Shown here: in pieces, positions 1 to 64,000 of the stretch | Position numbering within the stretch: the stretch's first letter is position 1 | How the letters are laid out: each line of letters begins with the position of its first letter | Assembly (NCBI GenBank): GCA_021030905.1 | Contig: JAGFMI010000004.1 | Coordinates: 1,178,001-1,242,000, forward strand | From: Pyrenula massariospora | Lineage: Eukaryota; Ascomycota; Eurotiomycetes; Pyrenulales; Pyrenulaceae | Direction of reading: 5' to 3' | DNA length: 64,000 bases | Notes under the pieces: generated by a model | The model's input: only the letters and a program-made list of their open reading frames with translations | Told to the model about the DNA's origin: nothing | Databases searched by the model: none | Program-made: the position numbers and the translations under genes

Positions 1-2264
1 CCCGTAATCCCAGTAGGGCCGCTAGGACGTTCTTGTTGTCAGAGTTGACTGTTAATGCCATTCGAGTTTGGGACTTATCTGTAGGACCAATCGCTCCAGA
101 GGGGCTGGGTCATATCAGTGACAATTTATATTCGGATTAGATTGCTACAAACCCTGATATTCCAATTGGACCCTGCTGGCCTGTAACACCTTGCACACCC
201 GTTGGGCTGTCATAGTAGTCAACATCTGTGATTGTTCGTCTTCGGAGTCGATTAATGCAGACCCTTGTGCCCCGGTAGGGCCTTGCTGGCCTGTTACACC
301 TTGTACACCAGTGGCACTTTCATAGAAGTCAGTACAAGTGAGCCTTCGCTTCGAAGAGATAGATACATACCCCACTAGACCGGTTGGCCTTGCACAGCAG
401 TCAGTAATCAATCGCCCTGATGAATAATCGGGACATACCCGGTTACACCCTGTGCTCCGCTTGGACCTATCAACACTGCGTTAGACGATCTACGTGATCA
501 TTGACGTACAACACGTACCAGTTGCGCCAACGGGACCAGGAGGTCCGCTTAGGCGTAGCATAGATGTCAGTATCGGACAGATTCAGAAGACACAAGGAAC
601 TTATCTGAAGGGCCTGTCGGGCTTAAAGCATGCGGTCAGCATTTGACAACTTTTTCGTGAAAGGTCACATATCTTGGACGCCCTGTGGACCTGAAGCGCC
701 TTGTGAACCTGCATGCGTGAGCAGTTGTAAGCTAGAAGTCTTCTCAATTAGCTACCTTGCGGGCCAATAGAACCCTGGTTAAGTCTCAAGTCAGTTAAAT
801 CAACGAGATAGGAGGGAATTCATACCTGTGATCCTTGTTGACCGACAGCACCAGTTGGTCCCACAGGGCGTGAAAAGGAATTTATTAGCATAGGTAGAGA
901 TTATAGGAAGGCAGAGACTCATCAGAGAGGCCTTGTAGACCTGAAGGACCTTGCGAACCTGCTCATTTAAGTAATACAGGTTAAAAAGACTTGGGGATAT
1001 CTACCTTGCGGTCCAATACTTCCCTGTTTCATTCAGCATTGATAAATCTAGTTTAGTACAAAGTATTCATACTTGAGGTCCTGTAGGCCCTGTAGGTCCT
1101 GTAGCACCCACAGCTCCCGTGATCCCAGGACTTCCTTGTTGGCCCGTAGGGCGTGGCCAGAAAGTCAGTAAACGATGTTACTCAGTATGAAAGTGAACTC
1201 ATCTTGCGCTCCTACAGGGCCTTGTGCTCCGGTGGCACCAACTGGGCCAGAGGGCCTGGCATTTTATTAAGCAAAATGTTCATTCACAGACGAGGAAACC
1301 GTACCCTGTGGCACCTTGAGGGCCTGATGGACTTGATTACGATTCAGTGTTCATGCGCCATTGAGATTGACTATATCATACATACCCGCTTGGACCGCTA
1401 GGACCTGGACCGCCTAGCTGATTTCCACATGCAGCAGCTAGGCGCGAGATGCCGAGCTGCACGTAAATGCACCCCTCGCTCGGCCCGTGACTAACATCAA
1501 AGACAGCGACAACAGTATTGTCTGACGACCGGATGCAAAAAGAGGCTTGATTGTCCGGAAAGGCTGGGTTGTTCCAAATCAGGTGGTTGTCGCTGTCGAC
1601 AGCGAAGGTCGAATTGATAGAGCCAGTCACTGCAGTGGGTGTAAAATTCTGGTAAGGTACCCCTGGATTTGTCGAGTACTGCAAGGAAATGCCAGAGCCA
1701 GTGCTATTGGCGAATAGTTGTCCATTAACGATCGAGTATACTGTTACGTCGCTACAATTACCGGGCCCACCCTCTATGGTGATGAAACTTCCACCACTGG
1801 CTTGCCTGCGCTCCACGTCGCGGGAAGGGGGAAGGAAGAATTGTACGACAAAGTCTTTCGTAATCGCCGCGTCGTCTTTTGGTATTTGTGAGGTGCTAGG
1901 AATGTTAGCTCAAAGATTCGTCCGGTAAATTAGATACGCACAAAACTCTTGAAGTAGATAGAATTGTCGTAGTCGTCCCATCGAGGATAGTGTTGAGGCT
2001 AGTTGGGGCGTTGTTCACCGTGACTGTTAGGGAGTCATCGACAACGAAATCTGTATTTTGAGCAACGAACGTGTTGACGTAGTAAGGCTGGATAATGACC
2101 ACCTCGCTGACGGACTCCTGATCAGGACCCGCTTGACATGCTGGCGGCAGATTCTTTTGTACAATCGATTGGAAGGTATCCTGCAAGGCGAAATAGGTCG
2201 GAACTTGAGTTGTAAGTAGTATCAAGCCATAGTACATAGATGGTAGAAGAATTCGCTGATTCAT
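1..2264 (-). CDS. secreted collagen-like protein with N-terminal DUF7908-type domain (3' end outside window)
   Basis: Start ATG at 2264; the N-terminus is hydrophobic (MNQRILLPSMYYGLILL), consistent with a signal peptide. Exon 1 is 1942-2264 and exon 2 1386-1895; together they encode a fungal extracellular domain (VVDDSLTVTVNNAPTS, then CSDVTVYSIVNGQLFA and NQASFCIRSSDNTVVAVFD) that I match from memory to DUF7908. After it come Gly-X-Y triplets spread over micro-exons: 1305-1331, 1203-1255, 1073-1152, 1005-1023, 923-958, 826-869, 756-774, 673-708, 605-622, 519-554, 439-466, 371-388, 263-316, 153-206, 79-104 and 1-28 (open at the edge). Joined this way, 67 triplets run without a break, and every intron in the repeat splits or borders a Gly codon. 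Twelve introns are GT-AG; five begin with AT. Likely a cell-surface or secreted triple-helical protein; function unknown. Confidence 0.85.
29..78 (-). other. AT-AC intron in collagen-like gene
   Basis: 50 nt. Donor ATAAGT after ACA G, branch-like ctgac, 3' end aagaAC followed by GT CCT. Phase 1, restoring Gly (GGT). Confidence 0.75.
555..604 (-). other. AT-AC intron in collagen-like gene
   Basis: 50 nt. Donor ATAAGT after TCA G, branch-like actgac, 3' end atgctAC followed by GC CTA. Phase 1, restoring Gly. Confidence 0.75.
623..672 (-). other. AT-AA intron in collagen-like gene
   Basis: 50 nt. Donor ATATGT after CAA G; branch-like gctgac; 3' end ctttAA followed by GC CCG. The nearby AG is one base further on and would break the frame; the AC inside the branch motif would keep the frame but insert five residues that break the Gly register. 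AT-AA is therefore the best fit. Confidence 0.6.
870..922 (-). other. AT-AC intron in collagen-like gene
   Basis: 53 nt. Donor ATGAGT after TCT G, branch-like gctaat, 3' end tttcAC followed by GC CCT. Phase 1, joining to GGC (Gly). It sits at the same place in the duplicated exon cassette as the AT-AC intron at 1153-1202. Confidence 0.75.
1153..1202 (-). other. AT-AC intron in collagen-like gene
   Basis: 50 nt. The donor after CAA G is ATGAGT; the 3' end is ggccAC followed by GC CCT. A branch-like ctgac lies shortly upstream of the end. Only this boundary restores Gly (G + GC) and keeps the Gly-X-Y frame; I found no GT-AG alternative that does. Confidence 0.75.
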
Positions 2265-3135
2265 TTTCAATTAAAAGAGTGGTTCCTTGCACAATGCAGC
2301 AAAGACATCACCTTAGTTCATCTCAGTGGAAAGGAAAGTCAGAAGTCGTCAAAACCGCAAATGAGCGAGTGAATAACATTAGCGAAGGACCGTAACAGAG
2401 AGAAACCAAAAGAACATGAGAGCTTTGAATCACAAGCGTTTGCAGCCTCAAGAATATGCGTCTTTGGGCATTTTGGGGGAGTAGAGGTGTGTCGAAGACA
2501 CCTGTAAACAGTGCATTGTCCGGGTGACCCAAGGTGGTCCGTTGCATGGCAAAGGGAGGATATGGAATGTGGTCTGCCCTTCTCGCCGAAGACAATGCTC
2601 CTGACCTGTAAGTCGTTGCGAAGACAATTGTTTCTTCTGAAAGACGGGTTAAGGGAGCTTCGGCTATTTTCTTGGTAAGGATCTTGCATATTTCGCACTT
2701 AAAAGACTCAAAAGATGAAATGTTCAACCTGCGACCATTTTTACATCGAACCCACCGCGAGGATAAATCGAGGCTGGGTGTCAGAAGTCGCGGCGCATCT
2801 GATTTTCAGCACTGGCGGCCGCCCGGCGTATGTTGGAAGCGCCACGACCTCTGACACCTACCATCGATCGGCCACGATTTCTGTCACCCAGCCTCGAATG
2901 CAACGTTAAGCCTTGAGCTGCCAAATGTTTACAAGAATCACAGTTTCGCCGGTAAGTGTTTAATGCGTGCATAGGATGCTTGTCTCTGGATGGAATCGTA
3001 AAGAAGATCGTGAAGATGAAGGCATTCTGCTGAAATGCTCGTGCGCGTGACGCGTGTGGAACGCGCGACACTTTGGTATGAGCGTTCACTGAAGCTGGAC
3101 CTGCCCTTGCTTTTGAACAATTCCAATGCGTCTTT
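2265..3135. other. intergenic, with a small fold-back
   Basis: Upstream of the collagen-like gene and downstream of the DUF6914-like gene. Overlapping reading frames exist at 2323-2727 on the minus strand but show no recognisable protein. The only structure seen is the inverted repeat at 2768-2897. Confidence 0.5.
2768..2897. repeat. nested inverted repeat (fold-back, MITE-like size)
   Basis: The left arm (2768-2796, core gaggctgggtgtcagaagtc) pairs with two right arms. The outer arm, 2869-2897, reads as the complement with gacag in place of gtcag. The inner arm, 2839-2857 (gcgccacgacctctgacac), pairs with 2779-2796. The total is about 130 bp. No coding capacity and no clear target-site duplication were seen. 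Confidence 0.55.
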
Positions 3136-3687
3136 TCAAGCGATCACCTCTTTTCCGACTATTAGATCTAGAGTTGGTATCCTATCTCCCCATTCCTTGC
3201 CAGCCTCCCATCTACCGTCTCTCTTCTTCCTCTCTACATATTCTAACACCTTTCTTCGAGTTATTTCCCATCCGCCCATGCCGGTAATTGCTTGCTGCCG
3301 CTGCAAACCTTCAAGCGCAATTTCGACCCACCTCGAGCAACTGAGCTTTTGCGCCTCGATTTGATTTGTGTCGTCTATTTGGTAAATTGGAATCGCTTCC
3401 AGTATTCTATCGAGCTTGTCAGGGGCAGCGACCTTCGCAACGACAACCCGGACTAGGAGACACCGTTCAAGCTGGACATCTGGGATATGAATACGCTCGT
3501 ATCGCCAAGGCTGTTTGACCTCGCCGGCGACCTCTTGCAGGGTATTCTTTACGTGGTGTTTGGTCGCTGAACTTGGCTTAGCAAGGGGATCGCCCTTTGA
3601 GGTAATGAAGAGCGCGAAGTGATAGGATTCTGGATGTTTCGGTCGCGCGTAGACAGCTAATTGGAGACGAGCTTTATTATGAGGCAT
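3136..3687 (-). CDS. conserved fungal protein, DUF6914-like
   Basis: Single exon of 183 aa, ATG at 3687. The sequence opens ARLQLAVYARPKHPESYHFA and continues with KHHVKNTLQEVAGEV, QPWRYERI, and a C-terminal half with IYQIDDT, SCSRWVEIALEGL and RRKVLEYVERKK. This order recalls a widespread family of short fungal proteins (DUF6914, from memory) of unknown function. No signal peptide or membrane segment is visible; it is probably soluble and intracellular. It is convergent with nothing and separated from the ureohydrolase gene by about 180 bp in the same orientation. Confidence 0.75.
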   Translation of the reverse strand: MPHNKARLQLAVYARPKHPESYHFALFITSKGDPLAKPSSATKHHVKNTLQEVAGEVKQPWRYERIHIPDVQLERCLLVRVVVAKVAAPDKLDRILEAIPIYQIDDTNQIEAQKLSCSRWVEIALEGLQRQQAITGMGGWEITRRKVLEYVERKKRDGRWEAGKEWGDRIPTLDLIVGKEVIA

Positions 3688-3870
3688 GAATTGATAATCT
3701 TTTAAGGACTGTCTAGTGGCATTATTGGGCGATTCAAATTGATCATGTATGTTTGACGGCTCCGAAACGCAACGGGAAGAAGTGCGAATTGCAAAAATGG
3801 CTTATAACTTTCAGTCACGTGACGGCCGAATTGTAATGATTACACCATGCAAAATTTGTAGGCGGACAGT

Positions 3871-5244
3871 CTACATTTCGTCTTCCTTACTCTTCACTGG
3901 AGTTTCAACCATCAGTGTGAACAACGAATGTGCCACCTCTGCCGCTGCGAGGGCGGTAGTTTCCCCTCGGGTGTCATAAATTGGAGCCACCTCAACAACG
4001 TCAGCGCCAACGACTTTGAGGCCTTCGAGACCGTCAATGATGCTGAGCAATTCTCGAGTTGTCCAACCACCCACTTCCGGCGTTCCTGTCGCTAAAGAAT
4101 GGTTAGCAGCCTCGCAAAAGTAGAGCCTAGAATATACCGACCTGGAGCATAGGCAGGATCAAGTACATCTATGTCGACCGTAATGTAGACCAGAGTTTCT
4201 CCTACTCTCTTCTTCAGCTTTGTAATCACTCCTTCAACTCCAATTTTATCGATGTCACGTGCGGTCACAATCTCAAACCCACACCGTCTGTCATTTTTGA
4301 GATCACCCTTCCTTATGGGTGCTCTGATACCCGCATGGACACTACTACTATTGAGCACTAAACCCTCTTCGTGTGCGATATGTAGAAATGTGCCGTGATT
4401 GACTGCCGCATATTGTGAGATACCCCCGCCTAGCACAGAAGGGTCCCAGGTATCAATGTGACTATCGAAATGGATGACACTCACAGGACCCCAATGCTGG
4501 TAGGCCGCTCGCAATGCAGGAAGGGTAGTCGTATGGTCCCCACCTAATGTGATGATTCTTGGGGTGGAAGACTTTTCGGTAGCATTTGCTTCTCGCCCAG
4601 AGACGCGGCGGTGAGCATTCTCGAGCTGTTTGAGCGCAACGGTGTTATCAAGAAACGTAAGCGGAGCATCACCACAATCCACTGCGCGCGCCCAGGAAGA
4701 AAATGAATTGTGCCCGGTATAAATGGAAGTAGCAAAGGACGGAACAATTCTTCGGGACCCAACACGAATACCAGAGGGTCCGAATCTTGACCCAGGTCGT
4801 GCGGTGACTGCCTAAGAGTAGCTGTCAGAAGAATCCAAGGAAGAATGCAACAATCTCGGCCCCCTCATGCAATGATGGATAAAACGATAATAAAACCTAG
4901 AACTTTGACATAAAGAACGTAATTGATAAAATACTAACAGTATCAAACGGTGCCCCCAAGAAAGCAATGTCATATCTTGAGACGCTCGCATCTTCTGAGA
5001 GGCAGTGAACATGTGGCAGATTCGCAAAGGTTGTCAAACCAGCGATACCTCCAGTCTCAAGCGCTGGATCGTCTTCTGAAAATGGGTACTGAGAAGGTCC
5101 ACCGGAAGAATGAATCGCTGCCAAGGGTGGGAAGACAATTTCGCGTGGACTAGAGGGCTGGAAAAGTCCTGACAAAACGACCAAGATGAAACAAAGCGAG
5201 CGTCCTAGGGAGGTGTTCACACATGTACGCAAACAGACCGCCAT
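3871..5244 (-). CDS. agmatinase-type ureohydrolase with N-terminal hydrophobic leader
   Basis: Three exons (4939-5244, 4142-4811, 3871-4091), 398 aa; introns of 127 and 50 nt, both GT-AG. The family hydrolyses guanidino compounds to urea and an amine with two Mn ions. Visible metal motifs: [23 protein letters not shown] and [18 protein letters not shown], then GGWTTREL. A substrate-region segment [13 protein letters not shown] is also present. The first 30 residues contain a basic start and a hydrophobic core ([12 protein letters not shown]), consistent with entry into the secretory pathway, which is unusual for cytosolic arginases but occurs in fungal agmatinase-like proteins. The second exon starts GCA GTC right after PFDT, giving the expected join. 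Substrate is not certain: agmatine and guanidinobutyrate are both possible. Confidence 0.88.
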
Positions 5245-5674
5245 GTCAGGAGACAGACCACTGCTTGAAGCTGTTAATCAGCGAGAAGCTGAACAGGGTG
5301 AATCAGCAAATCTCATAGTAACTACCGAACTTATCAAACTAGAAGGAAGCTAAAGAAGCTTCCACATTTAGACAAGTCAAAAACCTGGAGCGCTGTCATC
5401 ACGAAAAGCTTGCTCCTGATCTCTGCAAGATCTACTCTATTATTGCCCAGTCTCACGTTGCTCGGTCTTTGCGAGCCAAATTTCATAATCTTTTCAATTT
5501 TTAGGTTTTTGCCATCCATGGATGGTTCTTGCCGGTGCATCTTTGCTCCGGACTCCGAGTTTAACGAGTCGTTTGCTGCGAGCCCGGAATCATTTCCGCA
5601 ACATCAACTTACAATAATTGGACTGACACAGCTTATTTTCTATGAGGCGCTGCAGCACGGAATTTACCTAGAGG
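5245..5674. promoter_or_regulatory. divergent promoter region
   Basis: 430 bp between two genes transcribed away from each other (ureohydrolase on -, E2 acyltransferase on +). No specific operator was recognised; frames here are short and unlike known proteins. Confidence 0.4.
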
Positions 5675-7132
5675 ATGAGATCTCATTCAGCAGCAAGGTC
5701 ATTCCTTTTGCGCTGCCGAGACGGCGCGTCCATTCGCTTTAGACATGTCTACCTCTATCCCGGCCTTGGGTTTCCCCTCCGTGTAGGCCACGCTCGCCGG
5801 TCGATCCACAGCAGCTTGCCCCGCCCAGCAATCAAGACCCAGAGACTCACCGACATTGGTGAAGGAAACAAAGAAGTGCAGATCATTCAATGGTATGTCA
5901 CTGAAGGCGCTCGCGTTGAAGAGTGGGACAATCTCTGCCAGGTCCAGAGTGACAAAGCTGCGGATGATATTACTGCACGTTATGCTGGAGTAGTAAAGAA
6001 GCTTTATTGGCAGAGCGATGACACTGTACAAACAGGGCAGCCTCTCGTGGATATTGATGCGGTAGGGGACGAGCGCTCGACTAATATGGGGGAGGCAAAG
6101 GCGGCTATTTCACAAAGTGAAAAGGAGGAGGTGAACGGAGAGCTGGGAATGGAACCTCAGGAGCAGGACATGCCACAGGACGAAGATCTCAAGGGAGAAG
6201 CACGAGGCAAGCATGCGGCACTAGCGACGCCGGCCGTTAGAGGGCTTTTGAAAGAGCATAAGCTCCAAATCACAGATATAAAAGGCACCGGCCGTGACGG
6301 TAGAGTCCTAAAGGAAGACGTTTACGCCCATCTTAAATCAAAAGAATTACCAACTCCGGCCCAATCCACCACTCCCTCCTCAGTCCCATCAACTCAGACC
6401 GAAACTCCTCATCCTATGTCGCCGATCCAAACACAAATGTACCGAAGCATGACCGCCTCCCTCCAAATCCCGCGCTTCCTCTATACCAACGACGTCAATC
6501 TAAACTCCCTCACTACCCTCCGTCGCAGTCTCAACTCCACACACCCTCCCAATTCCCCCCACCTAACAACCCTCCCCTTCATCCTCAAAGCCGTCTCCCT
6601 CTCCCTCACCCACTACCCAATCCTCAACTCGCGCCTCGAACCCTCCCCCACCCCCACAACTCCCCCCAAAAACCTCCTCTACCGCTCCCACCACAACATC
6701 GGCATCGCCATGGCCACCCCCTCTGGCCTCCTCGTCCCCGTCATCCCCAACGTCGCCGCCCACAGCGTCCTCTCCCTCGCCTCCGAAATCTCCCGCCTCT
6801 CCGCCCTCGGCGCCCAGGGTAAGCTATCCTCCGCCGACCTCACCGGTGGCACGATAACGGTCAGCAATATCGGCGCGATGGGGGGCAATGTGGTTGCGCC
6901 GGTGGTGTTGGAGGGGCAGGTTGCGATTATGGGGGTCGGGAGGGCGAAGGCGGTGCCCGTTTGGAAAGATGGAGAGGGTGGGACGGGGGGAGGGGTTGAG
7001 AGGGCGGAGATGTTGCCTGTGAGTTGGAGCGCGGATCATCGGGTGGTGGATGGGGTGACGATGGCGGGGATGGCGGAGAAGGTGAGGTGGTATTTGGAAG
7101 ATGTTGGGAGGATGGGGGTGGAGATGCGGTGA
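5675..7132 (+). CDS. lipoamide acyltransferase (E2) of branched-chain alpha-keto acid dehydrogenase, mitochondrial
   Basis: Single exon, 485 aa. A basic, Ser/Arg-rich mitochondrial presequence (MRSHSAARSFLLRCR...RRSIHSSLPRP) precedes one lipoyl domain with LTDIGEG and the lipoylated lysine in QSDKAADDI. A peripheral E3-binding domain follows (TPAVRGLLKEHKLQITDIKG, GRDGRVLKEDV), then a Pro/Thr-rich linker and the acyltransferase domain ending in SWSADHRVVDGVTMAGM, where the His and Asp of HRxxDG are catalytic. It transfers branched acyl groups to CoA in Leu/Ile/Val breakdown. A single lipoyl domain with the DIGEG motif favours BCKDH over pyruvate dehydrogenase E2. The sense strand is strongly C-rich from about 6360 to 6830 and then G-rich to the stop. 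Confidence 0.92.
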   Translation: MRSHSAARSFLLRCRDGASIRFRHVYLYPGLGFPLRVGHARRSIHSSLPRPAIKTQRLTDIGEGNKEVQIIQWYVTEGARVEEWDNLCQVQSDKAADDITARYAGVVKKLYWQSDDTVQTGQPLVDIDAVGDERSTNMGEAKAAISQSEKEEVNGELGMEPQEQDMPQDEDLKGEARGKHAALATPAVRGLLKEHKLQITDIKGTGRDGRVLKEDVYAHLKSKELPTPAQSTTPSSVPSTQTETPHPMSPIQTQMYRSMTASLQIPRFLYTNDVNLNSLTTLRRSLNSTHPPNSPHLTTLPFILKAVSLSLTHYPILNSRLEPSPTPTTPPKNLLYRSHHNIGIAMATPSGLLVPVIPNVAAHSVLSLASEISRLSALGAQGKLSSADLTGGTITVSNIGAMGGNVVAPVVLEGQVAIMGVGRAKAVPVWKDGEGGTGGGVERAEMLPVSWSADHRVVDGVTMAGMAEKVRWYLEDVGRMGVEMR

Positions 7133-7440
7133 AGACGCTGTAGAAAAAATTCGCTATTAAGAATTTAATGCTCGGTTCTGCAGGTCTCGAAAAGGCACAG
7201 AAGCAGAAAGTGACAAAATGGCTTCAATTTAAACATAGCGCGAGGGATGTCGCGAGCAAAATAGAAGAACAGAGCTCAGAGCGCAGTGAAAAGTTTTGTG
7301 ATAGCTAAAATGGAAATCTTTGGAAATTCCGTTGCTTCCTTGAAAGGTTTCTATCTACATGGGTATATAATGTTGCATATGTTTTACAAATGTCTGATAG
7401 ATCCGTTCAAGTCGAACAAGAAGTCGCCCACAACACCTCC
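7133..7440. other. convergent intergenic spacer
   Basis: 308 bp between the 3' ends of the E2 gene (+) and NAR1 (-). A/T-rich in parts; nothing else seen. Confidence 0.5.
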
Positions 7441-9253
7441 CTACCAGCCACCGCCGAGACTTCCAGCTAGTGCTGCAACCCTTTCAGTATCTCCGACTTT
7501 TTTCTTCTTGCCAACGTCGCTCTCTACCTCCCGAAAGGAGGTCATGACCAACTTTTCCAGCGGTACTTGGGTTAGACGTGCCCACTGATCCAACATCCCA
7601 TGCACTTCAGACGGCGATATTCCATCAATCATGTCATCAGGTTGGGCATTGACGCCGACATCCACCATGATTGAGTCTCCATCTGAGCCTATCTCATCTG
7701 TCGACATATCTCCGTCGTCAGAGTCGGCGGAAAAATACGCCTCGTCTACGCGTTGGAGCCACTCGCGCTGTGTCTGGACGGACGGTTTGTCCTGATCCGT
7801 TGAGGTTAAGAGCTGGTTTGCCGGCGAGTCTTCCGGTTTGAGTTGCCCGCCCCCATTTGTGCAGCCTCCAGGACAGGCCATTACTTCGACGTATGCGTAA
7901 TCAGGTTTTGACGATGCACTAGTAGGCCGTCGTGCTGCTCCCGGGAGTTTAGACAAAGGGGCCGGCTTGAGCTTGCGGACAAGATTTTGTATATTACGGA
8001 ATCCGTAAAAACGAGCACATTTTAGGAGTGGTGTGTCGGAGGTAGAGATGAGGGTGTATTCAACGACGTCTGCATTACGGCCACGTTGTGTCTGGATTTT
8101 GCTACCTGGATGAAGAGATTGATGAGTTTTGAGGACGTGGTGAAGGTAGCCGCCGGAAGTACTCCCTTCGGAAGAGCGAATGTTACGCAGTCGTGACTTT
8201 TGGAAGAGAAAGTGATGAAGCTGTGGATCAGGAAAATGTGTTCGCTCGGAGAGGTTAAGTGGTCTAAGTGGTAGAGAAGGCAGCTGGATACCTCTATCAT
8301 AAGCAAGCGTGAGCAGCTCTCGAGACGTTATCACACAATCGACGTCTCGTATAGGATCTTCGCTCTCTGCGCGTCCATCTCTCCACCATCGATCCGTCAG
8401 TTCCTCTCTACTCGCTTCGAGTTTCTTGTCAAAGCATGGCATAATCGCTAGATGCCAGATCTGTGATGGATGTAGCCCAAGCTTTCGGCTCAGCACTGAC
8501 TTCAGTATCGTTCCGGTCAACGCTTGTGGAGATTTAAGTTTAGAGAGATGCGGCAAAACATAAGGATGTGTCTTCTCAGCGTAACAAATCCATCCAGGGC
8601 ATACTGAGGATAGTATGGGCTTATTTTGGCATGATTCCGTCGCTAAGGAGCCACACGCCTCATCGGCGCTTAACACCAAGCATGCCTCCCTCATCCGGTT
8701 GGAGTCCACAACATAAGAAAAATAGCTGCCATGTCTGCCACCTGAGCGCAGGCCGTGAGAGCCGCTAAGAAGCTGATCGATTAGGTATGACGCCTGTCTC
8801 TCTGTGATTCCATATGTTGCAGCAAGACTCGCTCTGACCTGAGGGCTGACACTAGCGACAAATATCTTGCCATCTCTTGCTGTTGCAGGTTCTTCCAGGA
8901 AGCTGTCCGATAGGTGGGAGGGATTTATCGGTGGATAGGCATCGAGAGTGTTAAGAACTTCGGAGTGGGATTGTAAGGAGACCAGAACCGCTTCGGCGGA
9001 AGTAACACACCCCGAGCATGCAAGACAGTCCGTGAGAGATATCTGGGCTGGTGGAGCGTTCTCAGCTTGTAACTTGTCCTCGGTAGTTACTTCGTAAGGG
9101 TTCTTCAGCACATTAGCCTTTGGATTCGGAAATTATAAGGTCAAATACCTCCGGCCTGATATTAGAGGGATTAAAAGTTTCGACAGGTTTAATACAAGCA
9201 ACACCAGGCGAAATAAAATCGTTCAGATCATTCGCAGACAATATGGCACTCAT
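7441..9253 (-). CDS. NAR1: cytosolic Fe-S cluster assembly factor NAR1
   Basis: Two exons (9149-9253 and 7441-9102), 588 aa; 46-nt GT-AG intron, phase 0. The start [20 protein letters not shown] is typical of the family. Cys20 plus the CLACSGC cluster form the N-terminal Fe-S site. The iron-only hydrogenase-like core follows, with SSVCPGW, MPCFDKK and [12 protein letters not shown] carrying the second set of cysteines. NAR1 links the early and late parts of the cytosolic Fe-S assembly pathway and passes clusters to target apoproteins. A long Ser/Thr-rich insertion ([13 protein letters not shown], then PTSASSKPD) is usual in fungi. It is divergent from the PARG-like gene. Confidence 0.95.
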
Positions 9254-9551
9254 GACGCAAACTGCGCGTTGTAACCACCATCGGTATCCAGCACCTGTGG
9301 CGGTAGTGTTTAAAAAACTTCGCGTTAATAATCGCCAGTCATTGCCAGGCACAAAATGATCCCATTTGCCCCACACCCCGCACGACGGAACAATTCCGGA
9401 GATCAGCCTCGGCGGCAGCCTTACGAGTTAGCACCAGCCCGAACAGAATTTGCGCAGTAATGCAAGGTTCGGATACACCTTTTTTGCAATTGGATCGACA
9501 ATTGGCACTCACTAGTTGTGTCTGAATAGGTGGTCGTGACACTCCTACAGA
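9254..9551. promoter_or_regulatory. divergent promoter between NAR1 and PARG-like gene
   Basis: 298 bp separating two start codons that face away from each other, so both promoters must lie here. No specific motif was recognised. Confidence 0.45.
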
Positions 9552-10439
9552 ATGCCGCCAAAATGGCAAGGCACACTGACCTTCAGCAACGGTGTGATGA
9601 AGACCGGCCCCCCATCAGCTCCAGACCGGAGAGAAATACTTCGTGGAACGTCTAGAGAGACACTCAAACTCTTACCAGGCCTTCTGGCTGTCTGTGCTAA
9701 TGTTGCACCTCCTACTGGGATTCTCCATAGACGTGGTAACACGCCACAATTGGATAAGAAGTATTGTCCTAGCTACCCTCGTACGCGGGTACGTGTTGTG
9801 GATGCCGACACTGTCGATATAGCCATACGGATGTCCCCTTCCCAAAATAACACACCTGTCTGTATTTTGAATATGGCCAACGCGGAGAGAGCTGGCGGCG
9901 GATGGCTGCACGGGGCCACAGCCCAGGAAGAAGCTATCTGTTATCGTTCTTCGCTCTTCGAGACACTGAAAAAGGATCATTATCCTCTCCCGACTTATGG
10001 TGGCATATACTCGCCAAGTGTGCTGATCATGCGACAGAGTTATAGTAGTGGCAACGCTCTCCTCAACCTCACGAAACCTTTTTCCTTGCCGGTGGTAGCT
10101 TGCGTGTCAGTGGCGGCGATTAATGGTCCAGAGACAAGAAAGGATCATGCGGGTGTTTTACGTTACAAGAGCAAAGAGGATAAAAGGCTGATGCAGGAGA
10201 AAATGCGTGTTATCTTGCGAATGGCAGCTGTCCATGGGCACAGGAAAATTGTTCTTGGGGCGTTTGGCTGTGGAGCTTTTGCCAATCCCAAGCATGATGT
10301 GGCCGAGTTGTGGGCAGAGGTCTTGCAGGAACCTGAATTCTCATCGGGTTGGTGGGAAGAGATTGTTTTCGCAGTCTTGGATGGTGGGACGGGTAACAAG
10401 GCTGTTTTCGAGTCATACTTGGCCCATCTGAAGGTATGA
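9552..10439 (+). CDS. microbial-type poly(ADP-ribose) glycohydrolase
   Basis: Single exon, 295 aa, start in a good context (acagaATGC). The N-terminal part contains DRREILRGTSRETLKLLPGL, which fits the PARG_cat_microb/TIGR02452 family. The catalytic signature is AERAGGGWLHGATAQEEAIC: the GGG loop followed by QEE, whose second Glu is the catalytic residue in this fold. Later segments VLGAFGCGAFANP and VFAVLDGG belong to the macro-domain-like core. It should remove ADP-ribose from proteins or polymers, in cytosol or nucleus. The length is close to the family norm and no targeting signal is seen. Confidence 0.9.
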   Translation: MPPKWQGTLTFSNGVMKTGPPSAPDRREILRGTSRETLKLLPGLLAVCANVAPPTGILHRRGNTPQLDKKYCPSYPRTRVRVVDADTVDIAIRMSPSQNNTPVCILNMANAERAGGGWLHGATAQEEAICYRSSLFETLKKDHYPLPTYGGIYSPSVLIMRQSYSSGNALLNLTKPFSLPVVACVSVAAINGPETRKDHAGVLRYKSKEDKRLMQEKMRVILRMAAVHGHRKIVLGAFGCGAFANPKHDVAELWAEVLQEPEFSSGWWEEIVFAVLDGGTGNKAVFESYLAHLKV

Positions 10440-10848
10440 GAATCTCCGCCTTTCTTTAAGATTCGCACTGGGATCTGCATCGACCAAGCGTGTAAATGTA
10501 AAATCATCGAAAAGCGAGAGCGTTGAGGCGCATCATAGCAACATGAAATTCAACAAAATCCATAGTGTCATGGAATTTCATCCAAATAGAGCGTATGCAC
10601 CCTGACCGAGCGCAATGCTGCGTACTCTCTTCCCTCGACCTTTGTGAAGTACAGTACTTTAGTAATCTCCACAAGGCTGAGCGAGGCTGCCTGCCCGCAT
10701 AAGAAGCTCGATTTTGCGCGCGAACAATAATTTCCCTCTCTTCATTCACACTCACTCAACCACATTCATATCCTCGTAGCCAAAACCCTCTTCTCAAGCT
10801 CTGCCCCTGCGCATCTTTCTCCACAGCATACGAACCTCCTCCGACAAA
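10440..10848. other. intergenic, promoter of RPB12
   Basis: 409 bp between PARG and RPB12, same strand. The last 100 bp are pyrimidine-rich (ctcttcattcacactcac), as is common upstream of fungal housekeeping genes. Nothing else seen. Confidence 0.4.
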
Positions 10849-11170
10849 ATGTCCTCCTCCCAATCCTACACTCTTCCTACAACCGACCCGCGCTTCTCAT
10901 CTCAGTCCGCTTCCAACACCTGGCAACCTCCGACTGCTGGCGCCGGTACAACAACACAAATTTCTCAGGGTCCTGTGGTAAATTATGTGTGTGGCGAGTG
11001 TAATAACCCAGTGCCACTCTCGGCGGCCGATGCGGTGAGGTGTAAGGATTGCGGGCATCGGGTGCTTTATAAGGAGAGGACGAAGAGGTGAGTGCCATAC
11101 CTGGGATGACGATGGGTATGTAGAGGCTAATAAACCGCTGTATAGGATGGTACAATTCGAAGCGAGGTGA
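10849..11170 (+). CDS. RPB12: RNA polymerases I, II and III subunit RPABC4 (RPB12/RPC10)
   Basis: Two exons (10849-11087, 11146-11170), 87 aa; 58-nt GT-AG intron, phase 2, acceptor ctgtatag. The C-terminal half is the zinc ribbon: YVCGECNNPVPLSAADAVRC, KDCGHRVLYKERTKR and, from exon 2, MVQFEAR. The four Cys are in CX2C...CX2C arrangement. The first 45 residues are a Ser/Thr/Gln-rich extension typical of filamentous fungi. It is a shared subunit of all three nuclear RNA polymerases. The seven-residue second exon is easily missed but gives the conserved C-terminus. Confidence 0.95.
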
Positions 11171-11545
11171 TGGAAATCGATGGGTTAGGAGGATGAAGAA
11201 TTAGAATTATGGCTATTGAAATGCAAAACGAAGAAAGCGTTCACGAATTTTAAGATCGAGCTTGCTACGAGGCGTATGGAGCGTTCTAGATGGCATATGC
11301 GAATTACAAACAGTTTCGTTAACTGGGAGCATGGGAGAAAATCTTGAAAAATGCAGCGGCTTAGTGGACAAAAAGAATTCTTTCAACTCTGTCTGGCCAG
11401 CAAAGTGCCTGTTCTTGAGCTGCTTCAGAGACAATATATCACGTTTAGAGTCTGCCCCTCAAAGATGATCTATGTTTTCAATGCTCCAAGGCTTAAAGAG
11501 GGACACGTTGTTCTTAGGCGAATAGACGAAAGCTTCCATTGTAGT
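11171..11545. other. convergent intergenic spacer
   Basis: 375 bp between the 3' ends of RPB12 (+) and the anthranilate phosphoribosyltransferase gene (-). No gene recognised. Confidence 0.5.
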
Positions 11546-12736
11546 CTATCGAAATTTATTTGTCTCCTCTATGAAGACCTCTAGATTATGCATCGCTTTC
11601 CCACTCTCGATGCACCACCGAGCCTTACTGACACCCTCTTTCCATTCATTGCATATTCCCGCCACCACCAAAAGCGCGGCAACGTTCAAGAGCACGAAAT
11701 CCAAGATCGGGTCGTTTGGTGGCCGCTGATTCCTCAGTATCTGCATCAAAATCTCCGCATTCTCGTCTGGTAGCTTCCCACCACCCACTTCAGAGAGTGC
11801 ATGCGATGGTAATCCAAAATGGCTTGGATGAAGGTTGAAAGTCTCAATCCTTGTGTGGGAAGTGTAGTAATTATCCTCACCCTCTCCATTATCCGCATCA
11901 CTTCCATCATCTATAGGTCCTTTCAATCTCCAACAGCTAGTCTCTCCCGCACAGCTAATCTCATCCAAGTCCTCCTTTCCGCAGACAACCATGGCGCGTT
12001 TAACGCCTGACAGACGTAGAGCTTCTGCAAATACAGGACCAAGCTCCTGCTTCGCAACACCTACCACCCGCGCCTCGAGGGCAGGACCGTCGACTGGGTT
12101 TGCCAGCGGGCCAAGGAGGTTGAAGATTGTTCTGAGACCAAGTTCGCGGCGCACAGGGGTTGCGTATCTCATTCCAGGATGGAAATTTGGTGCGAAGAGG
12201 AAAGCATAATTCGTCTTATCGTAGATTAAAGGTAGCCTCTCCGCCGTCATTGCGGGTAGATTGGGTCCTCTCGGCTTGAGAGCGTTAAGGACGTCGGCAG
12301 ACCCAGACAGTGATGTCTGTGCTCTATTTCCGTGCTTAGCCATCATCAAAAGCGGCGAGGCAATGATCGATGCAGTGGTGGAAATGTTGAATGTAGAGTG
12401 CGAATCCCCTCCTGTGCCTACAATATCACACAGCCCACCCTGATAAGAGCCCTGCTTCGGCGCTCGCCGCCTGAGAAGCGCAGGCACGTCAATTGCGCTC
12501 GCGGCTTCTCGCATTCGTGCAGCGCATTTTGCGAGGACCTCCGGATCTCGCTCCTTGCCTGTGCTGTGGAGGAGAGTTAGGAAGGCTGCAAGCTGGACGA
12601 CGGACAGGCGGTTCTCGAATATCAGTGCGAACGCTGAAGAGATTTCTTCGGCTGAGACATTGGATGAACTGTCGGCTAACTTTTTGAGTAAAAGAGAGAT
12701 CGATACCGGCTCATGAGCTTCTGCAGTTGACGGCAT
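11546..12736 (-). CDS. TRP4: anthranilate phosphoribosyltransferase (tryptophan synthesis)
   Basis: Single exon, 396 aa. It joins anthranilate and PRPP to form phosphoribosyl-anthranilate, the second committed step of tryptophan synthesis. Diagnostic segments: DIVGTGGDSHSTFNIST (PRPP and Mg site), KHGNRAQTSLSGSADVLNAL, NPVDGPALEARVVGV and the Arg-rich RYATPVRRELGLRTIFNLLG. The N-terminal helical domain has AEEISSAFALIFENRLSVVQ. Length and motif order match the yeast Trp4 / bacterial TrpD type; it is not fused to other tryptophan enzymes. Confidence 0.95.
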   Translation of the reverse strand: MPSTAEAHEPVSISLLLKKLADSSSNVSAEEISSAFALIFENRLSVVQLAAFLTLLHSTGKERDPEVLAKCAARMREAASAIDVPALLRRRAPKQGSYQGGLCDIVGTGGDSHSTFNISTTASIIASPLLMMAKHGNRAQTSLSGSADVLNALKPRGPNLPAMTAERLPLIYDKTNYAFLFAPNFHPGMRYATPVRRELGLRTIFNLLGPLANPVDGPALEARVVGVAKQELGPVFAEALRLSGVKRAMVVCGKEDLDEISCAGETSCWRLKGPIDDGSDADNGEGEDNYYTSHTRIETFNLHPSHFGLPSHALSEVGGGKLPDENAEILMQILRNQRPPNDPILDFVLLNVAALLVVAGICNEWKEGVSKARWCIESGKAMHNLEVFIEETNKFR

Positions 12737-12816
12737 TCTTGGCTATTTAGTTTGCTTTCTTTGGATGATAATTTGTGGCTTTGCCTTCGAGGAAAGCGAT
12801 CAGCCTTGGTGAGGTT

Positions 12817-12953
12817 CTAATCCTTTAATCTTTGGTAAATGATTAGGGGCAGCGCGAGAAGAAGAATGGCGTACAGTACCCAATAGAGAGCTTCTAATTT
12901 CATGGTTTGCGCAAGAAATCTGTCTCTAGATAGGTCTTCTCCAAGTCCTTTGT
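12817..12953 (-). CDS. possible small membrane protein or 3' exon
   Basis: From an acceptor-like ctatag (ending at 12954) the frame is open for 45 residues: KGLGEDLSRDRFLAQT, then MKLEALYWVLYAILLLALPL and IIYQRLKD before the stop at 12817. The internal ATG at 12903 would give a 28-residue protein with one transmembrane helix and a charged tail. I could not find a convincing upstream exon: the frame meets a stop about 30 bases before the likely donor near 13015. It could be a microprotein, the last exon of a small gene, or chance. Confidence 0.3.
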
Positions 12954-15032
12954 CTATAGGTAGTCAGTAGATAGCCTAGATTTCTGTCATTGTCGGTATG
13001 TAGAAGCAAACATACCGTGTAGGTAGGAATACCCACAAGTTTAGGGTTGACCCTGTCTCGCTTCACTCTTGCAGGGATTCCAGCCCATGTCTAAAAGGGC
13101 CACAAAGTAGGCTTCCGCAGAGAACCACGGCGTTGGGTTGGAGCTTATCACAACGACTGTGATCGGCTGCTTCATGCCAGCGATTTTCTCTTCCTTATTC
13201 TTGTTCCTTTGCACGTCTTTTTCGGCACAGCTGCGGGTTTCCCTAACCACATTTCGAGCAAAAAAGCAATGGGTGTCCTCCCCTTCTATGATTATCGGCA
13301 TATCCGACACCTTCGGTGAATTTTGTTGATTTAATTCCACGATTTAGTCGTCAACGCGTCTCTTACACTCGTGGAGCCCATACATGGCCATTGTCATCTA
13401 TCACAGTTTCTGCTGCCCGTCGCGGCTTGTATCAACGCCACTGAGGTGCCAACAGAATTTTCTTCAGGTGTCGCTGTCGACCAACAATTGCGTACTTTGT
13501 CCTTGGTGATCTTACTCTTGTTCCTCTCAAATCGCTCTGTCCAGTACGATCCGCATCTCAACACCCACCCCTGTTCGAGACTTTTTGGTCCTCAGATTCT
13601 TCGTTCTGTATTGATCGATTGTCTTAGCGTCTGTCATGCGTCTTTCTTGGTTCTTTTATGGCTCATGGCATGTGTAATGTTGACTCTGGCCTTTTTCCCC
13701 GTACTATCGCCTGTGGTCGTGGGCTCTTGGAGTCTCGGGCGTACAGTTTCCACTATCTTGTGATTTGAGAGAATTACTGCTTGTTTGGTATCAGGGGAAT
13801 GCTTTGGGAGTTGATTGCCTTGTCGTACTCCTTCATCAAGTTTCTCTATGGTTTGTGACGAACAGAGGTTATGGTTCAGTGGGCAGTTGCGACTCATTGT
13901 CGCTGGAGGCTCATCGACGCTTCCCTCTGTCATGAATCCATTTCTCTCTTAGTAGTAGGCCTTAGATAGACTAGAGATTCCTTGTTTCTCTTGACACCTG
14001 AAAGTCTTTTCTATCCATAATGCTAATTGATTGTGGCTACTCCTGCCTGAGGCGGTCCATCGTTCTTTCTTGTCGACGATCATTGACTGCCAACACTTTA
14101 GAGAGCATTTAATGCTACCCGCTTCTCACTGCCTTTCGATATCAGCATTTTGCCCTTCCTCCAACCGCTGGTCTGGTCATTGGCGCCTTTTGCCTCGCAG
14201 CACTGTACACTCCTTGCTTTCGAACGCTCGACGATGACAAGCAGCTCTAGTCACACGCCGGTCTCTCGCTCTGTCTTGAGTATTCTCCGTTCTGACCAAG
14301 GCGCTAACATTTCACTGTCTTTTCAGTCCACCTTGGTGTCGCTGTCGCTCTCTCGTTGACCACTCCTCCCTCGTCCCAAACCACCGCATCGGCGCTACCA
14401 TGAATAGAAAACACACGTTATTCTCTATGGCCTCAAAAGGTTTCAAGCTAAAATATACTATGTGCAGCATGATTCTCCCTATCCTCGTTATTGATGACTC
14501 GCTGCCCGCTTCTGTCCCCCTCACAACCTAGCGGTTATCGATATTTGCACAGAAAAAGCTGGGATCATCTCTACACTCCTCCTATTGCAATATAACTTCC
14601 ATACGCCCTACAATACCTATCCGCCATGGCATTGCAACCATCTAATCGCCCTCCCATACAATATCGACCTGCAGTTTTGGCCTGTCCGGCGCTCCCCACA
14701 GCTCGGGTCTCCTGCCCTCTCTCGCCGTCTGTTTACTTGTTGCCTTAATGATGGCCATTCACGATGCGTACCATTGTGCGAATTTATACGTTGCCCTGCT
14801 CACCACGTCCGTCTTCGAACTCTAATCCGAGAAACATAAATATCTCCTACTCCTCCGACTTTTCTCTCTCTTCTTTCTCTTCTCTTCTCTTCTCTCCAAT
14901 CTAGCGCTCCTCACTGTCTGGCACATTGACTGACTGCTCGATTCTATGATTCCCCAACTCACAACTTCCACAACTATACATCCCACACTGCGATACCGTT
15001 CCACACCTCTATCTTCCTCAACATCTGTTAAA
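12954..15032. other. long intergenic stretch, pyrimidine-rich on + strand
   Basis: About 2 kb without a gene I can support. Frames at 13371-13763 (+) and 13041-13340 (-) look like chance. A CT tract at about 14857-14897 lies upstream of the coiled-coil gene and may belong to its promoter. Confidence 0.4.
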
Positions 15033-16813
15033 ATGCTCTCCCAAATCCCCCCCACCCGCACCACCAAGCCTCTCCCCTCCATTCGGCGGACATCGCTTTC
15101 CCTCAAGCGACTCCCCGTTCGTCGACCTCAAGCTCCTAAAGCTTCAAAGCCGACATTTTCCAAGATTCCAGTCCACCCCCAGGCTGAGAAATGGCGAGCT
15201 TCGAAGACCCCTCGAGCTGCACCCAAGAAGACCTCTAGACTCATCATTCCCTCTCGATGGGCCCCTTCACCAAAGCCCTCAACGCCAACTTCTCCCTCCA
15301 AGATTCCAGTCCACCCCCAGGCTGAGAGTTGGCGAAAGTCGAAGTCCCCACGGGCCGCTGCGTAAGTATCTCCAGGCCCTTCGCTTAGGGTCACGCTTGC
15401 TAACAGCGCTTACCAGACCCTCCAGAGTTGCACCCAAGAAGGGCTCACGGCTCATTATCCCTCCCCGCCCTCAGGTCCCGTCACAACCTGCAGTGCCAAA
15501 GGAGACTTCTCGACGCGCTCAGGTCCTGTCACAACCTGCAGTGCCACAACAGACCTCTCGACAGCAGATTGGTGAGTAGAAGTTGCACACATTCACCTTT
15601 CTAACACACAATTATGTCGCTTCTTTCACAATCAATTTCATCCTTCATACAACGTCCTCCCTCCATCCTCCAATTTTGTTCTTGCCTATCATCAATGACG
15701 ACAACAAGCATGTCGCTTCCATCACAATCAATTGCATCCCTGATGCGTCATCCTGCCTCCATTCTCCACTTTTCGCTCTTACCATTGTCGATGACGCTGA
15801 GCTAACATTCCATCGCAGTCAAAGCCATCGACGAGCCCTGCGGTCCGGCCCAGCCTTCCCACGGCCCGGCACCCAAGCTCGCCGTCTGCCCACGGTCGAG
15901 AATCACCCTCCGACCCTCTCCCACCTCAGCGCCGCCGACCCAACGGCGCCCGACCCTCCCTTCTCTCCCCTCCCAACCCTCGCCGGCGCCGCAACCCCCA
16001 CGGCGTCCGGTCCCTCCTCCACTCCCCTCCCGACCGATCCCACCCCCGCCGGCGCCGCAACCCCCACGGCGTCCGACCCCTCCCTCTCTTCCTTGCGGGC
16101 CGACCTCCCCCGCTCCACCACCCCCGCCGGCGCCGCCGCTGCCGCAGGAAGTTTTCGGCCGGTTGAAGGAGATGGTGGCCGAGGTGAAGGCGACGATGGT
16201 GGGCGCGGCTCGGTCCTGCTTCTTTTGGCAATACGCTGACCTTCTCTGATAGGTATCACGACAGAACATGGCAGAGTTGGAGGAGATAGCCATGAAGGAG
16301 GCTCTGGAGTATTGTAGGGTGCAGAGGGAGTTTAGGACCCTGGAGAGGGAGAGGGATGAGGCCTGGGTGAGGGGATTGAGGAATCTGGAAGAGCGGGAGA
16401 GGGAGATGGAGGAGAATGCCCGGCGTGGCGGGTATTATGCGAAGGAGTCGTGGCAGAGGGAGTTGAGGGAGCGGTGGCACTGCAATTCCGTGAGGAATTT
16501 GCAGCAGATGCTGGACAGGAGGCTGGAGGCGGCGAAGTTGGATGTCTTCGTGCCGGTGGAGGTGAAGAGGGAGAGGGAGAGGGCTGAGATCGAGTGGCAG
16601 AGGGGGAGGTTTCGGTTTAACACGGCAAGCTTTGTCATGTCACATCGAAGGGAGAGATGGTGCAAGGGGGAGGTTTGCGGGATGCTGGTGGATATGGGTC
16701 TGCCGTATGGAAAGGCAGTCACAAGTTGCTGTGGGAAGTGGAATCCTTGGACGGCACCGCTGGATTTCAAGCCTCGACTGCTGAAACCGTTTGAGCTACC
16801 CTCCGATCCTTGA
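15033..16813 (+). CDS. unknown proline-rich, coiled-coil protein
   Basis: Four exons (15033-15361, 15417-15571, 15819-16198, 16253-16813), 474 aa; all introns GT-AG and all phases agree. The N-terminal part is basic and repeated: SKIPVHPQAEKWRASKTPRA and SKIPVHPQAESWRKSKSPRA, with KKTSRLIIPSR / KKGSRLIIPPR, then QVPSQPAVPKETSR / QVLSQPAVPQQTSR. Exon 3 is extremely Pro-rich with PQPPRR repeats. Exon 4 is a charged helix (FRTLERERDEAWVRG, LEEREREMEENAR) ending in a Cys-containing tail (VTSCCGKWNPWTAPLDF). No known domain. Intron 2 holds a tandem 96-bp repeat. The basic repeats plus coiled coil suggest a scaffold or nucleic-acid-associated protein, but this is a guess. An upstream in-frame ATG exists at 14946. 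Confidence 0.65.
15613..15818 (+). repeat. tandem 96-bp repeat inside intron 2 of the coiled-coil gene
   Basis: Two copies begin at 15613 (tatgtcgcttctttcacaat) and 15709 (catgtcgcttccatcacaat), and stay alignable through the ctccctccat / ctgcctccat block and the atcaatgacgac / gtcgatgacgct block. The second copy runs into the branch site gctaac and the acceptor catcgcag used by the gene. Confidence 0.7.
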
Positions 16814-16850
16814 TCGCTGACTTGGGGCTTAGGGATTTTACTAACAGGGA

Positions 16851-17586
16851 AGCTAGCCGCTGGAGACTGTCAGGCCAGTCCATGGTTTGGGGAGCCATGG
16901 CTGAACTGCTGTCAGGAGTTGGGTTTCCCTCCGTTTTGATCGCTAACGGTACACAGGGATGCAAAGTAGACCCTAAGGCATGTCCGGCGGGCTCATGGCT
17001 TGAGGGAGTCACTGGGTTTTAGCCTGGCTTGTCAGGAGGTGATGTTGCATGCCCATTGAGAGTGCTAACATTTTGTGTAGACTCTCCAAACCCACTGAGG
17101 CCTTTTGGCCGACCAAATTCTAACCTGCTGGCAGGTATGGGCAAAAAAAATTGAATGTCAAAAAACTAAAAAAAATCTGGGAGTGTGGTAGGCTTTTGCC
17201 GCCCCTCCAATGCTTTTTTCTTGTTGCTTGTTTTGCTTTGCATGCTTTTGTTGCTGCTTTTGCTGCGATTTGGGAGTGTCTGGTAGGCTTTGGCCACCCC
17301 TCCATGCACTGCTGCTATGTTATGCTCTGTTTCATTTTGGCCTTTGTGCCAAAAAATCTGACCTTTTGAGGTGTGGGCAAAAATATTTGAAAATTAAAAA
17401 TCACCAAAAAAAATCTGGGACTGTGAATGGCTTTTGCCTTCCGTCCAATGCTTTGCTGCGTTCTGCGTTGCTGCGCTCTGTCCTGTTGCGTTCTGCTGTT
17501 CTATTTGGGGAGCTAGCCACTGGAGACTGTCGGGCCAGTTCATGATTTGGGGGAGTCATGTATCTGCACTGCTGTCAGGAGTTGGG
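16851..17586 (+). repeat. direct repeat, two ~75-bp copies 660 bp apart
   Basis: Copies at 16851-16924 and 17511-17586 both begin agctagcc, share ctggagactgtc and gccagt, and end ctgtcaggagttggg. The first copy lies just downstream of the stop of the coiled-coil gene. Confidence 0.75.
17146..17455 (+). repeat. three diverged ~70-bp units
   Basis: Units around 17146-17220, 17262-17310 and 17380-17455 share an A-rich lead, tctggga(g/c)tgtg, a ggcttttgcc-like block and ccaatgct / ccatgca. Order and spacing suggest old tandem duplication. Confidence 0.55.
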
Positions 17587-17690
17587 CCCACCCGTTTGCT
17601 GCGTTCTGCTTCGCTGCATTCTGCTTTATCGCGTTCTGCTTTGCTGCGTTCTGCTTTGCTGCGTTCTGCTTTGTTTGCTTTTACTACGTG
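17448..17690 (+). repeat. GCTGCGTTCT minisatellite, two blocks
   Basis: Imperfect repeats of about 15 bp (tttgctgcgttctgc) at about 17448-17500 and 17597-17690, separated by the second copy of the 75-bp direct repeat. Confidence 0.65.
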
Positions 17691-17901
17691 TTCTGCGTTG
17701 TTGTGCATTGATTTTCAAAGAAATCCAGATGTATTGGTGGCTGTCTCCTCGGAGTTGCTCCAAAAAGTCATGTAAAAAGGATCTATTGGTGGTAGCTCTT
17801 CGGAGTTGCTCCATGGGTTGTCAAAAAAAATTTGTTGCTTGCTGCTTTTTGCTGCTTTGTTGATACTAACGAGATACTAATACAGCATAGGATTGAGCAC
17901 G

Positions 17902-17953
17902 GTAGATAGGTAGGTAGGTAGGTAGGTAGGTAGAAGTAGATAGAAGTAGATAG
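17902..17953 (+). repeat. TAGG/TAGA microsatellite
   Basis: Seven or so TAGG units followed by two agaagtagat units. Confidence 0.85.
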
Positions 17954-18224
17954 CATTTTGAGTCACACTAACAGGCACAACAGTTCGGACTACGACACTA
18001 AGATCAGCAGCGAGACGATGTGGAGTGAATCTCGAGGCTAGATTTCGACTCTACCGAAGGTAAAGACCCTGCTGCCTTCTCCTTTGACAAAGCTGACCTT
18101 GCGAAGACGCGACAGGACACTAGCAATCGAGACGAGCTGAGTCGAGACTCACCGTGTGGTTTTACCACGATCAGAGCAAGTAACTGCGGTCTTTCAGCTG
18201 CACTAGCTCACAAACATGTCCTTC

Positions 18225-18590
18225 TAGTTCTATTTGACATCTCAAGACTATCCGGCATCTTACACCTAACCAACATCTCACAAATATTCGATCTCTTACA
18301 TCCATTCGGTATTTCACACCTATTCAGTATCTTGCACTCATTCGGCATCTCATACCTACCCGATATCCCATCCCTGTTCAACATCTCATACTTATCCAAT
18401 ATCTCATACCTATTCAACATCTTTCACCTATTCAACACCGCACATCTATTCAACATCGCGCACCTATCCGAGATTTCACAACTATTCAGCATCTCACTCT
18501 TCTTCAACGGCACATACCTATTTGACATTCGACAAGCATCCAACATCTCACACCTATTCGACATCTTACAATTATGCAATCCTGATTCCG
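18225..18590. repeat. 18-bp tandem array open in both directions
   Basis: About 20 imperfect copies of ctcatacctattcaacat. The plus strand is open from 18332 to 18775 and reads a hexapeptide repeat (SYLFNI-like). The minus strand is open in one frame from 18609 to 18208 except for one stop and reads an EMLNRC-like hexapeptide repeat. Neither product is recognisable. Confidence 0.7.
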
Positions 18591-18844
18591 ACGGTTCACG
18601 CTCTTTCAACTACCGAGATAAACGCTCTAGCGCTAATGGCAAGATAAAAAGATATTTCTCTATTTTTCTGTCAAACTGCTTCAACAAGGAGAACATTTAT
18701 GACCGATTTCGACAGTTTGGGCGCAGGTTATCGATGATTTTTCCATGTCCGACATGTACACCACCGAAGAGATAGCGTTTGTATGGTATAAAAGGGGAAT
18801 GGAAGAAGTGTATGTTGATTTGAATACAAAGTGGCGTCACATAG

Positions 18845-18951
18845 CTGGGACAATGTATATCTGGGCAAGCTGGGACAATATATACTTGGGCAAGCTGAGA
18901 TTATGTATATGGGCAAGTTGGGACGATGTATATTTGGGAAAGCTGGGTGAA
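18845..18951 (+). repeat. ~25-bp tandem array, four copies
   Basis: Four imperfect copies of agctgggacaatgtatatct plus gggca, then a partial copy. Confidence 0.75.
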
Positions 18952-19262
18952 TGAATGTTCTCATCAGGGCGGGATTTATGCATTAATGGGCTCTGACATT
19001 GGATTTGAGGCGATTGCAAATACTTCGACTCATGATTACTCTCTCAGCAATAAACTATTGGCAGAGCAGTGCGTCAAAGGGATATTAGTGATAGTCATTG
19101 CGGAAATCAACCTTGAACTTTTGTGACTATCTAGATGAGTTCAATAAATATGAAAGCTCCCCGAAGGCAAGAGAACATTCAGCGGATAGTGTGCAGCGCA
19201 AATTCCTTTGCATTGACAATAGAGACTCATAGACATATTTTCAGATTTAAAATCCTCCGAAG

Positions 19263-19371
19263 CATGTTGCTTCTCTCACAATCAATTGCATTCTTTATGC
19301 ATCACCTTACCTCTATTCTCTACTTTTTGTTCCTACCGTTGTCGATGACGCTGAGCTAATATTCATCGCAG
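19263..19371 (+). repeat. displaced copy of intron 2 of the coiled-coil gene
   Basis: Matches 15709-15818 from catgttgcttctctcacaat through gtcgatgacgctgagctaat to the acceptor-like catcgcag. No exon of the gene follows, so only the intron piece appears to have been copied. Confidence 0.7.
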
Positions 19372-19756
19372 AGCACAGCATATAGTGGCTCATGGGAATT
19401 CAGCGATACTCCCGTGATGCTCTCTCATGGGACGTGATGGGAATCAATCATTGGCTAGGGATGCGCGGCACTGATCCTTTGTTTGAGGAAGTCGCACATT
19501 GACTGCAGAAACAAGGAAGGTGTAGTTGAACGCCAAGAATTCCTTTGTGCGTGGATATTAGACAGCGCTCTACATACCGGAGAGAATGTGATACTTCTAG
19601 GTCGGTAGCAAGGCCACTATATAGGTACAAGAAAACTAGCGCGCCATGCAAAACCAAACACCAATGAGGAAAGATCATTGCTTATATCGCATCCCGATAT
19701 TGTAGTTAGAGGTGTTAATCTTCGCCGATGGGGCCAAACACCACAGCCACCATCCT

Positions 19757-21612
19757 CTAGCCCCTTTTCCTCACCTTCACGGTTAAATCCTCCCTCGGAA
19801 TTCGGAACTCCATGAAATTATGCACCTTTGGCTTTTCCTTCATCACGTCCACATCATACTTCTGCACGATATTCGCCATCAAAAGCTTCATCACATGTGC
19901 CGCGATGAATCTTCCCGGACACGAGTTTTGCCGGTACCCGAACCCCAGGAAGCTGTTGTCGAGGGTCACGAGGGATTTGGCGTAATCTGGGCTCGGGTTG
20001 GTGGGCGAGGGGGCGAAGCGGAAGGGAGAGAATCGGGTGGGGTCCGGGTGGAAGTCGGAATCCATGTGGATACAGTGCAAGGGGATTTGGATTTGAACGC
20101 CCTGGGGGATGGTGAGTGACGGGCCCATGGGTATGCCCGTCGGGGAGGTGACCTTTCGAGACAGTGAGTTGCGATTGTGAGGATCATGGAATCTTTTCGA
20201 TCTAGGAAAGGGGAACATAGAGAAGGGGAGTAGTTTGCTCAGACTTACTCGGCGGTCGAATGCGGTCCAACCAAAATCGGAGAGCCTCATTGATTCGCGG
20301 ATGGTAGAATCGAGGAGAACAAGTCGCGAAATCGTGTCTTTAGTCCATTGCCCTTCGGGACTATCCTTAAGGACAACATCGATCTCTTCACGCAGCGTCT
20401 CAACGAAACACTCGGACGACGGAGCGCTGTAGAGGTCCGTTAGGACGTGGAACAAGGCTATACTCGTAGCATCGATCATGCTGAAACTGAATAATACTAG
20501 ACGATGAGCGATCAGTCGAGGTGTGATTTGCTTGGGATCTTTATTAGTGGGGCTCTGTTCGATGGCCCACTGCAGAATATCATTCTAGAGCCCAAGTTAG
20601 TTGCATCAACTTTGGCAAGCCAAGCGAGATTATGGTGGATTTGCGGCTATTCTTACAGGCGGCGTCCAGCGATCACCCAACCCAGTCTGATATTTCTTGA
20701 CTTGTTCCAATCTCTGTTCAACAAATGGTATTAATACCTGTATGCTTGTTTCGCATTCTTTCTTGCCTCTCCACGTGATCAGAGGGGCCAAAAGAGGTTT
20801 CAAGAAGTTCGGTAACATGGCGATGGCAAGGCCATCACGCAAGACCGACATCGAATAGTTTGTCAAAGGTTTCAGGAACCTGTCATCACGACCTGTATAC
20901 GTCAGATGAGAGGCTAAATACGTCGAGCACACTCACAGAGTTCAGGGCCAATGGCAATCCGATTGACAGCTCTAGCAATAATCTCCTCGAAAGAACCGAT
21001 TGCGATAATGGTCTTCCACTCCGTCGTAGAAGTACCCCAGACAGCATCAAAGGCAAGTGAGACTTCATCGGCAAGCTCTTCAGCTACCTCACCGAGCCGT
21101 TTAGTGATTGTTTTCCGAAGGAGGCCGACGTGGTAATTCGTAGGTTGAACTTCCGGCTCTCTTATCGTATACTTTGACGAAATAGCCTCAGCCTGCGAGC
21201 TATGTGCTGCAAGCTTGCTTTCAGTATTGCTCAGTACAGTCTTGAGCTGCCCTGGCGGAAGGACAAGAACGGGTCCCTTTCTAATATTCGGAACGAGGAA
21301 AGGAACATTGCTTTTACCGTACTTGAGGTTTAGATTAGCGAAGTTGTATAGTAAACTTCATATTCTAACTATCACCTTGACGTATCCTTCTTTGATATCA
21401 TCCGCTGCCTCAAAGACAGAGCTTAGCATTGCGTGAAACCATGAGAGCCATCGCTGATGCTTGCCCGGATATGGCTGGGATGCATAGAATTGACCAAGCT
21501 TGCGACCTGTGAATAGCTTCTCGACAATGTAATACAGTGCAAGTATAGGGAAAATGGCAACGAGAATAAGCGTTTGAGGCCGAACCTTACGGTTCAACAT
21601 ATCCACAGCCAT
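19757..21612 (-). CDS. cytochrome P450 (CYP503/68-like fungal monooxygenase)
   Basis: Five exons (21376-21612, 20937-21321, 20657-20892, 20249-20584, 19757-20152), 529 aa; introns 54, 44, 72 and 96 nt, all GT-AG. An N-terminal membrane anchor (LILVAIFPILALYYIV) is followed by the usual landmarks: I-helix region FSMIDATSIALFHVL, ExxR in LDSTIRESMR, FHPDPTRFSPFRF and the heme loop FGYRQNSCPGRF with the Cys ligand at 19907-19942. The heme loop lacks the usual Gly two residues after FGY's Gly and the basic residue before xC (expected FGYGRNSCPGRF-like). General organisation resembles fungal ent-kaurene oxidase-like P450s; the substrate cannot be told. No terpene cyclase, PKS or NRPS lies nearby. 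Confidence 0.88.
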
Positions 21613-24600
21613 GGTGTTTTGGTGCAGTACAACACACCAGTAGATTCCAAAGGTTCGAACTTATATGGTGATGTCTGTCAAGACTGTTTAGATCCTTCAA
21701 AATTCTCTGAGTCCTGCGAGATCGATCGCCGATCTGTGGTCTGAGTGACTGAATCATTTCGCATGATCAACGTCCAATGCACTGATAGAAGCCTTTGCCT
21801 GCCGTCTACTGCTGATTCTGTGGCAAAATTCGCCATGAATTGATCGGTAGTAGTCAGAGACGGCAGAATAGCTGTCTGTACACGCTGTTGGGGAAGTGCA
21901 ATGTCAGTCATTTTCACGATGTTGACGGGTATTGAAAAGCCAAAGATATATCTTCGCTATAAATGTGACGAGTCGTAAGAATTCAATGACGGACGAGGAG
22001 CGCAAAGAAACATGAAATTGACATGAGCAGAATTTTCGTTACGTTTTCTTGCGTGCAGAGGCTCACGGACTGGAATGGGTCTTCGGTCAGTACTGTGACA
22101 GAAAGTTATTCCAAATACCATCCTGTTCATTTCCCTGTTCAGTATCCTGAAGTCTTTCAGGTGTCATGTCATCGGATACAGCCATGTAGGAGCGGCAACC
22201 ATCTACCTTTTGCAGGCGGCGCGGTCCTGGCGATCTGGGGAATAGTTGTGCAAGATGGCATCTCTAGCGCCATCAAGTCGAAATTGGTGTTATGGAAGGC
22301 TGTGGAGAAATGCGCGACTAGAACCAAGACCATGGACACCGCATCCCTAGCTCAGAGCTGGTTGGGATTTGGCACTTGTGGCGTTCCACTCACGACAACG
22401 ATGAACGATGATCGGGTCTTTGCCATCTGATATCAAATATCGCCATCCTGAATGGGCGATGGCACGCCAAACTTGGAGGATGAGGCGGCTCGCATCAGCA
22501 TGCTCCAAGAGTATCGACGGAGCCTTCTGGGACTTCGCGGGGTGGGAGGCGGGCGGCTACGGGCCGCTAAGTGCCCGTGGCGCCGACATGGGGCTTAGCG
22601 GGACGGCAGCAAGTTAGGAGCCACGACGTCCTCTGATAAACGGACTTTGTTAGACCAGCGTCCAGAAATCAGCCATCAAGTAGCAGGGCATTTTGCAAAG
22701 CATCTGTTAATGGGCTCATCATGGTAAGTGAATTTATACCCATCTATCAGAGTATATCTCTTCCCAAGAGATGACAAGGAGCACTTGATTTCAAAATCCC
22801 ATTCACCGTCTACTTTCCTCCTACATTCTCCCAAGGATCTTTCAACTCCGTCTATTTCAGATCAAGGCCGCACTTCCCTCAATACAAATTTGGCCAACCT
22901 GGCGGCGAATTGTTGTCTCATGATCTACGAGACGTAGGAGCAACGTGTGGAGTCAGGCATCCAATCCTTCGGCCACGAACGGTACCCTGTGAGACACCGA
23001 ACACTGACAGATCGCCTACCGATCTTTACTGAACCGGACAGATCGGAAGACGGGAAAAGGTGGCTGTGCTAGCCCACAGCTATGATGTATAGAACATTGT
23101 CCGGTCCTTTAGTTCGCTTTCCTACCATGGCCAACTCCCAAACACGACATTGTCCAGCACTATCCTGGCGCCACTCGAATACCTCGCAATGAATTTGAAA
23201 TGACGACTACCTTTGACGGGGTTGAGTCCTAGTGACATACGTCGCAGCCAGAGAGACCTAGCGTTCACAATCAAAGCACGTGGCCGCAATTACTGTCACC
23301 GAGAACCGAGTATTCGCCTTTTGGGAAGGACTCTTTACCTGCCGAATCCACCATTTACCATGTGGGCCTCAGTCGCTCTTCCTGCTCTCCGTCCACTACG
23401 ATCGCTCTACCAGAGTAGACAGACTATTCTCCAGCCATTTACCCGTGCCGCCGAGCCCATGAAGGATTGATTAGATGAGGATGTCCACTCGGCTTCTCCA
23501 TCTAGCCCGAAGCCTCAAAAAACTAGACCGTGAGGCCGACACCCTCCATGACGTGAAACAGGGATCCATGCCACAAGATACGCAGTCGAGATCATGAGAA
23601 CTGACATAGCATTTGCCGACCATTGACCTTATCTCATCATACCTCAGCATTAAATCCCATCTCGTCATCGCCTCCGATCCCCGACCTCCGATCCCACGAC
23701 CTCCACAACTAGCCGCACCACTCAGTCCGGCACGTCGATAAGCGCCCACAGAACCCGACGAACCCATCCGTCCTCATCCCTAACAGCACTTCATCCTAGC
23801 TAGGTCACCATATATCAGCCATGCCCTTCCTATATAGAAACTTAGAGCTCCGCACCGGCATAGGTATCCCACATCATCAATCCATCCTAATCCCTTTTCA
23901 CCTCCTTGTCTCAACCCGCAGACAACCCTAGAGCAATGCCACCACCCTCCTATCCATCACGCTGACTCTTTGTTTCAAACACAGAATTCTTCGCGACAAC
24001 CAAGAGGTAACATTATCCAGCTATTTCCCAATTCCAAAGTTCTCCCAGTGAATAATACTAAAGATACGAAGACCATACTTGCAATATGCCGAGCTAAAGT
24101 AGTCAGCTGCGTCTACGCTTTCTGCTGCCTCCTTCCCAAGTCCCCTCCTTTCCCTAAGTATTTTATCTCTTTCCATTAGCCTACGCCATGATGCCCACCT
24201 CCCCCTCCCTTCACGTTCCTCATCCCCTCGCAATCCCCCTCAACCTCTCAACCAACACTATCCATCACAAAACCTCATCCCATACCAACTCCCAACCACT
24301 CCAAAACTCTTTACCATACACTAAACAAAAACCATGCGTAAGAAAACCGCCCTGGGCGAAATAAATACTCTACTACAAATCCAAGACGAGATCCCGTCCA
24401 GCCTTTTTCCATCTTCCTTCACTCATGTTTTCAATGATTCTACATCTGCAATGACGTCCCCTAGTCATTTGCCCGGGGCGGAGAGCCTTTCAAAAGCGCG
24501 TTTATCAGTAGATATGGTGCAGTCGGAAAGACCTGCTTTTGCCTTCCGACCTGGGCAGACAGAGATACAAGCCCCCCGAAAAAAATACTGGCCAAGCGCA

Positions 24601-25972
24601 AAAGCGCGGAAGATTGATTGAAATCGAGCAAAGCAAGTGGGCCTTATAGCGTAGGGGTTGGTGGTGAGAGAGTGCGTGTAGAACTCTGCTAAGTAGGTTT
24701 ACTTAGCTCTTGGGTTGGGTTGATATTTGCTCAAATTCTTTCGAGGATTTCGGGGGTTGGTTTTAGTATTTGATTAGGGGTGATAGTATGGTATTGTAGA
24801 TTCTGCTAAATCAAGTCAAGCCTCGAGAAGACAGCCATCTTGACCAACGCATGTTCTCCAAAACCCCCCAACCACCTATTTTGACGACGTCTGAGGATAC
24901 CGGAGTCCTATATTTGCCGCCCACGCGAAGCCCCCGCGCCGTGGGAACAACCCTCCCCGTCTGAGCAAGTCAAGCTACCATTCGCCGGCGCACCTACCTC
25001 CCCAAGGCCTCGTTCGGTCGAGGCACCACGTGACGAGATCCAGAGTCGAGAACGCGGCGAAACCACTGGTGGCATACTAGAAGAGCGGCGAGATGCTTCT
25101 CGACGTGGTAACCCAACTGAAGGGGGTTTGTTTGACCTGGAGAAAGCACAATGGGTGGAAAGACGGTTCCACTAAAAAGATTGCCCCTAATGACAGCGAA
25201 AGGGACCGAGTGGCCTGGAGGGATACTGCTGCCAATGCCAAGCCGTGGCACTCTCCCCCAGGGTGACGCCGCCTAGAGCAGTACGATTTTCGCTCACCTA
25301 GCCCAACCGCCAAAAGTCAGCAGCCACAGTCAAATGGCACAGAGCCCCTTACCCTCTGCTCAGATGTGGCCGAGAAATCCTCCCCGTTCCATCTTCCACA
25401 TTTGAAACTATGCATCATCTCGCCACTCTTTACCACTCTTTGCCGTAACAACTACTCCATATAGCCTTTACAATACGCTTAATTTTGTATTCGAATCCAG
25501 TGAATTGTAATGAGATAGCAATGCGACGCCTTCACCCTTTCTTGGTTCTACATGGTCAACATTTGCAACGCCATCTTGCATACAAAAACATGCAGGCGAG
25601 AGGGCTGATAATTGCGGCACGACCGCGTACATGCCGCAACAAGGATACCCGCTTATTATGTCCCTCTTGATAAGGAAGGCTGTGGAAGCCTCCACTATTT
25701 TCCTCCACAAGGCTGCGGCACATGCTTAAGATGCTTAGACAAGCACCCTGAGAGTTAATGGTTGGTTGGTTTGCCTCGTCAGGCCCTTTTAGGACGATGC
25801 TTGGCGTATCGGTCCACATACCATTCCTATTACTCATGAAGGATTCTGTAGGAGTAAATAACAGCTAAGCGCTTAGTTGCTTAAACCCGGCATGGGAAAC
25901 GACTCTCATTCTCTCTAGTCTTTTCGTCTTCCTACATCTAAATCATTTGGCGGCAGCGGGGCCTCAACGACC
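21613..25972. other. long gene-poor stretch
   Basis: 4.4 kb without a gene I can support. Frames at 22023-22430 (+) and others look random. Around 22450-22600 a GC-rich patch reads EDEAARISMLQEYRRSLLGL for one short frame, which may be a remnant. The candidate at 24334-24621 is listed separately. Confidence 0.45.
24334..24621 (+). CDS. possible small hypothetical protein
   Basis: 95 codons starting in a good context (aaaaaccATGC). The start MRKKTALGEINTLLQ and basic end PRKKYWPSAKARKID look protein-like, but there is no known domain and no codon or homology support. It may equally be chance. Confidence 0.25.
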   Translation: MRKKTALGEINTLLQIQDEIPSSLFPSSFTHVFNDSTSAMTSPSHLPGAESLSKARLSVDMVQSERPAFAFRPGQTEIQAPRKKYWPSAKARKID

Positions 25973-27554
25973 ATGGCTGGGGATTCCCCTCTTCTTCACA
26001 ATACCTCCCAAGAGAATATATCCCAAGCCAAGAAAGAGTTCCTAGAATTCCTAGATGATTCTGCCGTCTTATCGGACAGGGCCCAATGTTTCTCGCGCTC
26101 AAGCACACCTTGGTCTCTAGCGACACTAGATCAGACACCCGCCTTAGTACTGCTGCCCACCACTACAAGCCATGTCAGCTCAATTATGCGGGTCTGTTCT
26201 CAGCGAAAGATTCCTGTCACCGCTTTCTCCGGGGGCACAAGTATGTCAGGAGCATTAGCTTCTACTCGTGGAGGAATATGCATCGATTTCCAACGTATGA
26301 ACAAGATCCTTTCTGTGCATAAGGATGATATGGATGCCGTGGTCCAGCCAGGTGTGGGATGGAAAGAATTGAACGACCAGCTGTCAAAAGATGGCCTGTT
26401 CTTTCCTCCAGATCCGAGTCTAGATGCAAAGATTGGCGGCATGGTGAGTTAGATAGTGGCATGAGCTGAGCAAAGTGCTAAGGTCGATAGATTGCTATGA
26501 GCTGCTCCGGCACGAACGCCTACCGCCACGGCACTATGAAGGAATGGGTCCTCTCCCTCACCGTCGTCCTCGCAGATGGCGCTGTCATAAAAACTCGCCA
26601 CCGTCCACGCAAGTCCTCGGCGGGGTATGACTTAACCAGACTAATGGTAGGGTCAGAAGGAACCCTAGGCTTAGCCACAGAAGCCGTTCTCAAATTGACC
26701 ACGGCGCCTACCAACCTCCATGTCGCCATCTTAACATTCCCTGACATCCAAGCTGCCGTTTCTACCGGCCTGCGGCTCACTGGCTCCGGCCTCTTAATCG
26801 ACGCCTTAGAGCTCCTCGACGCAAACAGCATGACGGCTATTAACAAGGCTGGCATCTCAACCGTGCACTGGCGGGAACTACCTACCCTCTTCCTCAAGTT
26901 CTCAGGCTCCCCCAATACCGTGAAAGATCAGATCGAATCCGCCCGAACAGCCGCTGAACAAGATCACTGCACGACTTTCGAATTCACGGACGAAGAAGCT
27001 GTAATGGAAACATGGTGGAACGCCCGCAAGCTCGTCGGGAAAGCTCTCCTAGCCACCAAAAAAGATCCCTCAGATGTCTTTTTGCCAAGTGATTCCGCGG
27101 TCCCCATCTCGAGATTAGCAGACCTCATGGTCGAATCCCAACGCTTGGCAAAAGACGCTGGGATGGCCGTCTCGGTCGTCGGCCATTTAGGAGATGGTCA
27201 GTGTGCTCTCTTTCCCTCCGCTCAAACTGCTGAATAGATCACAGGCAACATTCACGTCGTTATCGTATGCCCTAAGGGCGAGAAAAGCAAAGGACTGAGC
27301 GTCATCACCGAAATACAAAAATTGGCCGTGGATATGGAAGGTACCGTGACGGGGGAGCATGGGATCGCATTAGCGCTAAGGGATATGCTTCTGCACGAGC
27401 TGGGAGATGACACGGTGGACGTCATGCGGAGGGTAAGCTCCTTTCCCGCTATTCTGTAAGTTTCTTACTGATCCTGGTCTAGATTAAGCTCGCACTGGAT
27501 CCGCTGTGCATTCTAAATCCAGACAAAGTTGTACGAATCGAAGATTCGTCCTGA
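25973..27554 (+). CDS. FAD-linked D-lactate / D-2-hydroxyacid dehydrogenase
   Basis: Four exons (25973-26443, 26491-27196, 27245-27432, 27483-27554), 478 aa; three GT-AG introns of 47-50 nt. The FAD-binding type 4 (PCMH) domain shows VLLPTTTSHVSSIMRVC, VTAFSGGTSMSGA, VVQPGVGWKELNDQL and FFPPDPSLDAKIGGM, joined to MSCSGTNAYRHGTMKEWVL in exon 2. The C-terminal oxidase domain has VVGHLGDG-NIHV, VTGEHGIALALRDML and the family ending LDPLCILNPDKVVR. The family oxidises D-lactate or D-2-hydroxyglutarate and passes electrons to cytochrome c or a flavoprotein. No clear mitochondrial presequence is seen, unlike yeast DLD1. Confidence 0.9.
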
Positions 27555-28285
27555 AACCCAGGACGCAGCTTATGTGAAAATGGACGACGTGGCAGCTCGG
27601 AGCCTGCGTTGACACCACCCTGGATTAGCATCGGGGACGGTGCTAATACGGGATTATCGGGCGATATCCACACTCCACTACGTCCCTAACAGATCTCAAT
27701 GTATAACATCAATCAACTCGTCAAATTGCGCCTTATGGCATGCAATGGTCTGTCAGGCATGATTAATCGGGTAGCGGAAGACCGACAGATCAGGGCGAGA
27801 CTGCAGTGACTCGGCACGGACTGGCTCAACACAACTATAGTACTGGCAAACATACTATCGCAGAGGTTAGAGTTAATTAGTGAATGTTTGCACCCGTCAG
27901 CTTGAAATCGCCTGTTTCTTCTTGAGGCAGTCTCCAAAAATTACATGTGAAGTTCATTCTAAACTTTCTATGGAAAGAAAGTCTTCGCGGTTCTAAAAGT
28001 CCACAAAAAATACAATAACTATTGTTACACAACAATTGATGTGTATAATTGACCTTGTCAAGTTAGTGACGCAGTGTTAAGGTTTGCTGATTGATATTGG
28101 CTTTTAAAATAGTATCGTACACCGGAGTCACGATTTGGGGCGATGGCGGATCGATAGCTGACGATGCAAAAAATATTTTTTTAAATGCCATTGTGGACCG
28201 CCAAGCCCACTCCCTACCTCGCTATGACAGAAAGCTTCTGCACCTAAAGATCGACATCAAAACATATGCAGCATCGCCAACTGGC
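27555..28285. other. intergenic
   Basis: 731 bp between two plus-strand genes; A/T-rich between 27940 and 28090. No gene or repeat recognised. Confidence 0.45.
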
Positions 28286-29591
28286 ATGGCCATGCGCAGG
28301 ATACAGCTAATGCCGTTGACTCGACTGCTGTGTCGAACTTATGCAACCACAACTACTTCATCAAGTCCTCTTAAGCTAGCATATGCCCTCCACAAGTCCC
28401 CTAGCGATGGTAATGGTGGTCCCCCGATCATCTTCATGCATGGTCTATTTGGGTCGAAGGTTCGTTGTTTTACCTACCCTGAAAATTAAAACGGATCGTT
28501 GAAAATACCAGCAAAACAATCGGAGTATGAGTAAGTACGTTGTCTCTGGACGTGGGCGCGAGGAAACATTAACGAGCGCTACTTCAGGGTTCTTGCGAAA
28601 GATCTAGACCGAAATGTCTATGCCATCGTATGCCTACTCGAGAGATTGCGAGGGAAATGCTTACAGAGCTGATGAGGATCTGCGAAACCATGGGGAGAGC
28701 CCATGGAACGAGAGACACGACTACACGTCTATGGCCGAAGATGTGGAAGGGTTCGTTCAGGAACACAGCTTGCAAAAGCCAACGCTAATTGGCCATTCAA
28801 TGTGCGCAATACGCTCTTCTGCATGCCATAGCTGATATCCGGGTAGGGGCGCGAAGGTCGCTATGACTGTTGCCCTCCGACAACCTTCCCTCCCGTCGGC
28901 TCTCATACCAGTGGACAACTCTCCGATTGACGCGGCTCTGAAAAGCGATTTCGGAAAATATGTTCAAGGCATGCTTGCCATAGACCGGGCAGAATTGGAG
29001 GAGAAGAGTTGGAAAAAGCAAGCTGATCAGACACTACAACCCTATGAAGAGGTTTGCTCTGTCTCCATTTGGCCTTCTACATCTGGGACCACAGAGCGAC
29101 TGACAGTCACATATCTACAGTCTGTTGCTATCCGCCAGTTCCTCCTCACAAATCTCCTCCCATCTTTACCTCAACCGCCTACATCGAGATTTCGCATACC
29201 GTTAGGAACTCTCTCCAACTCTCTCTCACACATGGCGGATTTCCCTTTCACAGACCCAGATGTCGTACAATATAAGGGGCCGACTCTCATTATCCGAGGC
29301 ACGAAAAGCCACTACGTCGCTGATGAGAGCCTTCCCGTCATTGGTTCTTTCTTTCCGCGCTTCGAAGTAAGAGACATCGATTCTGGTCATTGGGTCATCA
29401 GTGAAAAGCCGGAGGAGTTCAGAAGCGGTAAGTTCAATTGTCGAATTGGGTTCGTCTGATGAACTGTGCGACGTTACTTGCTATTTCCTTTTGATATGCA
29501 GAAACGCGTTCAGCACACGGCTAACCCCGGCATCTATCTTGCAGAGGTTGTTGAATTCTTGGCGAGAACCACCGGCAAAGATGCAGCGTGA
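28286..29591 (+). CDS. mitochondrial alpha/beta hydrolase of the Imo32/Eat1/ABHD11 group
   Basis: Seven exons: 28286-28459, 28512-28534, 28588-28627, 28677-28801, 28847-29051, 29121-29427, 29545-29591; 306 aa, phases all agree. The start MAMRRIQLMPLTRLLCRTYA is a likely mitochondrial presequence. Motifs: IFMHGLFGSK-QNNRSMSK (oxyanion region), IDLRNHGESPW, the nucleophile elbow LIGHSMGAK assembled across intron 4, and the catalytic His in DSGHWVISEKPEEF. Members hydrolyse or transfer short acyl esters (fungal Eat1 makes ethyl acetate). A more upstream in-frame ATG exists at 28091 but lacks a presequence-like start. Exons 2 and 3 are only 23 and 40 nt. Confidence 0.88.
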
Positions 29592-30335
29592 ATTTGACGA
29601 TCATTTGAGAGAAGCTGCAGACTCTGCGTCTGTAGATTATTGCCTTGTTCTCAAGGAAATTGTCATTCAGAATCTATGGCAGGGACTTCGAGCAGAATCT
29701 AATAGGGGCTCTCTACGCAGCTCGTCCAAATTTGCAAGGCACCTTGACCGGGACAGAGGAATCTCTCTCTCAAATGCGACAGGAGAGCTTCTTAATTTGC
29801 TCAAAATATTGACGAATGCTGAAGTTGAAGCATCGAAATCCTGCAGCTAAGACAGTAAAGGAAAGAAGGACACGCAAACGCAAGAGAGCGCCTTTTCTCT
29901 CAGTGGAAAGTTCAGCTCTACAAGCAAAGGATACTATGCTTCCCGTGTACGGATGACTTGGGTCCTTTCCACCTACTAGGCCATGCACTTCCGGGACAAT
30001 GAGTGCCGCACTCCGATGCAAAAGCAGACGAATGACATCAAGCGACGAGGTTTGAGAATTGCGGCACTAGGATAGCATTGACTAAATCTGAAGACTAGAG
30101 AATACATCTTTCAAGCCTAAAGAGAGAATAATCAATGTTGATAATTGCGTTGCGTCAAGATCCTAGAGCAGATTCCCCTGTGAACACACTAGAACTTCCG
30201 AACGAGCGTCCCATTTGATTCATGTCTAGACTCTGAGACCGACCAAGCACGACTTTCCTCGAAAAGATTCCCATCTCGCATGTTTGGTTCCTCTCATGGT
30301 CAACTCCGTATCCCGCCACGCTTGCTCTGAAGGTG
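29592..30335. other. convergent intergenic spacer
   Basis: About 740 bp between two convergent genes. Frames at 29401-29850 (+) and 30155-30709 (-) overlap real exons or lack any recognisable motif. Confidence 0.45.
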
Positions 30336-32782
30336 TTAGATCTCAGATACTCTCGTTGCGTCCTCTGGCACGGTAGTTGATGTGCTAAGGCCACGGTCTT
30401 GCATGCCTTCTTGCGGGTTGGAGTCATGTTTGGTAGACTTATCTTGAGTGCGGCCCTTAGAGACGGAATCCTCATCTCCGTCACCACGAACATTGCGAAA
30501 GCCGCCAGCCGAATCCTTGATACAGCCGTCTGCAGATAAGAGCTCCTCAATGTCTGTCGAATCGCTCCTAGGCGAGTCTGCTGCACGCACTTCCACCTGC
30601 GGCACTTTCCCCTCAAGCGATGATAACCTCTCAACATGCGCTGCCAGGCTGCCTTTCTCAGGCTCCTCGAACCGGCTGCTTGCCGAGACAAGTCTGGGAT
30701 GGTCCACATCCCGCTCGTCGATGACGCCGAGAAGCTCGCCCTTCTCGGTAAACGGGATCACTCCCACGCCGACGCAATTGTTCCACGTTCCCAGCCCGAT
30801 TTCCTCGTGAGCGAGCCGTTGCAGCTGGAGAAGATCATCTGTGAACCATTCGAGCCTCGAGCTGGAGTATTGTCTGCTCTTTCGTCGCTTCTCGATTTGA
30901 ACGATGATGTGGACGAGTGAAAAGTTGACAACAATGATGAGGCTCCCAAGGGTGAGAACGATCACGAGCCAGAGGAGTGAGATGTTGGTGTAGGCAGTTG
31001 ACTGGATTTTCTATTTGGCGGTTGGTTAGAAGAGAGATGAAAAGTGCGAGTATTGGATAACACGAGCCGAAACTCGCGCGGTACATACTTGATTTTTACA
31101 AAAGTATCTCTGGAAATCGTTCTGTGGCCCTCGCCACAAGCTCTTCAATATTTCCGTATCACCGGGTCCAGCTGCGCTAAAGACTAGATCGCCCTGAAGT
31201 GTTGTCAAGGCAATGTTGTACCAATTTTCGACTTCTAGCTGCCATTGATTGTCTGGAAGGGGACCTGAGATGCCTCCCAGTAGCTTAAAGCGCGAAGTCA
31301 AGGACGAAACGCCCAATATCGACACAACGTAGGGCACATTTGGCAAATCTGGCCATATCCAGTCCGATATCTCGGCCGCCGGTGTAGGAGCTAGCTCTGT
31401 GAAAACGTCGGTCTCGCTTTCTAGTTGAGTGCATCCTCCTGTGACTTCGATTTGAGAGTCGCAGAATTGGTGTTGAAATTTGCAACCTAAGGCCGAGGCT
31501 GGCTCATCAGCTAGCCAAGAATACTGCTTTGAGCCATCGTCGCTATCGGTGAATTGATGTGTTATACCGGATGATTGATGCGCAGAGTACCAATCGTCAT
31601 TTATCTTTTCGGTGTATTGTATTTCGTTGGACGACAAAAATATTACAGCCATGTCACCATCCGGCTGAAACAAGCCATTTATTGGAGTATAACCAGTAGT
31701 TGGATCGAGTGTGTGGTTTTTGCTCCAGCCTTCAACATATCTATAGAAGGTCAGCTTCGATACGGGACACGCTGGCATCTTGTCTTTACTTACGCGATGC
31801 TGTAGTCTGCGAGCGGTTCCGTTAAGTTATTGACGTTTTCGACAACCAACTCATTTGGTGATAGCTGTTCATATTCATATGTATATTCGGATGCAATCTT
31901 ATCTCCACGAGGTTCAGTGATTGTGCCGTAGAAGTATCTCGCTGACGAACGCCCGGACGAATTGACAACTTGTTTATGGCCCTCAGTAACTAGAGGAGCG
32001 CAGTGAGCCACATATTTCATTGTGAAGCGTTGGTCGGGAGGGGCGTTGATGCCAAGATCGAAATGGCTGTCCATGACTGTTTCAAGCCGAATGTTTCGAT
32101 CCTTCTCGCGACATAGAACCTCGTCGAAAGGGCAGCTTGCGTTTCGAATAATCGTGGAGGACATCCGTGGCCTAACAAAAGGGCCACAGGTTCCTAGTGG
32201 AACAGACGAATTGGCATAACATCTTTGAACATAATCTGCGTATGAGGCAATCCTTTTAGAGTCAAACGCAAACGCGCCGAACATGTCCTCTACCGTGTTA
32301 TATACCATAGGGAGATTGCCGCAGTGCGGGCTCGAGATCAGCACTTCATTCTCCATTTGGACAATCTTTGAACAAAGAATACCCGCAGCTGCAAAGAGCA
32401 TCATGCTGGCCAGCGTAAACGTTAGGAGAGGAACGAGTCGCCTGAATCCATTGGCTCTGGAGCGCCAAGTCACTATCATCCGAATGAAGTTAACAATGCT
32501 AGCGCTTTCATTCGCGGCGTTTCGTAAGATTACTTGGCGTTGATGATAAAGGCCATCCTGTGCTGATGTTGACGAAAAGATTTGATGAAGTGCAAAACAG
32601 GCAATTCGCCAGAAGCTCGTTCCGGCGAAGGTAATAAATACAGCGAGAAAGGCTGTGAGAATCGCACCATTCCGATTTGTAAGTGTGATTGTTGATCCGG
32701 CGGTTCTTCCGTGGGACCAATTCGTCCAAAAGCCAAGATGAATTGGATACGCTGTAGGATCTCCAAGACTCGCCATTCCCAT
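30336..32782 (-). CDS. large fungal integral membrane protein, function unknown
   Basis: Three exons (31794-32782, 31089-31740, 30336-31010), 771 aa; introns 53 and 78 nt. Hydrophobic segments: ILTAFLAVFITFAGTSFW near residue 45, VPLLTFTLASMMLFAAAGIL near residue 125, and IVLTLGSLIIVVNFSLVHII in exon 3. Between the second and third lies a loop of about 450 residues with many Cys and N-glycosylation sites (NSS, NAS, NLT), so it is probably extracellular or lumenal. The C-terminal tail of about 170 residues is polar and acidic, with TDIEELLSADG. Architecture is that of a common uncharacterised fungal membrane-protein family; I cannot assign a role. Confidence 0.8.
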
Positions 32783-35334
32783 ATGAGATGGTTGGATCTA
32801 TGAGTTGGACAGATTAAGGCAGGAAAATGTTGGATAGGATTGGACATGATTAAATAGTCTGGACAGCAAGCTCGAGGTCCTTTAGAAAAGAATCCGCATC
32901 AGAGGTACCACACTCGAGGAGCATTCCATGACTATTCATAGATTTGGTTTGTAGTGCGTTATTATTCATTGGCCAAACCCTTCGGCTTCTGACCAGACGT
33001 GACGACCATACATGATCCACTGCTGAAGCTTCAAGTCGTGCTTCCCAGGCTTGTTATCGGACGTCGATAAAAATAATTCGATCATCATCAGTTAGCATCT
33101 AGATAGCCTGGACCTACCTTGGAGTTCATGGAAACATAAGCATCAAGCCAAGCAGGCTGGTGACGCGTAACGACAGAATCCTTCTTTTAGCTGTGCATGC
33201 CTCTCCGTGCCTGACCAGGATGTTGCATGGTAGCAAGAAGGCTGCGATATGATTTAGCTTGAAGGGGCGAACATGTTGTGTAACCTTCCAGAAAGGACTA
33301 CGATACTCTGATGGCACCAATGACAAGGACAGCCCTTCAGAATCACCCCTATTCTAATAGTCAAGAGGTTCGGATATCATTCACCACGTTGTAACCAAGG
33401 AGAGGTTCTCAGGCGACGCCAAAAATAAATCATACCGTAGCGCCCATCCCGATTATTAGCCGGAAGTGGGTGCAACCGAGGGAACGATCGCCGCCAAACA
33501 CTCGTCGCCATGCTTTAGCAGCACGCAAATGCCTCATCCGGGACAAAAATACTTGGAGAGTTCACCTTCCCTGTGAGGGCGAATACTAATGCCCGGGATA
33601 CTGACATGCCAAAAATTTCGATCTTATCTGCTCCCACTCATCCCCGTCAAATCAGCCGAGGCTCTACCTGCTTTCTCAACACAAGCGCTCTGGCTGTCCC
33701 AGCTGGAGCTGAAATGCACGATATGCTAGGATCCTCCTCTTCTTTTAATCTGCTATCTACGCGAAGTGACGCGGAAAGTACGTGGTGCGATATCGCTTGA
33801 CCTTGTTATAATTGAAGAGGGTTTATTGCGCAAGATCTTAGCTCACTTACGCTGCATCTCGTGTCTGGATTTAGCCTAAGCTCACCACGCTCACCGAGCT
33901 CACCGAGCTCACCAATCATCTCTACCGTGCCAAAGCAGGAGCAGCAGATGCACGAGAGGGAGACATATACCCTTTGGCTTCGTTATCTCCTCTTCCAATC
34001 CGGCCCCCAACTAAATCCACGCAACTGTGTGCATGTAGCTTCATGAAGGGGATCTAAGAGGTAATTGTATTGGTGGATCTAACAAAGCGCGTCCTGGAAA
34101 GTCGTCGATGCAGACTCATCCTTTCCTAGCCGAGAATGTCTCGAGCCTTGATGCATCCGAGCCCAGCGGCATTTCCCGCTCTTCTCTTACGGCATTTCAT
34201 GTTGGAGTGTATACTAGGTGAGGAAGAGTACGGATAAGGCTTTTTCGAAAACCACGAAAAGCGTAGTAGCGAAATGTCTGAGTGTCTCAGACGCTAATAA
34301 AATGCCCTCACCTTCTCTGTGCTCAAGTTGAGCTTGCGAGGTCTGTGGATGGAAATTGGCCTCGCGTGAAGCCTTGCGGTTTACTCAAGCATCGCTCTGC
34401 TAGGCGAATCGTAAGTCTAAACACCAAGCAGCCTCAACTTTTAGTCTCAGCATCCTCGACAACTCCGATTTGTTGTCTAGCTAAACCAGAGCTATCTCAT
34501 CCAGGGGTCTAGCGGAGGGGGAGCACACATGCCACTACAGCTCTTTCATGCAGTCATTGCAATAAAGATATTGACCTAAGTCCATCACCTCACCCTAAGA
34601 AAGTTCCGTCACCTGTAACGCAACTTTCCAAAAATTTAGTAACTCTCGATATCCGGTTCCCCACATGTTGAAGAACCGGGACCACACCAGGCTTTATACG
34701 GCTGAAGTAACCTTGAATCTTAGTAGTCCAGATATCACAACAAGCCAAGATGGATTTCTCATACTCGAAGAGCAGTATGTGAAAGACAGCTCGGTGTGCA
34801 TAGCAAGGTAGTGAAGATGGTCATATCCGCGACCCAAAGTAACTCTTGCCGGTTGAGATCATCTAGATCGACGGTAGACGTTAAAGACTTGCACGATAGA
34901 TTTGTTCGAGAGATTGAGGCGAGCAGGAAACAAAGACAGGAACGCTGTTCATGGCGGAAGATGCAACCCCGGAAATGACCCGGCGGACAATCTGTTCGGA
35001 GCGCTTTGATATAATTTTGGGAAGAAGTAACAATTGTCTCTGATCTCTCACACAGGGACTGCTGTATAGGTTCTTGCCAGTCAATCCTCGGCACGATAGA
35101 CCAAGTCGGAGCGCTCGGATTTAGATAGCCCGACCCGAGGTGAAGCTGCTGCCAAGCAATTTTAATTGGAGATTCATCGCGAGATTTTCTGTGAGCTTTG
35201 AAGTCGTATGTGCCTCGAGAATTGGTCGCTAGAGATTACGGAGAATCGGCCTTGGAGCATTCATTGAAGGTCAATAGCCTTTCTGTTTTTTCAAGAAACT
35301 CGGGAATCAATTTTCTCTTCGTCCATCCATCCCC
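32783..35334. other. intergenic, gene-poor
   Basis: 2.5 kb without a supported gene. A short GCTCACCGA triplication lies at about 33888-33915. A frame near 33573-34046 is Ser/Pro-rich but shows no reliable start-stop-splice model. Confidence 0.45.
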
Positions 35335-36360
35335 ATGCCACCCAGACCAAGGAAAATTCCCATACGTCTTGTTCAGGCGAAAGCCAGGCCGCCACTTGAT
35401 CTTCTCCCTCCATCTTGTCGCTGCTATGCCACCGCAACGGCCATAACTCCTGCGCCATCCACACTCCCATCCTCTGCTCCCCCAATCTTCGCTTACCCTC
35501 AAAGTCAGCCTCCTTCCCACCGGAGACCCGATAGCCGCCGTGCCCAGCTCCTCCGCGAATACGTCTCCCTCATCCATACCACTCCCCTAATCATCCTCTT
35601 CCAACACCAAAACTTCAAAGCAAACGAACTAGTCTACATCCGCCGCGAACTCCACTCCGCCCTCAAAAAAGTCGACGAATCCCTTCCACCGTCCTTCCAA
35701 CCCCTCGCCCCAACCATCAAACTCCAGATCCTCACCCCAACAATCTTCGAGCTCGCCCTCCGAATCGCAGAGTTCTACCACCCACAAACCCCCCCTCCGC
35801 AGCCGCAGGACACAGACCTCGCCATTCCCAACGCAACCCCCGACCCTTCAGACCCCTCCTTCACCCACCACCTATCGCGACAAGCATACCACGCCGCCCA
35901 ACGCAAGCGCAAGCGCCACCCTCTCACCCCGCTCCTCACCGGCCCCCTCGCCGCCCTAACCTTTCCCACCGTCACCCCGCAACACCTCAAAGCCGCCTTG
36001 GGCATCCTCTCCCCCTCTCCGCCCACGTTCGTCGCGCCGACGAGGAGGGCGAATCCGGGTTTCTACGCGAGCGGGGTGCATGAGAGCGTGAAGAAGCTCC
36101 TGTTGCTCGGCGCGAAGGTGGAAGGGAAGGTGATGGACGGGGAGGGGACGAGGTGGGTGGGTGGGATTGAGGGGGGGATGGAAGGGTTGAGGGGGCAGAT
36201 TGTGGGGTTGTTGCAGGGGATTGGGGCGGGGGTTACGAATGTGCTGGAAGGGGCGGGGAGGAGCTTGTATCTTACGGTTGAGGGGAGGAGGGGGATGTTG
36301 GATGAAGGGGGGGAGAAGGAGAGAGAGGGTGGGGAGGGGAAGGGTGGTCCGCCCTTGTGA
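35335..36360 (+). CDS. MRPL11: mitochondrial large-subunit ribosomal protein uL10m (MrpL11 type)
   Basis: Single exon, 341 aa. A presequence-like start (MPPRPRKIPIRLVQAKARPP, CRCYATA) is followed by the L10 N-terminal domain: SRRAQLLREYVSLIHTTPLI, ILFQHQNFKANELVYIRREL. The Pro-rich insertion and the C-terminal LRGQIVGLLQGIGAGVTNVL are usual for fungal mitochondrial L10 proteins. It builds the stalk base of the mitoribosome. Sense-strand composition is C-rich to about 36030, then abruptly G-rich to the stop. Confidence 0.85.
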   Translation: MPPRPRKIPIRLVQAKARPPLDLLPPSCRCYATATAITPAPSTLPSSAPPIFAYPQSQPPSHRRPDSRRAQLLREYVSLIHTTPLIILFQHQNFKANELVYIRRELHSALKKVDESLPPSFQPLAPTIKLQILTPTIFELALRIAEFYHPQTPPPQPQDTDLAIPNATPDPSDPSFTHHLSRQAYHAAQRKRKRHPLTPLLTGPLAALTFPTVTPQHLKAALGILSPSPPTFVAPTRRANPGFYASGVHESVKKLLLLGAKVEGKVMDGEGTRWVGGIEGGMEGLRGQIVGLLQGIGAGVTNVLEGAGRSLYLTVEGRRGMLDEGGEKEREGGEGKGGPPL

Positions 36361-37082
36361 GTCTTGGAAGAGAAGGAGAATGGTATGTGGACCAAGCGGG
36401 GACTTACTAGCATACTCCGCGGGATATATCAGGACCTTTGTCCCTCAGCTCCCACTCTGTAAAAATGGCCTACAGAAAGAAATGTACATTCTCAAATGTT
36501 CTTAAACACAAAGAACAATTAAATACCGGAGCGAGACACAACCATTTTGTCAGCCAAAACCAGCCATTTATCCGCTAACGACGAACATATTGATCTACAT
36601 ATCCAAAATACATATCAGCACTCGTTGTACTGTACCTACGTGTTATGAAATCGCCCATCTTTAAAGGCTGTGCCGCGGCGAAAAATTCTGACGAGCAAGT
36701 CGTGCCACGGTTCACAAGATTTGGGACTGATCTTAAGAGCTATCGAACTTTTATATCCGGAATGCTGCATTTTCTTTAGAGGCCGAAAAGGGTGCAGCGT
36801 GTATGAGCATGTGCTTGACTTGACGGGTTGGATTGACATACGGCCAAATAGAGCTCGTAATATCAATATTATTATCCTCTGGTGTAGAAATCATCACTTG
36901 TAGCCATCCAGACTGAGGACGATTGCACATTTGATGTGATTATTTTATGCATTAGCTACTACTATAGACGCAATTGCGGGGGTAATGCATGCTGCTTTTT
37001 GGTGTCGATCGACGATTCAAACATTAACAACGTCTCATAGCTCATCTCCCAATACCTTCGCTCGCGACCCTTGAGAAGCCTT
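36361..37082. other. convergent intergenic spacer
   Basis: 722 bp between the 3' ends of the uL10m gene (+) and the GH17 gene (-). Nothing recognised. Confidence 0.45.
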
Positions 37083-38789
37083 CTAGCAAACCGTGATATA
37101 GAGGCCAATGGGAGCTTGATCGTAGTCCTGGAAGTACTCCAGGTCCAGCGAACCCGTCGCACTAACCTTATAGCCGACAGTCTGCCCCGCCGCACACGGC
37201 CCACTCGAGACCACGTAGCTATTGCCTGGCGTGACGCTTGTGACGCTGCCAACTGTGCCCGAAGAACCAGGCACAGTGTCGTACGTGGTCGAGGTTGTAG
37301 CCGGACTGCTGAGCCCGCTCACCGTCATGCCACCGGAACCGGAGAGAGTGAAGCTGGAAGTGTGGAGCTGGTCCTGTGTTGGGAAAAGGAAGACCAGCGT
37401 GCAAGTTTTGCTGGCGTCTGCTGGGGGAATGTCGAAATTGAAAAGTGAAGAGATTGTAGGCGAGAAATGGCCGTTGTAGCTTGTGCCGTAAGCGGTGGAG
37501 GGCAGCGCACTATTAACTGGGACTATGAGGTGTGGGAACTCGAAACCAGGGTTGAGTGTTGTCGGACAGGAGGACCCGGAGGGCGAGGGTGTAGAAAACG
37601 TGGTTGACGGCCCAGCTGGAGGGGTGGAGGTCAGGCTCGAGGTCAAAGTCGAAGGAGGCGGACTAGAGGTAGGGGGAGAGTTAGAGGGAGGTGTTGAGGA
37701 AGGGGGAGGCGCCGAGGAACTTGAAGATGTACCCGATGATGTTCCGCATGAAATATCGTACGCTGGGCTATCGGCGAGGCTGCTGCCGATAATGCCAAAA
37801 CTAGGGCTTGGGGTTGTAGGAGCAGCGTCTTGTAGGACATACCACCTACAGAGCCAGTGAGCAACACGCTGTAGCAGGTGGTGACAGTGGTAAACTTACC
37901 AAGTATTGTATGTCCTATAAAGAGAGCAGGCAACCTCGTTATAGTAGCGCTGCGCGTTCTCAACGGATGGAACGGCTTGATTTGATGTTGGTCCCGAGAG
38001 AGGCCAACCAGTCTCCGTCACCCAGACTGGCTTCCCTTGAGCATCGTCGATTGTCGCATTCAAAGCTTCGAAGAAAAGTTCCCTTCCATTGTCAATGCTG
38101 TTTGCCTGGGTGTTCTGGAAATATGGGTACGCGTCGACACCAACAAAATCAACTGCGGATGTGACAGCAGAGTTTGAACCGTTAACCCAAGCAGTCCATG
38201 TGTCGACGTGACCGACAGGCTTTCCGCTCAGGATTGTTCCGGAAATGGCAGATCGTAGCTGGCCAATATAGTTGGTGATATCGGTTGGCTCAGCTCCAAC
38301 TCCAGATTCATTCTCAACGCCAATTGGAGAGATCCTATAGAGATCCTCGCTTCCGACGGAGATACCAACCACTGCATCGGCAAATTGCTGCCCGTATTGC
38401 GAGATTGCTGATTTCAGAGCTGCCAACTCATTATCAAAGGCTCCCTGGCCTCCCGAGCCCCAAAGGCCGAGTAGCAGCGATGTGCCTGTGTTGACGGCGG
38501 CGGGAATTGCTGCTATAGGGGAGTTTGCTGTGCCAGCCTGCGACGCATCAGCTTAGGGTCTTGAGAGCAAGTATTTGTGCGATGGAAGCATTGAGCTCAC
38601 CTGCACCGTTGTAAAAAGCCGCGCGCTAGAAAATCCTAGAGACTGAGCTTTTTGAAATTCCTGAAAAAAGTCTGACTCTGCCTTCGGAGAATTGTCAGTG
38701 AAAGTGCTGCCATAGTTCGACCCTTTGTATGATTGGGATACAGACGGCCCAAAAAGAGCAGCAAGCGAAAGAAGGATTGGCAACAACAT
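37083..38789 (-). CDS. secreted GH17 endo-beta-1,3-glucanase with But2-like C-terminal domain
   Basis: Three exons (38601-38789, 37900-38537, 37083-37845), 529 aa; introns 62 and 54 nt. The start at 38789 gives a classic signal peptide ([19 protein letters not shown]). The GH17 barrel shows [25 protein letters not shown], the acid/base Glu in [26 protein letters not shown] and the nucleophile Glu in [15 protein letters not shown] Ser/Pro/Thr linker follows, then a domain with [40 protein letters not shown] and a Cys-ended C-terminus, which resembles the fungal But2 C-terminal domain. It should act on cell-wall glucan. No GPI signal: the But2-like domain is at the end instead. Confidence 0.9.
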
Positions 38790-39869
38790 CTGAGCGAGTG
38801 TGGTTGATGTGCAAACAGAGAACATCCGAGATGACAGAAGAAAGACGGAGAAAGGAAGAAGAAAGACAGGTTCGATACGACATCTTGCCAAGCGCTGGAT
38901 TTGTGAGCTGAGCAGAATGACGACTGCGAGGAGGCCGCCATATCCATATCCGCAAGAAGCCGCATTAGCCTATGTCCATGTGCACCTCTCACGGAAGACA
39001 CGGCGAGACAGGTGAGGCGTGACCACGAACGCTGGAAGCCGTTGAGCAAACATCTTACCTAATTGAAGGCCAGGGATACGAGTGACTGACGTCGATCAAC
39101 CGCCGAGACTCGAAGAATGTGAGACGAGGCCAATGGGAAGACCGGTCAGGGAGAAGGAGACGGGATGCCAGGAAAAGAAGCTCGCCACGGCGAAATCCAG
39201 GTATAAGCGGTAGAAGCGTTTCTTGCACTAAAGTCAGCTCTCTTGGTAACGGAGAGAGGTAGAGTGACGCGGTCTGGAGGGCTGTCTCTTCCGAGAAACA
39301 GAATTTCCGGGACGTCGGTTTGTAGTGGTTAAGGCAGCTCCAGTACCATGCGTACCTGAAGAAGAAGAAGCTGCAGTTGATGCCAGCATTCCCCGCACAC
39401 GCCGCCTGAAGATCCCCGGGGCTTGGCGTTGCTTAGCTCCGCCCCCAAAAGGTTCGTTGACAAAAGCTTGTCCTGCAGGCGGTGTGCAGAAGGTTGTGAG
39501 GACTTCGCCGAGGTCACACCGTTCGATCTATTGTGCAACGGCACACAATCCTCACACTTGCAGGTAGCACATGGCAAGCTAGAATTGGAACTGCAATCGG
39601 TAGAAATTTTCAATGTCTCTTGGATGCTATGTAAATATGTAAAATAGGCGATTGGTATCAATCATCCATGTCCCCATCTATTAGAAATGCTTCGCCTGCG
39701 GCAATTAGAAGAATCCTCGACTTGATCACCATCCGCACAAGCTCACCACTTGCCACCAAGCTTCACATACACGAGAACCGGCTGGCAGCCAACCTTCAAC
39801 AGGTAGTGAAACCTGACTCGTCTTATCTCCAAACCTCAAAGCAGAACCAGTCTATGGATCGATCACTCT
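38790..39869. other. intergenic
   Basis: 1.08 kb upstream of the GH17 gene and downstream of the cupredoxin gene, both on the minus strand. No gene recognised. Confidence 0.45.
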
Positions 39870-40827
39870 TTATGCGATTAACGGCACTTCACGTTTCATC
39901 ATACTGCCGGCCGCCGCCGCAGGCATAGCTCCACTCATGCCGCCCATCATTCCTATCCCGGCACCGGAGGGGAAGCTGGAAACACCGCAGAGGCACGAGC
40001 AAGTGCATTGGCCATTGGCCATGGAGCCGGTACCTGAGACGATGCTGCCAGAAGACTGGCTGGAAGCAGCTGGTGGAGGGGCGGCAGCAGAGGCAGGCGG
40101 TGGAGCGGCAGCTGGTGGGGGGGCAGCAGCAGGGGGAGGAGCAGCAGATCCACCGGCGGCGGCAGTGCCGTTCTGGGCCAAGGCAGCAGCTTTGAATGCA
40201 GCTTGGGACTTGTCTGCGGTCGGGTTGATGGAGAAGGCCATACCCTTTCCACAGTGGCCCTTTTGTCTGCAATACATCCCTGAGAGAACATTAGTACGTA
40301 GTATAAAGAGAATAGAACCCGACATGGACTCACAGATGGGGTCCTTGGTCATGACCTGAAACATCATCATAGGAGGTGGGTTGATCGTATTGTTAACGTT
40401 GGGCATGAAACCAGAGTCGGCACCATTTGCCATCTTGACACAAGGTGTATTGAACGTCGATTGTGTGACCGTGTGATTGGTAGTCATGAAATTGAACTGG
40501 ACCATGTCGCCCACGCTGGCTTGAATTGAATCTGGAGTGTAGACCAGACCAGCCGCACCGCCGACAGTTACCTGCATCAAATGTCAAAACAAATCCCACA
40601 GATGCATGTCTCCCAAACCATACCTGATGAGTCATGCCAGGTTGCATCATTGGCGGATTCATCTGTTGCGTCTGAGCGTTACCACCTGAGTTCGAGGCCA
40701 CGATTGTGATAGTGATAATCTCTGTAGCTCCTGATTGCCCTTGCGATTGGCCTTGCATTCCTGACTTGTCGGGCATTGTTCCCATCACCCCAGCCACCAG
40801 ACTGGCGAGCGCAAGTAACCGAACCAT
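39870..40827 (-). CDS. secreted cupredoxin-like protein with Ala/Pro-rich tail
   Basis: Three exons (40624-40827, 40334-40571, 39870-40279), 283 aa; introns 52 and 54 nt. A signal peptide (MVRLLALASLVAGVMG) precedes a Met/Gln-rich segment, then a cupredoxin domain: VYTPDSIQASVGDMVQFNF, the first copper His in TNHTVTQSTFNTPC, and WMYCRQKGHCGKGMAFSINP holding the Cys, His and Met ligands. The tail is PPPAAA repeats followed by a Cys-rich segment (CTCSCLCG) and a Gly/Met/Ala-rich hydrophobic end, perhaps a weak GPI signal. These fungal extracellular cupredoxins are usually wall- or membrane-bound with unknown electron partners. Confidence 0.88.
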
Positions 40828-41989
40828 TTTGATAGATGTATTAAGCGATCGAAATAGACTGGCGAAAGACCGGAAACGGTAAAATGGTATACCGCGAGGA
40901 GAACGTCGAGGAATTGTTGGTTGACAAGCGAAGGCGAGAAGCTGGACAGGCTGATTGATCAACAATGCTATCGAGGACCTGCTCGTGTGAAATGAACGTC
41001 AAAGGAATGGATGACAGCACACCAAGAGATGAAAGAGAGAAACGGGGCAATCGGACAATAAGTCGTTGAATGCTGAAGAAAAGGATATCTAACGGTCCGC
41101 AGGGACAGTCATTGCTTAAATTCGGCATGAACTTCAAAGCTCCTTTCTAGTGGCAGGACACTTTAATGGCACGGATCGAGTCTCAACTCCTGGCGCAGGG
41201 GTGGTTCAAACATCGGGATCATCTCCTGTCGGATAGTCCGTGTTCCGGGTCCATGTTCTAAAGGTAGCGTCTACGAGCGGCTGCTGTTCCCAAGGCCTGG
41301 CCGAGAGCGTGGGATATTGGAGGAGATCAGACCTCGAGCGAAGGAGGGTACCATTTCTGGCGACAGGACATTGCGACGATGGTGAGGGTGGGAGTGTCGG
41401 AGAACGTGTCGCAGGTCGTCCACTCCGCGTTTGAGCCACTGCCCGGCAAGGAGCCAAGACCCCAAACGCTACACCATACGCGGACTAGTGGAGAGCAACG
41501 ACGCAGCGTTTCCCAACGGGCTACCGACTCCAGGCCGTTTGACCATTGCTCTGGTACTTGAGCCTCCCCTTCCCTCTCATTTCCACATAATATATCACAT
41601 CGCCGTTATGCGTCGCAAACAGGTTCGCCAAAAGGGCCTAATTCAAAATTTCAGATCTTCTCAAATCTGTAATTCTGGCCAAGCACGCGCCATGCCACCC
41701 TATAGTCGCAGCTCCTTGCTTGGCCCAGGTTGTACCGGAAGAACCATGGCACAAAGCAGACACTGTGCAGCAAAGGGAAAATGGGCCGTAGATCGCTTCC
41801 CGTCCAATCTGCTTCTGTTCTAAATCCCGGATGGAGGATTTGCCACCGGAAACGACAAAGGCCGTCAATACTGTTTCCGTAGACTCTCAAATGCACCTTC
41901 ATCTCGGGAACGGGGATTCTAATGAGTATCGCACCTAGAGCGAGAGACTTGACTTCGGTAGTTATCGTCAGAAATGAGAGGCGATCGCT
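40828..41989. other. intergenic
   Basis: 1.16 kb. Several overlapping frames on both strands at 41206-41902, none recognisable and none with a consistent gene model. Confidence 0.45.
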
Positions 41990-42767
41990 TCAGGACGACG
42001 CTCGCTGTGATTGTTCTTCTGCCTGGCGAGTGTAGTAGCCTGCCCAGTACCAAGCCATCATCAAATTTTTTAGACCTTCATTCTTTCCTACAAGGATGGT
42101 AAGCCCACTTTCTGATAGGAGGAATGCAAACAAGCTTTTTGCCTTGGCGATGAAGCAAGTCCAGATCAAACCCTGATGTAGAATGTGTCAACGGTGGGCC
42201 TTACCTGAAAGAATTTCATGCGGCATTGTAGGTGGTCCGGGAGCCGGAACCTGAGTAGGAGCAGCTGAGCCGTTAGCCATCGATGAAGACGGTTGATGCT
42301 GTCAAATTTCATCAGTTACGTCGTACGCGTCGCGCGAGCAACGTTTAGAGGTCACGTACCGTGTTCTGCATAGCTGCACTGGTTTCCATGCTGTCAGGCG
42401 GCTGTAGTGTCATCTTAGAATCGTGAACTCCGCCATCTGAGATTTCTCCGTCTTCGATTTCCCCGGCTTGTAGTTGAGAATCTTTGGTGTTCGAGACTTG
42501 CGCTTGCTCCTGCCCAATAGCCGCGACTGATGTGCCTTTGGCTTCTTCACTCTCCGCTCTGTCGAGTACTTCCTCAACATTTTCACCGCGGGCATGGATG
42601 CTATGATAGAGCTACAAGAAATTGTAAGCCGGTAGGTCAAATACCGCGTAGGTTTTGCTGACATCATATTCTTCAACGGCTTCATTCCACGATCGGACCA
42701 GAGCAGAGTCGTCCCATATTTCTTCTTGTGTCAGTGGTCGTGACTTCTTTCCCTTCCTTTTGGCCAT
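41990..42767 (-). CDS. SMN1: survival motor neuron (SMN) homologue
   Basis: Four exons (42663-42767, 42360-42611, 42205-42298, 41990-42087), 182 aa; introns 51, 61 and 117 nt, all GT-AG with agreeing phases. The N-terminal Gemin2-binding helix is SRPLTQEEIWDDSALVRSWN followed by EAVEEYDLYHSIHARGE. The middle is acidic with GEIEDGEISDGG and then Pro-rich. The C-terminus is the YG box NLMMAWYWAGYYT, used for oligomerisation. No Tudor domain is present, as in fission yeast Smn1. SMN assembles Sm rings on snRNAs in the cytoplasm. Because the protein is short, split and low in similarity, it is easily missed. Confidence 0.88.
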
Positions 42768-43267
42768 AAGGACGAGCTTTGAGAAGGCGAGGAAAAATAC
42801 CACTTAGCTAGGTACTAAGAATGCCACTATGCCTATATGCTGATCATTACTGAGAGACAGCTTTCGAAAAAATGTTGTTGAGGTGATAAGACATTTATCA
42901 ATTTGCAGTGACGAAGGCTTAGCAGGCAGAAAGCAAACGCCAAGACTAACTTTCAAAGGTCCGCCGGGAACAAGGTCTCCTATTTTTTCGCAACTATCTC
43001 ACCAAGTATAAACAAGAATCTTTCTGAACTTCTATGTTATAACCCGGAGCTACAAGATTATTTTTCAAATGGCTTTATACACAGTTTGGACACCAAATTG
43101 ATCGATCCTCTTGCTGATTAAATGATCTAGTTGACCTCAAACTTCGCACCATAATTTGTCGTCTACACATTGAAGAACTCGAGCCAGCCAATAGCATCCT
43201 TCTCGGGCATTCGAATGTGATATCTAGACGATGTTGATTACAGAGTAGTGCAATGAACACCTTAAAC
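42768..43267. other. intergenic
   Basis: 500 bp between SMN (start) and the alpha-glucosidase (stop), both minus strand. Nothing recognised. Confidence 0.45.
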
Positions 43268-45045
43268 CTAAGAAATAAGATAGACGCGACCCTCATATGG
43301 CTGCAAGCTGGCGGCTTTTGGAGCATCATATGAACTGACCGCCAGTTGCATTGTGCCCGAGAATTTCACAGGTACTTTGAAGGTCTGTTCTTCTGCAGTG
43401 AAATTCAAGGCAACGATCGCTCTCTGGTGCCCGAACGCTTTGCTGTAGATGAAAGTCTGCTCATTGTCGGGCTCGTACTCCTGAAATTCTCCGTGCCCAA
43501 AGAGATCTCGATTTTGCTTTCTCAGCTGTAACATTCTTTTCCAAAAGCTCAAGGTGCTGTCTTTGTCATGTTGCTGTGCTTTGACATTAATCTCAGGGTA
43601 TGCATCGTGCACTCGCATCCAGGGTTCGATCCCATCTTCAGTGAAACCGCCACTGGGCTGATCACTCCATTGCATTGGAAGACGGGCATGGTCGCGTGCG
43701 AGATATCCCAAGGAATGCATCATATATTCGTAGGCATCGGGCACGCCTCGCTTGATTCTTTCCCGCACCACCTTGTAAAAGTTCTGCGAGTCAACGTCTT
43801 TATACTCGTCGATTGACCAGTTCTTTGGAGCATTGACCATGCCAATCTCTTGGCCTTGGTAGATGAAGAGTGTTCCCGTCATTGTCGCCATCATTGTCGC
43901 GAGCATTTTAGCACTCTTCACACGCCATTTGGGGTCATCTGATGCATATCGAGAGACGCTACGTCCTTGGTCATGATTCTCACAAAACGCGGTTGTCCAG
44001 CCTTCCGTTCCCTGCGCAAACTTCTGCCATTTTGAGGTGACCGCCTTGAGCTCCGAAAGTTTGAAGCCCTCATAGTCGAATTTGTTTGTTTTGCCTTGGC
44101 CAATGTCCACAATGTCGAATTGAAAGATCATGCTCAACTGCTTGTCATTCGAGCTTACGTAACGAAGAACATGCTCGGGATTTGGGGTGTGTGGCAGCTC
44201 GCCAACCGTCATCATGTCTCCATAATGGCTCAAAACACTTTCGTTCATCTCCCTAAGGATTTCGTGCATGCGGGGTCCGTTACAGTACAGAGAGGCAGCA
44301 GGTTGGTCGTACCTCTCCGGCTCGGAGATCGGAGCATCGGGGAGCGAAGGCGGCTTGGAATACATGTTTACGGTGTCGATCCTGAAGCCGTCTACACCCT
44401 TCTCGAGCCAGAATCGCATAGAGGTGTCGTAAATTGCATTGCGAGCCTCTTTGTTGTCCCAATTCAAATCAGGCTGCTCTTTGCAGAAAAGGTGCAGATA
44501 ATACTCTTGCGTGTCCTCATCCCAGGTCCAGGCTGGTTCAGAGAAATTTGACCTCCAGTTGTTAGGAGGCATACGTTTGCCGTCAGCGTCGTATTTGGCA
44601 GGCCGCCAGATGTACCAATCACGCTTAGCAGAGTCTCTTGATGACCGCGATTCCTGGAAAAATCGATGCTGGTCACTAGTGTGGTTCACCACAAGATCCA
44701 GTATGATTCGCATGCCCCTGAGATGGCACTCGTCGATGAGCGCTTCCATGTCCGCCACCGTACCGTAAGGCTCATAGACTTTTTCATAATCTCGTATGTC
44801 ATAGCCCATATCGACTTGCGGAGAGTCGTACATTGGACTGACCCAGATAGTATCTACCCCGAGGTTCTGGATGTAGTCAAGCTTCGATATGATGCCGGGC
44901 AGGTCTCCGAGGCCATCTCCATTAGAATCTTTGAAGGAAGCCGGATAGATTTGCTATGCCTTGTGAGATTGTGAGAGGGATCGTAGCATGGGTCAAGTAC
45001 ATAGACGATACCATCCTTCCACCACGTCCGCGGAGTGATTGTCAT
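43268..45045 (-). CDS. intracellular GH13 alpha-glucosidase (maltase/isomaltase type)
   Basis: Two exons (45001-45045, 43268-44953), 576 aa; 47-nt GT-AG intron after the 15th codon. The start is TWWKDGIVYQIYPASFKDSN, without a signal peptide. Catalytic features: LDLVVNHTSDQH, the nucleophile Asp in GFRIDTVNMYSK, the acid Glu in TVGELPHTP, and the third Asp in ENHDQGRSVSRY. The isomaltase-type sequence NGDGLGDLPGI is present. It hydrolyses alpha-1,4 and/or alpha-1,6 ends of maltose, isomaltose, sucrose or related sugars in the cytosol. It is divergent from the sugar permease gene, as in fungal MAL clusters. Confidence 0.93.
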
Positions 45046-46582
45046 GCTTGTTAGCAGAATCGAAGTTGTACAAACAAAGCCAGAAAGATGTCTAGAATGA
45101 AATGATGAATTTCAAAATCAAACAGCATGCTTGAGAAGAGTAGGCACTACCGTGGATATATCAATGACGCAGAGCCAGATTACGTTCAGCGATATCTTTG
45201 GTGGAATGAGCATCGCTGTCGCATCCTTACAATAGGATACTATGGTCGGTGTGATACTCGGTACATTTCTGATAGTCTACAGGCAATTTTCTAAAGCATC
45301 TCGCAGTCAAGCCGAAGGCATGGTAAAAGGTGATAAAACGCGCCGACCTCACGTGTTGTTCTCAATTCGGACCTGCTTCTGGCTGGATTGGGTTGCAATC
45401 CAAAGTCGGGCCGTTTGGGTTTGTTAAGACGTTGAGGGGGAAGGGGGGGAGGGGAGATGGTTGATGACGCGGAGGTCTCTTGCGGGGGAGGACCTCCTCA
45501 GGCTGGTACACTCCAAGTTAGCTCATTGAGTACCCCAAGTTAGGGTTAGGGTTTGCTGTGCGCCGATACTTTTGGCCAAGCGCCAAGAACGTCGGTCAGA
45601 TCCAGCAAAGGCCGACCTTCACCTTCTCTTCCCAAGCCTTTCGTTATTTGCTCACAGTGCTAACAGGCCCGATCCCCACGGAAGCGCTTCCTGACCGGTC
45701 CAATCGAGGAGCCACGGGCATTCTTTAGAGAGTCAGATGAGATCATCTCACCGAACTGAGGGGCACGACCCGGCAGATCGACCGTTCCAAGATGGAGGGT
45801 GTCAACCCCACCACGACGTCTGAATCTGGGGATGGCTGGCGGTACTCCCGCTCTCTGCCACTCACGGGCATGGAAGCTTTTCCCTGGCGCTGACCTCAAC
45901 TGTCCTGGCCCTCCAAAGTTTCAATTGCCAAGACACCGTTCATCGACTTATTCGCCATGATTGAGGACTTTCCACATGCTATATAGCGGTTCAGTCAGAC
46001 CCCTCCTTGCTTCTCAGCCGTACAAACATACAAGATTAGAGATTGCAGACAATTGTGGACAGCTTTACTGAAAAGGTGAGGGTCGAAGTCGCCTTGTCCA
46101 TGCTCCGTTGTTGTGTACACCACCCTGAATGTGTCAGCCCTCTACAAGCCATTTCGTGTGAAGTTGCTGTCGGAAGAATTCTCATTGGCCGCCATATGCA
46201 ACATCGCACCGATTTCTCCAAATTCCGATTCCCCAAGGCTAGCTTCAACTTACACCACCCTAGTCCCGAACAGTTGGTCGGTCTGCGGTCTACCGAGAGC
46301 TGTCGGTGCCATCGACAGGCTTGTTTTCAGCCTTTCTATCTCGCATGGCCATTCCCATCTAATCATCAAAGCAAAGCCCCCTTGCAACCTTGTTCCGTCC
46401 GAGAGCTATTTGACCCCGAGTCAGGGCTGTAGAGAGTTCTATAAAGTTCCCTTTCGTCCCCCGCGATTTCGAGATGACCTTCAAGCAACTGGCAAGATAT
46501 AGATGTGTGCTGTATGAGCCTCAGGACGTAAATCTACCTTGACCGCTTGCCTTCGGTTACCCTAACCCCTCTCATATTCGTC
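45046..46582. promoter_or_regulatory. divergent promoter of the sugar cluster
   Basis: 1.5 kb between the alpha-glucosidase and permease starts. Four matches to the CreA/Mig1 consensus SYGGRG: GCGGGG at 45482-45487, CCCCAC at 45674-45679 and 45806-45811 (minus-strand GTGGGG), and CTGGGG at 45826-45831. A G-rich tract lies at about 45432-45460. A short telomere-like TTAGGGTTAGGG lies at 45540-45551. No gene recognised. Confidence 0.4.
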
Positions 46583-48343
46583 ATGTCGACTCAAATGTCT
46601 TCTATCCCAAAGAGCCAACCACATAGCCGCCGTGGCTCCTACATCTCAGCCGTTGAGCCTGAACCTCATGCCATTCACCCTACCGATAGTGTCATCCGCC
46701 GGGCTTCAGTTGCTGTTCCAACCTTCGCTCAAATCAGTGATGAGTCTCGAGATGCCACCAATGCCGAGAAGCAGATGGGCTTTGCCCAAGCCATCAGAAT
46801 CTACCCGAAAGCTGTGGCATGGTCGATTGGGCTATCCCTGGCTATCATCATGGAAGGCTACGATATCGTGCTACTTGCCAATTTCTTCGGCTTGCAGACA
46901 TTTAACCAGAAGTTTGGAACACCCAATCCAGACGGCACATATGGAATCAGCTCCGCTTGGAAATCAGCTTTGACAAACGGGGCATATGTCGGCGAAATCC
47001 TCGGCCTAGCCGCGACTGGATGGCTGCAGTCACGCATTGGTTACAGGAAGACCATGATGATCGCGCTAGCCTTGGTTGTCTGTTTTATTTTTCTGACATT
47101 CTTCGCCGTCAACGTCCAGATGCTCCTAGTCGGCGAAATCCTCTGCGGCATCCCCTGGGGAGCATTCCAGACGCTCACAACAGCTTATGCCTCTGAAGTT
47201 TGCCCTACTCGACTCCGAGCGTACCTGACCACCTACAACAACCTCTGCTGGGTATTTGGACAATTAATAGGCTCCGGTGTACTACGGGCTATGGCGGACA
47301 GAAACGACCAATGGGCATATCGAATCCCATTTGCAATTCAGTGGATGTGGCCGGTACCCATAATGGTTATTTGCTACCTAGCCCCTGAAAGCCCCTGGTG
47401 GCTTGTGAAGAATGCACGCTTCGATGAAGCGAAAACTTCTCTACAGAGGCTCACCACGCGAGGGGACCCTACTTTCGACGTCGACAAGACAATCTCAATG
47501 ATGCAATTCACAAACCAAATCGAGAAAGAGATATCCTCTGGAACAAGCTACTCGGACTGCTTCAAAGGCACCAACCTCCGCCGAACAGAGGCTGTCTGCA
47601 TGTCCTGGCTGGTCCAATCGTTTTGTGGATCAACATTCATGGGCTATTCTACTGTATTCTTCCAAAGCGCTGGACTCGGCACTACCCAATCTTTTAACAT
47701 GTCACTTGGTATCTACGCTCTCGGCGCTGTGGGTACAGTCGGTTCATGGTTTAGCATGCAGCTGATGGGTCGGCGAACTCTCTATCTTTATGGATGTCTA
47801 ACTTTGTTCGGGCTCCTGCTCATCATCGGCCTTTGCGGTATTGCCCCACGTTCGAACAACTCGGCCAACTGGGCGATTGGTGCCATGCTTCTGCTGTTTA
47901 CATTCGTGTATGACTCCAGCGTTGGACCTGTGTGTTACTCGCTTGTCTCTGAGCTCTCATCGACTCGTATGCGAGGGAAGACTATCGTTCTTGCAAGAAT
48001 TGGCTACAACATCGCCAGCATAATTGTCAACATCCTCACCAACTATCAATTGAACAGCAAATCCCAAGGTGGTTGGGACTGGGGTGCAAAGGCCGGCCTC
48101 TTCTGGGCAGGAATGTGCTTCCTGATGGTTGTTTGGATCTTCTTCCGGCTACCTGAACCCAAAGGACGGACTTATGGAGAACTTGACATTCTCTTTGAGA
48201 ATCGTGTGTCCGCACGGAAATTCCGTGAAACCGAGGTTAACCCCTTCAGGGGTGACACGGTGGAAGCGCGCATCAGCAGCGATGCCGATTCCGATAGCGG
48301 AAAGGCTAGATTTAAACAGATGGAGGTGGAATGTGCGTTTTAG
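46583..48343 (+). CDS. alpha-glucoside (maltose/sucrose) proton symporter, MFS sugar porter
   Basis: Single exon, 586 aa; the first ATG in frame is at 46583. Twelve membrane segments are visible, starting with VAWSIGLSLAIIMEGYDIVL. Sugar-porter signatures: GWLQSRIGYRKTMMIAL, EVCPTRLRAYLT, PESPWWLVKNAR in the central loop and YSLVSELSSTRMRGKT in the second half. EGYD with the acidic residue in the first segment is typical of MAL31/MAL61-type alpha-glucoside permeases. It should import the substrates of the flanking hydrolases across the plasma membrane. Confidence 0.93.
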   Translation: MSTQMSSIPKSQPHSRRGSYISAVEPEPHAIHPTDSVIRRASVAVPTFAQISDESRDATNAEKQMGFAQAIRIYPKAVAWSIGLSLAIIMEGYDIVLLANFFGLQTFNQKFGTPNPDGTYGISSAWKSALTNGAYVGEILGLAATGWLQSRIGYRKTMMIALALVVCFIFLTFFAVNVQMLLVGEILCGIPWGAFQTLTTAYASEVCPTRLRAYLTTYNNLCWVFGQLIGSGVLRAMADRNDQWAYRIPFAIQWMWPVPIMVICYLAPESPWWLVKNARFDEAKTSLQRLTTRGDPTFDVDKTISMMQFTNQIEKEISSGTSYSDCFKGTNLRRTEAVCMSWLVQSFCGSTFMGYSTVFFQSAGLGTTQSFNMSLGIYALGAVGTVGSWFSMQLMGRRTLYLYGCLTLFGLLLIIGLCGIAPRSNNSANWAIGAMLLLFTFVYDSSVGPVCYSLVSELSSTRMRGKTIVLARIGYNIASIIVNILTNYQLNSKSQGGWDWGAKAGLFWAGMCFLMVVWIFFRLPEPKGRTYGELDILFENRVSARKFRETEVNPFRGDTVEARISSDADSDSGKARFKQMEVECAF

Positions 48344-49506
48344 CGAATTTGATTGTACGATACGGTAATAATTAGCGCCAGCTAGATGGACGTTCTTCGC
48401 TGCATGATATAGACGAGGGTTGTGCGAACACAAGATAATATCAAAACTTGAACATGAAGCTTGACCATTGCATGCATTTCTTTGCCTCGTCCTTGGTGCG
48501 TGTGTAAATGATCCCGCTCGTATTCCTGTCATTCAAGCAGAGGAATCCTGTTCAATTGGCAAGTTAGTGACTTGCCCGGCCTGCGTTCCACGAGACAAAT
48601 TCAGGGCTGGGTGAGGACCCATTAACATTTTCCAGACAAGTTTAGGCGATAAGGAAAGTCAAATCCAAAACACCTCCCCCTGCACTGCGTGCATGAACTT
48701 CAACTGCCTGAACCGGTCCTCGTGGCACGGGATTAATAACCTGCCCATTGTGCTCACCGACAGTTTTGGTTCGTATATCTCCCTGAGGACTATTATCTAC
48801 AAGCTTCTAATGGCCAAGACATCACGGAGGATCCGCAATGAGCGACAATCTTACAGAACGTGTGCATGTCCTCGTACGGACCTGTTCGATCCTACGCTGC
48901 TTGGAAGATTCAGGCACGTTTTCTAGAATTGGGAGGACTGGAATTCCTTCGCCATTTCGGAGCCTAGCGCATGATGCTATCGCCCTATATGAACCGGCTT
49001 GCCCGCAGTCGGCCCTTCTCATAATATCCGCAAGGATCCTGGTGGCTTCTCCCCGGATCGATTTCGAGGCATCCAACCGTCCCCCGCGTCTTTCAGACTC
49101 GACGGGATCCTCTATCGAGCACATCAGGCTAGAATGGATAGCCCGAGACCCGAGTGAGCGGATAGAAGCGGGGCTCTTTAGCCAGAGTCCAAAGAGGCTC
49201 GCCCGAATTGACGGCTACATCTCCTTCCGCAAGCCACAAGCGTGGGAGAGCAGTTTCTCGAGACCAATTTTGTCTAGCTCGGAATTTACCGCCATGCCTT
49301 GGTGATTGCCAGCTCTTTCTATCGCACACATCTGCCCTTTCGTTTCTTTTTGTGTCTCATGTGATATTTGTTTCAACCTAGCATCAAGACAGGTCGGCTC
49401 TGAGAGCTCGTAAATTTAACGTCTCATCGTGATGCGCTAAATTCTCAAGAAAAGCATGTACTACTGTTGGAGATCGTTGTAGACGTTTCGTGACAGACTG
49501 CGACTG
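48344..49506. other. intergenic, promoter of GH32 gene
   Basis: 1.16 kb. A 155-codon frame at 48838-49305 (+) starts MSDNLTERVHVLVRTC but shows no domain and is matched by minus-strand frames of similar length, so I do not call it. Confidence 0.4.
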
Positions 49507-51513
49507 ATGGCCGTGCGGTCCTTAAGTGTCGACCAAGGACTAACTAATTTCAACCGAAAACCCTCCATCTCAGACAAAGTCACGTTCTCACATGATGAAG
49601 GGTCAAAGACCGATACCCACGTTGCGAACGGTATCTACAATCGTGGCCTACCGTCTTTACATTTCCTTCGATGGCGTCCAATTTACCACCTTCTTACTCC
49701 CAACGCATGGATGAACAACCCGTGCGCTCCGGGCTTCGACCAAGGGACCAGCACGTATCACATGTCCTTTCAGTGGAACCCTAGGAGGAACAATTCCGGA
49801 AATGTCGCTTGGGGCAGCATCGCTTGGGGTCATGCAACCTCCAAAGACTTGATGTCGTGGAAAGTCGTTGCGCAACCTGTTCTGAAACCTGATCAAGTCT
49901 ATGACCATGAAGGTGTCTTTACAGGTTGCATGCAGCCAGCATTTGTGGGGACCATACCAAATGCATTGACAGTCGTCTACACTTCCGTTAGCAAGCTTCC
50001 AATTCATTATACACTCCCCTACGATCGCGGTTGCGAAACCCTGAGCATTGCTCAATCAAATGACGGCGGGAAGACCTGGACTAAACCCACAACAAATCCG
50101 ATCTTGTCTGGTCCCCCAGAAGGAGCTACAGTCTCGGGATGGCGAGACCCCTTCGTAGCCCCATGGCCATCGTTAGACCGCGTTCTTGGCAAGGAAGAAG
50201 GGCGGAGTCTCTACGGCACTCTTTCTGGGGGTATTTCAGGCGAGACACCGACATTATTCCTGTATTCATTAGATACGGATATCTCTGGCAAATGGAGATA
50301 TATCTCGCCACTTGTCAATCTTGGTCTCAATCATTCCGTTTCTCGCTGGTCCGGTGACATGGGCGTCAACTGGGAGGTGGCGAACTTCTTCACTCTAAGC
50401 GACTACAGAGGCGGCGAGAGAGACTTTATCATTGTTAGCGCAGAAGGCTGCGATCCTACCCACATCACTGAGCATGATCCGGATGAAGGACCGCCTCGCA
50501 GCACCCAAGTTCCCAGAGCCGCTCGCTCCCAACAGTGGATGAGCGGCAGTCTCATAGCGGCAGGGGAAGCAGTCCAAATGGAGCACAATTTTTCAGGCCG
50601 ATATGATCACGGTTGTCTCTATGGCGTAACTTCGATGTGGGACGCGCAGACATCATGTCACATTGCTTGGGGTTGGATCACGGAGGAAGATCTCCCACAA
50701 GAACTTGTAGATCGTCAAAACTGGAGTGGCATGCTTTCTCTGCCGCGGGAACTGCGCCTACTTACAGTACACAATGTGCATGGGGCTCTTGCGTCAAAGC
50801 TCAAAGCGATTACATGCCTCGAAGTCACGCCGGACGAACACGAAAGCTACACAATCCGAACCTTGGGGATGCGCCCAGCCAAGGCTACCGAGCACCTCCG
50901 CAAGGAATCAAAAGAGCTGAGCATTGGAGCCACTGCGCTTCCACAAATCAACTCTGAGAATGTTGCGGGGGAGATATGGCTTGATGTCAGAAGCTCGCGG
51001 TGGGAAATGATCGCGGAAATTGCTTTGAGTAAGAATTGCGCAATGGTTGGACTGTCGATCTTCCATAATCAAGGTATTCCCCCTAACCTTCTGTCATTCT
51101 TACACTAACGCCAGCAAGATGGCTCGCGCCAAACATCCGTGTCTTTTTCACCAGTTACAGAGACCTTGACCATCGATCGCTCAGCCTCTACTGATGTCGA
51201 CTATCGCATCAACACCGCGTCCGAGACAGCGCCGCATACGCTTTTTACCTTGCGCGATCCCGCCTCCGGAGAGCTCTCGCAGGAGAATCTTCGACTCCAC
51301 GCCTTCTTCGATGAGAGCGTTTTGGAGGTCTTCGCCAATGACAGGACAGTCATTTCAACCAGAGTGTACCCATCGCAGAAGAGATGCTACGGCATCCATT
51401 TCTTTACCGAAGACGACCAAGATGCCATGGTGGAAGATGATTCGGGGTCTTCGCGGTTGTTGCAGGCTCAGGCATGGGACGGGCTAAGGGCGGACATTCG
51501 CATCGTAGATTAG
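49507..51513 (+). CDS. GH32 beta-fructofuranosidase-like protein lacking the catalytic nucleophile
   Basis: Two exons (49507-51073, 51119-51513), 653 aa; 45-nt GT-AG intron. The five-bladed propeller signature is YHLLTPNAWMNNPCAPGFD: the catalytic Asp of WMND is Asn71 (codon AAC at 49717-49719). Other landmarks are intact: GWRDPFVAP (transition-state Asp214), GVNWEVANFF (acid/base Glu290), HEGVFTGC, and the C-terminal beta-sandwich with LRLHAFFDESVLEVFANDRT. No signal peptide, so probably cytosolic like fungal intracellular invertases. Without the nucleophile it should not cleave sucrose or fructans by the normal mechanism. It lies beside a sugar permease and alpha-glucosidase. No stop or frameshift is seen, so it is not an obvious pseudogene. 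Confidence 0.92.
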
Positions 51514-51872
51514 AATTTTGCTGGGAACAGCTTGCGGATCCATGGATGATGAGATACCCTATACGTAGACCCCGGGTTAATCAGAGAGGTTTGGGCGAGC
51601 TGGTTGCGATCATTGATGGCGCTAGCACATGGTCGAGGCTGAAGTCGAGGCTCATGTCAATCGCGCCAAGGCAGCCGTTGTCCCGACAACACCGCCAAGC
51701 CCAGCCCTATCACCAAACACCAGCCTAATCCAAGACCAAGGCGACACAAAACCTACGGAACTACGACTTCGTTCGACTTTATTTCACACGAACTCTTATT
51801 TGTCCAGCATTGCAAAATCTGCACCAGAGCCAGGTCCTTCAAACAGCACTCCAACGGATCCCATCAACAACG
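51514..51872. other. intergenic, promoter of SPC25
   Basis: 359 bp between two plus-strand genes. Frames continue through it (for example 51629-52168) but are out of register with the real start at 51873. Confidence 0.45.
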
Positions 51873-52763
51873 ATGGCGACAGCCATCCTCACCCCGTCGC
51901 ACGCGCACACCCGCGCCCTCAGCAGCACAACACCCACCGCCGCATACTCCTCGCCGGCCGACCCCTCGATCATCAGCTCCCTCCCCTCCATCGACTTCGG
52001 CTTCGACGACCTCAAAGCCCGCATGACCGCCTTTACGCACAAGTTCGACGCCTTCATCGAAAAGGGCCGGCGGCAGGTCCTCGAAGAGCGCAACTCGTTC
52101 CGGGGACGGGTGGGAGAATTACGCGGTACACACCCCACGCCATTCTTTCTATCTACATAGCAAAATAATGACTACTGATTAATGGGAATAGAGGAGCAAT
52201 CCACCACCCTACAGCAACTGCGCACCCTGCAATCCACCCACCGCACCCACGCCTCCCTCCTGGCCAAGGAATCGGCCGAGCTCTCCGACCTGCACGCCAC
52301 CATCAGCTCCATCTCCGCGCGGTGCGACACGCTCCAGGCCTCCCGCGACCGCCTCCGGCAGCGGATAGAGGACGCGAAGCGGCAAATTGAGCGGAAGCTG
52401 GAAGTGCAGAGGGAGTATGCGAAGGGGTTTGACGGGCAGAAGGGCCGGGACGGGCCGGAGTGCGCGTTCTGGGAGGAGGTGTTGGGGCTGAGGTTGGAGA
52501 GCGCGGGGACGGAGGGGTGGGTGAGGGTTGGCTTCTTTAATCTGCCGACTTCGACGAAGGGGGAAGGCGGGGAGGCCTGGTTTGAGTTGGATTGTGGGAG
52601 GGAGTATCGGTTTGGGAAGATGGTGCCGAAATTGAGAGGAGAGGGAGAAGGGGGTAGAGCGAGGGATGCGTTGAGGAAGTTGAATGAGGAAGGGGATATT
52701 GGGCCTTTTTTGAAGAGGATGAGAGGTGTTTTGGTGGATGCTCTCGGAAGGGGGGAGGAGTAA
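51873..52763 (+). CDS. SPC25: kinetochore protein SPC25
   Basis: Two exons (51873-52125, 52192-52763), 274 aa; 66-nt GT-AG intron, phase 1. An N-terminal unstructured part is followed by FGFDDLKARMTAFTHKFDAF, IEKGRRQVLEERNSFRGRV and a long coiled coil (SAELSDLHATISSISARCDT, SRDRLRQRIEDAKRQIERKL). The C-terminal globular RWD-like domain has CAFWEEVLGLRLES, VRVGFFNLP and AWFELDCGREYRF. SPC25 pairs with SPC24 in the NDC80 complex, linking kinetochores to microtubules. The 5' half is C-rich, the 3' half G-rich on the sense strand. Confidence 0.9.
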
Positions 52764-53185
52764 ATTACCAGCCTTGGACTTCAGTGAAGACGTTTTAAGC
52801 GTGAACTTTGCACACGACCTCTAATTACATGTTCTCCTATGCCCAAGAGCACGCAACCCAGCCCCAAGACCCTGTGTACAAATCGCTTTCTCTGTCAGCA
52901 TTTATAGCTCCGCGATGGGGCAAAAAATGTGGCTGCTAAGTTTGACTGCTACTTCTCCTGCACAGAAGGCACATGAATTCACGGAAAGGGAGGCTTTGCG
53001 GAGGAGTATCAATGAAGTGTAGTGTGAATTTTGAAAGCGACAATCAATTCGTGAATGTGACGGACATATATGGGTATCTTTGTTGACCTGAGCAGCGCAA
53101 GTAAATTGAATCTACAGCTTCCACGTTCAACGCATTACCGGGCCCGCTCGACATCATCGAAACTCACGGAGGCCTGCAGATGCAA
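52764..53185. other. convergent intergenic spacer
   Basis: 422 bp between the stops of SPC25 (+) and the mitochondrial TrpRS gene (-). Nothing recognised. Confidence 0.5.
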
Positions 53186-54678
53186 TCAAATCGCTGCACC
53201 TCCCTCCCGCCTCAGCCCCAATACCTCTTCAACCATTTCCATCGTTCTCCTCGCGTTCTCCCGTGCCCTATTTGCGCCGTGCATCGCAGCGTCCTCGAGG
53301 AATCGATCTCTCTGCATGAGATCTTTCCATCGTTCCCTCACAGGCCCGATTTCCTTCTCGACTGCCTTCGCTACGGCACTCTTTAGTTGCTTTGGTTTGA
53401 CGACTTTGTCGTCCAGAGCATTGAACTCTTGGGCTATTTCCTCGCCGGGTCGTGGGTCGTGGGTCGTGTGGCGAAGGATGTCGATTAGGTTTGCGATTCC
53501 TGGTCTGGTGGAGGGCGAGTAGGTGATGGTGTTGTCGCTATCGGTGAGGGCTTTTGCGAATTTGTCCTGGATGGTTTCGGCGGAGTCGGAGAGGAGGATG
53601 TGGGATAATCGGTTGGGATCGGATTTCGACATCTTTTGTGTGGGGTTGCGGAGAGACATGATGCGTTTTGCTGGGGCTTTCGGATAGGAGATTAGCATGG
53701 AATTTTGAGGTGAATAGTTTTGAGATGATGGATAGAAAAGCGTACAGATATTAGGTTGAGGTTCAAGGAAGACTGCGCAATCGTAGGTGTGGTTGAAGGT
53801 ATTGGCAAGGTCACGGGCAAATTCGAGGTGTTGACTTTGATCTTCGCCAACAGGGACGGAATTTGCTCTGCAAAGATCCTAATGAGCATTGTGTCCGGGA
53901 TCGGTGCTCTAGAGCAAGACAGCGTACTAACCGGTGGACCAAAATGTCGGCGGCTTGAAGGACTGGGTATGAGTACAAGCCGAGCTTGAGCTTTGCGCGA
54001 GCTGATTCCGTGTCTAGAGTTGAGCCATCAGGAAGCTCAAGCTTGCTCTAAGATATTTGTGAGACTTGTTCTGATGTCGTGAGAGGGATGCGGTACCTTC
54101 CACTGAGTCATCTTCGACAACTTCCCTGTGGATGCAATCGTGCTCAAGATCCACATCAGCGTCGTGTGTGCGGGCACCTTGCTCAAAGGTCAGATAGCGC
54201 GATCCATTTTGTGAGATGGGTCTCTGACATCGGACTGAAAAAATATCTTGCTTTTCTCGTGATCTAAGCCAACTGCCAGCAATGCTGCTAGCGTCTCCTT
54301 TTTATGTCGCAAGAGCTTTTCAGCATTTTGGGGAACAGTCAAGGCGTGCAGATCGACAATTGAGAATATGAGGTTTGAGTCTGGAGGTGCTTCATCTTGC
54401 AGAGTCTTCCATCTCTTGAGTGCACCAAGGTAATTACCTAGGTGGGGCACTCCTGTTGGTTGGATACCGGAGAAGATTCTCAGCTGAGACGAGGAGTCGG
54501 AGCTTGAGTGCCGTGCGAAAGGTCGAGTAAACGATGAAGGCAGAAGACTAGCAGCGTGCTGATTTGAGTAAAGGAGACATCTTGCGCCGCTTCGAGGTAT
54601 GCGGCTCATCTCCTCAACTGCCTCCAAGCAATTGACTTCACCAAAAAAAGGATCGAGGCTTTGCTCCGAAAACGTCAT
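53186..54678 (-). CDS. MSW1: mitochondrial tryptophanyl-tRNA synthetase
   Basis: Five exons (54229-54678, 54097-54177, 53932-54047, 53746-53867, 53186-53676), up to 419 aa; introns 51, 49, 64 and 69 nt. Class I signatures: IFSGIQPTGVPHLGNYLGAL (HIGH equivalent HLGN), VDLHALTVP, VPVGEDQSQHLEFAR and NPTQKMSKSDPNR (KMSKS). Two starts are possible: 54678, or the in-frame ATG at 54609, whose product begins MSRIPRSGARCLLYSNQ and looks more like a mitochondrial presequence because the first 23 residues of the longer form are acidic. It charges mitochondrial tRNA-Trp. Convergent with SPC25. Confidence 0.92.
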
Positions 54679-54766
54679 CGGCCAATAACTAGTTCCACCT
54701 AGCCCGGAAACGGCAAAATCTAAACACTTGCACTTTCAAGCTGATGCGTGATGCCGCGCTGTCCAG

Positions 54767-55234
54767 TCACCCGATCTTTGACAGTGAGGCCGTAGAAATA
54801 TTTCGAACATTCCTTAGCGGACTCAATCTCGTCAACGTCCCAGATTCAGCTTCTGAAGCTGCGGTTCTTGCATCTGTTGAATTGGAGTCCAGCGTCGGTC
54901 CTGAGGTAACTTGAGCCAGAGTAGTGCTGTCAGGTGCTGGCTGATTTGGTGCGAACAATATTCCCTGATCTCCCGAGACTGGCCGTGTGGATGTATTGGC
55001 AAGTTCATGGTGCTCTGAATGCCCTTGACGCCCTACGCGCGATGAAGCATTTCTCGCCTGCCCAATTTGTCCCGCCTGTCCTCTGTTCCGGTGTCTATGT
55101 TTTCTCCTTGTCCACTCCCTGAAATATCTGAGGCAGACTTCCACACCGTCCCATAGGCGACTGGTCATCATAATGGCGGCACAAATCACGAGCAAGACTA
55201 GAACGATGATGACAATTTCGACAGTCCCGTTCAT
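54767..55234 (-). CDS. small single-pass membrane protein, unknown
   Basis: Single exon, 155 aa, ATG at 55234, ending 88 bp upstream of the TrpRS gene on the same strand. The first 25 residues are a membrane helix (VEIVIIVLVLLVICAAIMM), followed by a basic stretch (RRKHRHRNR) and a Ser/Thr/Gln-rich tail without motifs. Topology is likely N-out with a cytoplasmic tail. No homologue recognised; the hydrophobic start plus stop-transfer Arg cluster supports a real protein. Confidence 0.55.
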   Translation of the reverse strand: MNGTVEIVIIVLVLLVICAAIMMTSRLWDGVEVCLRYFREWTRRKHRHRNRGQAGQIGQARNASSRVGRQGHSEHHELANTSTRPVSGDQGILFAPNQPAPDSTTLAQVTSGPTLDSNSTDARTAASEAESGTLTRLSPLRNVRNISTASLSKIG

Positions 55235-55732
55235 TTTGATAAATAGAGTGACAGTATGCAGACATCATCTAGTTTTTTCTGACAAGTCTGAAGATTTTGT
55301 TATTGCGCAGCACTTTGGAGGATGTAATTTTTAGTGGGTTACAAATTTGCGATGATACAATCTTGAATATCGTGTCATGATCGTCGAGTGATCCAGTGGC
55401 GCAGACATTTCATTATTATGTGATCACCGTACCCGTGCAGCTACTGATCAGTCTGCAAGTCATCCAGAATTCATGAACCGAGAATAAGCGACTCGTTCGG
55501 GGACAAACCCCCGGCACAATTATTATTTTCCACTTCCCTCGTGCGATCTAGTTAAAGGTCGTTAACCTACTATGACCATTCTTCTCGTTGGTAGCAAGAC
55601 TGAGGAGAGGAGATAAAAAATTCAGAGTATATCAGTTCAAATTTATTTTTAACTAAAATGGAATGTCACACAATAGAGGGACAAACTGTCTGGAAAAGGT
55701 CATAGATCACCGGCTAAGATCTAGCTCTGCTC
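55235..55732. other. intergenic
   Basis: 498 bp between two minus-strand genes; A/T-rich at 55605-55680. Nothing recognised. Confidence 0.45.
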
Positions 55733-57726
55733 TCATTTCTTCCAGTCAGCTTTAATCAGGTCCGCCGCCTTCTCTCCAATACCATAAGCGGGCATTTGCG
55801 TGTGCCCGTTGTTCAGAGTCGGCATGATGCTGGTATCAGCGACTCGTAACCCTCGCACACCTCTAACGTGAAGTTCCGCGTCCAATACAGCGAGCTTGTC
55901 GTCATCTGTGCCCATTTTGCATGTTCCACCAGGATGATAACATGTCGTGGCATGTTGTTTGACATAAGGCACCCATTCCTCACGTTTAGTATGCGTGTGG
56001 TGCGTTAGCTTCGAGGGCCAGCTGCCTGTGGTAATGTCCTTAGTTCCACTGCCTTTGACAACAACTTCGTTACCTAGGCGGACGGCTTCGCTTAGAACGA
56101 GCAGGTCCAGGGGGTCCGCCAGAAAATTGCTGTTCACTACTGGGTTCTCCATCGGGTCAGCGGAGCGCAGCGTGACCGTCCCTTTGGAACGTGGAGAAAA
56201 TAGCTCTGAAATCATAGCGAAAGCATGTTTGTGGTCGATAGGGAAATCATCATACTGCTTTGGACCACCGTAAAGCTCCGTTGTAAAGAATTCGACATGA
56301 GGCTGCTTTGGCGTGAGATCCATCGGGTCCCTGCCATCTTTACGAGGCGCGTCTCGCCAAAGTGCTTCGTTTTTGAGACGATCGTCTAGCCTGGCGAACG
56401 CAAACGCGCCGAACGGAAAAGTCGAAAGGAAACCAGACTTTGTATCCTTCCATAGCTGGTAGCTTGTTGATAGTGCATCACCATGGTAAGCTAGATGGTC
56501 ATTTGTCAAGCCTTCTTGCTCTGTCTCGTAGAATACGAAGACAATCTTAGAATAGTCAGTGAGGGCTCAAATGATAGCCCGTGTCGGTTGGAAGAGATCA
56601 AATGTTTCGAAGCTTACCAGATGATCCATCAAATTCTTTCCAACGCCTGGGGAATTGACCAGGCATTCAATACCATTCTCTTGCAGCTCCTCTTTGGACC
56701 CAATGCCAGATCTGAGCAAGATGGCAGGAGAGCAGTAAGCGCCACCGCTGACAACAATCTCTTTTTTAGCCTTGATAGTTCTACTTTGACCACCTTTCCC
56801 AACCAACTGGACAGCCGTTGCTTGGAGGCCATTCTGCATCTTCTCTATTACAAGCTTGTCAACTATAGTCGACACCAAAATATCAATGTTGTCCCTGTGG
56901 TATCCTTTCGTCACAAAGTCAGCACCAGTCGTACGAATCCCTTGATGTACTGTTCTTGGTGCATGCCCGCAGCCATGGCTTCGCTTGCCATGCGAGAACA
57001 TGTCATGGTCAAGCGGGAAGCCTTGAGACTCGAAGGACTCTAGCACCAGCTTCGATATAGGAGCTAGATCGTGCGGTTCTGTATTCAAGGGACCATTGTG
57101 GCCATGAGCATTGATGTCAGCTTCGAACCATGGTTTTCCGTGGAAGGTTTCGGCCTAGATTTATTTAGCATCTACAGCTGCGGATTAATGAACCAGCCCT
57201 AAATCAGACAGAGCACCGTCATTTGACGAGATTGCCCTAGGTGTTGGCAATATCAAATCAGGTTTCTAGTACAACGTACCTTTGACATGTACTTGAACAT
57301 GTCTTCTCCAGACCATCCGGGAATGCCCCAAGAATCGTAGTCTTCTCGACTTCCTCGAATGACAAGCGTGCCATTGCAGCCGCTGCAGCCACCGAGGAAT
57401 TTGCCTCTGCTGAGTTTCACCGACCTCTTATCAATTCCCGGTGCCGGTTCCGTAATGATGTTCCAATCGGTCTCATTCGAATCGAAGTTGTTAGCCCAGC
57501 CACCTACCATATGCGTGTTCTCCAGGTTTTCATTGTGCGGACCGGCTTCCACCAACAGAATGGATGCACTGCTGTCCTCAGCTAGGCGGCCTGCAACCAC
57601 GCACCCGGACGTGCCACCTCTAAAAGACCAATTAGTGGAGAGACACGGCTCTAGCTGTGAGGGAAGCTACCCGCAAATGATGTAGTCGTAGGCGTCAGCT
57701 ACGTCGGTGAGTTGAATAGGAGACAT
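55733..57726 (-). CDS. GMC-family FAD oxidoreductase (choline dehydrogenase/aryl-alcohol oxidase-like)
   Basis: Four exons (57671-57726, 57280-57619, 56618-57154, 55733-56545), 581 aa; introns 51, 125 and 72 nt. The FAD-binding Rossmann motif is YDYIICGGGTSGCVVAGRL, assembled across intron 1. GMC signature 1 lies around RGKFLGGCSGCNGTLVIRGS; signature 2 is VVSGGAYCSPAILLRSGIG. The C-terminal active site has the catalytic His in CYHPGGTCKMG and the second His in NNGHTQMPAYGIGEKAADLI. It oxidises an alcohol with FAD; no signal peptide, so probably intracellular or peroxisomal. Substrate unknown. Confidence 0.92.
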
Positions 57727-58926
57727 CGCTCCTCAAATCAAATACGGTGACAAGTTCAAAGTAAACTGGTATGAGCTCCTCAAATTCGAACCCTACAAAA
57801 TCCGAAAGCCTTCAGGTTGATTTCTGCTTTCTCTATTCTTCCAGGATGAGAGCCACAAGAAAGGTAACGGATTGGCTGCCTCTTCTCGATAGCCACTTGG
57901 AGCACCTGTGAGCTCACGTAATCGTCTCAGCGCCACGCAATGGTACGCCTCGTATCTTACCAGAAGCTACGCATTGCGGGATGAGGGAGTGGGCAACTTT
58001 TATAGGTAACACGAGGTACAGGAGTTCCCAAGTCTTTAGGGATGAGAGTCTGCAGAAATAGCGGTTGCTGAACGCGAAAAAGCCAGACAGAGCCCCTTTT
58101 CTTAGGTAAGGCTAGGCGCGCCATCATCTATGCCTGCCGTCTCGCCGAGGCGGGCCGAACATCACACTACAGGGAGAGAGTAATAGCATTAATAGACGAA
58201 AGGTCTTGCTTGTGTTTGAGCTACCGTCTATGATAAAGGACTCCTGAAGGCCGGGACTCAAAGACACGGGCTCACTCTGACCTCACCTCACATTCTCCTC
58301 AATTCTGTCATCGATGGAGCAAAAGAGGCGCTACTCGCGCTTTGGTTTGATACGTGTGCGACTCTCTATATTGCAGGATCTGTTCACGGATGCTGGTCCT
58401 GATCTGCTCTATGTGAAGTATTGCTAAGGCTGCAAAGGAGGAGCTTGACATTGGCCCCTCACGTTGGCGTTGAACTACGTTGCACTCAACAATTGTCTGA
58501 CCATGCTAAGGCGCACGCATTTCACCAAAGTGATGGGGATCGGGCGACGAAGGTCTGACATTGGCAGACGGCTCGGACAGTCAAAATGCTTTGTGAGTGT
58601 CAAGTGCTGTGCAAAAGAAGTCCGAATAAATGGTTGCTTTCATCAATTCAAAGTCTCGGAGAACCATGACAGTAGAGCTTCTGGGTCGACACTACCTCGA
58701 ACAGTTGATTGGATGATCTTCTGGCAATAATTTCTCATTATCAGCGCTTTCCCTGACACCGTCGTTGACTAAAAGGTGGAAGGATTCAACTCCCTCAAAT
58801 CCAACACGGAAGCTCGGTCAGCCTCTCCACTTCAGCTTCAGAATCAAAATATAAACATAAACATCTATCCCAGGTCCGGTTGTTTCTCAGCCATCTTTCT
58901 TTCTTCGCTAAGCCTGCGTTCATCAC
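57727..58926. other. divergent intergenic region
   Basis: 1.2 kb between the GMC gene (-) and the NmrA-like gene (+), so it holds both promoters. No gene or specific motif recognised. Confidence 0.45.
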
Positions 58927-60060
58927 ATGATGTCTCAAACAATCACTGTTCTTGGAGTTACGGGGTCACAAGGTGGTTCCGTGGCAAGAACCCTCGCAAA
59001 GTCGCAGAAATGGAAGGTTCGAGGAGTCACTCGTAATCCGAACGGCGATGCAGCAAAAGAAGTCGCCTCCCAGGGCATTGACGTGGTAACTGCAGACATG
59101 GATAAGCCGGACAGCCTTGCAAAGGCCTTTGAGGTGATAGATTGCGGTATGGGGTGAATCGAGTTCGCTGAAAGGCTTTAGGGCGCAACGGCTATCTTCG
59201 CAGTCACGAATTTCTGGGAAACGCTCTTAACGAAAGGTCCAGAAGGAGCAGGAGATATTGAAACATCCCAGGCCAAAAATGTGGCTGTTGCGGCTTCCAA
59301 AACTCCGTCTTTGAAGCATTTCATCTGGTCCACTCTGCCAAATGCAAGCAAGATTTCGAAAGGAACCCTGACCATTCCCCACTGGGACTACAAAGCTCAA
59401 ATTGATGAATACATCAAGCGAGAATTGCCCGAGCTTGCGAAGAAAACAACATTTCTTTGGGTTGGGATGTATCCAAGTAATCTGGTATGTGATAGGCTAT
59501 CTGACTAATCATTAATGGATAATTGCTGACTACAGAGTGCTTTAGGCCTTTTTTCCTATGATGAAATTCGTCAAATTGGTACGTGCTCCTTTGACATCCT
59601 CCTCCTTACTGTTATTGACCATTGGCATTTCTAGCCTTATGGTCAGTATGCCTGGCTGAATCCGAGCCGAGGTGATGCTCTTGTGGACGTCTCTGGGGAC
59701 ATTGCGCTCAATACAGGGGTTTGGGTCCAGGCAATCTTGGAACATCCCGAGATTTCCTTACCAGCCAGATATGCCAAGGTCTATACCGAGACAAAGACTT
59801 TCGAAGAGATCACCAAAGTATGGTCAAAAGTGACCGGGGCTCCAGCAGTGTATGTGGATGTTCCCGTTCCTAAATTTGTCGATCTCTGGGGCCCTTACGG
59901 CTTGGAGTTATCCCAGCAGTTCAAGTGGTCGGAGGTGTATCTGGATTGGTCTGCGGAATTGGACGGCACGCTGCTTTCGATGAAAGACCTTGGAATCACG
60001 AAGGATCAGGTGCGAGGTCTTGAGCAAGCGCTTGAGCAGGTGAAGTCATCCCTGACGTGA
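58927..60060 (+). CDS. NmrA-like NAD(P)-binding protein
   Basis: Four exons (58927-59133, 59182-59484, 59546-59578, 59635-60060), 322 aa; three GT-AG introns. The third exon is only 33 nt and encodes AFFPMMKFVKL. The Rossmann motif is ITVLGVTGSQGGSVA, followed by KVRGVTRNP, ATAIFAVTNFWE, KHFIWSTLPNA and WVGMYPSNL. The family comprises atypical short-chain dehydrogenases: redox-sensing transcriptional regulators (NmrA) and isoflavone-reductase-like enzymes. The active-site Tyr-Lys pair of true dehydrogenases is not evident, favouring the regulatory type. ATG ATG start: 58927 or 58930. Confidence 0.9.
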
Positions 60061-61650
60061 AAGGGCCTAGACTCTGGCCACTGGACTTTTGTTCGATCGA
60101 CTTGGGGGCCTGCCGGTGGAGAAGCTGAGCCTATTCGAACGAGCGAATGATCGAGGAGGTTCGGATCCAGTAGTAGTTTCACTGTTTTAGTCCAGCGGCT
60201 CAAAATTACGCTTCACCCGGGCGTGGCATCTGCATCCTATGACTCGCAAAAACGTGGCAGCTCGAGGGATCGATGAGGTCAGCCCTACACATCGTCCGTA
60301 GATATTCTAGCACCTGAGCACCATGTGCTTGATCGACTGTAGCCATGAAACTAGAGACGGCTAAGCACATCTTATGCACTGTCTTTTTGTTGGAGATTTG
60401 GAGACCGGATGATGGGCCCTGCCATATGGCAAGCACAAGATGCAGTTGCAAGCCACAGGCTCTTGTGGTCAACGGGAAACTGTAATCACGGCCCAGGTTT
60501 ACGCCGTCGGCACTGCTTATGGCCCCCAGACGTGGCTGTCCTTTTTTGCAACCCCCGGGCCTAAGCGCAGACTGTACGGCTTCTTCCAGAAGCTCAGACC
60601 CAGGGGCAACACCTATACCCAAGCCAGGAAAGACCTGCCACGGGCTTTCTTCCAATCAACGAAACCATCGCCGAGATGGGGCGGCTAGGGCGATTTGGAA
60701 TGAATTACTACCCAGATCGGCGGTGCCGAAGAACCGTAGTGTTGGGTACACCATCGTTAACGTGCATTGTGGTAGAAGGTGTTTCTCAAGCCAAGAAGAT
60801 CGACAATTTTGCAAGCTCTTGCAGACGCATACAGTTGATTGAGTTGTGGACGCCATCTGGCAGAAAGTTACATTCTTCATCAAGAGCCTCTTTCCAAGAC
60901 TTTTCATTAGAACCACATGCACAGACGCAACGGTAGCTGGCCGTTTAGGTTGAGGAGCTCCCCCAGCAGGGTACAAGCGATCCAGCTGGCTGGGTAGCGT
61001 CGCCGATTAGCTCGCCGGGGCTGGAGCATTTCAGCAAACCCAACTGGACGATCACCCCCCTTGCCACCCACACCTGCTGCTGCAAATCTCTTAGGCGAGA
61101 TTCCGACAACTATATCTCGACGAACAACAACCTTCCCAATCCTTCCCGTCCAGCAAACTTCGGCCCAAGAGCACTTCCCCTGTTGGTCCACCGGCGGACT
61201 AAAGGCTTGACCACTCCACCGCCGGCACTGCTTTCTGCTCTTTGGCGTTTGATACCTTTGCATGACACCTGGGAGCCTCAACGACGACACCATTAGGCGC
61301 TCAACAGTGGCGCTCGTCGCTCTTCCGAGAGCACTGACCAAGCATTGCCTGAATGACTAAAGCTGCGGTAGGATTCGATGTGCTTCTTCTTCTGGCCCGC
61401 GCATTTCCGCCAATAACATGTAGTTGTAGCAGAAGATGAGGCTTTTCATAAAGCTATGATCTATCTCGGGCAGAGTTGTGCAACAGCGTCACCGAAATGG
61501 TGCTCCCGACTAGTGCCCTTGGTCTCTACCTAGGGGCCGCACCGGCTTATCTATAAGCTCGACTCATCGCTCTGTACTGTACAATGTGAATGCCATGATA
61601 TCCATAGTTCTTGGTGATGACACTGGTTGAGAATCTATCCTCTGTGTATT
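60061..61650. other. intergenic, possibly holding decayed coding sequence
   Basis: 1.6 kb. Overlapping frames on both strands (60206-60976, 60907-61341) are long for chance but match nothing I know and give no consistent gene model. Confidence 0.4.
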
Positions 61651-63479
61651 ATGTCTGCCGACCAGGGTTTCCCTCAAGGTCCTATTGCAAGACGGGCCCA
61701 TCGAAAATCCAAAACCGGTTGTCGGGCGTGCAAGAAGCGGAAAGTCAAGGTCTGAGATTGACACAGAAATAATGACAGACAAATACTAACGCTCTTCTAG
61801 TGTGACGAGCGGCGGCCAGTATGCCGAAACTGTCAACAGCATTTCATCGGTGTCGAGAGATGTGACTTTGGCCCAGCTCTGGCAAACACCAGCAGACCAA
61901 GAGAGCCTCTCTACCCAAAGCGGAAATCCCCGCAAGTAAATGCATCATCGCGGCGAAATGGAAACAGAAAATCCAACTCCGCCATGGAGATTCATCCAAA
62001 GGTAGAGCGCCAGGAGACAAGCCTGACTCCTCTTCCCGCTTCCTTTGGATCTGTTGGCTTGGATCCATTCCAGACATTTCCCGCTACCAAGGTCGCAGGC
62101 GTTAATACTCTCCTAACCCACTGTGAGCCGCCCTCCCACTGCGAAGGCACCAAACATACTGATAGACTAGATCTCACGGTTTTCGTATCGGAGTCGTTTC
62201 CTTTCTTCACCCAAGATGCTCTTCTTAACCTCTGGTGGCCAAGTATCGGTTCTGATGAGCTTCTCTTCCATACAACCCTCCTTCTCAGCTCCTTGGATCT
62301 CGAGAAAAGGCGCTACCGCAAGCAAGGTGACAACCGGTGGAAACTAGCAATGCGCGAGTGCATTCGGCTACTGAGAGAACGGATCGACGAACAGACTCAG
62401 ACGCAGGACATCTCCGATGAGACCATCGTTTCGGTAGCTTATTTAGCTGCCGTCGAGGTATTCGCCACCGACTCTTCCCTGTACAGTACAAGAGCTGACG
62501 AAACATTCTGGCAGCATGAGCGAGGTGACTTCAAATCGTTACAGCTGCACGCCGAAGGTCTCCAGCGCATGATACAGCTGAGAGGCGGCCTCGACGCAAT
62601 CAGGTCTACCCACTTGGTTGCAGCAAACATAATCTCATGGTAGAGTGCACTTCCCCCAATTTGCCACACGCCGGCGAGCTGACCGAGAACAGGATTCTGA
62701 CGGTCGTCCTAGTCGAGGCGAGACCTCCAGAACTAGCATGCCTTGAATACAACGACTCTGCCGACATCTCCCCTAGCCAGCAGGATGACAGCTACGGCTC
62801 ACCGCCATGGCTGCAAAGCTACCTCCCAGGAACTTTCACGCTCGAGGAGCTCGAGGCATCGGGCATCCACTATCCAGCAACCAGCCTCCTCATCGAAGTC
62901 CGCCATCTGACCACGCGCTTCACCCGAGCCTCCGACCCCTCCCCAGCCGACGAGTGGATCTCCGTCTTCAACAACCTCTGCTCCCTCATCCAGAACCTCC
63001 TCCGCCTCTGCAACCCCCAGAACAGCAGCACCACCACCACCCCCGACCTCGCCGCCTTCCAACCCCTCCTCAACGACACCTCGCAGTCCGCCTGCCTCGC
63101 CGCCGCCCTGCACATCCTCCACCCCCTCTGCGGCATGCACCCGGACCCCACCCTCCTCGTCAACTGCCTCTCCTCCCGCCTCCGCAGCCTCCTCGCCTCC
63201 CTCATCCCGCACCTCTCCGCCTCCTCCCCGGGACGCACCACGCAGGAGATCTTCCTCTGGCTCCTGTCCGTCGGCGCGGTCTCGGCGCGCGCCAACGCCG
63301 TGGAGCGCGAGTGGTATCTGGGCCATCTGGTGGTGTTGACGGGCGACCTGGGGATCACGGGCTGGGAGGGCTTGAAGGGAACGCTGGCGCGGATGATGTG
63401 GAATGATATTCTCTGCGAGAGGGGGTTTGGGGCGTTGTGGAGGGAGGTGGTGGGGAAGAGGGAGGAGTTGGCTTGGTAG
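61651..63479 (+). CDS. Zn2Cys6 fungal transcription factor
   Basis: Three exons (61651-61749, 61801-62639, 62693-63479), 574 aa; introns 51 and 53 nt. The zinc cluster is near the N-terminus and split by intron 1: KSKTGCRACKKRKVK joined to CDERRPVCRNC and ERCDFGP, giving six Cys in CX2CX6CX6CX2CX11C spacing. The last gap is longer than the usual 6-8. The remainder is the helical fungal-specific region (FFTQDALLNLWWPSIGSDEL, LQLHAEGLQRMIQLRGGLDA, EVEREWYLGHL-like end). It should bind CGG-type DNA sites in the nucleus. It may regulate neighbouring NmrA-like or GMC genes, but this is inference. The last 600 bp flips from C-rich to G-rich near 63295. Confidence 0.92.
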
Positions 63480-63803
63480 AGATTTTGTTGGGAGAGAGCC
63501 GGTTCGAATGGAGAATGCATGGAGAGGGGTTTTTTGAGCGTTTGCCTGCGATGTCTGAGAATGTACATACGTCGACAGGATTAGGAATACTTGCAGCATG
63601 AGTTCTTTATGGCCATGGCATGAAAGTTGGCTTCAGGGGACAGGCTTTTTGCACCACGAGGGACATCGAGAGAAACTTGGAATAATGCATACGAAGAGAA
63701 ACATTTATAAATTCTTCATAAAGATCACGTTCTTCATGTAGCTCAAAACATGCAAGTTTGTGAACGACTCCTACGAGCCGAAAGCCTGCCGCCAGCCAAT
63801 TCC
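63480..63803. other. convergent intergenic spacer
   Basis: 324 bp between two gene 3' ends. Nothing recognised. Confidence 0.5.
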
Positions 63804-64000
63804 TCAATTATAACTCACAACATCCAGCCCCTTGATCTGGAACTTCGTCTCACTCGTCGGCCCAGGACTCCCACTACTCCCCTCCATCTGATAATCAATA
63901 ATCAACCAAAACCCCTTCCCAACATACCCCTTCCCCACCTGACTCGTCTGCACCGTCCCATCCAGATAAAACGTCGTCTTCACATCCACCCCATCCCCCA
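63804..64000 (-). CDS. C-terminal end of an unidentified (probably secreted) protein, cut by window edge
   Basis: Frame open from the window edge to the stop at 63804: GDGVDVKTTFYLDGTVQTSQ, KGYVGKGFWLIIDYQMEG, SSGSPGPTSETKFQIKGLDV and VSYN. The pattern (short beta strands, GFWLIIDYQMEG) resembles the last strands of a concanavalin-like glucanase or lectin fold from a fungal secreted protein, but the piece is too short to assign. Confidence 0.5.
   Translation of the reverse strand, partial: GDGVDVKTTFYLDGTVQTSQVGKGYVGKGFWLIIDYQMEGSSGSPGPTSETKFQIKGLDVVSYN

Follow-up and report, generated by a model that had tools for sequence, protein, structure and literature searches.

The collagen-like gene at the start of a 64,000-nucleotide stretch of Pyrenula massariospora DNA (contig JAGFMI010000004.1; the whole stretch is called the window below) very probably holds a small family of AT-AC introns of the major-spliceosome (U2) type, a reading that we put at a probability of roughly 0.83. 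The first-pass annotation of this DNA had proposed that U2-type AT-AC introns cluster naturally here, on the grounds of U2-like donors and branch sites, the lack of U12 signals and the tolerance of an A/C terminal pair, and as far as the sequence allows a judgement this proposal held up as the best reading.

The collagen-like gene and its introns

Conceptual splicing of 17 introns gave a stop-free coding sequence of 1409 nt (469 codons), in which the N-terminal region holds a DUF7908 domain (Pfam, 1.5e-23) and a collagen repeat (Pfam Collagen, 4.2e-30) comes next. Fungal collagen-like proteins have the same layout, with a globular N-terminal part ahead of the Gly-X-Y repeat. Glycine was present in all 66 triplets, giving the long uninterrupted Gly-X-Y repeat of a collagen-like protein. 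The 275-residue N-terminal region showed no relative in the bacterial/archaeal or viral contig collections (one scan each), as is expected because the gene is fungal. The features are as follows, the caret marking the exon-intron border.

1-2264, minus strand: collagen-like gene, 5' part; ATG at 2264, 3' end beyond the window start
1941-1896, minus strand: GT-AG intron ahead of the collagen repeat, 46 nt, phase 2
1448-1852, minus strand: DUF7908 domain, residues 123-257, hand-converted to window coordinates
1-1405, minus strand: Gly-X-Y region, 66 unbroken triplets in 17 exon pieces, the last cut at the window edge
1332-1385, minus strand: GT-AG intron, 54 nt, phase 2
1256-1304, minus strand: GT-AG intron, 49 nt, phase 2
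1202-1153, minus strand: AT-AC intron, 50 nt, phase 1, ATGAGT..GGCCAC, donor AAG^ATGAGT, branch TACTGAC
1024-1072, minus strand: GT-AG intron, 49 nt, phase 0
959-1004, minus strand: GT-AG intron, 46 nt, phase 1
922-870, minus strand: AT-AC intron, 53 nt, phase 1, ATGAGT..TTTCAC, donor CTG^ATGAGT, branch TGCTAAT
775-825, minus strand: GT-AG intron, 51 nt, phase 0
709-755, minus strand: GT-AG intron, 47 nt, phase 1
672-623, minus strand: AT-AA intron, 50 nt, phase 1, ATATGT..CTTTAA, donor AAG^ATATGT, branch TGCTGAC
672-614 (AT-AG), 672-555 (AT-AC) and 681-614 (GC-AG), minus strand: alternatives to the AT-AA intron 672-623, all keeping Gly-X-Y
604-555, minus strand: AT-AC intron, 50 nt, phase 1, ATAAGT..TGCTAC, donor CAG^ATAAGT, branch TACTGAC
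467-518, minus strand: GT-AG intron, 52 nt, phase 1
389-438, minus strand: GT-AG intron, 50 nt, phase 2
317-370, minus strand: GT-AG intron, 54 nt, phase 2
207-262, minus strand: GT-AG intron, 56 nt, phase 2, weak donor GTCTGC
105-152, minus strand: GT-AG intron, 48 nt, phase 2
78-29, minus strand: AT-AC intron, 50 nt, phase 1, ATAAGT..AAGAAC, donor CAG^ATAAGT, branch CTCTGAC

The repeat thus carries 16 introns, 11 GT-AG and five starting with AT. The first-pass annotation had listed five AT introns (four AT-AC, one AT-AA) among 16, with coordinates and letters that proved correct, and had described the eleven neighbours as GT-AG introns of like length; 11 GT-AG introns of 46-56 nt were indeed recovered. 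Its repeat of 67 unbroken triplets is unbroken as claimed, but numbers 66 with the GT-AG intron at 518-467, and a count of 67 requires this intron to move to AC-TG ends.

All five AT introns are in phase 1 and split a Gly codon. Four of them have the paired AT and AC ends, and the fifth ends in AA. Their lengths are all of the form 3n+2, and retention therefore shifts the frame; a retained AT intron would lead to a stop within 12 codons in four of the five cases, and the last (78) meets none before the window edge.

Intron boundaries and the Gly-X-Y frame

The AT boundaries required by the Gly-X-Y repeat were read directly from the sequence. The barest dynamic-programming model, which knew only the Gly-X-Y rule and that introns are 44-60 nt long, and used no donor, branch or end information, returned the five AT introns base-exact with Gly in 66 of 66 triplets. 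Forbidding the exact pair at 1202, 922, 672, 604 and 78 cost this model 3, 9, 3, 3 and 3 points, respectively, and forbidding any one of the 11 GT-AG introns cost 0. When no end preference was given, all five AT introns kept their ends, compared with 4 of the 11 GT-AG introns, because the weak donors of the latter can slide by triplets. The five AT boundaries are pinned because the Gly-X-Y pattern extends upstream to G^AT and downstream to AC^GC, AA^GC or AC^GT, and stops exactly there. In the full model, which scores donor and branch and penalizes unusual ends, the five AT introns persisted at penalties of 4 and 8 points each.

Models restricted to GT-AG and GC-AG ends were much worse, yet conceivable. 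With introns of up to 75 nt, such a model placed Gly in 46 of 51 triplets at a score of 130.0; with introns of up to 450 nt, it reached 49 of 49 and a score of 168.7, at the price of 17 lost triplets and three GC-AG introns. The score was 242.4 when AT-AC and AT-AA were allowed. The earlier statement that the repeat "forces" AT starts was borne out for all five boundaries, although its wording was slightly too strong, as canonical-only Gly-X-Y models exist. For gene finders this is a caution, a canonical-only model losing 17 of the 66 triplets here.

Among 254 unusual end classes tried singly, AT-AC lifted the gene-model score most (231.5, four introns), followed by AT-GG (204.5), which also starts with AT; the median was 156 and the canonical-only score 130. 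As a second class added to AT-AC, AT-AA was the best (242.4), with AT-AG (239.4) and CC-CC (238.1) close to it, and when AT-AC alone was allowed a GC-AG intron at 681-614 replaced AT-AA 672-623 with Gly in 64 of 64 triplets. Because these scores lie near each other and the GC-AG intron can substitute, the AT-AA reading of 672-623 is weak and is the least secure of the five AT calls.

A frame-free motif, G^ATRWGT...CTRAY...AC spanning 46-60 nt, was searched on both strands of the 64-kb window. The strict motif had four matches, all four inside the collagen gene and 0 elsewhere, where shuffling (n=40) led to a mean of 1.05 per window (maximum 5) and 0.0115 for the gene stretch. The corresponding Poisson P of 7e-10 is optimistic, the motif having been composed after the introns were known. 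Variants ending in AA or AG had three matches each in the gene (donors 672, 604 and 78), with 0 and 1 elsewhere, and the motif with GT...AG ends matched twice in the gene and twice elsewhere in the window.

We consider it unlikely that the AT starts are real and the acceptors different, with AT-AG ends or longer AT-AC joins. In-frame AT-AG acceptors do exist for 1202 (at least 68 nt), 922 (89 nt) and 672 (59 nt), and the AT-AC join 672-555 (118 nt) would skip an 18-nt exon and avoid the AT-AA ends. The three AG-ended motif matches in the gene belong to donors 672 and 78 only, and none of them keeps Gly-X-Y. AT-AG junctions also outnumbered AT-AC junctions in Ganoderma (21 vs 13; PMC11590231, excerpt). 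Against these points, there was no in-frame AG for 604 before the next donor, nor for 78 before the window edge, and AT-AG allowed without AT-AC scored 148.5 versus 242.4. The distance of 10-15 nt from the branch A to the intron end suits the AC and AA ends.

Splice signals and spliceosome type

Splicing at the AT boundaries is inferred from the frame together with the signals around them. In the signal comparison the AT boundaries were those fixed by Gly-X-Y alone, and the GT introns took their positions from the full model, with its preference for GT-AG. Positions +3 to +6 of the AT introns read GAGT, GAGT, ATGT, AAGT and AAGT in the order 1202, 922, 672, 604 and 78, and RAGT was thus found in four of five AT introns versus none of the 11 GT introns (Fisher P 0.0027). 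The donor match over eight positions excluding +1 averaged 7.2 in the AT introns and 5.0 in the GT introns, whose weak donors include GTCTGC and GTAGCT. A CTRAY branch site without mismatch was present in 5/5 AT versus 5/11 GT introns (one-sided P 0.058). The AT introns therefore bear, on average, the strongest U2-type signals of the gene, as expected if a lost G at +1 needs compensation.

Of the 16 introns of the repeat, the best model gives four an A+1/C-1 pair and one an A+1/A-1 pair; the remaining 11 all pair G+1 with G-1. In yeast, A/C was described as the exclusive replacement of the terminal G/G pair (PMC8283771, excerpt) and AT-AC as the most efficient pair after GT-AG (PMC6726248, excerpt), in agreement with the earlier remark that A at +1 with C at -1 can be tolerated by the major spliceosome. 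An A/A pair was reported to be accepted weakly in mammalian introns (PMC8283771, excerpt).

These observations point to the following route of removal. U1 and U6 would read the donor through the exon end (MAG or CTG) and the near-perfect RAGT at +3 to +6, and U2 would read the perfect CTRAY branch site, so that exon end, RAGT and CTRAY together could offset the absence of G at +1. Once the branch has formed, A+1 would pair with C-1, the replacement of G/G reported in yeast, and exon ligation would proceed. Intron 672-623, probably AA-ended, would use the weaker A/A pair or an alternative acceptor. Selection would keep the two intron ends matched. The contact between the first and last intron bases before ligation is still disputed: the geometry seen by cryo-EM is said to exclude A/C, and mutation work instead found A/C functional and A/A weakly so (both from PMC8283771, excerpt). 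With 11 G/G, four A/C and one probable A/A intron, all of about 50 nt, a single transcript here would offer a natural internal-control set.

It is quite improbable that the gene is instead spliced by GT-AG joins that leave out the AT segments and the exons beside them, so that a shorter collagen would be made in frame and the AT-flanked exons would be either dead or optional. Phase-matched joins for such skipping are available among the ordinary sites of the model: 1072-775 and 1004-709 each bypass AT 922 with the loss of 99 exonic nt apiece, 755-467 bypasses AT 672 and 604 with the loss of 90 nt of exon, and 1004-467 bypasses AT 922, 672 and 604 with the loss of 189 nt. However, neither AT 1202 nor AT 78 (the latter at the window edge) is bypassed in frame by any such join of up to 600 nt, and dead exons should lose both Gly-X-Y and splice signals, whereas Gly is intact in 66 of 66 triplets and the AT donors are the best by mean match.

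Removal of the AT introns by the minor spliceosome, as U12-type introns, is very unlikely. The U12 branch-site consensus is TCCTTRAC, which was not matched, the best fit having 2-3 mismatches in the AT introns and 2-4 in the GT introns; the U2 branch CTRAY was perfect in 5/5. The U12 donor was not matched either: TATCCTT, positions 2-8 of the donor rule RTATCCTT (PMC2846911, excerpt), was mismatched at 4-5 of 7 positions in the AT introns and 3-5 in the GT-AG introns. U12-type AT-AC introns share the terminal dinucleotides with those found here, and AT-AC ends were what first set U12 introns apart (PMC10639083, excerpt), but the U12 donor and branch signals are lacking in this gene. In the available excerpts, surveys of Ascomycota turned up no U12 intron judged convincing (PMC10639083, PMC2846911), and the same holds for Basidiomycota (PMC10639083). 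The annotation had described U2 donors altered at +1 only, ordinary branch sites and no U12 signals, which agrees with RAGT in 4/5, CTRAY in 5/5 and the mismatches to U12. Equally remote is a decaying copy that has lost expression and gathered random changes in its splice sites, to which some weak GT donors (GTCTGC, GTAGCT) would fit, since chance would not yield four A+1/C-1 pairs beside unharmed RAGT and CTRAY signals, nor 66 triplets without a stop or a broken Gly.

Intron history, rarity and the rest of the window

The U2-type AT-AC introns seem to have spread in the gene at least partly through tandem duplication of exon-intron blocks. Two copies of such a block were observed.

923-1202, minus strand: tandem block copy 1, consisting of an AT intron, an exon, a GT intron in phase 0, a 19-nt exon, a GT intron in phase 1 and a 36-nt exon
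673-922, minus strand: tandem block copy 2, with the part order of copy 1, then AT intron 672-623

The alignment of block 1202-923 with block 922-673 scored 149. Plain shuffles (n=300) had a mean of 52.5 and a maximum of 87.5, and stricter shuffles, with Gly-X-Y, the codons and the intron ends all preserved, had a mean of 107.8, with 1 of 500 reaching 149. The AT introns 1202, 922 and 672 lie at the borders of the duplicated blocks, a position that suggests that the three probably descend from one AT intron. The similarity between introns 1202 and 922 was at the shuffle level (60 of 500 shuffles reached the score), yet ATGAG and CAC were kept in both, which suggests age and constraint, the test being weak on 50 bases.

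Recent mutual copying of the AT introns was considered and found no support. Only one of the 14 intron pairs (among 120) above the shuffled 99% level was an AT-AT pair, that of 1202 with 604, ranked twelfth; the other 13 were GT-GT or AT-GT, and all these similarity scores are inflated by shared splice signals. Nor did the exons that follow AT 604 and 78 support a shared origin of these two introns, 319 of 2000 Gly-X-Y-keeping shuffles reaching the score; the identical donor ATAAGT is their sole link. The five AT introns may thus represent about three origins, possibly fewer.

According to the excerpts available, AT-AC introns make up 0.019% of annotated fungal introns on average (PMC7072748). 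RNA-seq of Trichoderma longibrachiatum gave 69 such junctions out of 14305 (PMC4324775), and in human fungal pathogens RNA-seq put AT-AC at 0.09-5.19% of the sites used, the peak lying in two Candida species and well above the annotated rate (PMC6176087); 13 AT-AC junctions were reported in Ganoderma lingzhi, with one gene Sanger-confirmed (PMC11590231), and one AT-AC protointron in yeast (PMC6726248). For four independent AT-AC introns among the 17, P would be 3e-12 at the 0.019% rate, 1e-6 at the Trichoderma rate and 1.5e-9 to 0.01 over the pathogen range; two origins would have P 5e-6, 0.003 and 1e-4 to 0.22, respectively, and a single origin P 0.003 (0.019% rate) or 0.08 (Trichoderma rate). 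The surprise of the AT-AC count depends on the duplication and the chosen rate, and the case for the introns is independent of the count. The claim that they are far denser than expected therefore stands as a count, but the density is partly due to tandem duplication and a single origin would not be striking (P 0.003-0.08).

U2-type AT-AC introns of animals and plants (AT-AC type II) have AT/AC ends like those found here and are removed by the major spliceosome (PMC7072748, excerpt), as is probable here; Arabidopsis offers a case in a GFP reporter (PMC5473141). In C. elegans, seemingly without U12, at least 42 of 59 AT-AC introns are suspected to be real (PMC3033335). Unlike the animal and plant cases, four or five lie here in one short gene stretch, which is partly due to tandem duplication, and an AA end is probable for one of them. 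The fungal reports give totals and not several per gene, as far as the excerpts go (PMC4324775, PMC11590231, PMC6726248, PMC6176087). We found no report of multiple AT-AC introns in a single fungal gene among the matches from the open-licence literature, part of which were top-ranked ones, nor in that literature a paper joining a fungal collagen-like protein, introns and Gly-X-Y. U2-type AT-AC introns are already known, fungi included, and several in one fungal gene appear to be the new aspect.

As a tentative and rather unlikely extension, the AT-AC introns might form a distinct inherited class under selection, spread by exon-intron duplication with bodies that have drifted to noise while A+1 stayed matched to C-1 (in one case to A-1), whose slower splicing would serve as common checkpoints on collagen amount or length, and the major spliceosome of the host might be unusually tolerant of A+1 genome-wide.

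The rest of the window was scanned on both strands with a rough gene finder, which returned 13 genes scoring above 40, the edge-cut collagen gene not being among these; they contained 17 introns with canonical ends and 16 when AT ends were allowed. No convincing AT intron was found by this means in the other genes of the 64-kb window. The candidate at 57147-57253 (gain 1.3) was rejected by eye in favour of a 125-nt GT-AG intron at 57155-57279 in a GMC oxidoreductase gene, and the candidate at 21329-21385 gained 0.2 points over its GT-AG reading. The genes of the window, TRP4-like, NAR1-like, But2 and DUF7908 among them, are in keeping with a filamentous ascomycete as host. Rfam showed no family at gathering score in the window, where 64 kb says little on U11, U12, U4atac or U6atac of the host, and the tRNA scan of the same 64 kb found none.

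Exon between two AT introns of the collagen gene

Within 555-672 of the minus-strand gene encoding DUF7908 and collagen, an 18-nt exon with the product GPTGPS was enclosed by two of the introns starting with AT. As computed from the sequence, direct joining of 672 to 555 would remove a single 118-nt AT-AC intron, resulting in skipping of the GPTGPS exon with the reading frame kept.

Upstream flank of the collagen gene: a MITE-like element

The region upstream of this gene contained a MITE-like element at 2768-2897, whose 32-nt terminal inverted repeats were 84% complementary with a spacing of 66 nt, and ATT was read at both flanks. A 22-base pattern from the terminal inverted repeat (up to 3 mismatches allowed) matched nowhere in the window beyond the two arms of the element.

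Other genes and tandem repeats

Two tandem repeats were located near each other:
18256-18570, 18-bp unit, 17.5 copies
18843-18947, 25-bp unit, 4.3 copies

A stretch resembling GH17 fell within the same predicted minus-strand gene (37083-38825) as a But2 C-terminal domain, the two being connected by the gene finder over a putative GT-AG intron at 37846-37899. In a further gene, an intron was read by eye:
55733-57666, GMC oxidoreductase gene, GT-AG intron 57155-57279 (125 nt)
This intron was missed by the automatic finder because its intron length was limited to 110 nt.
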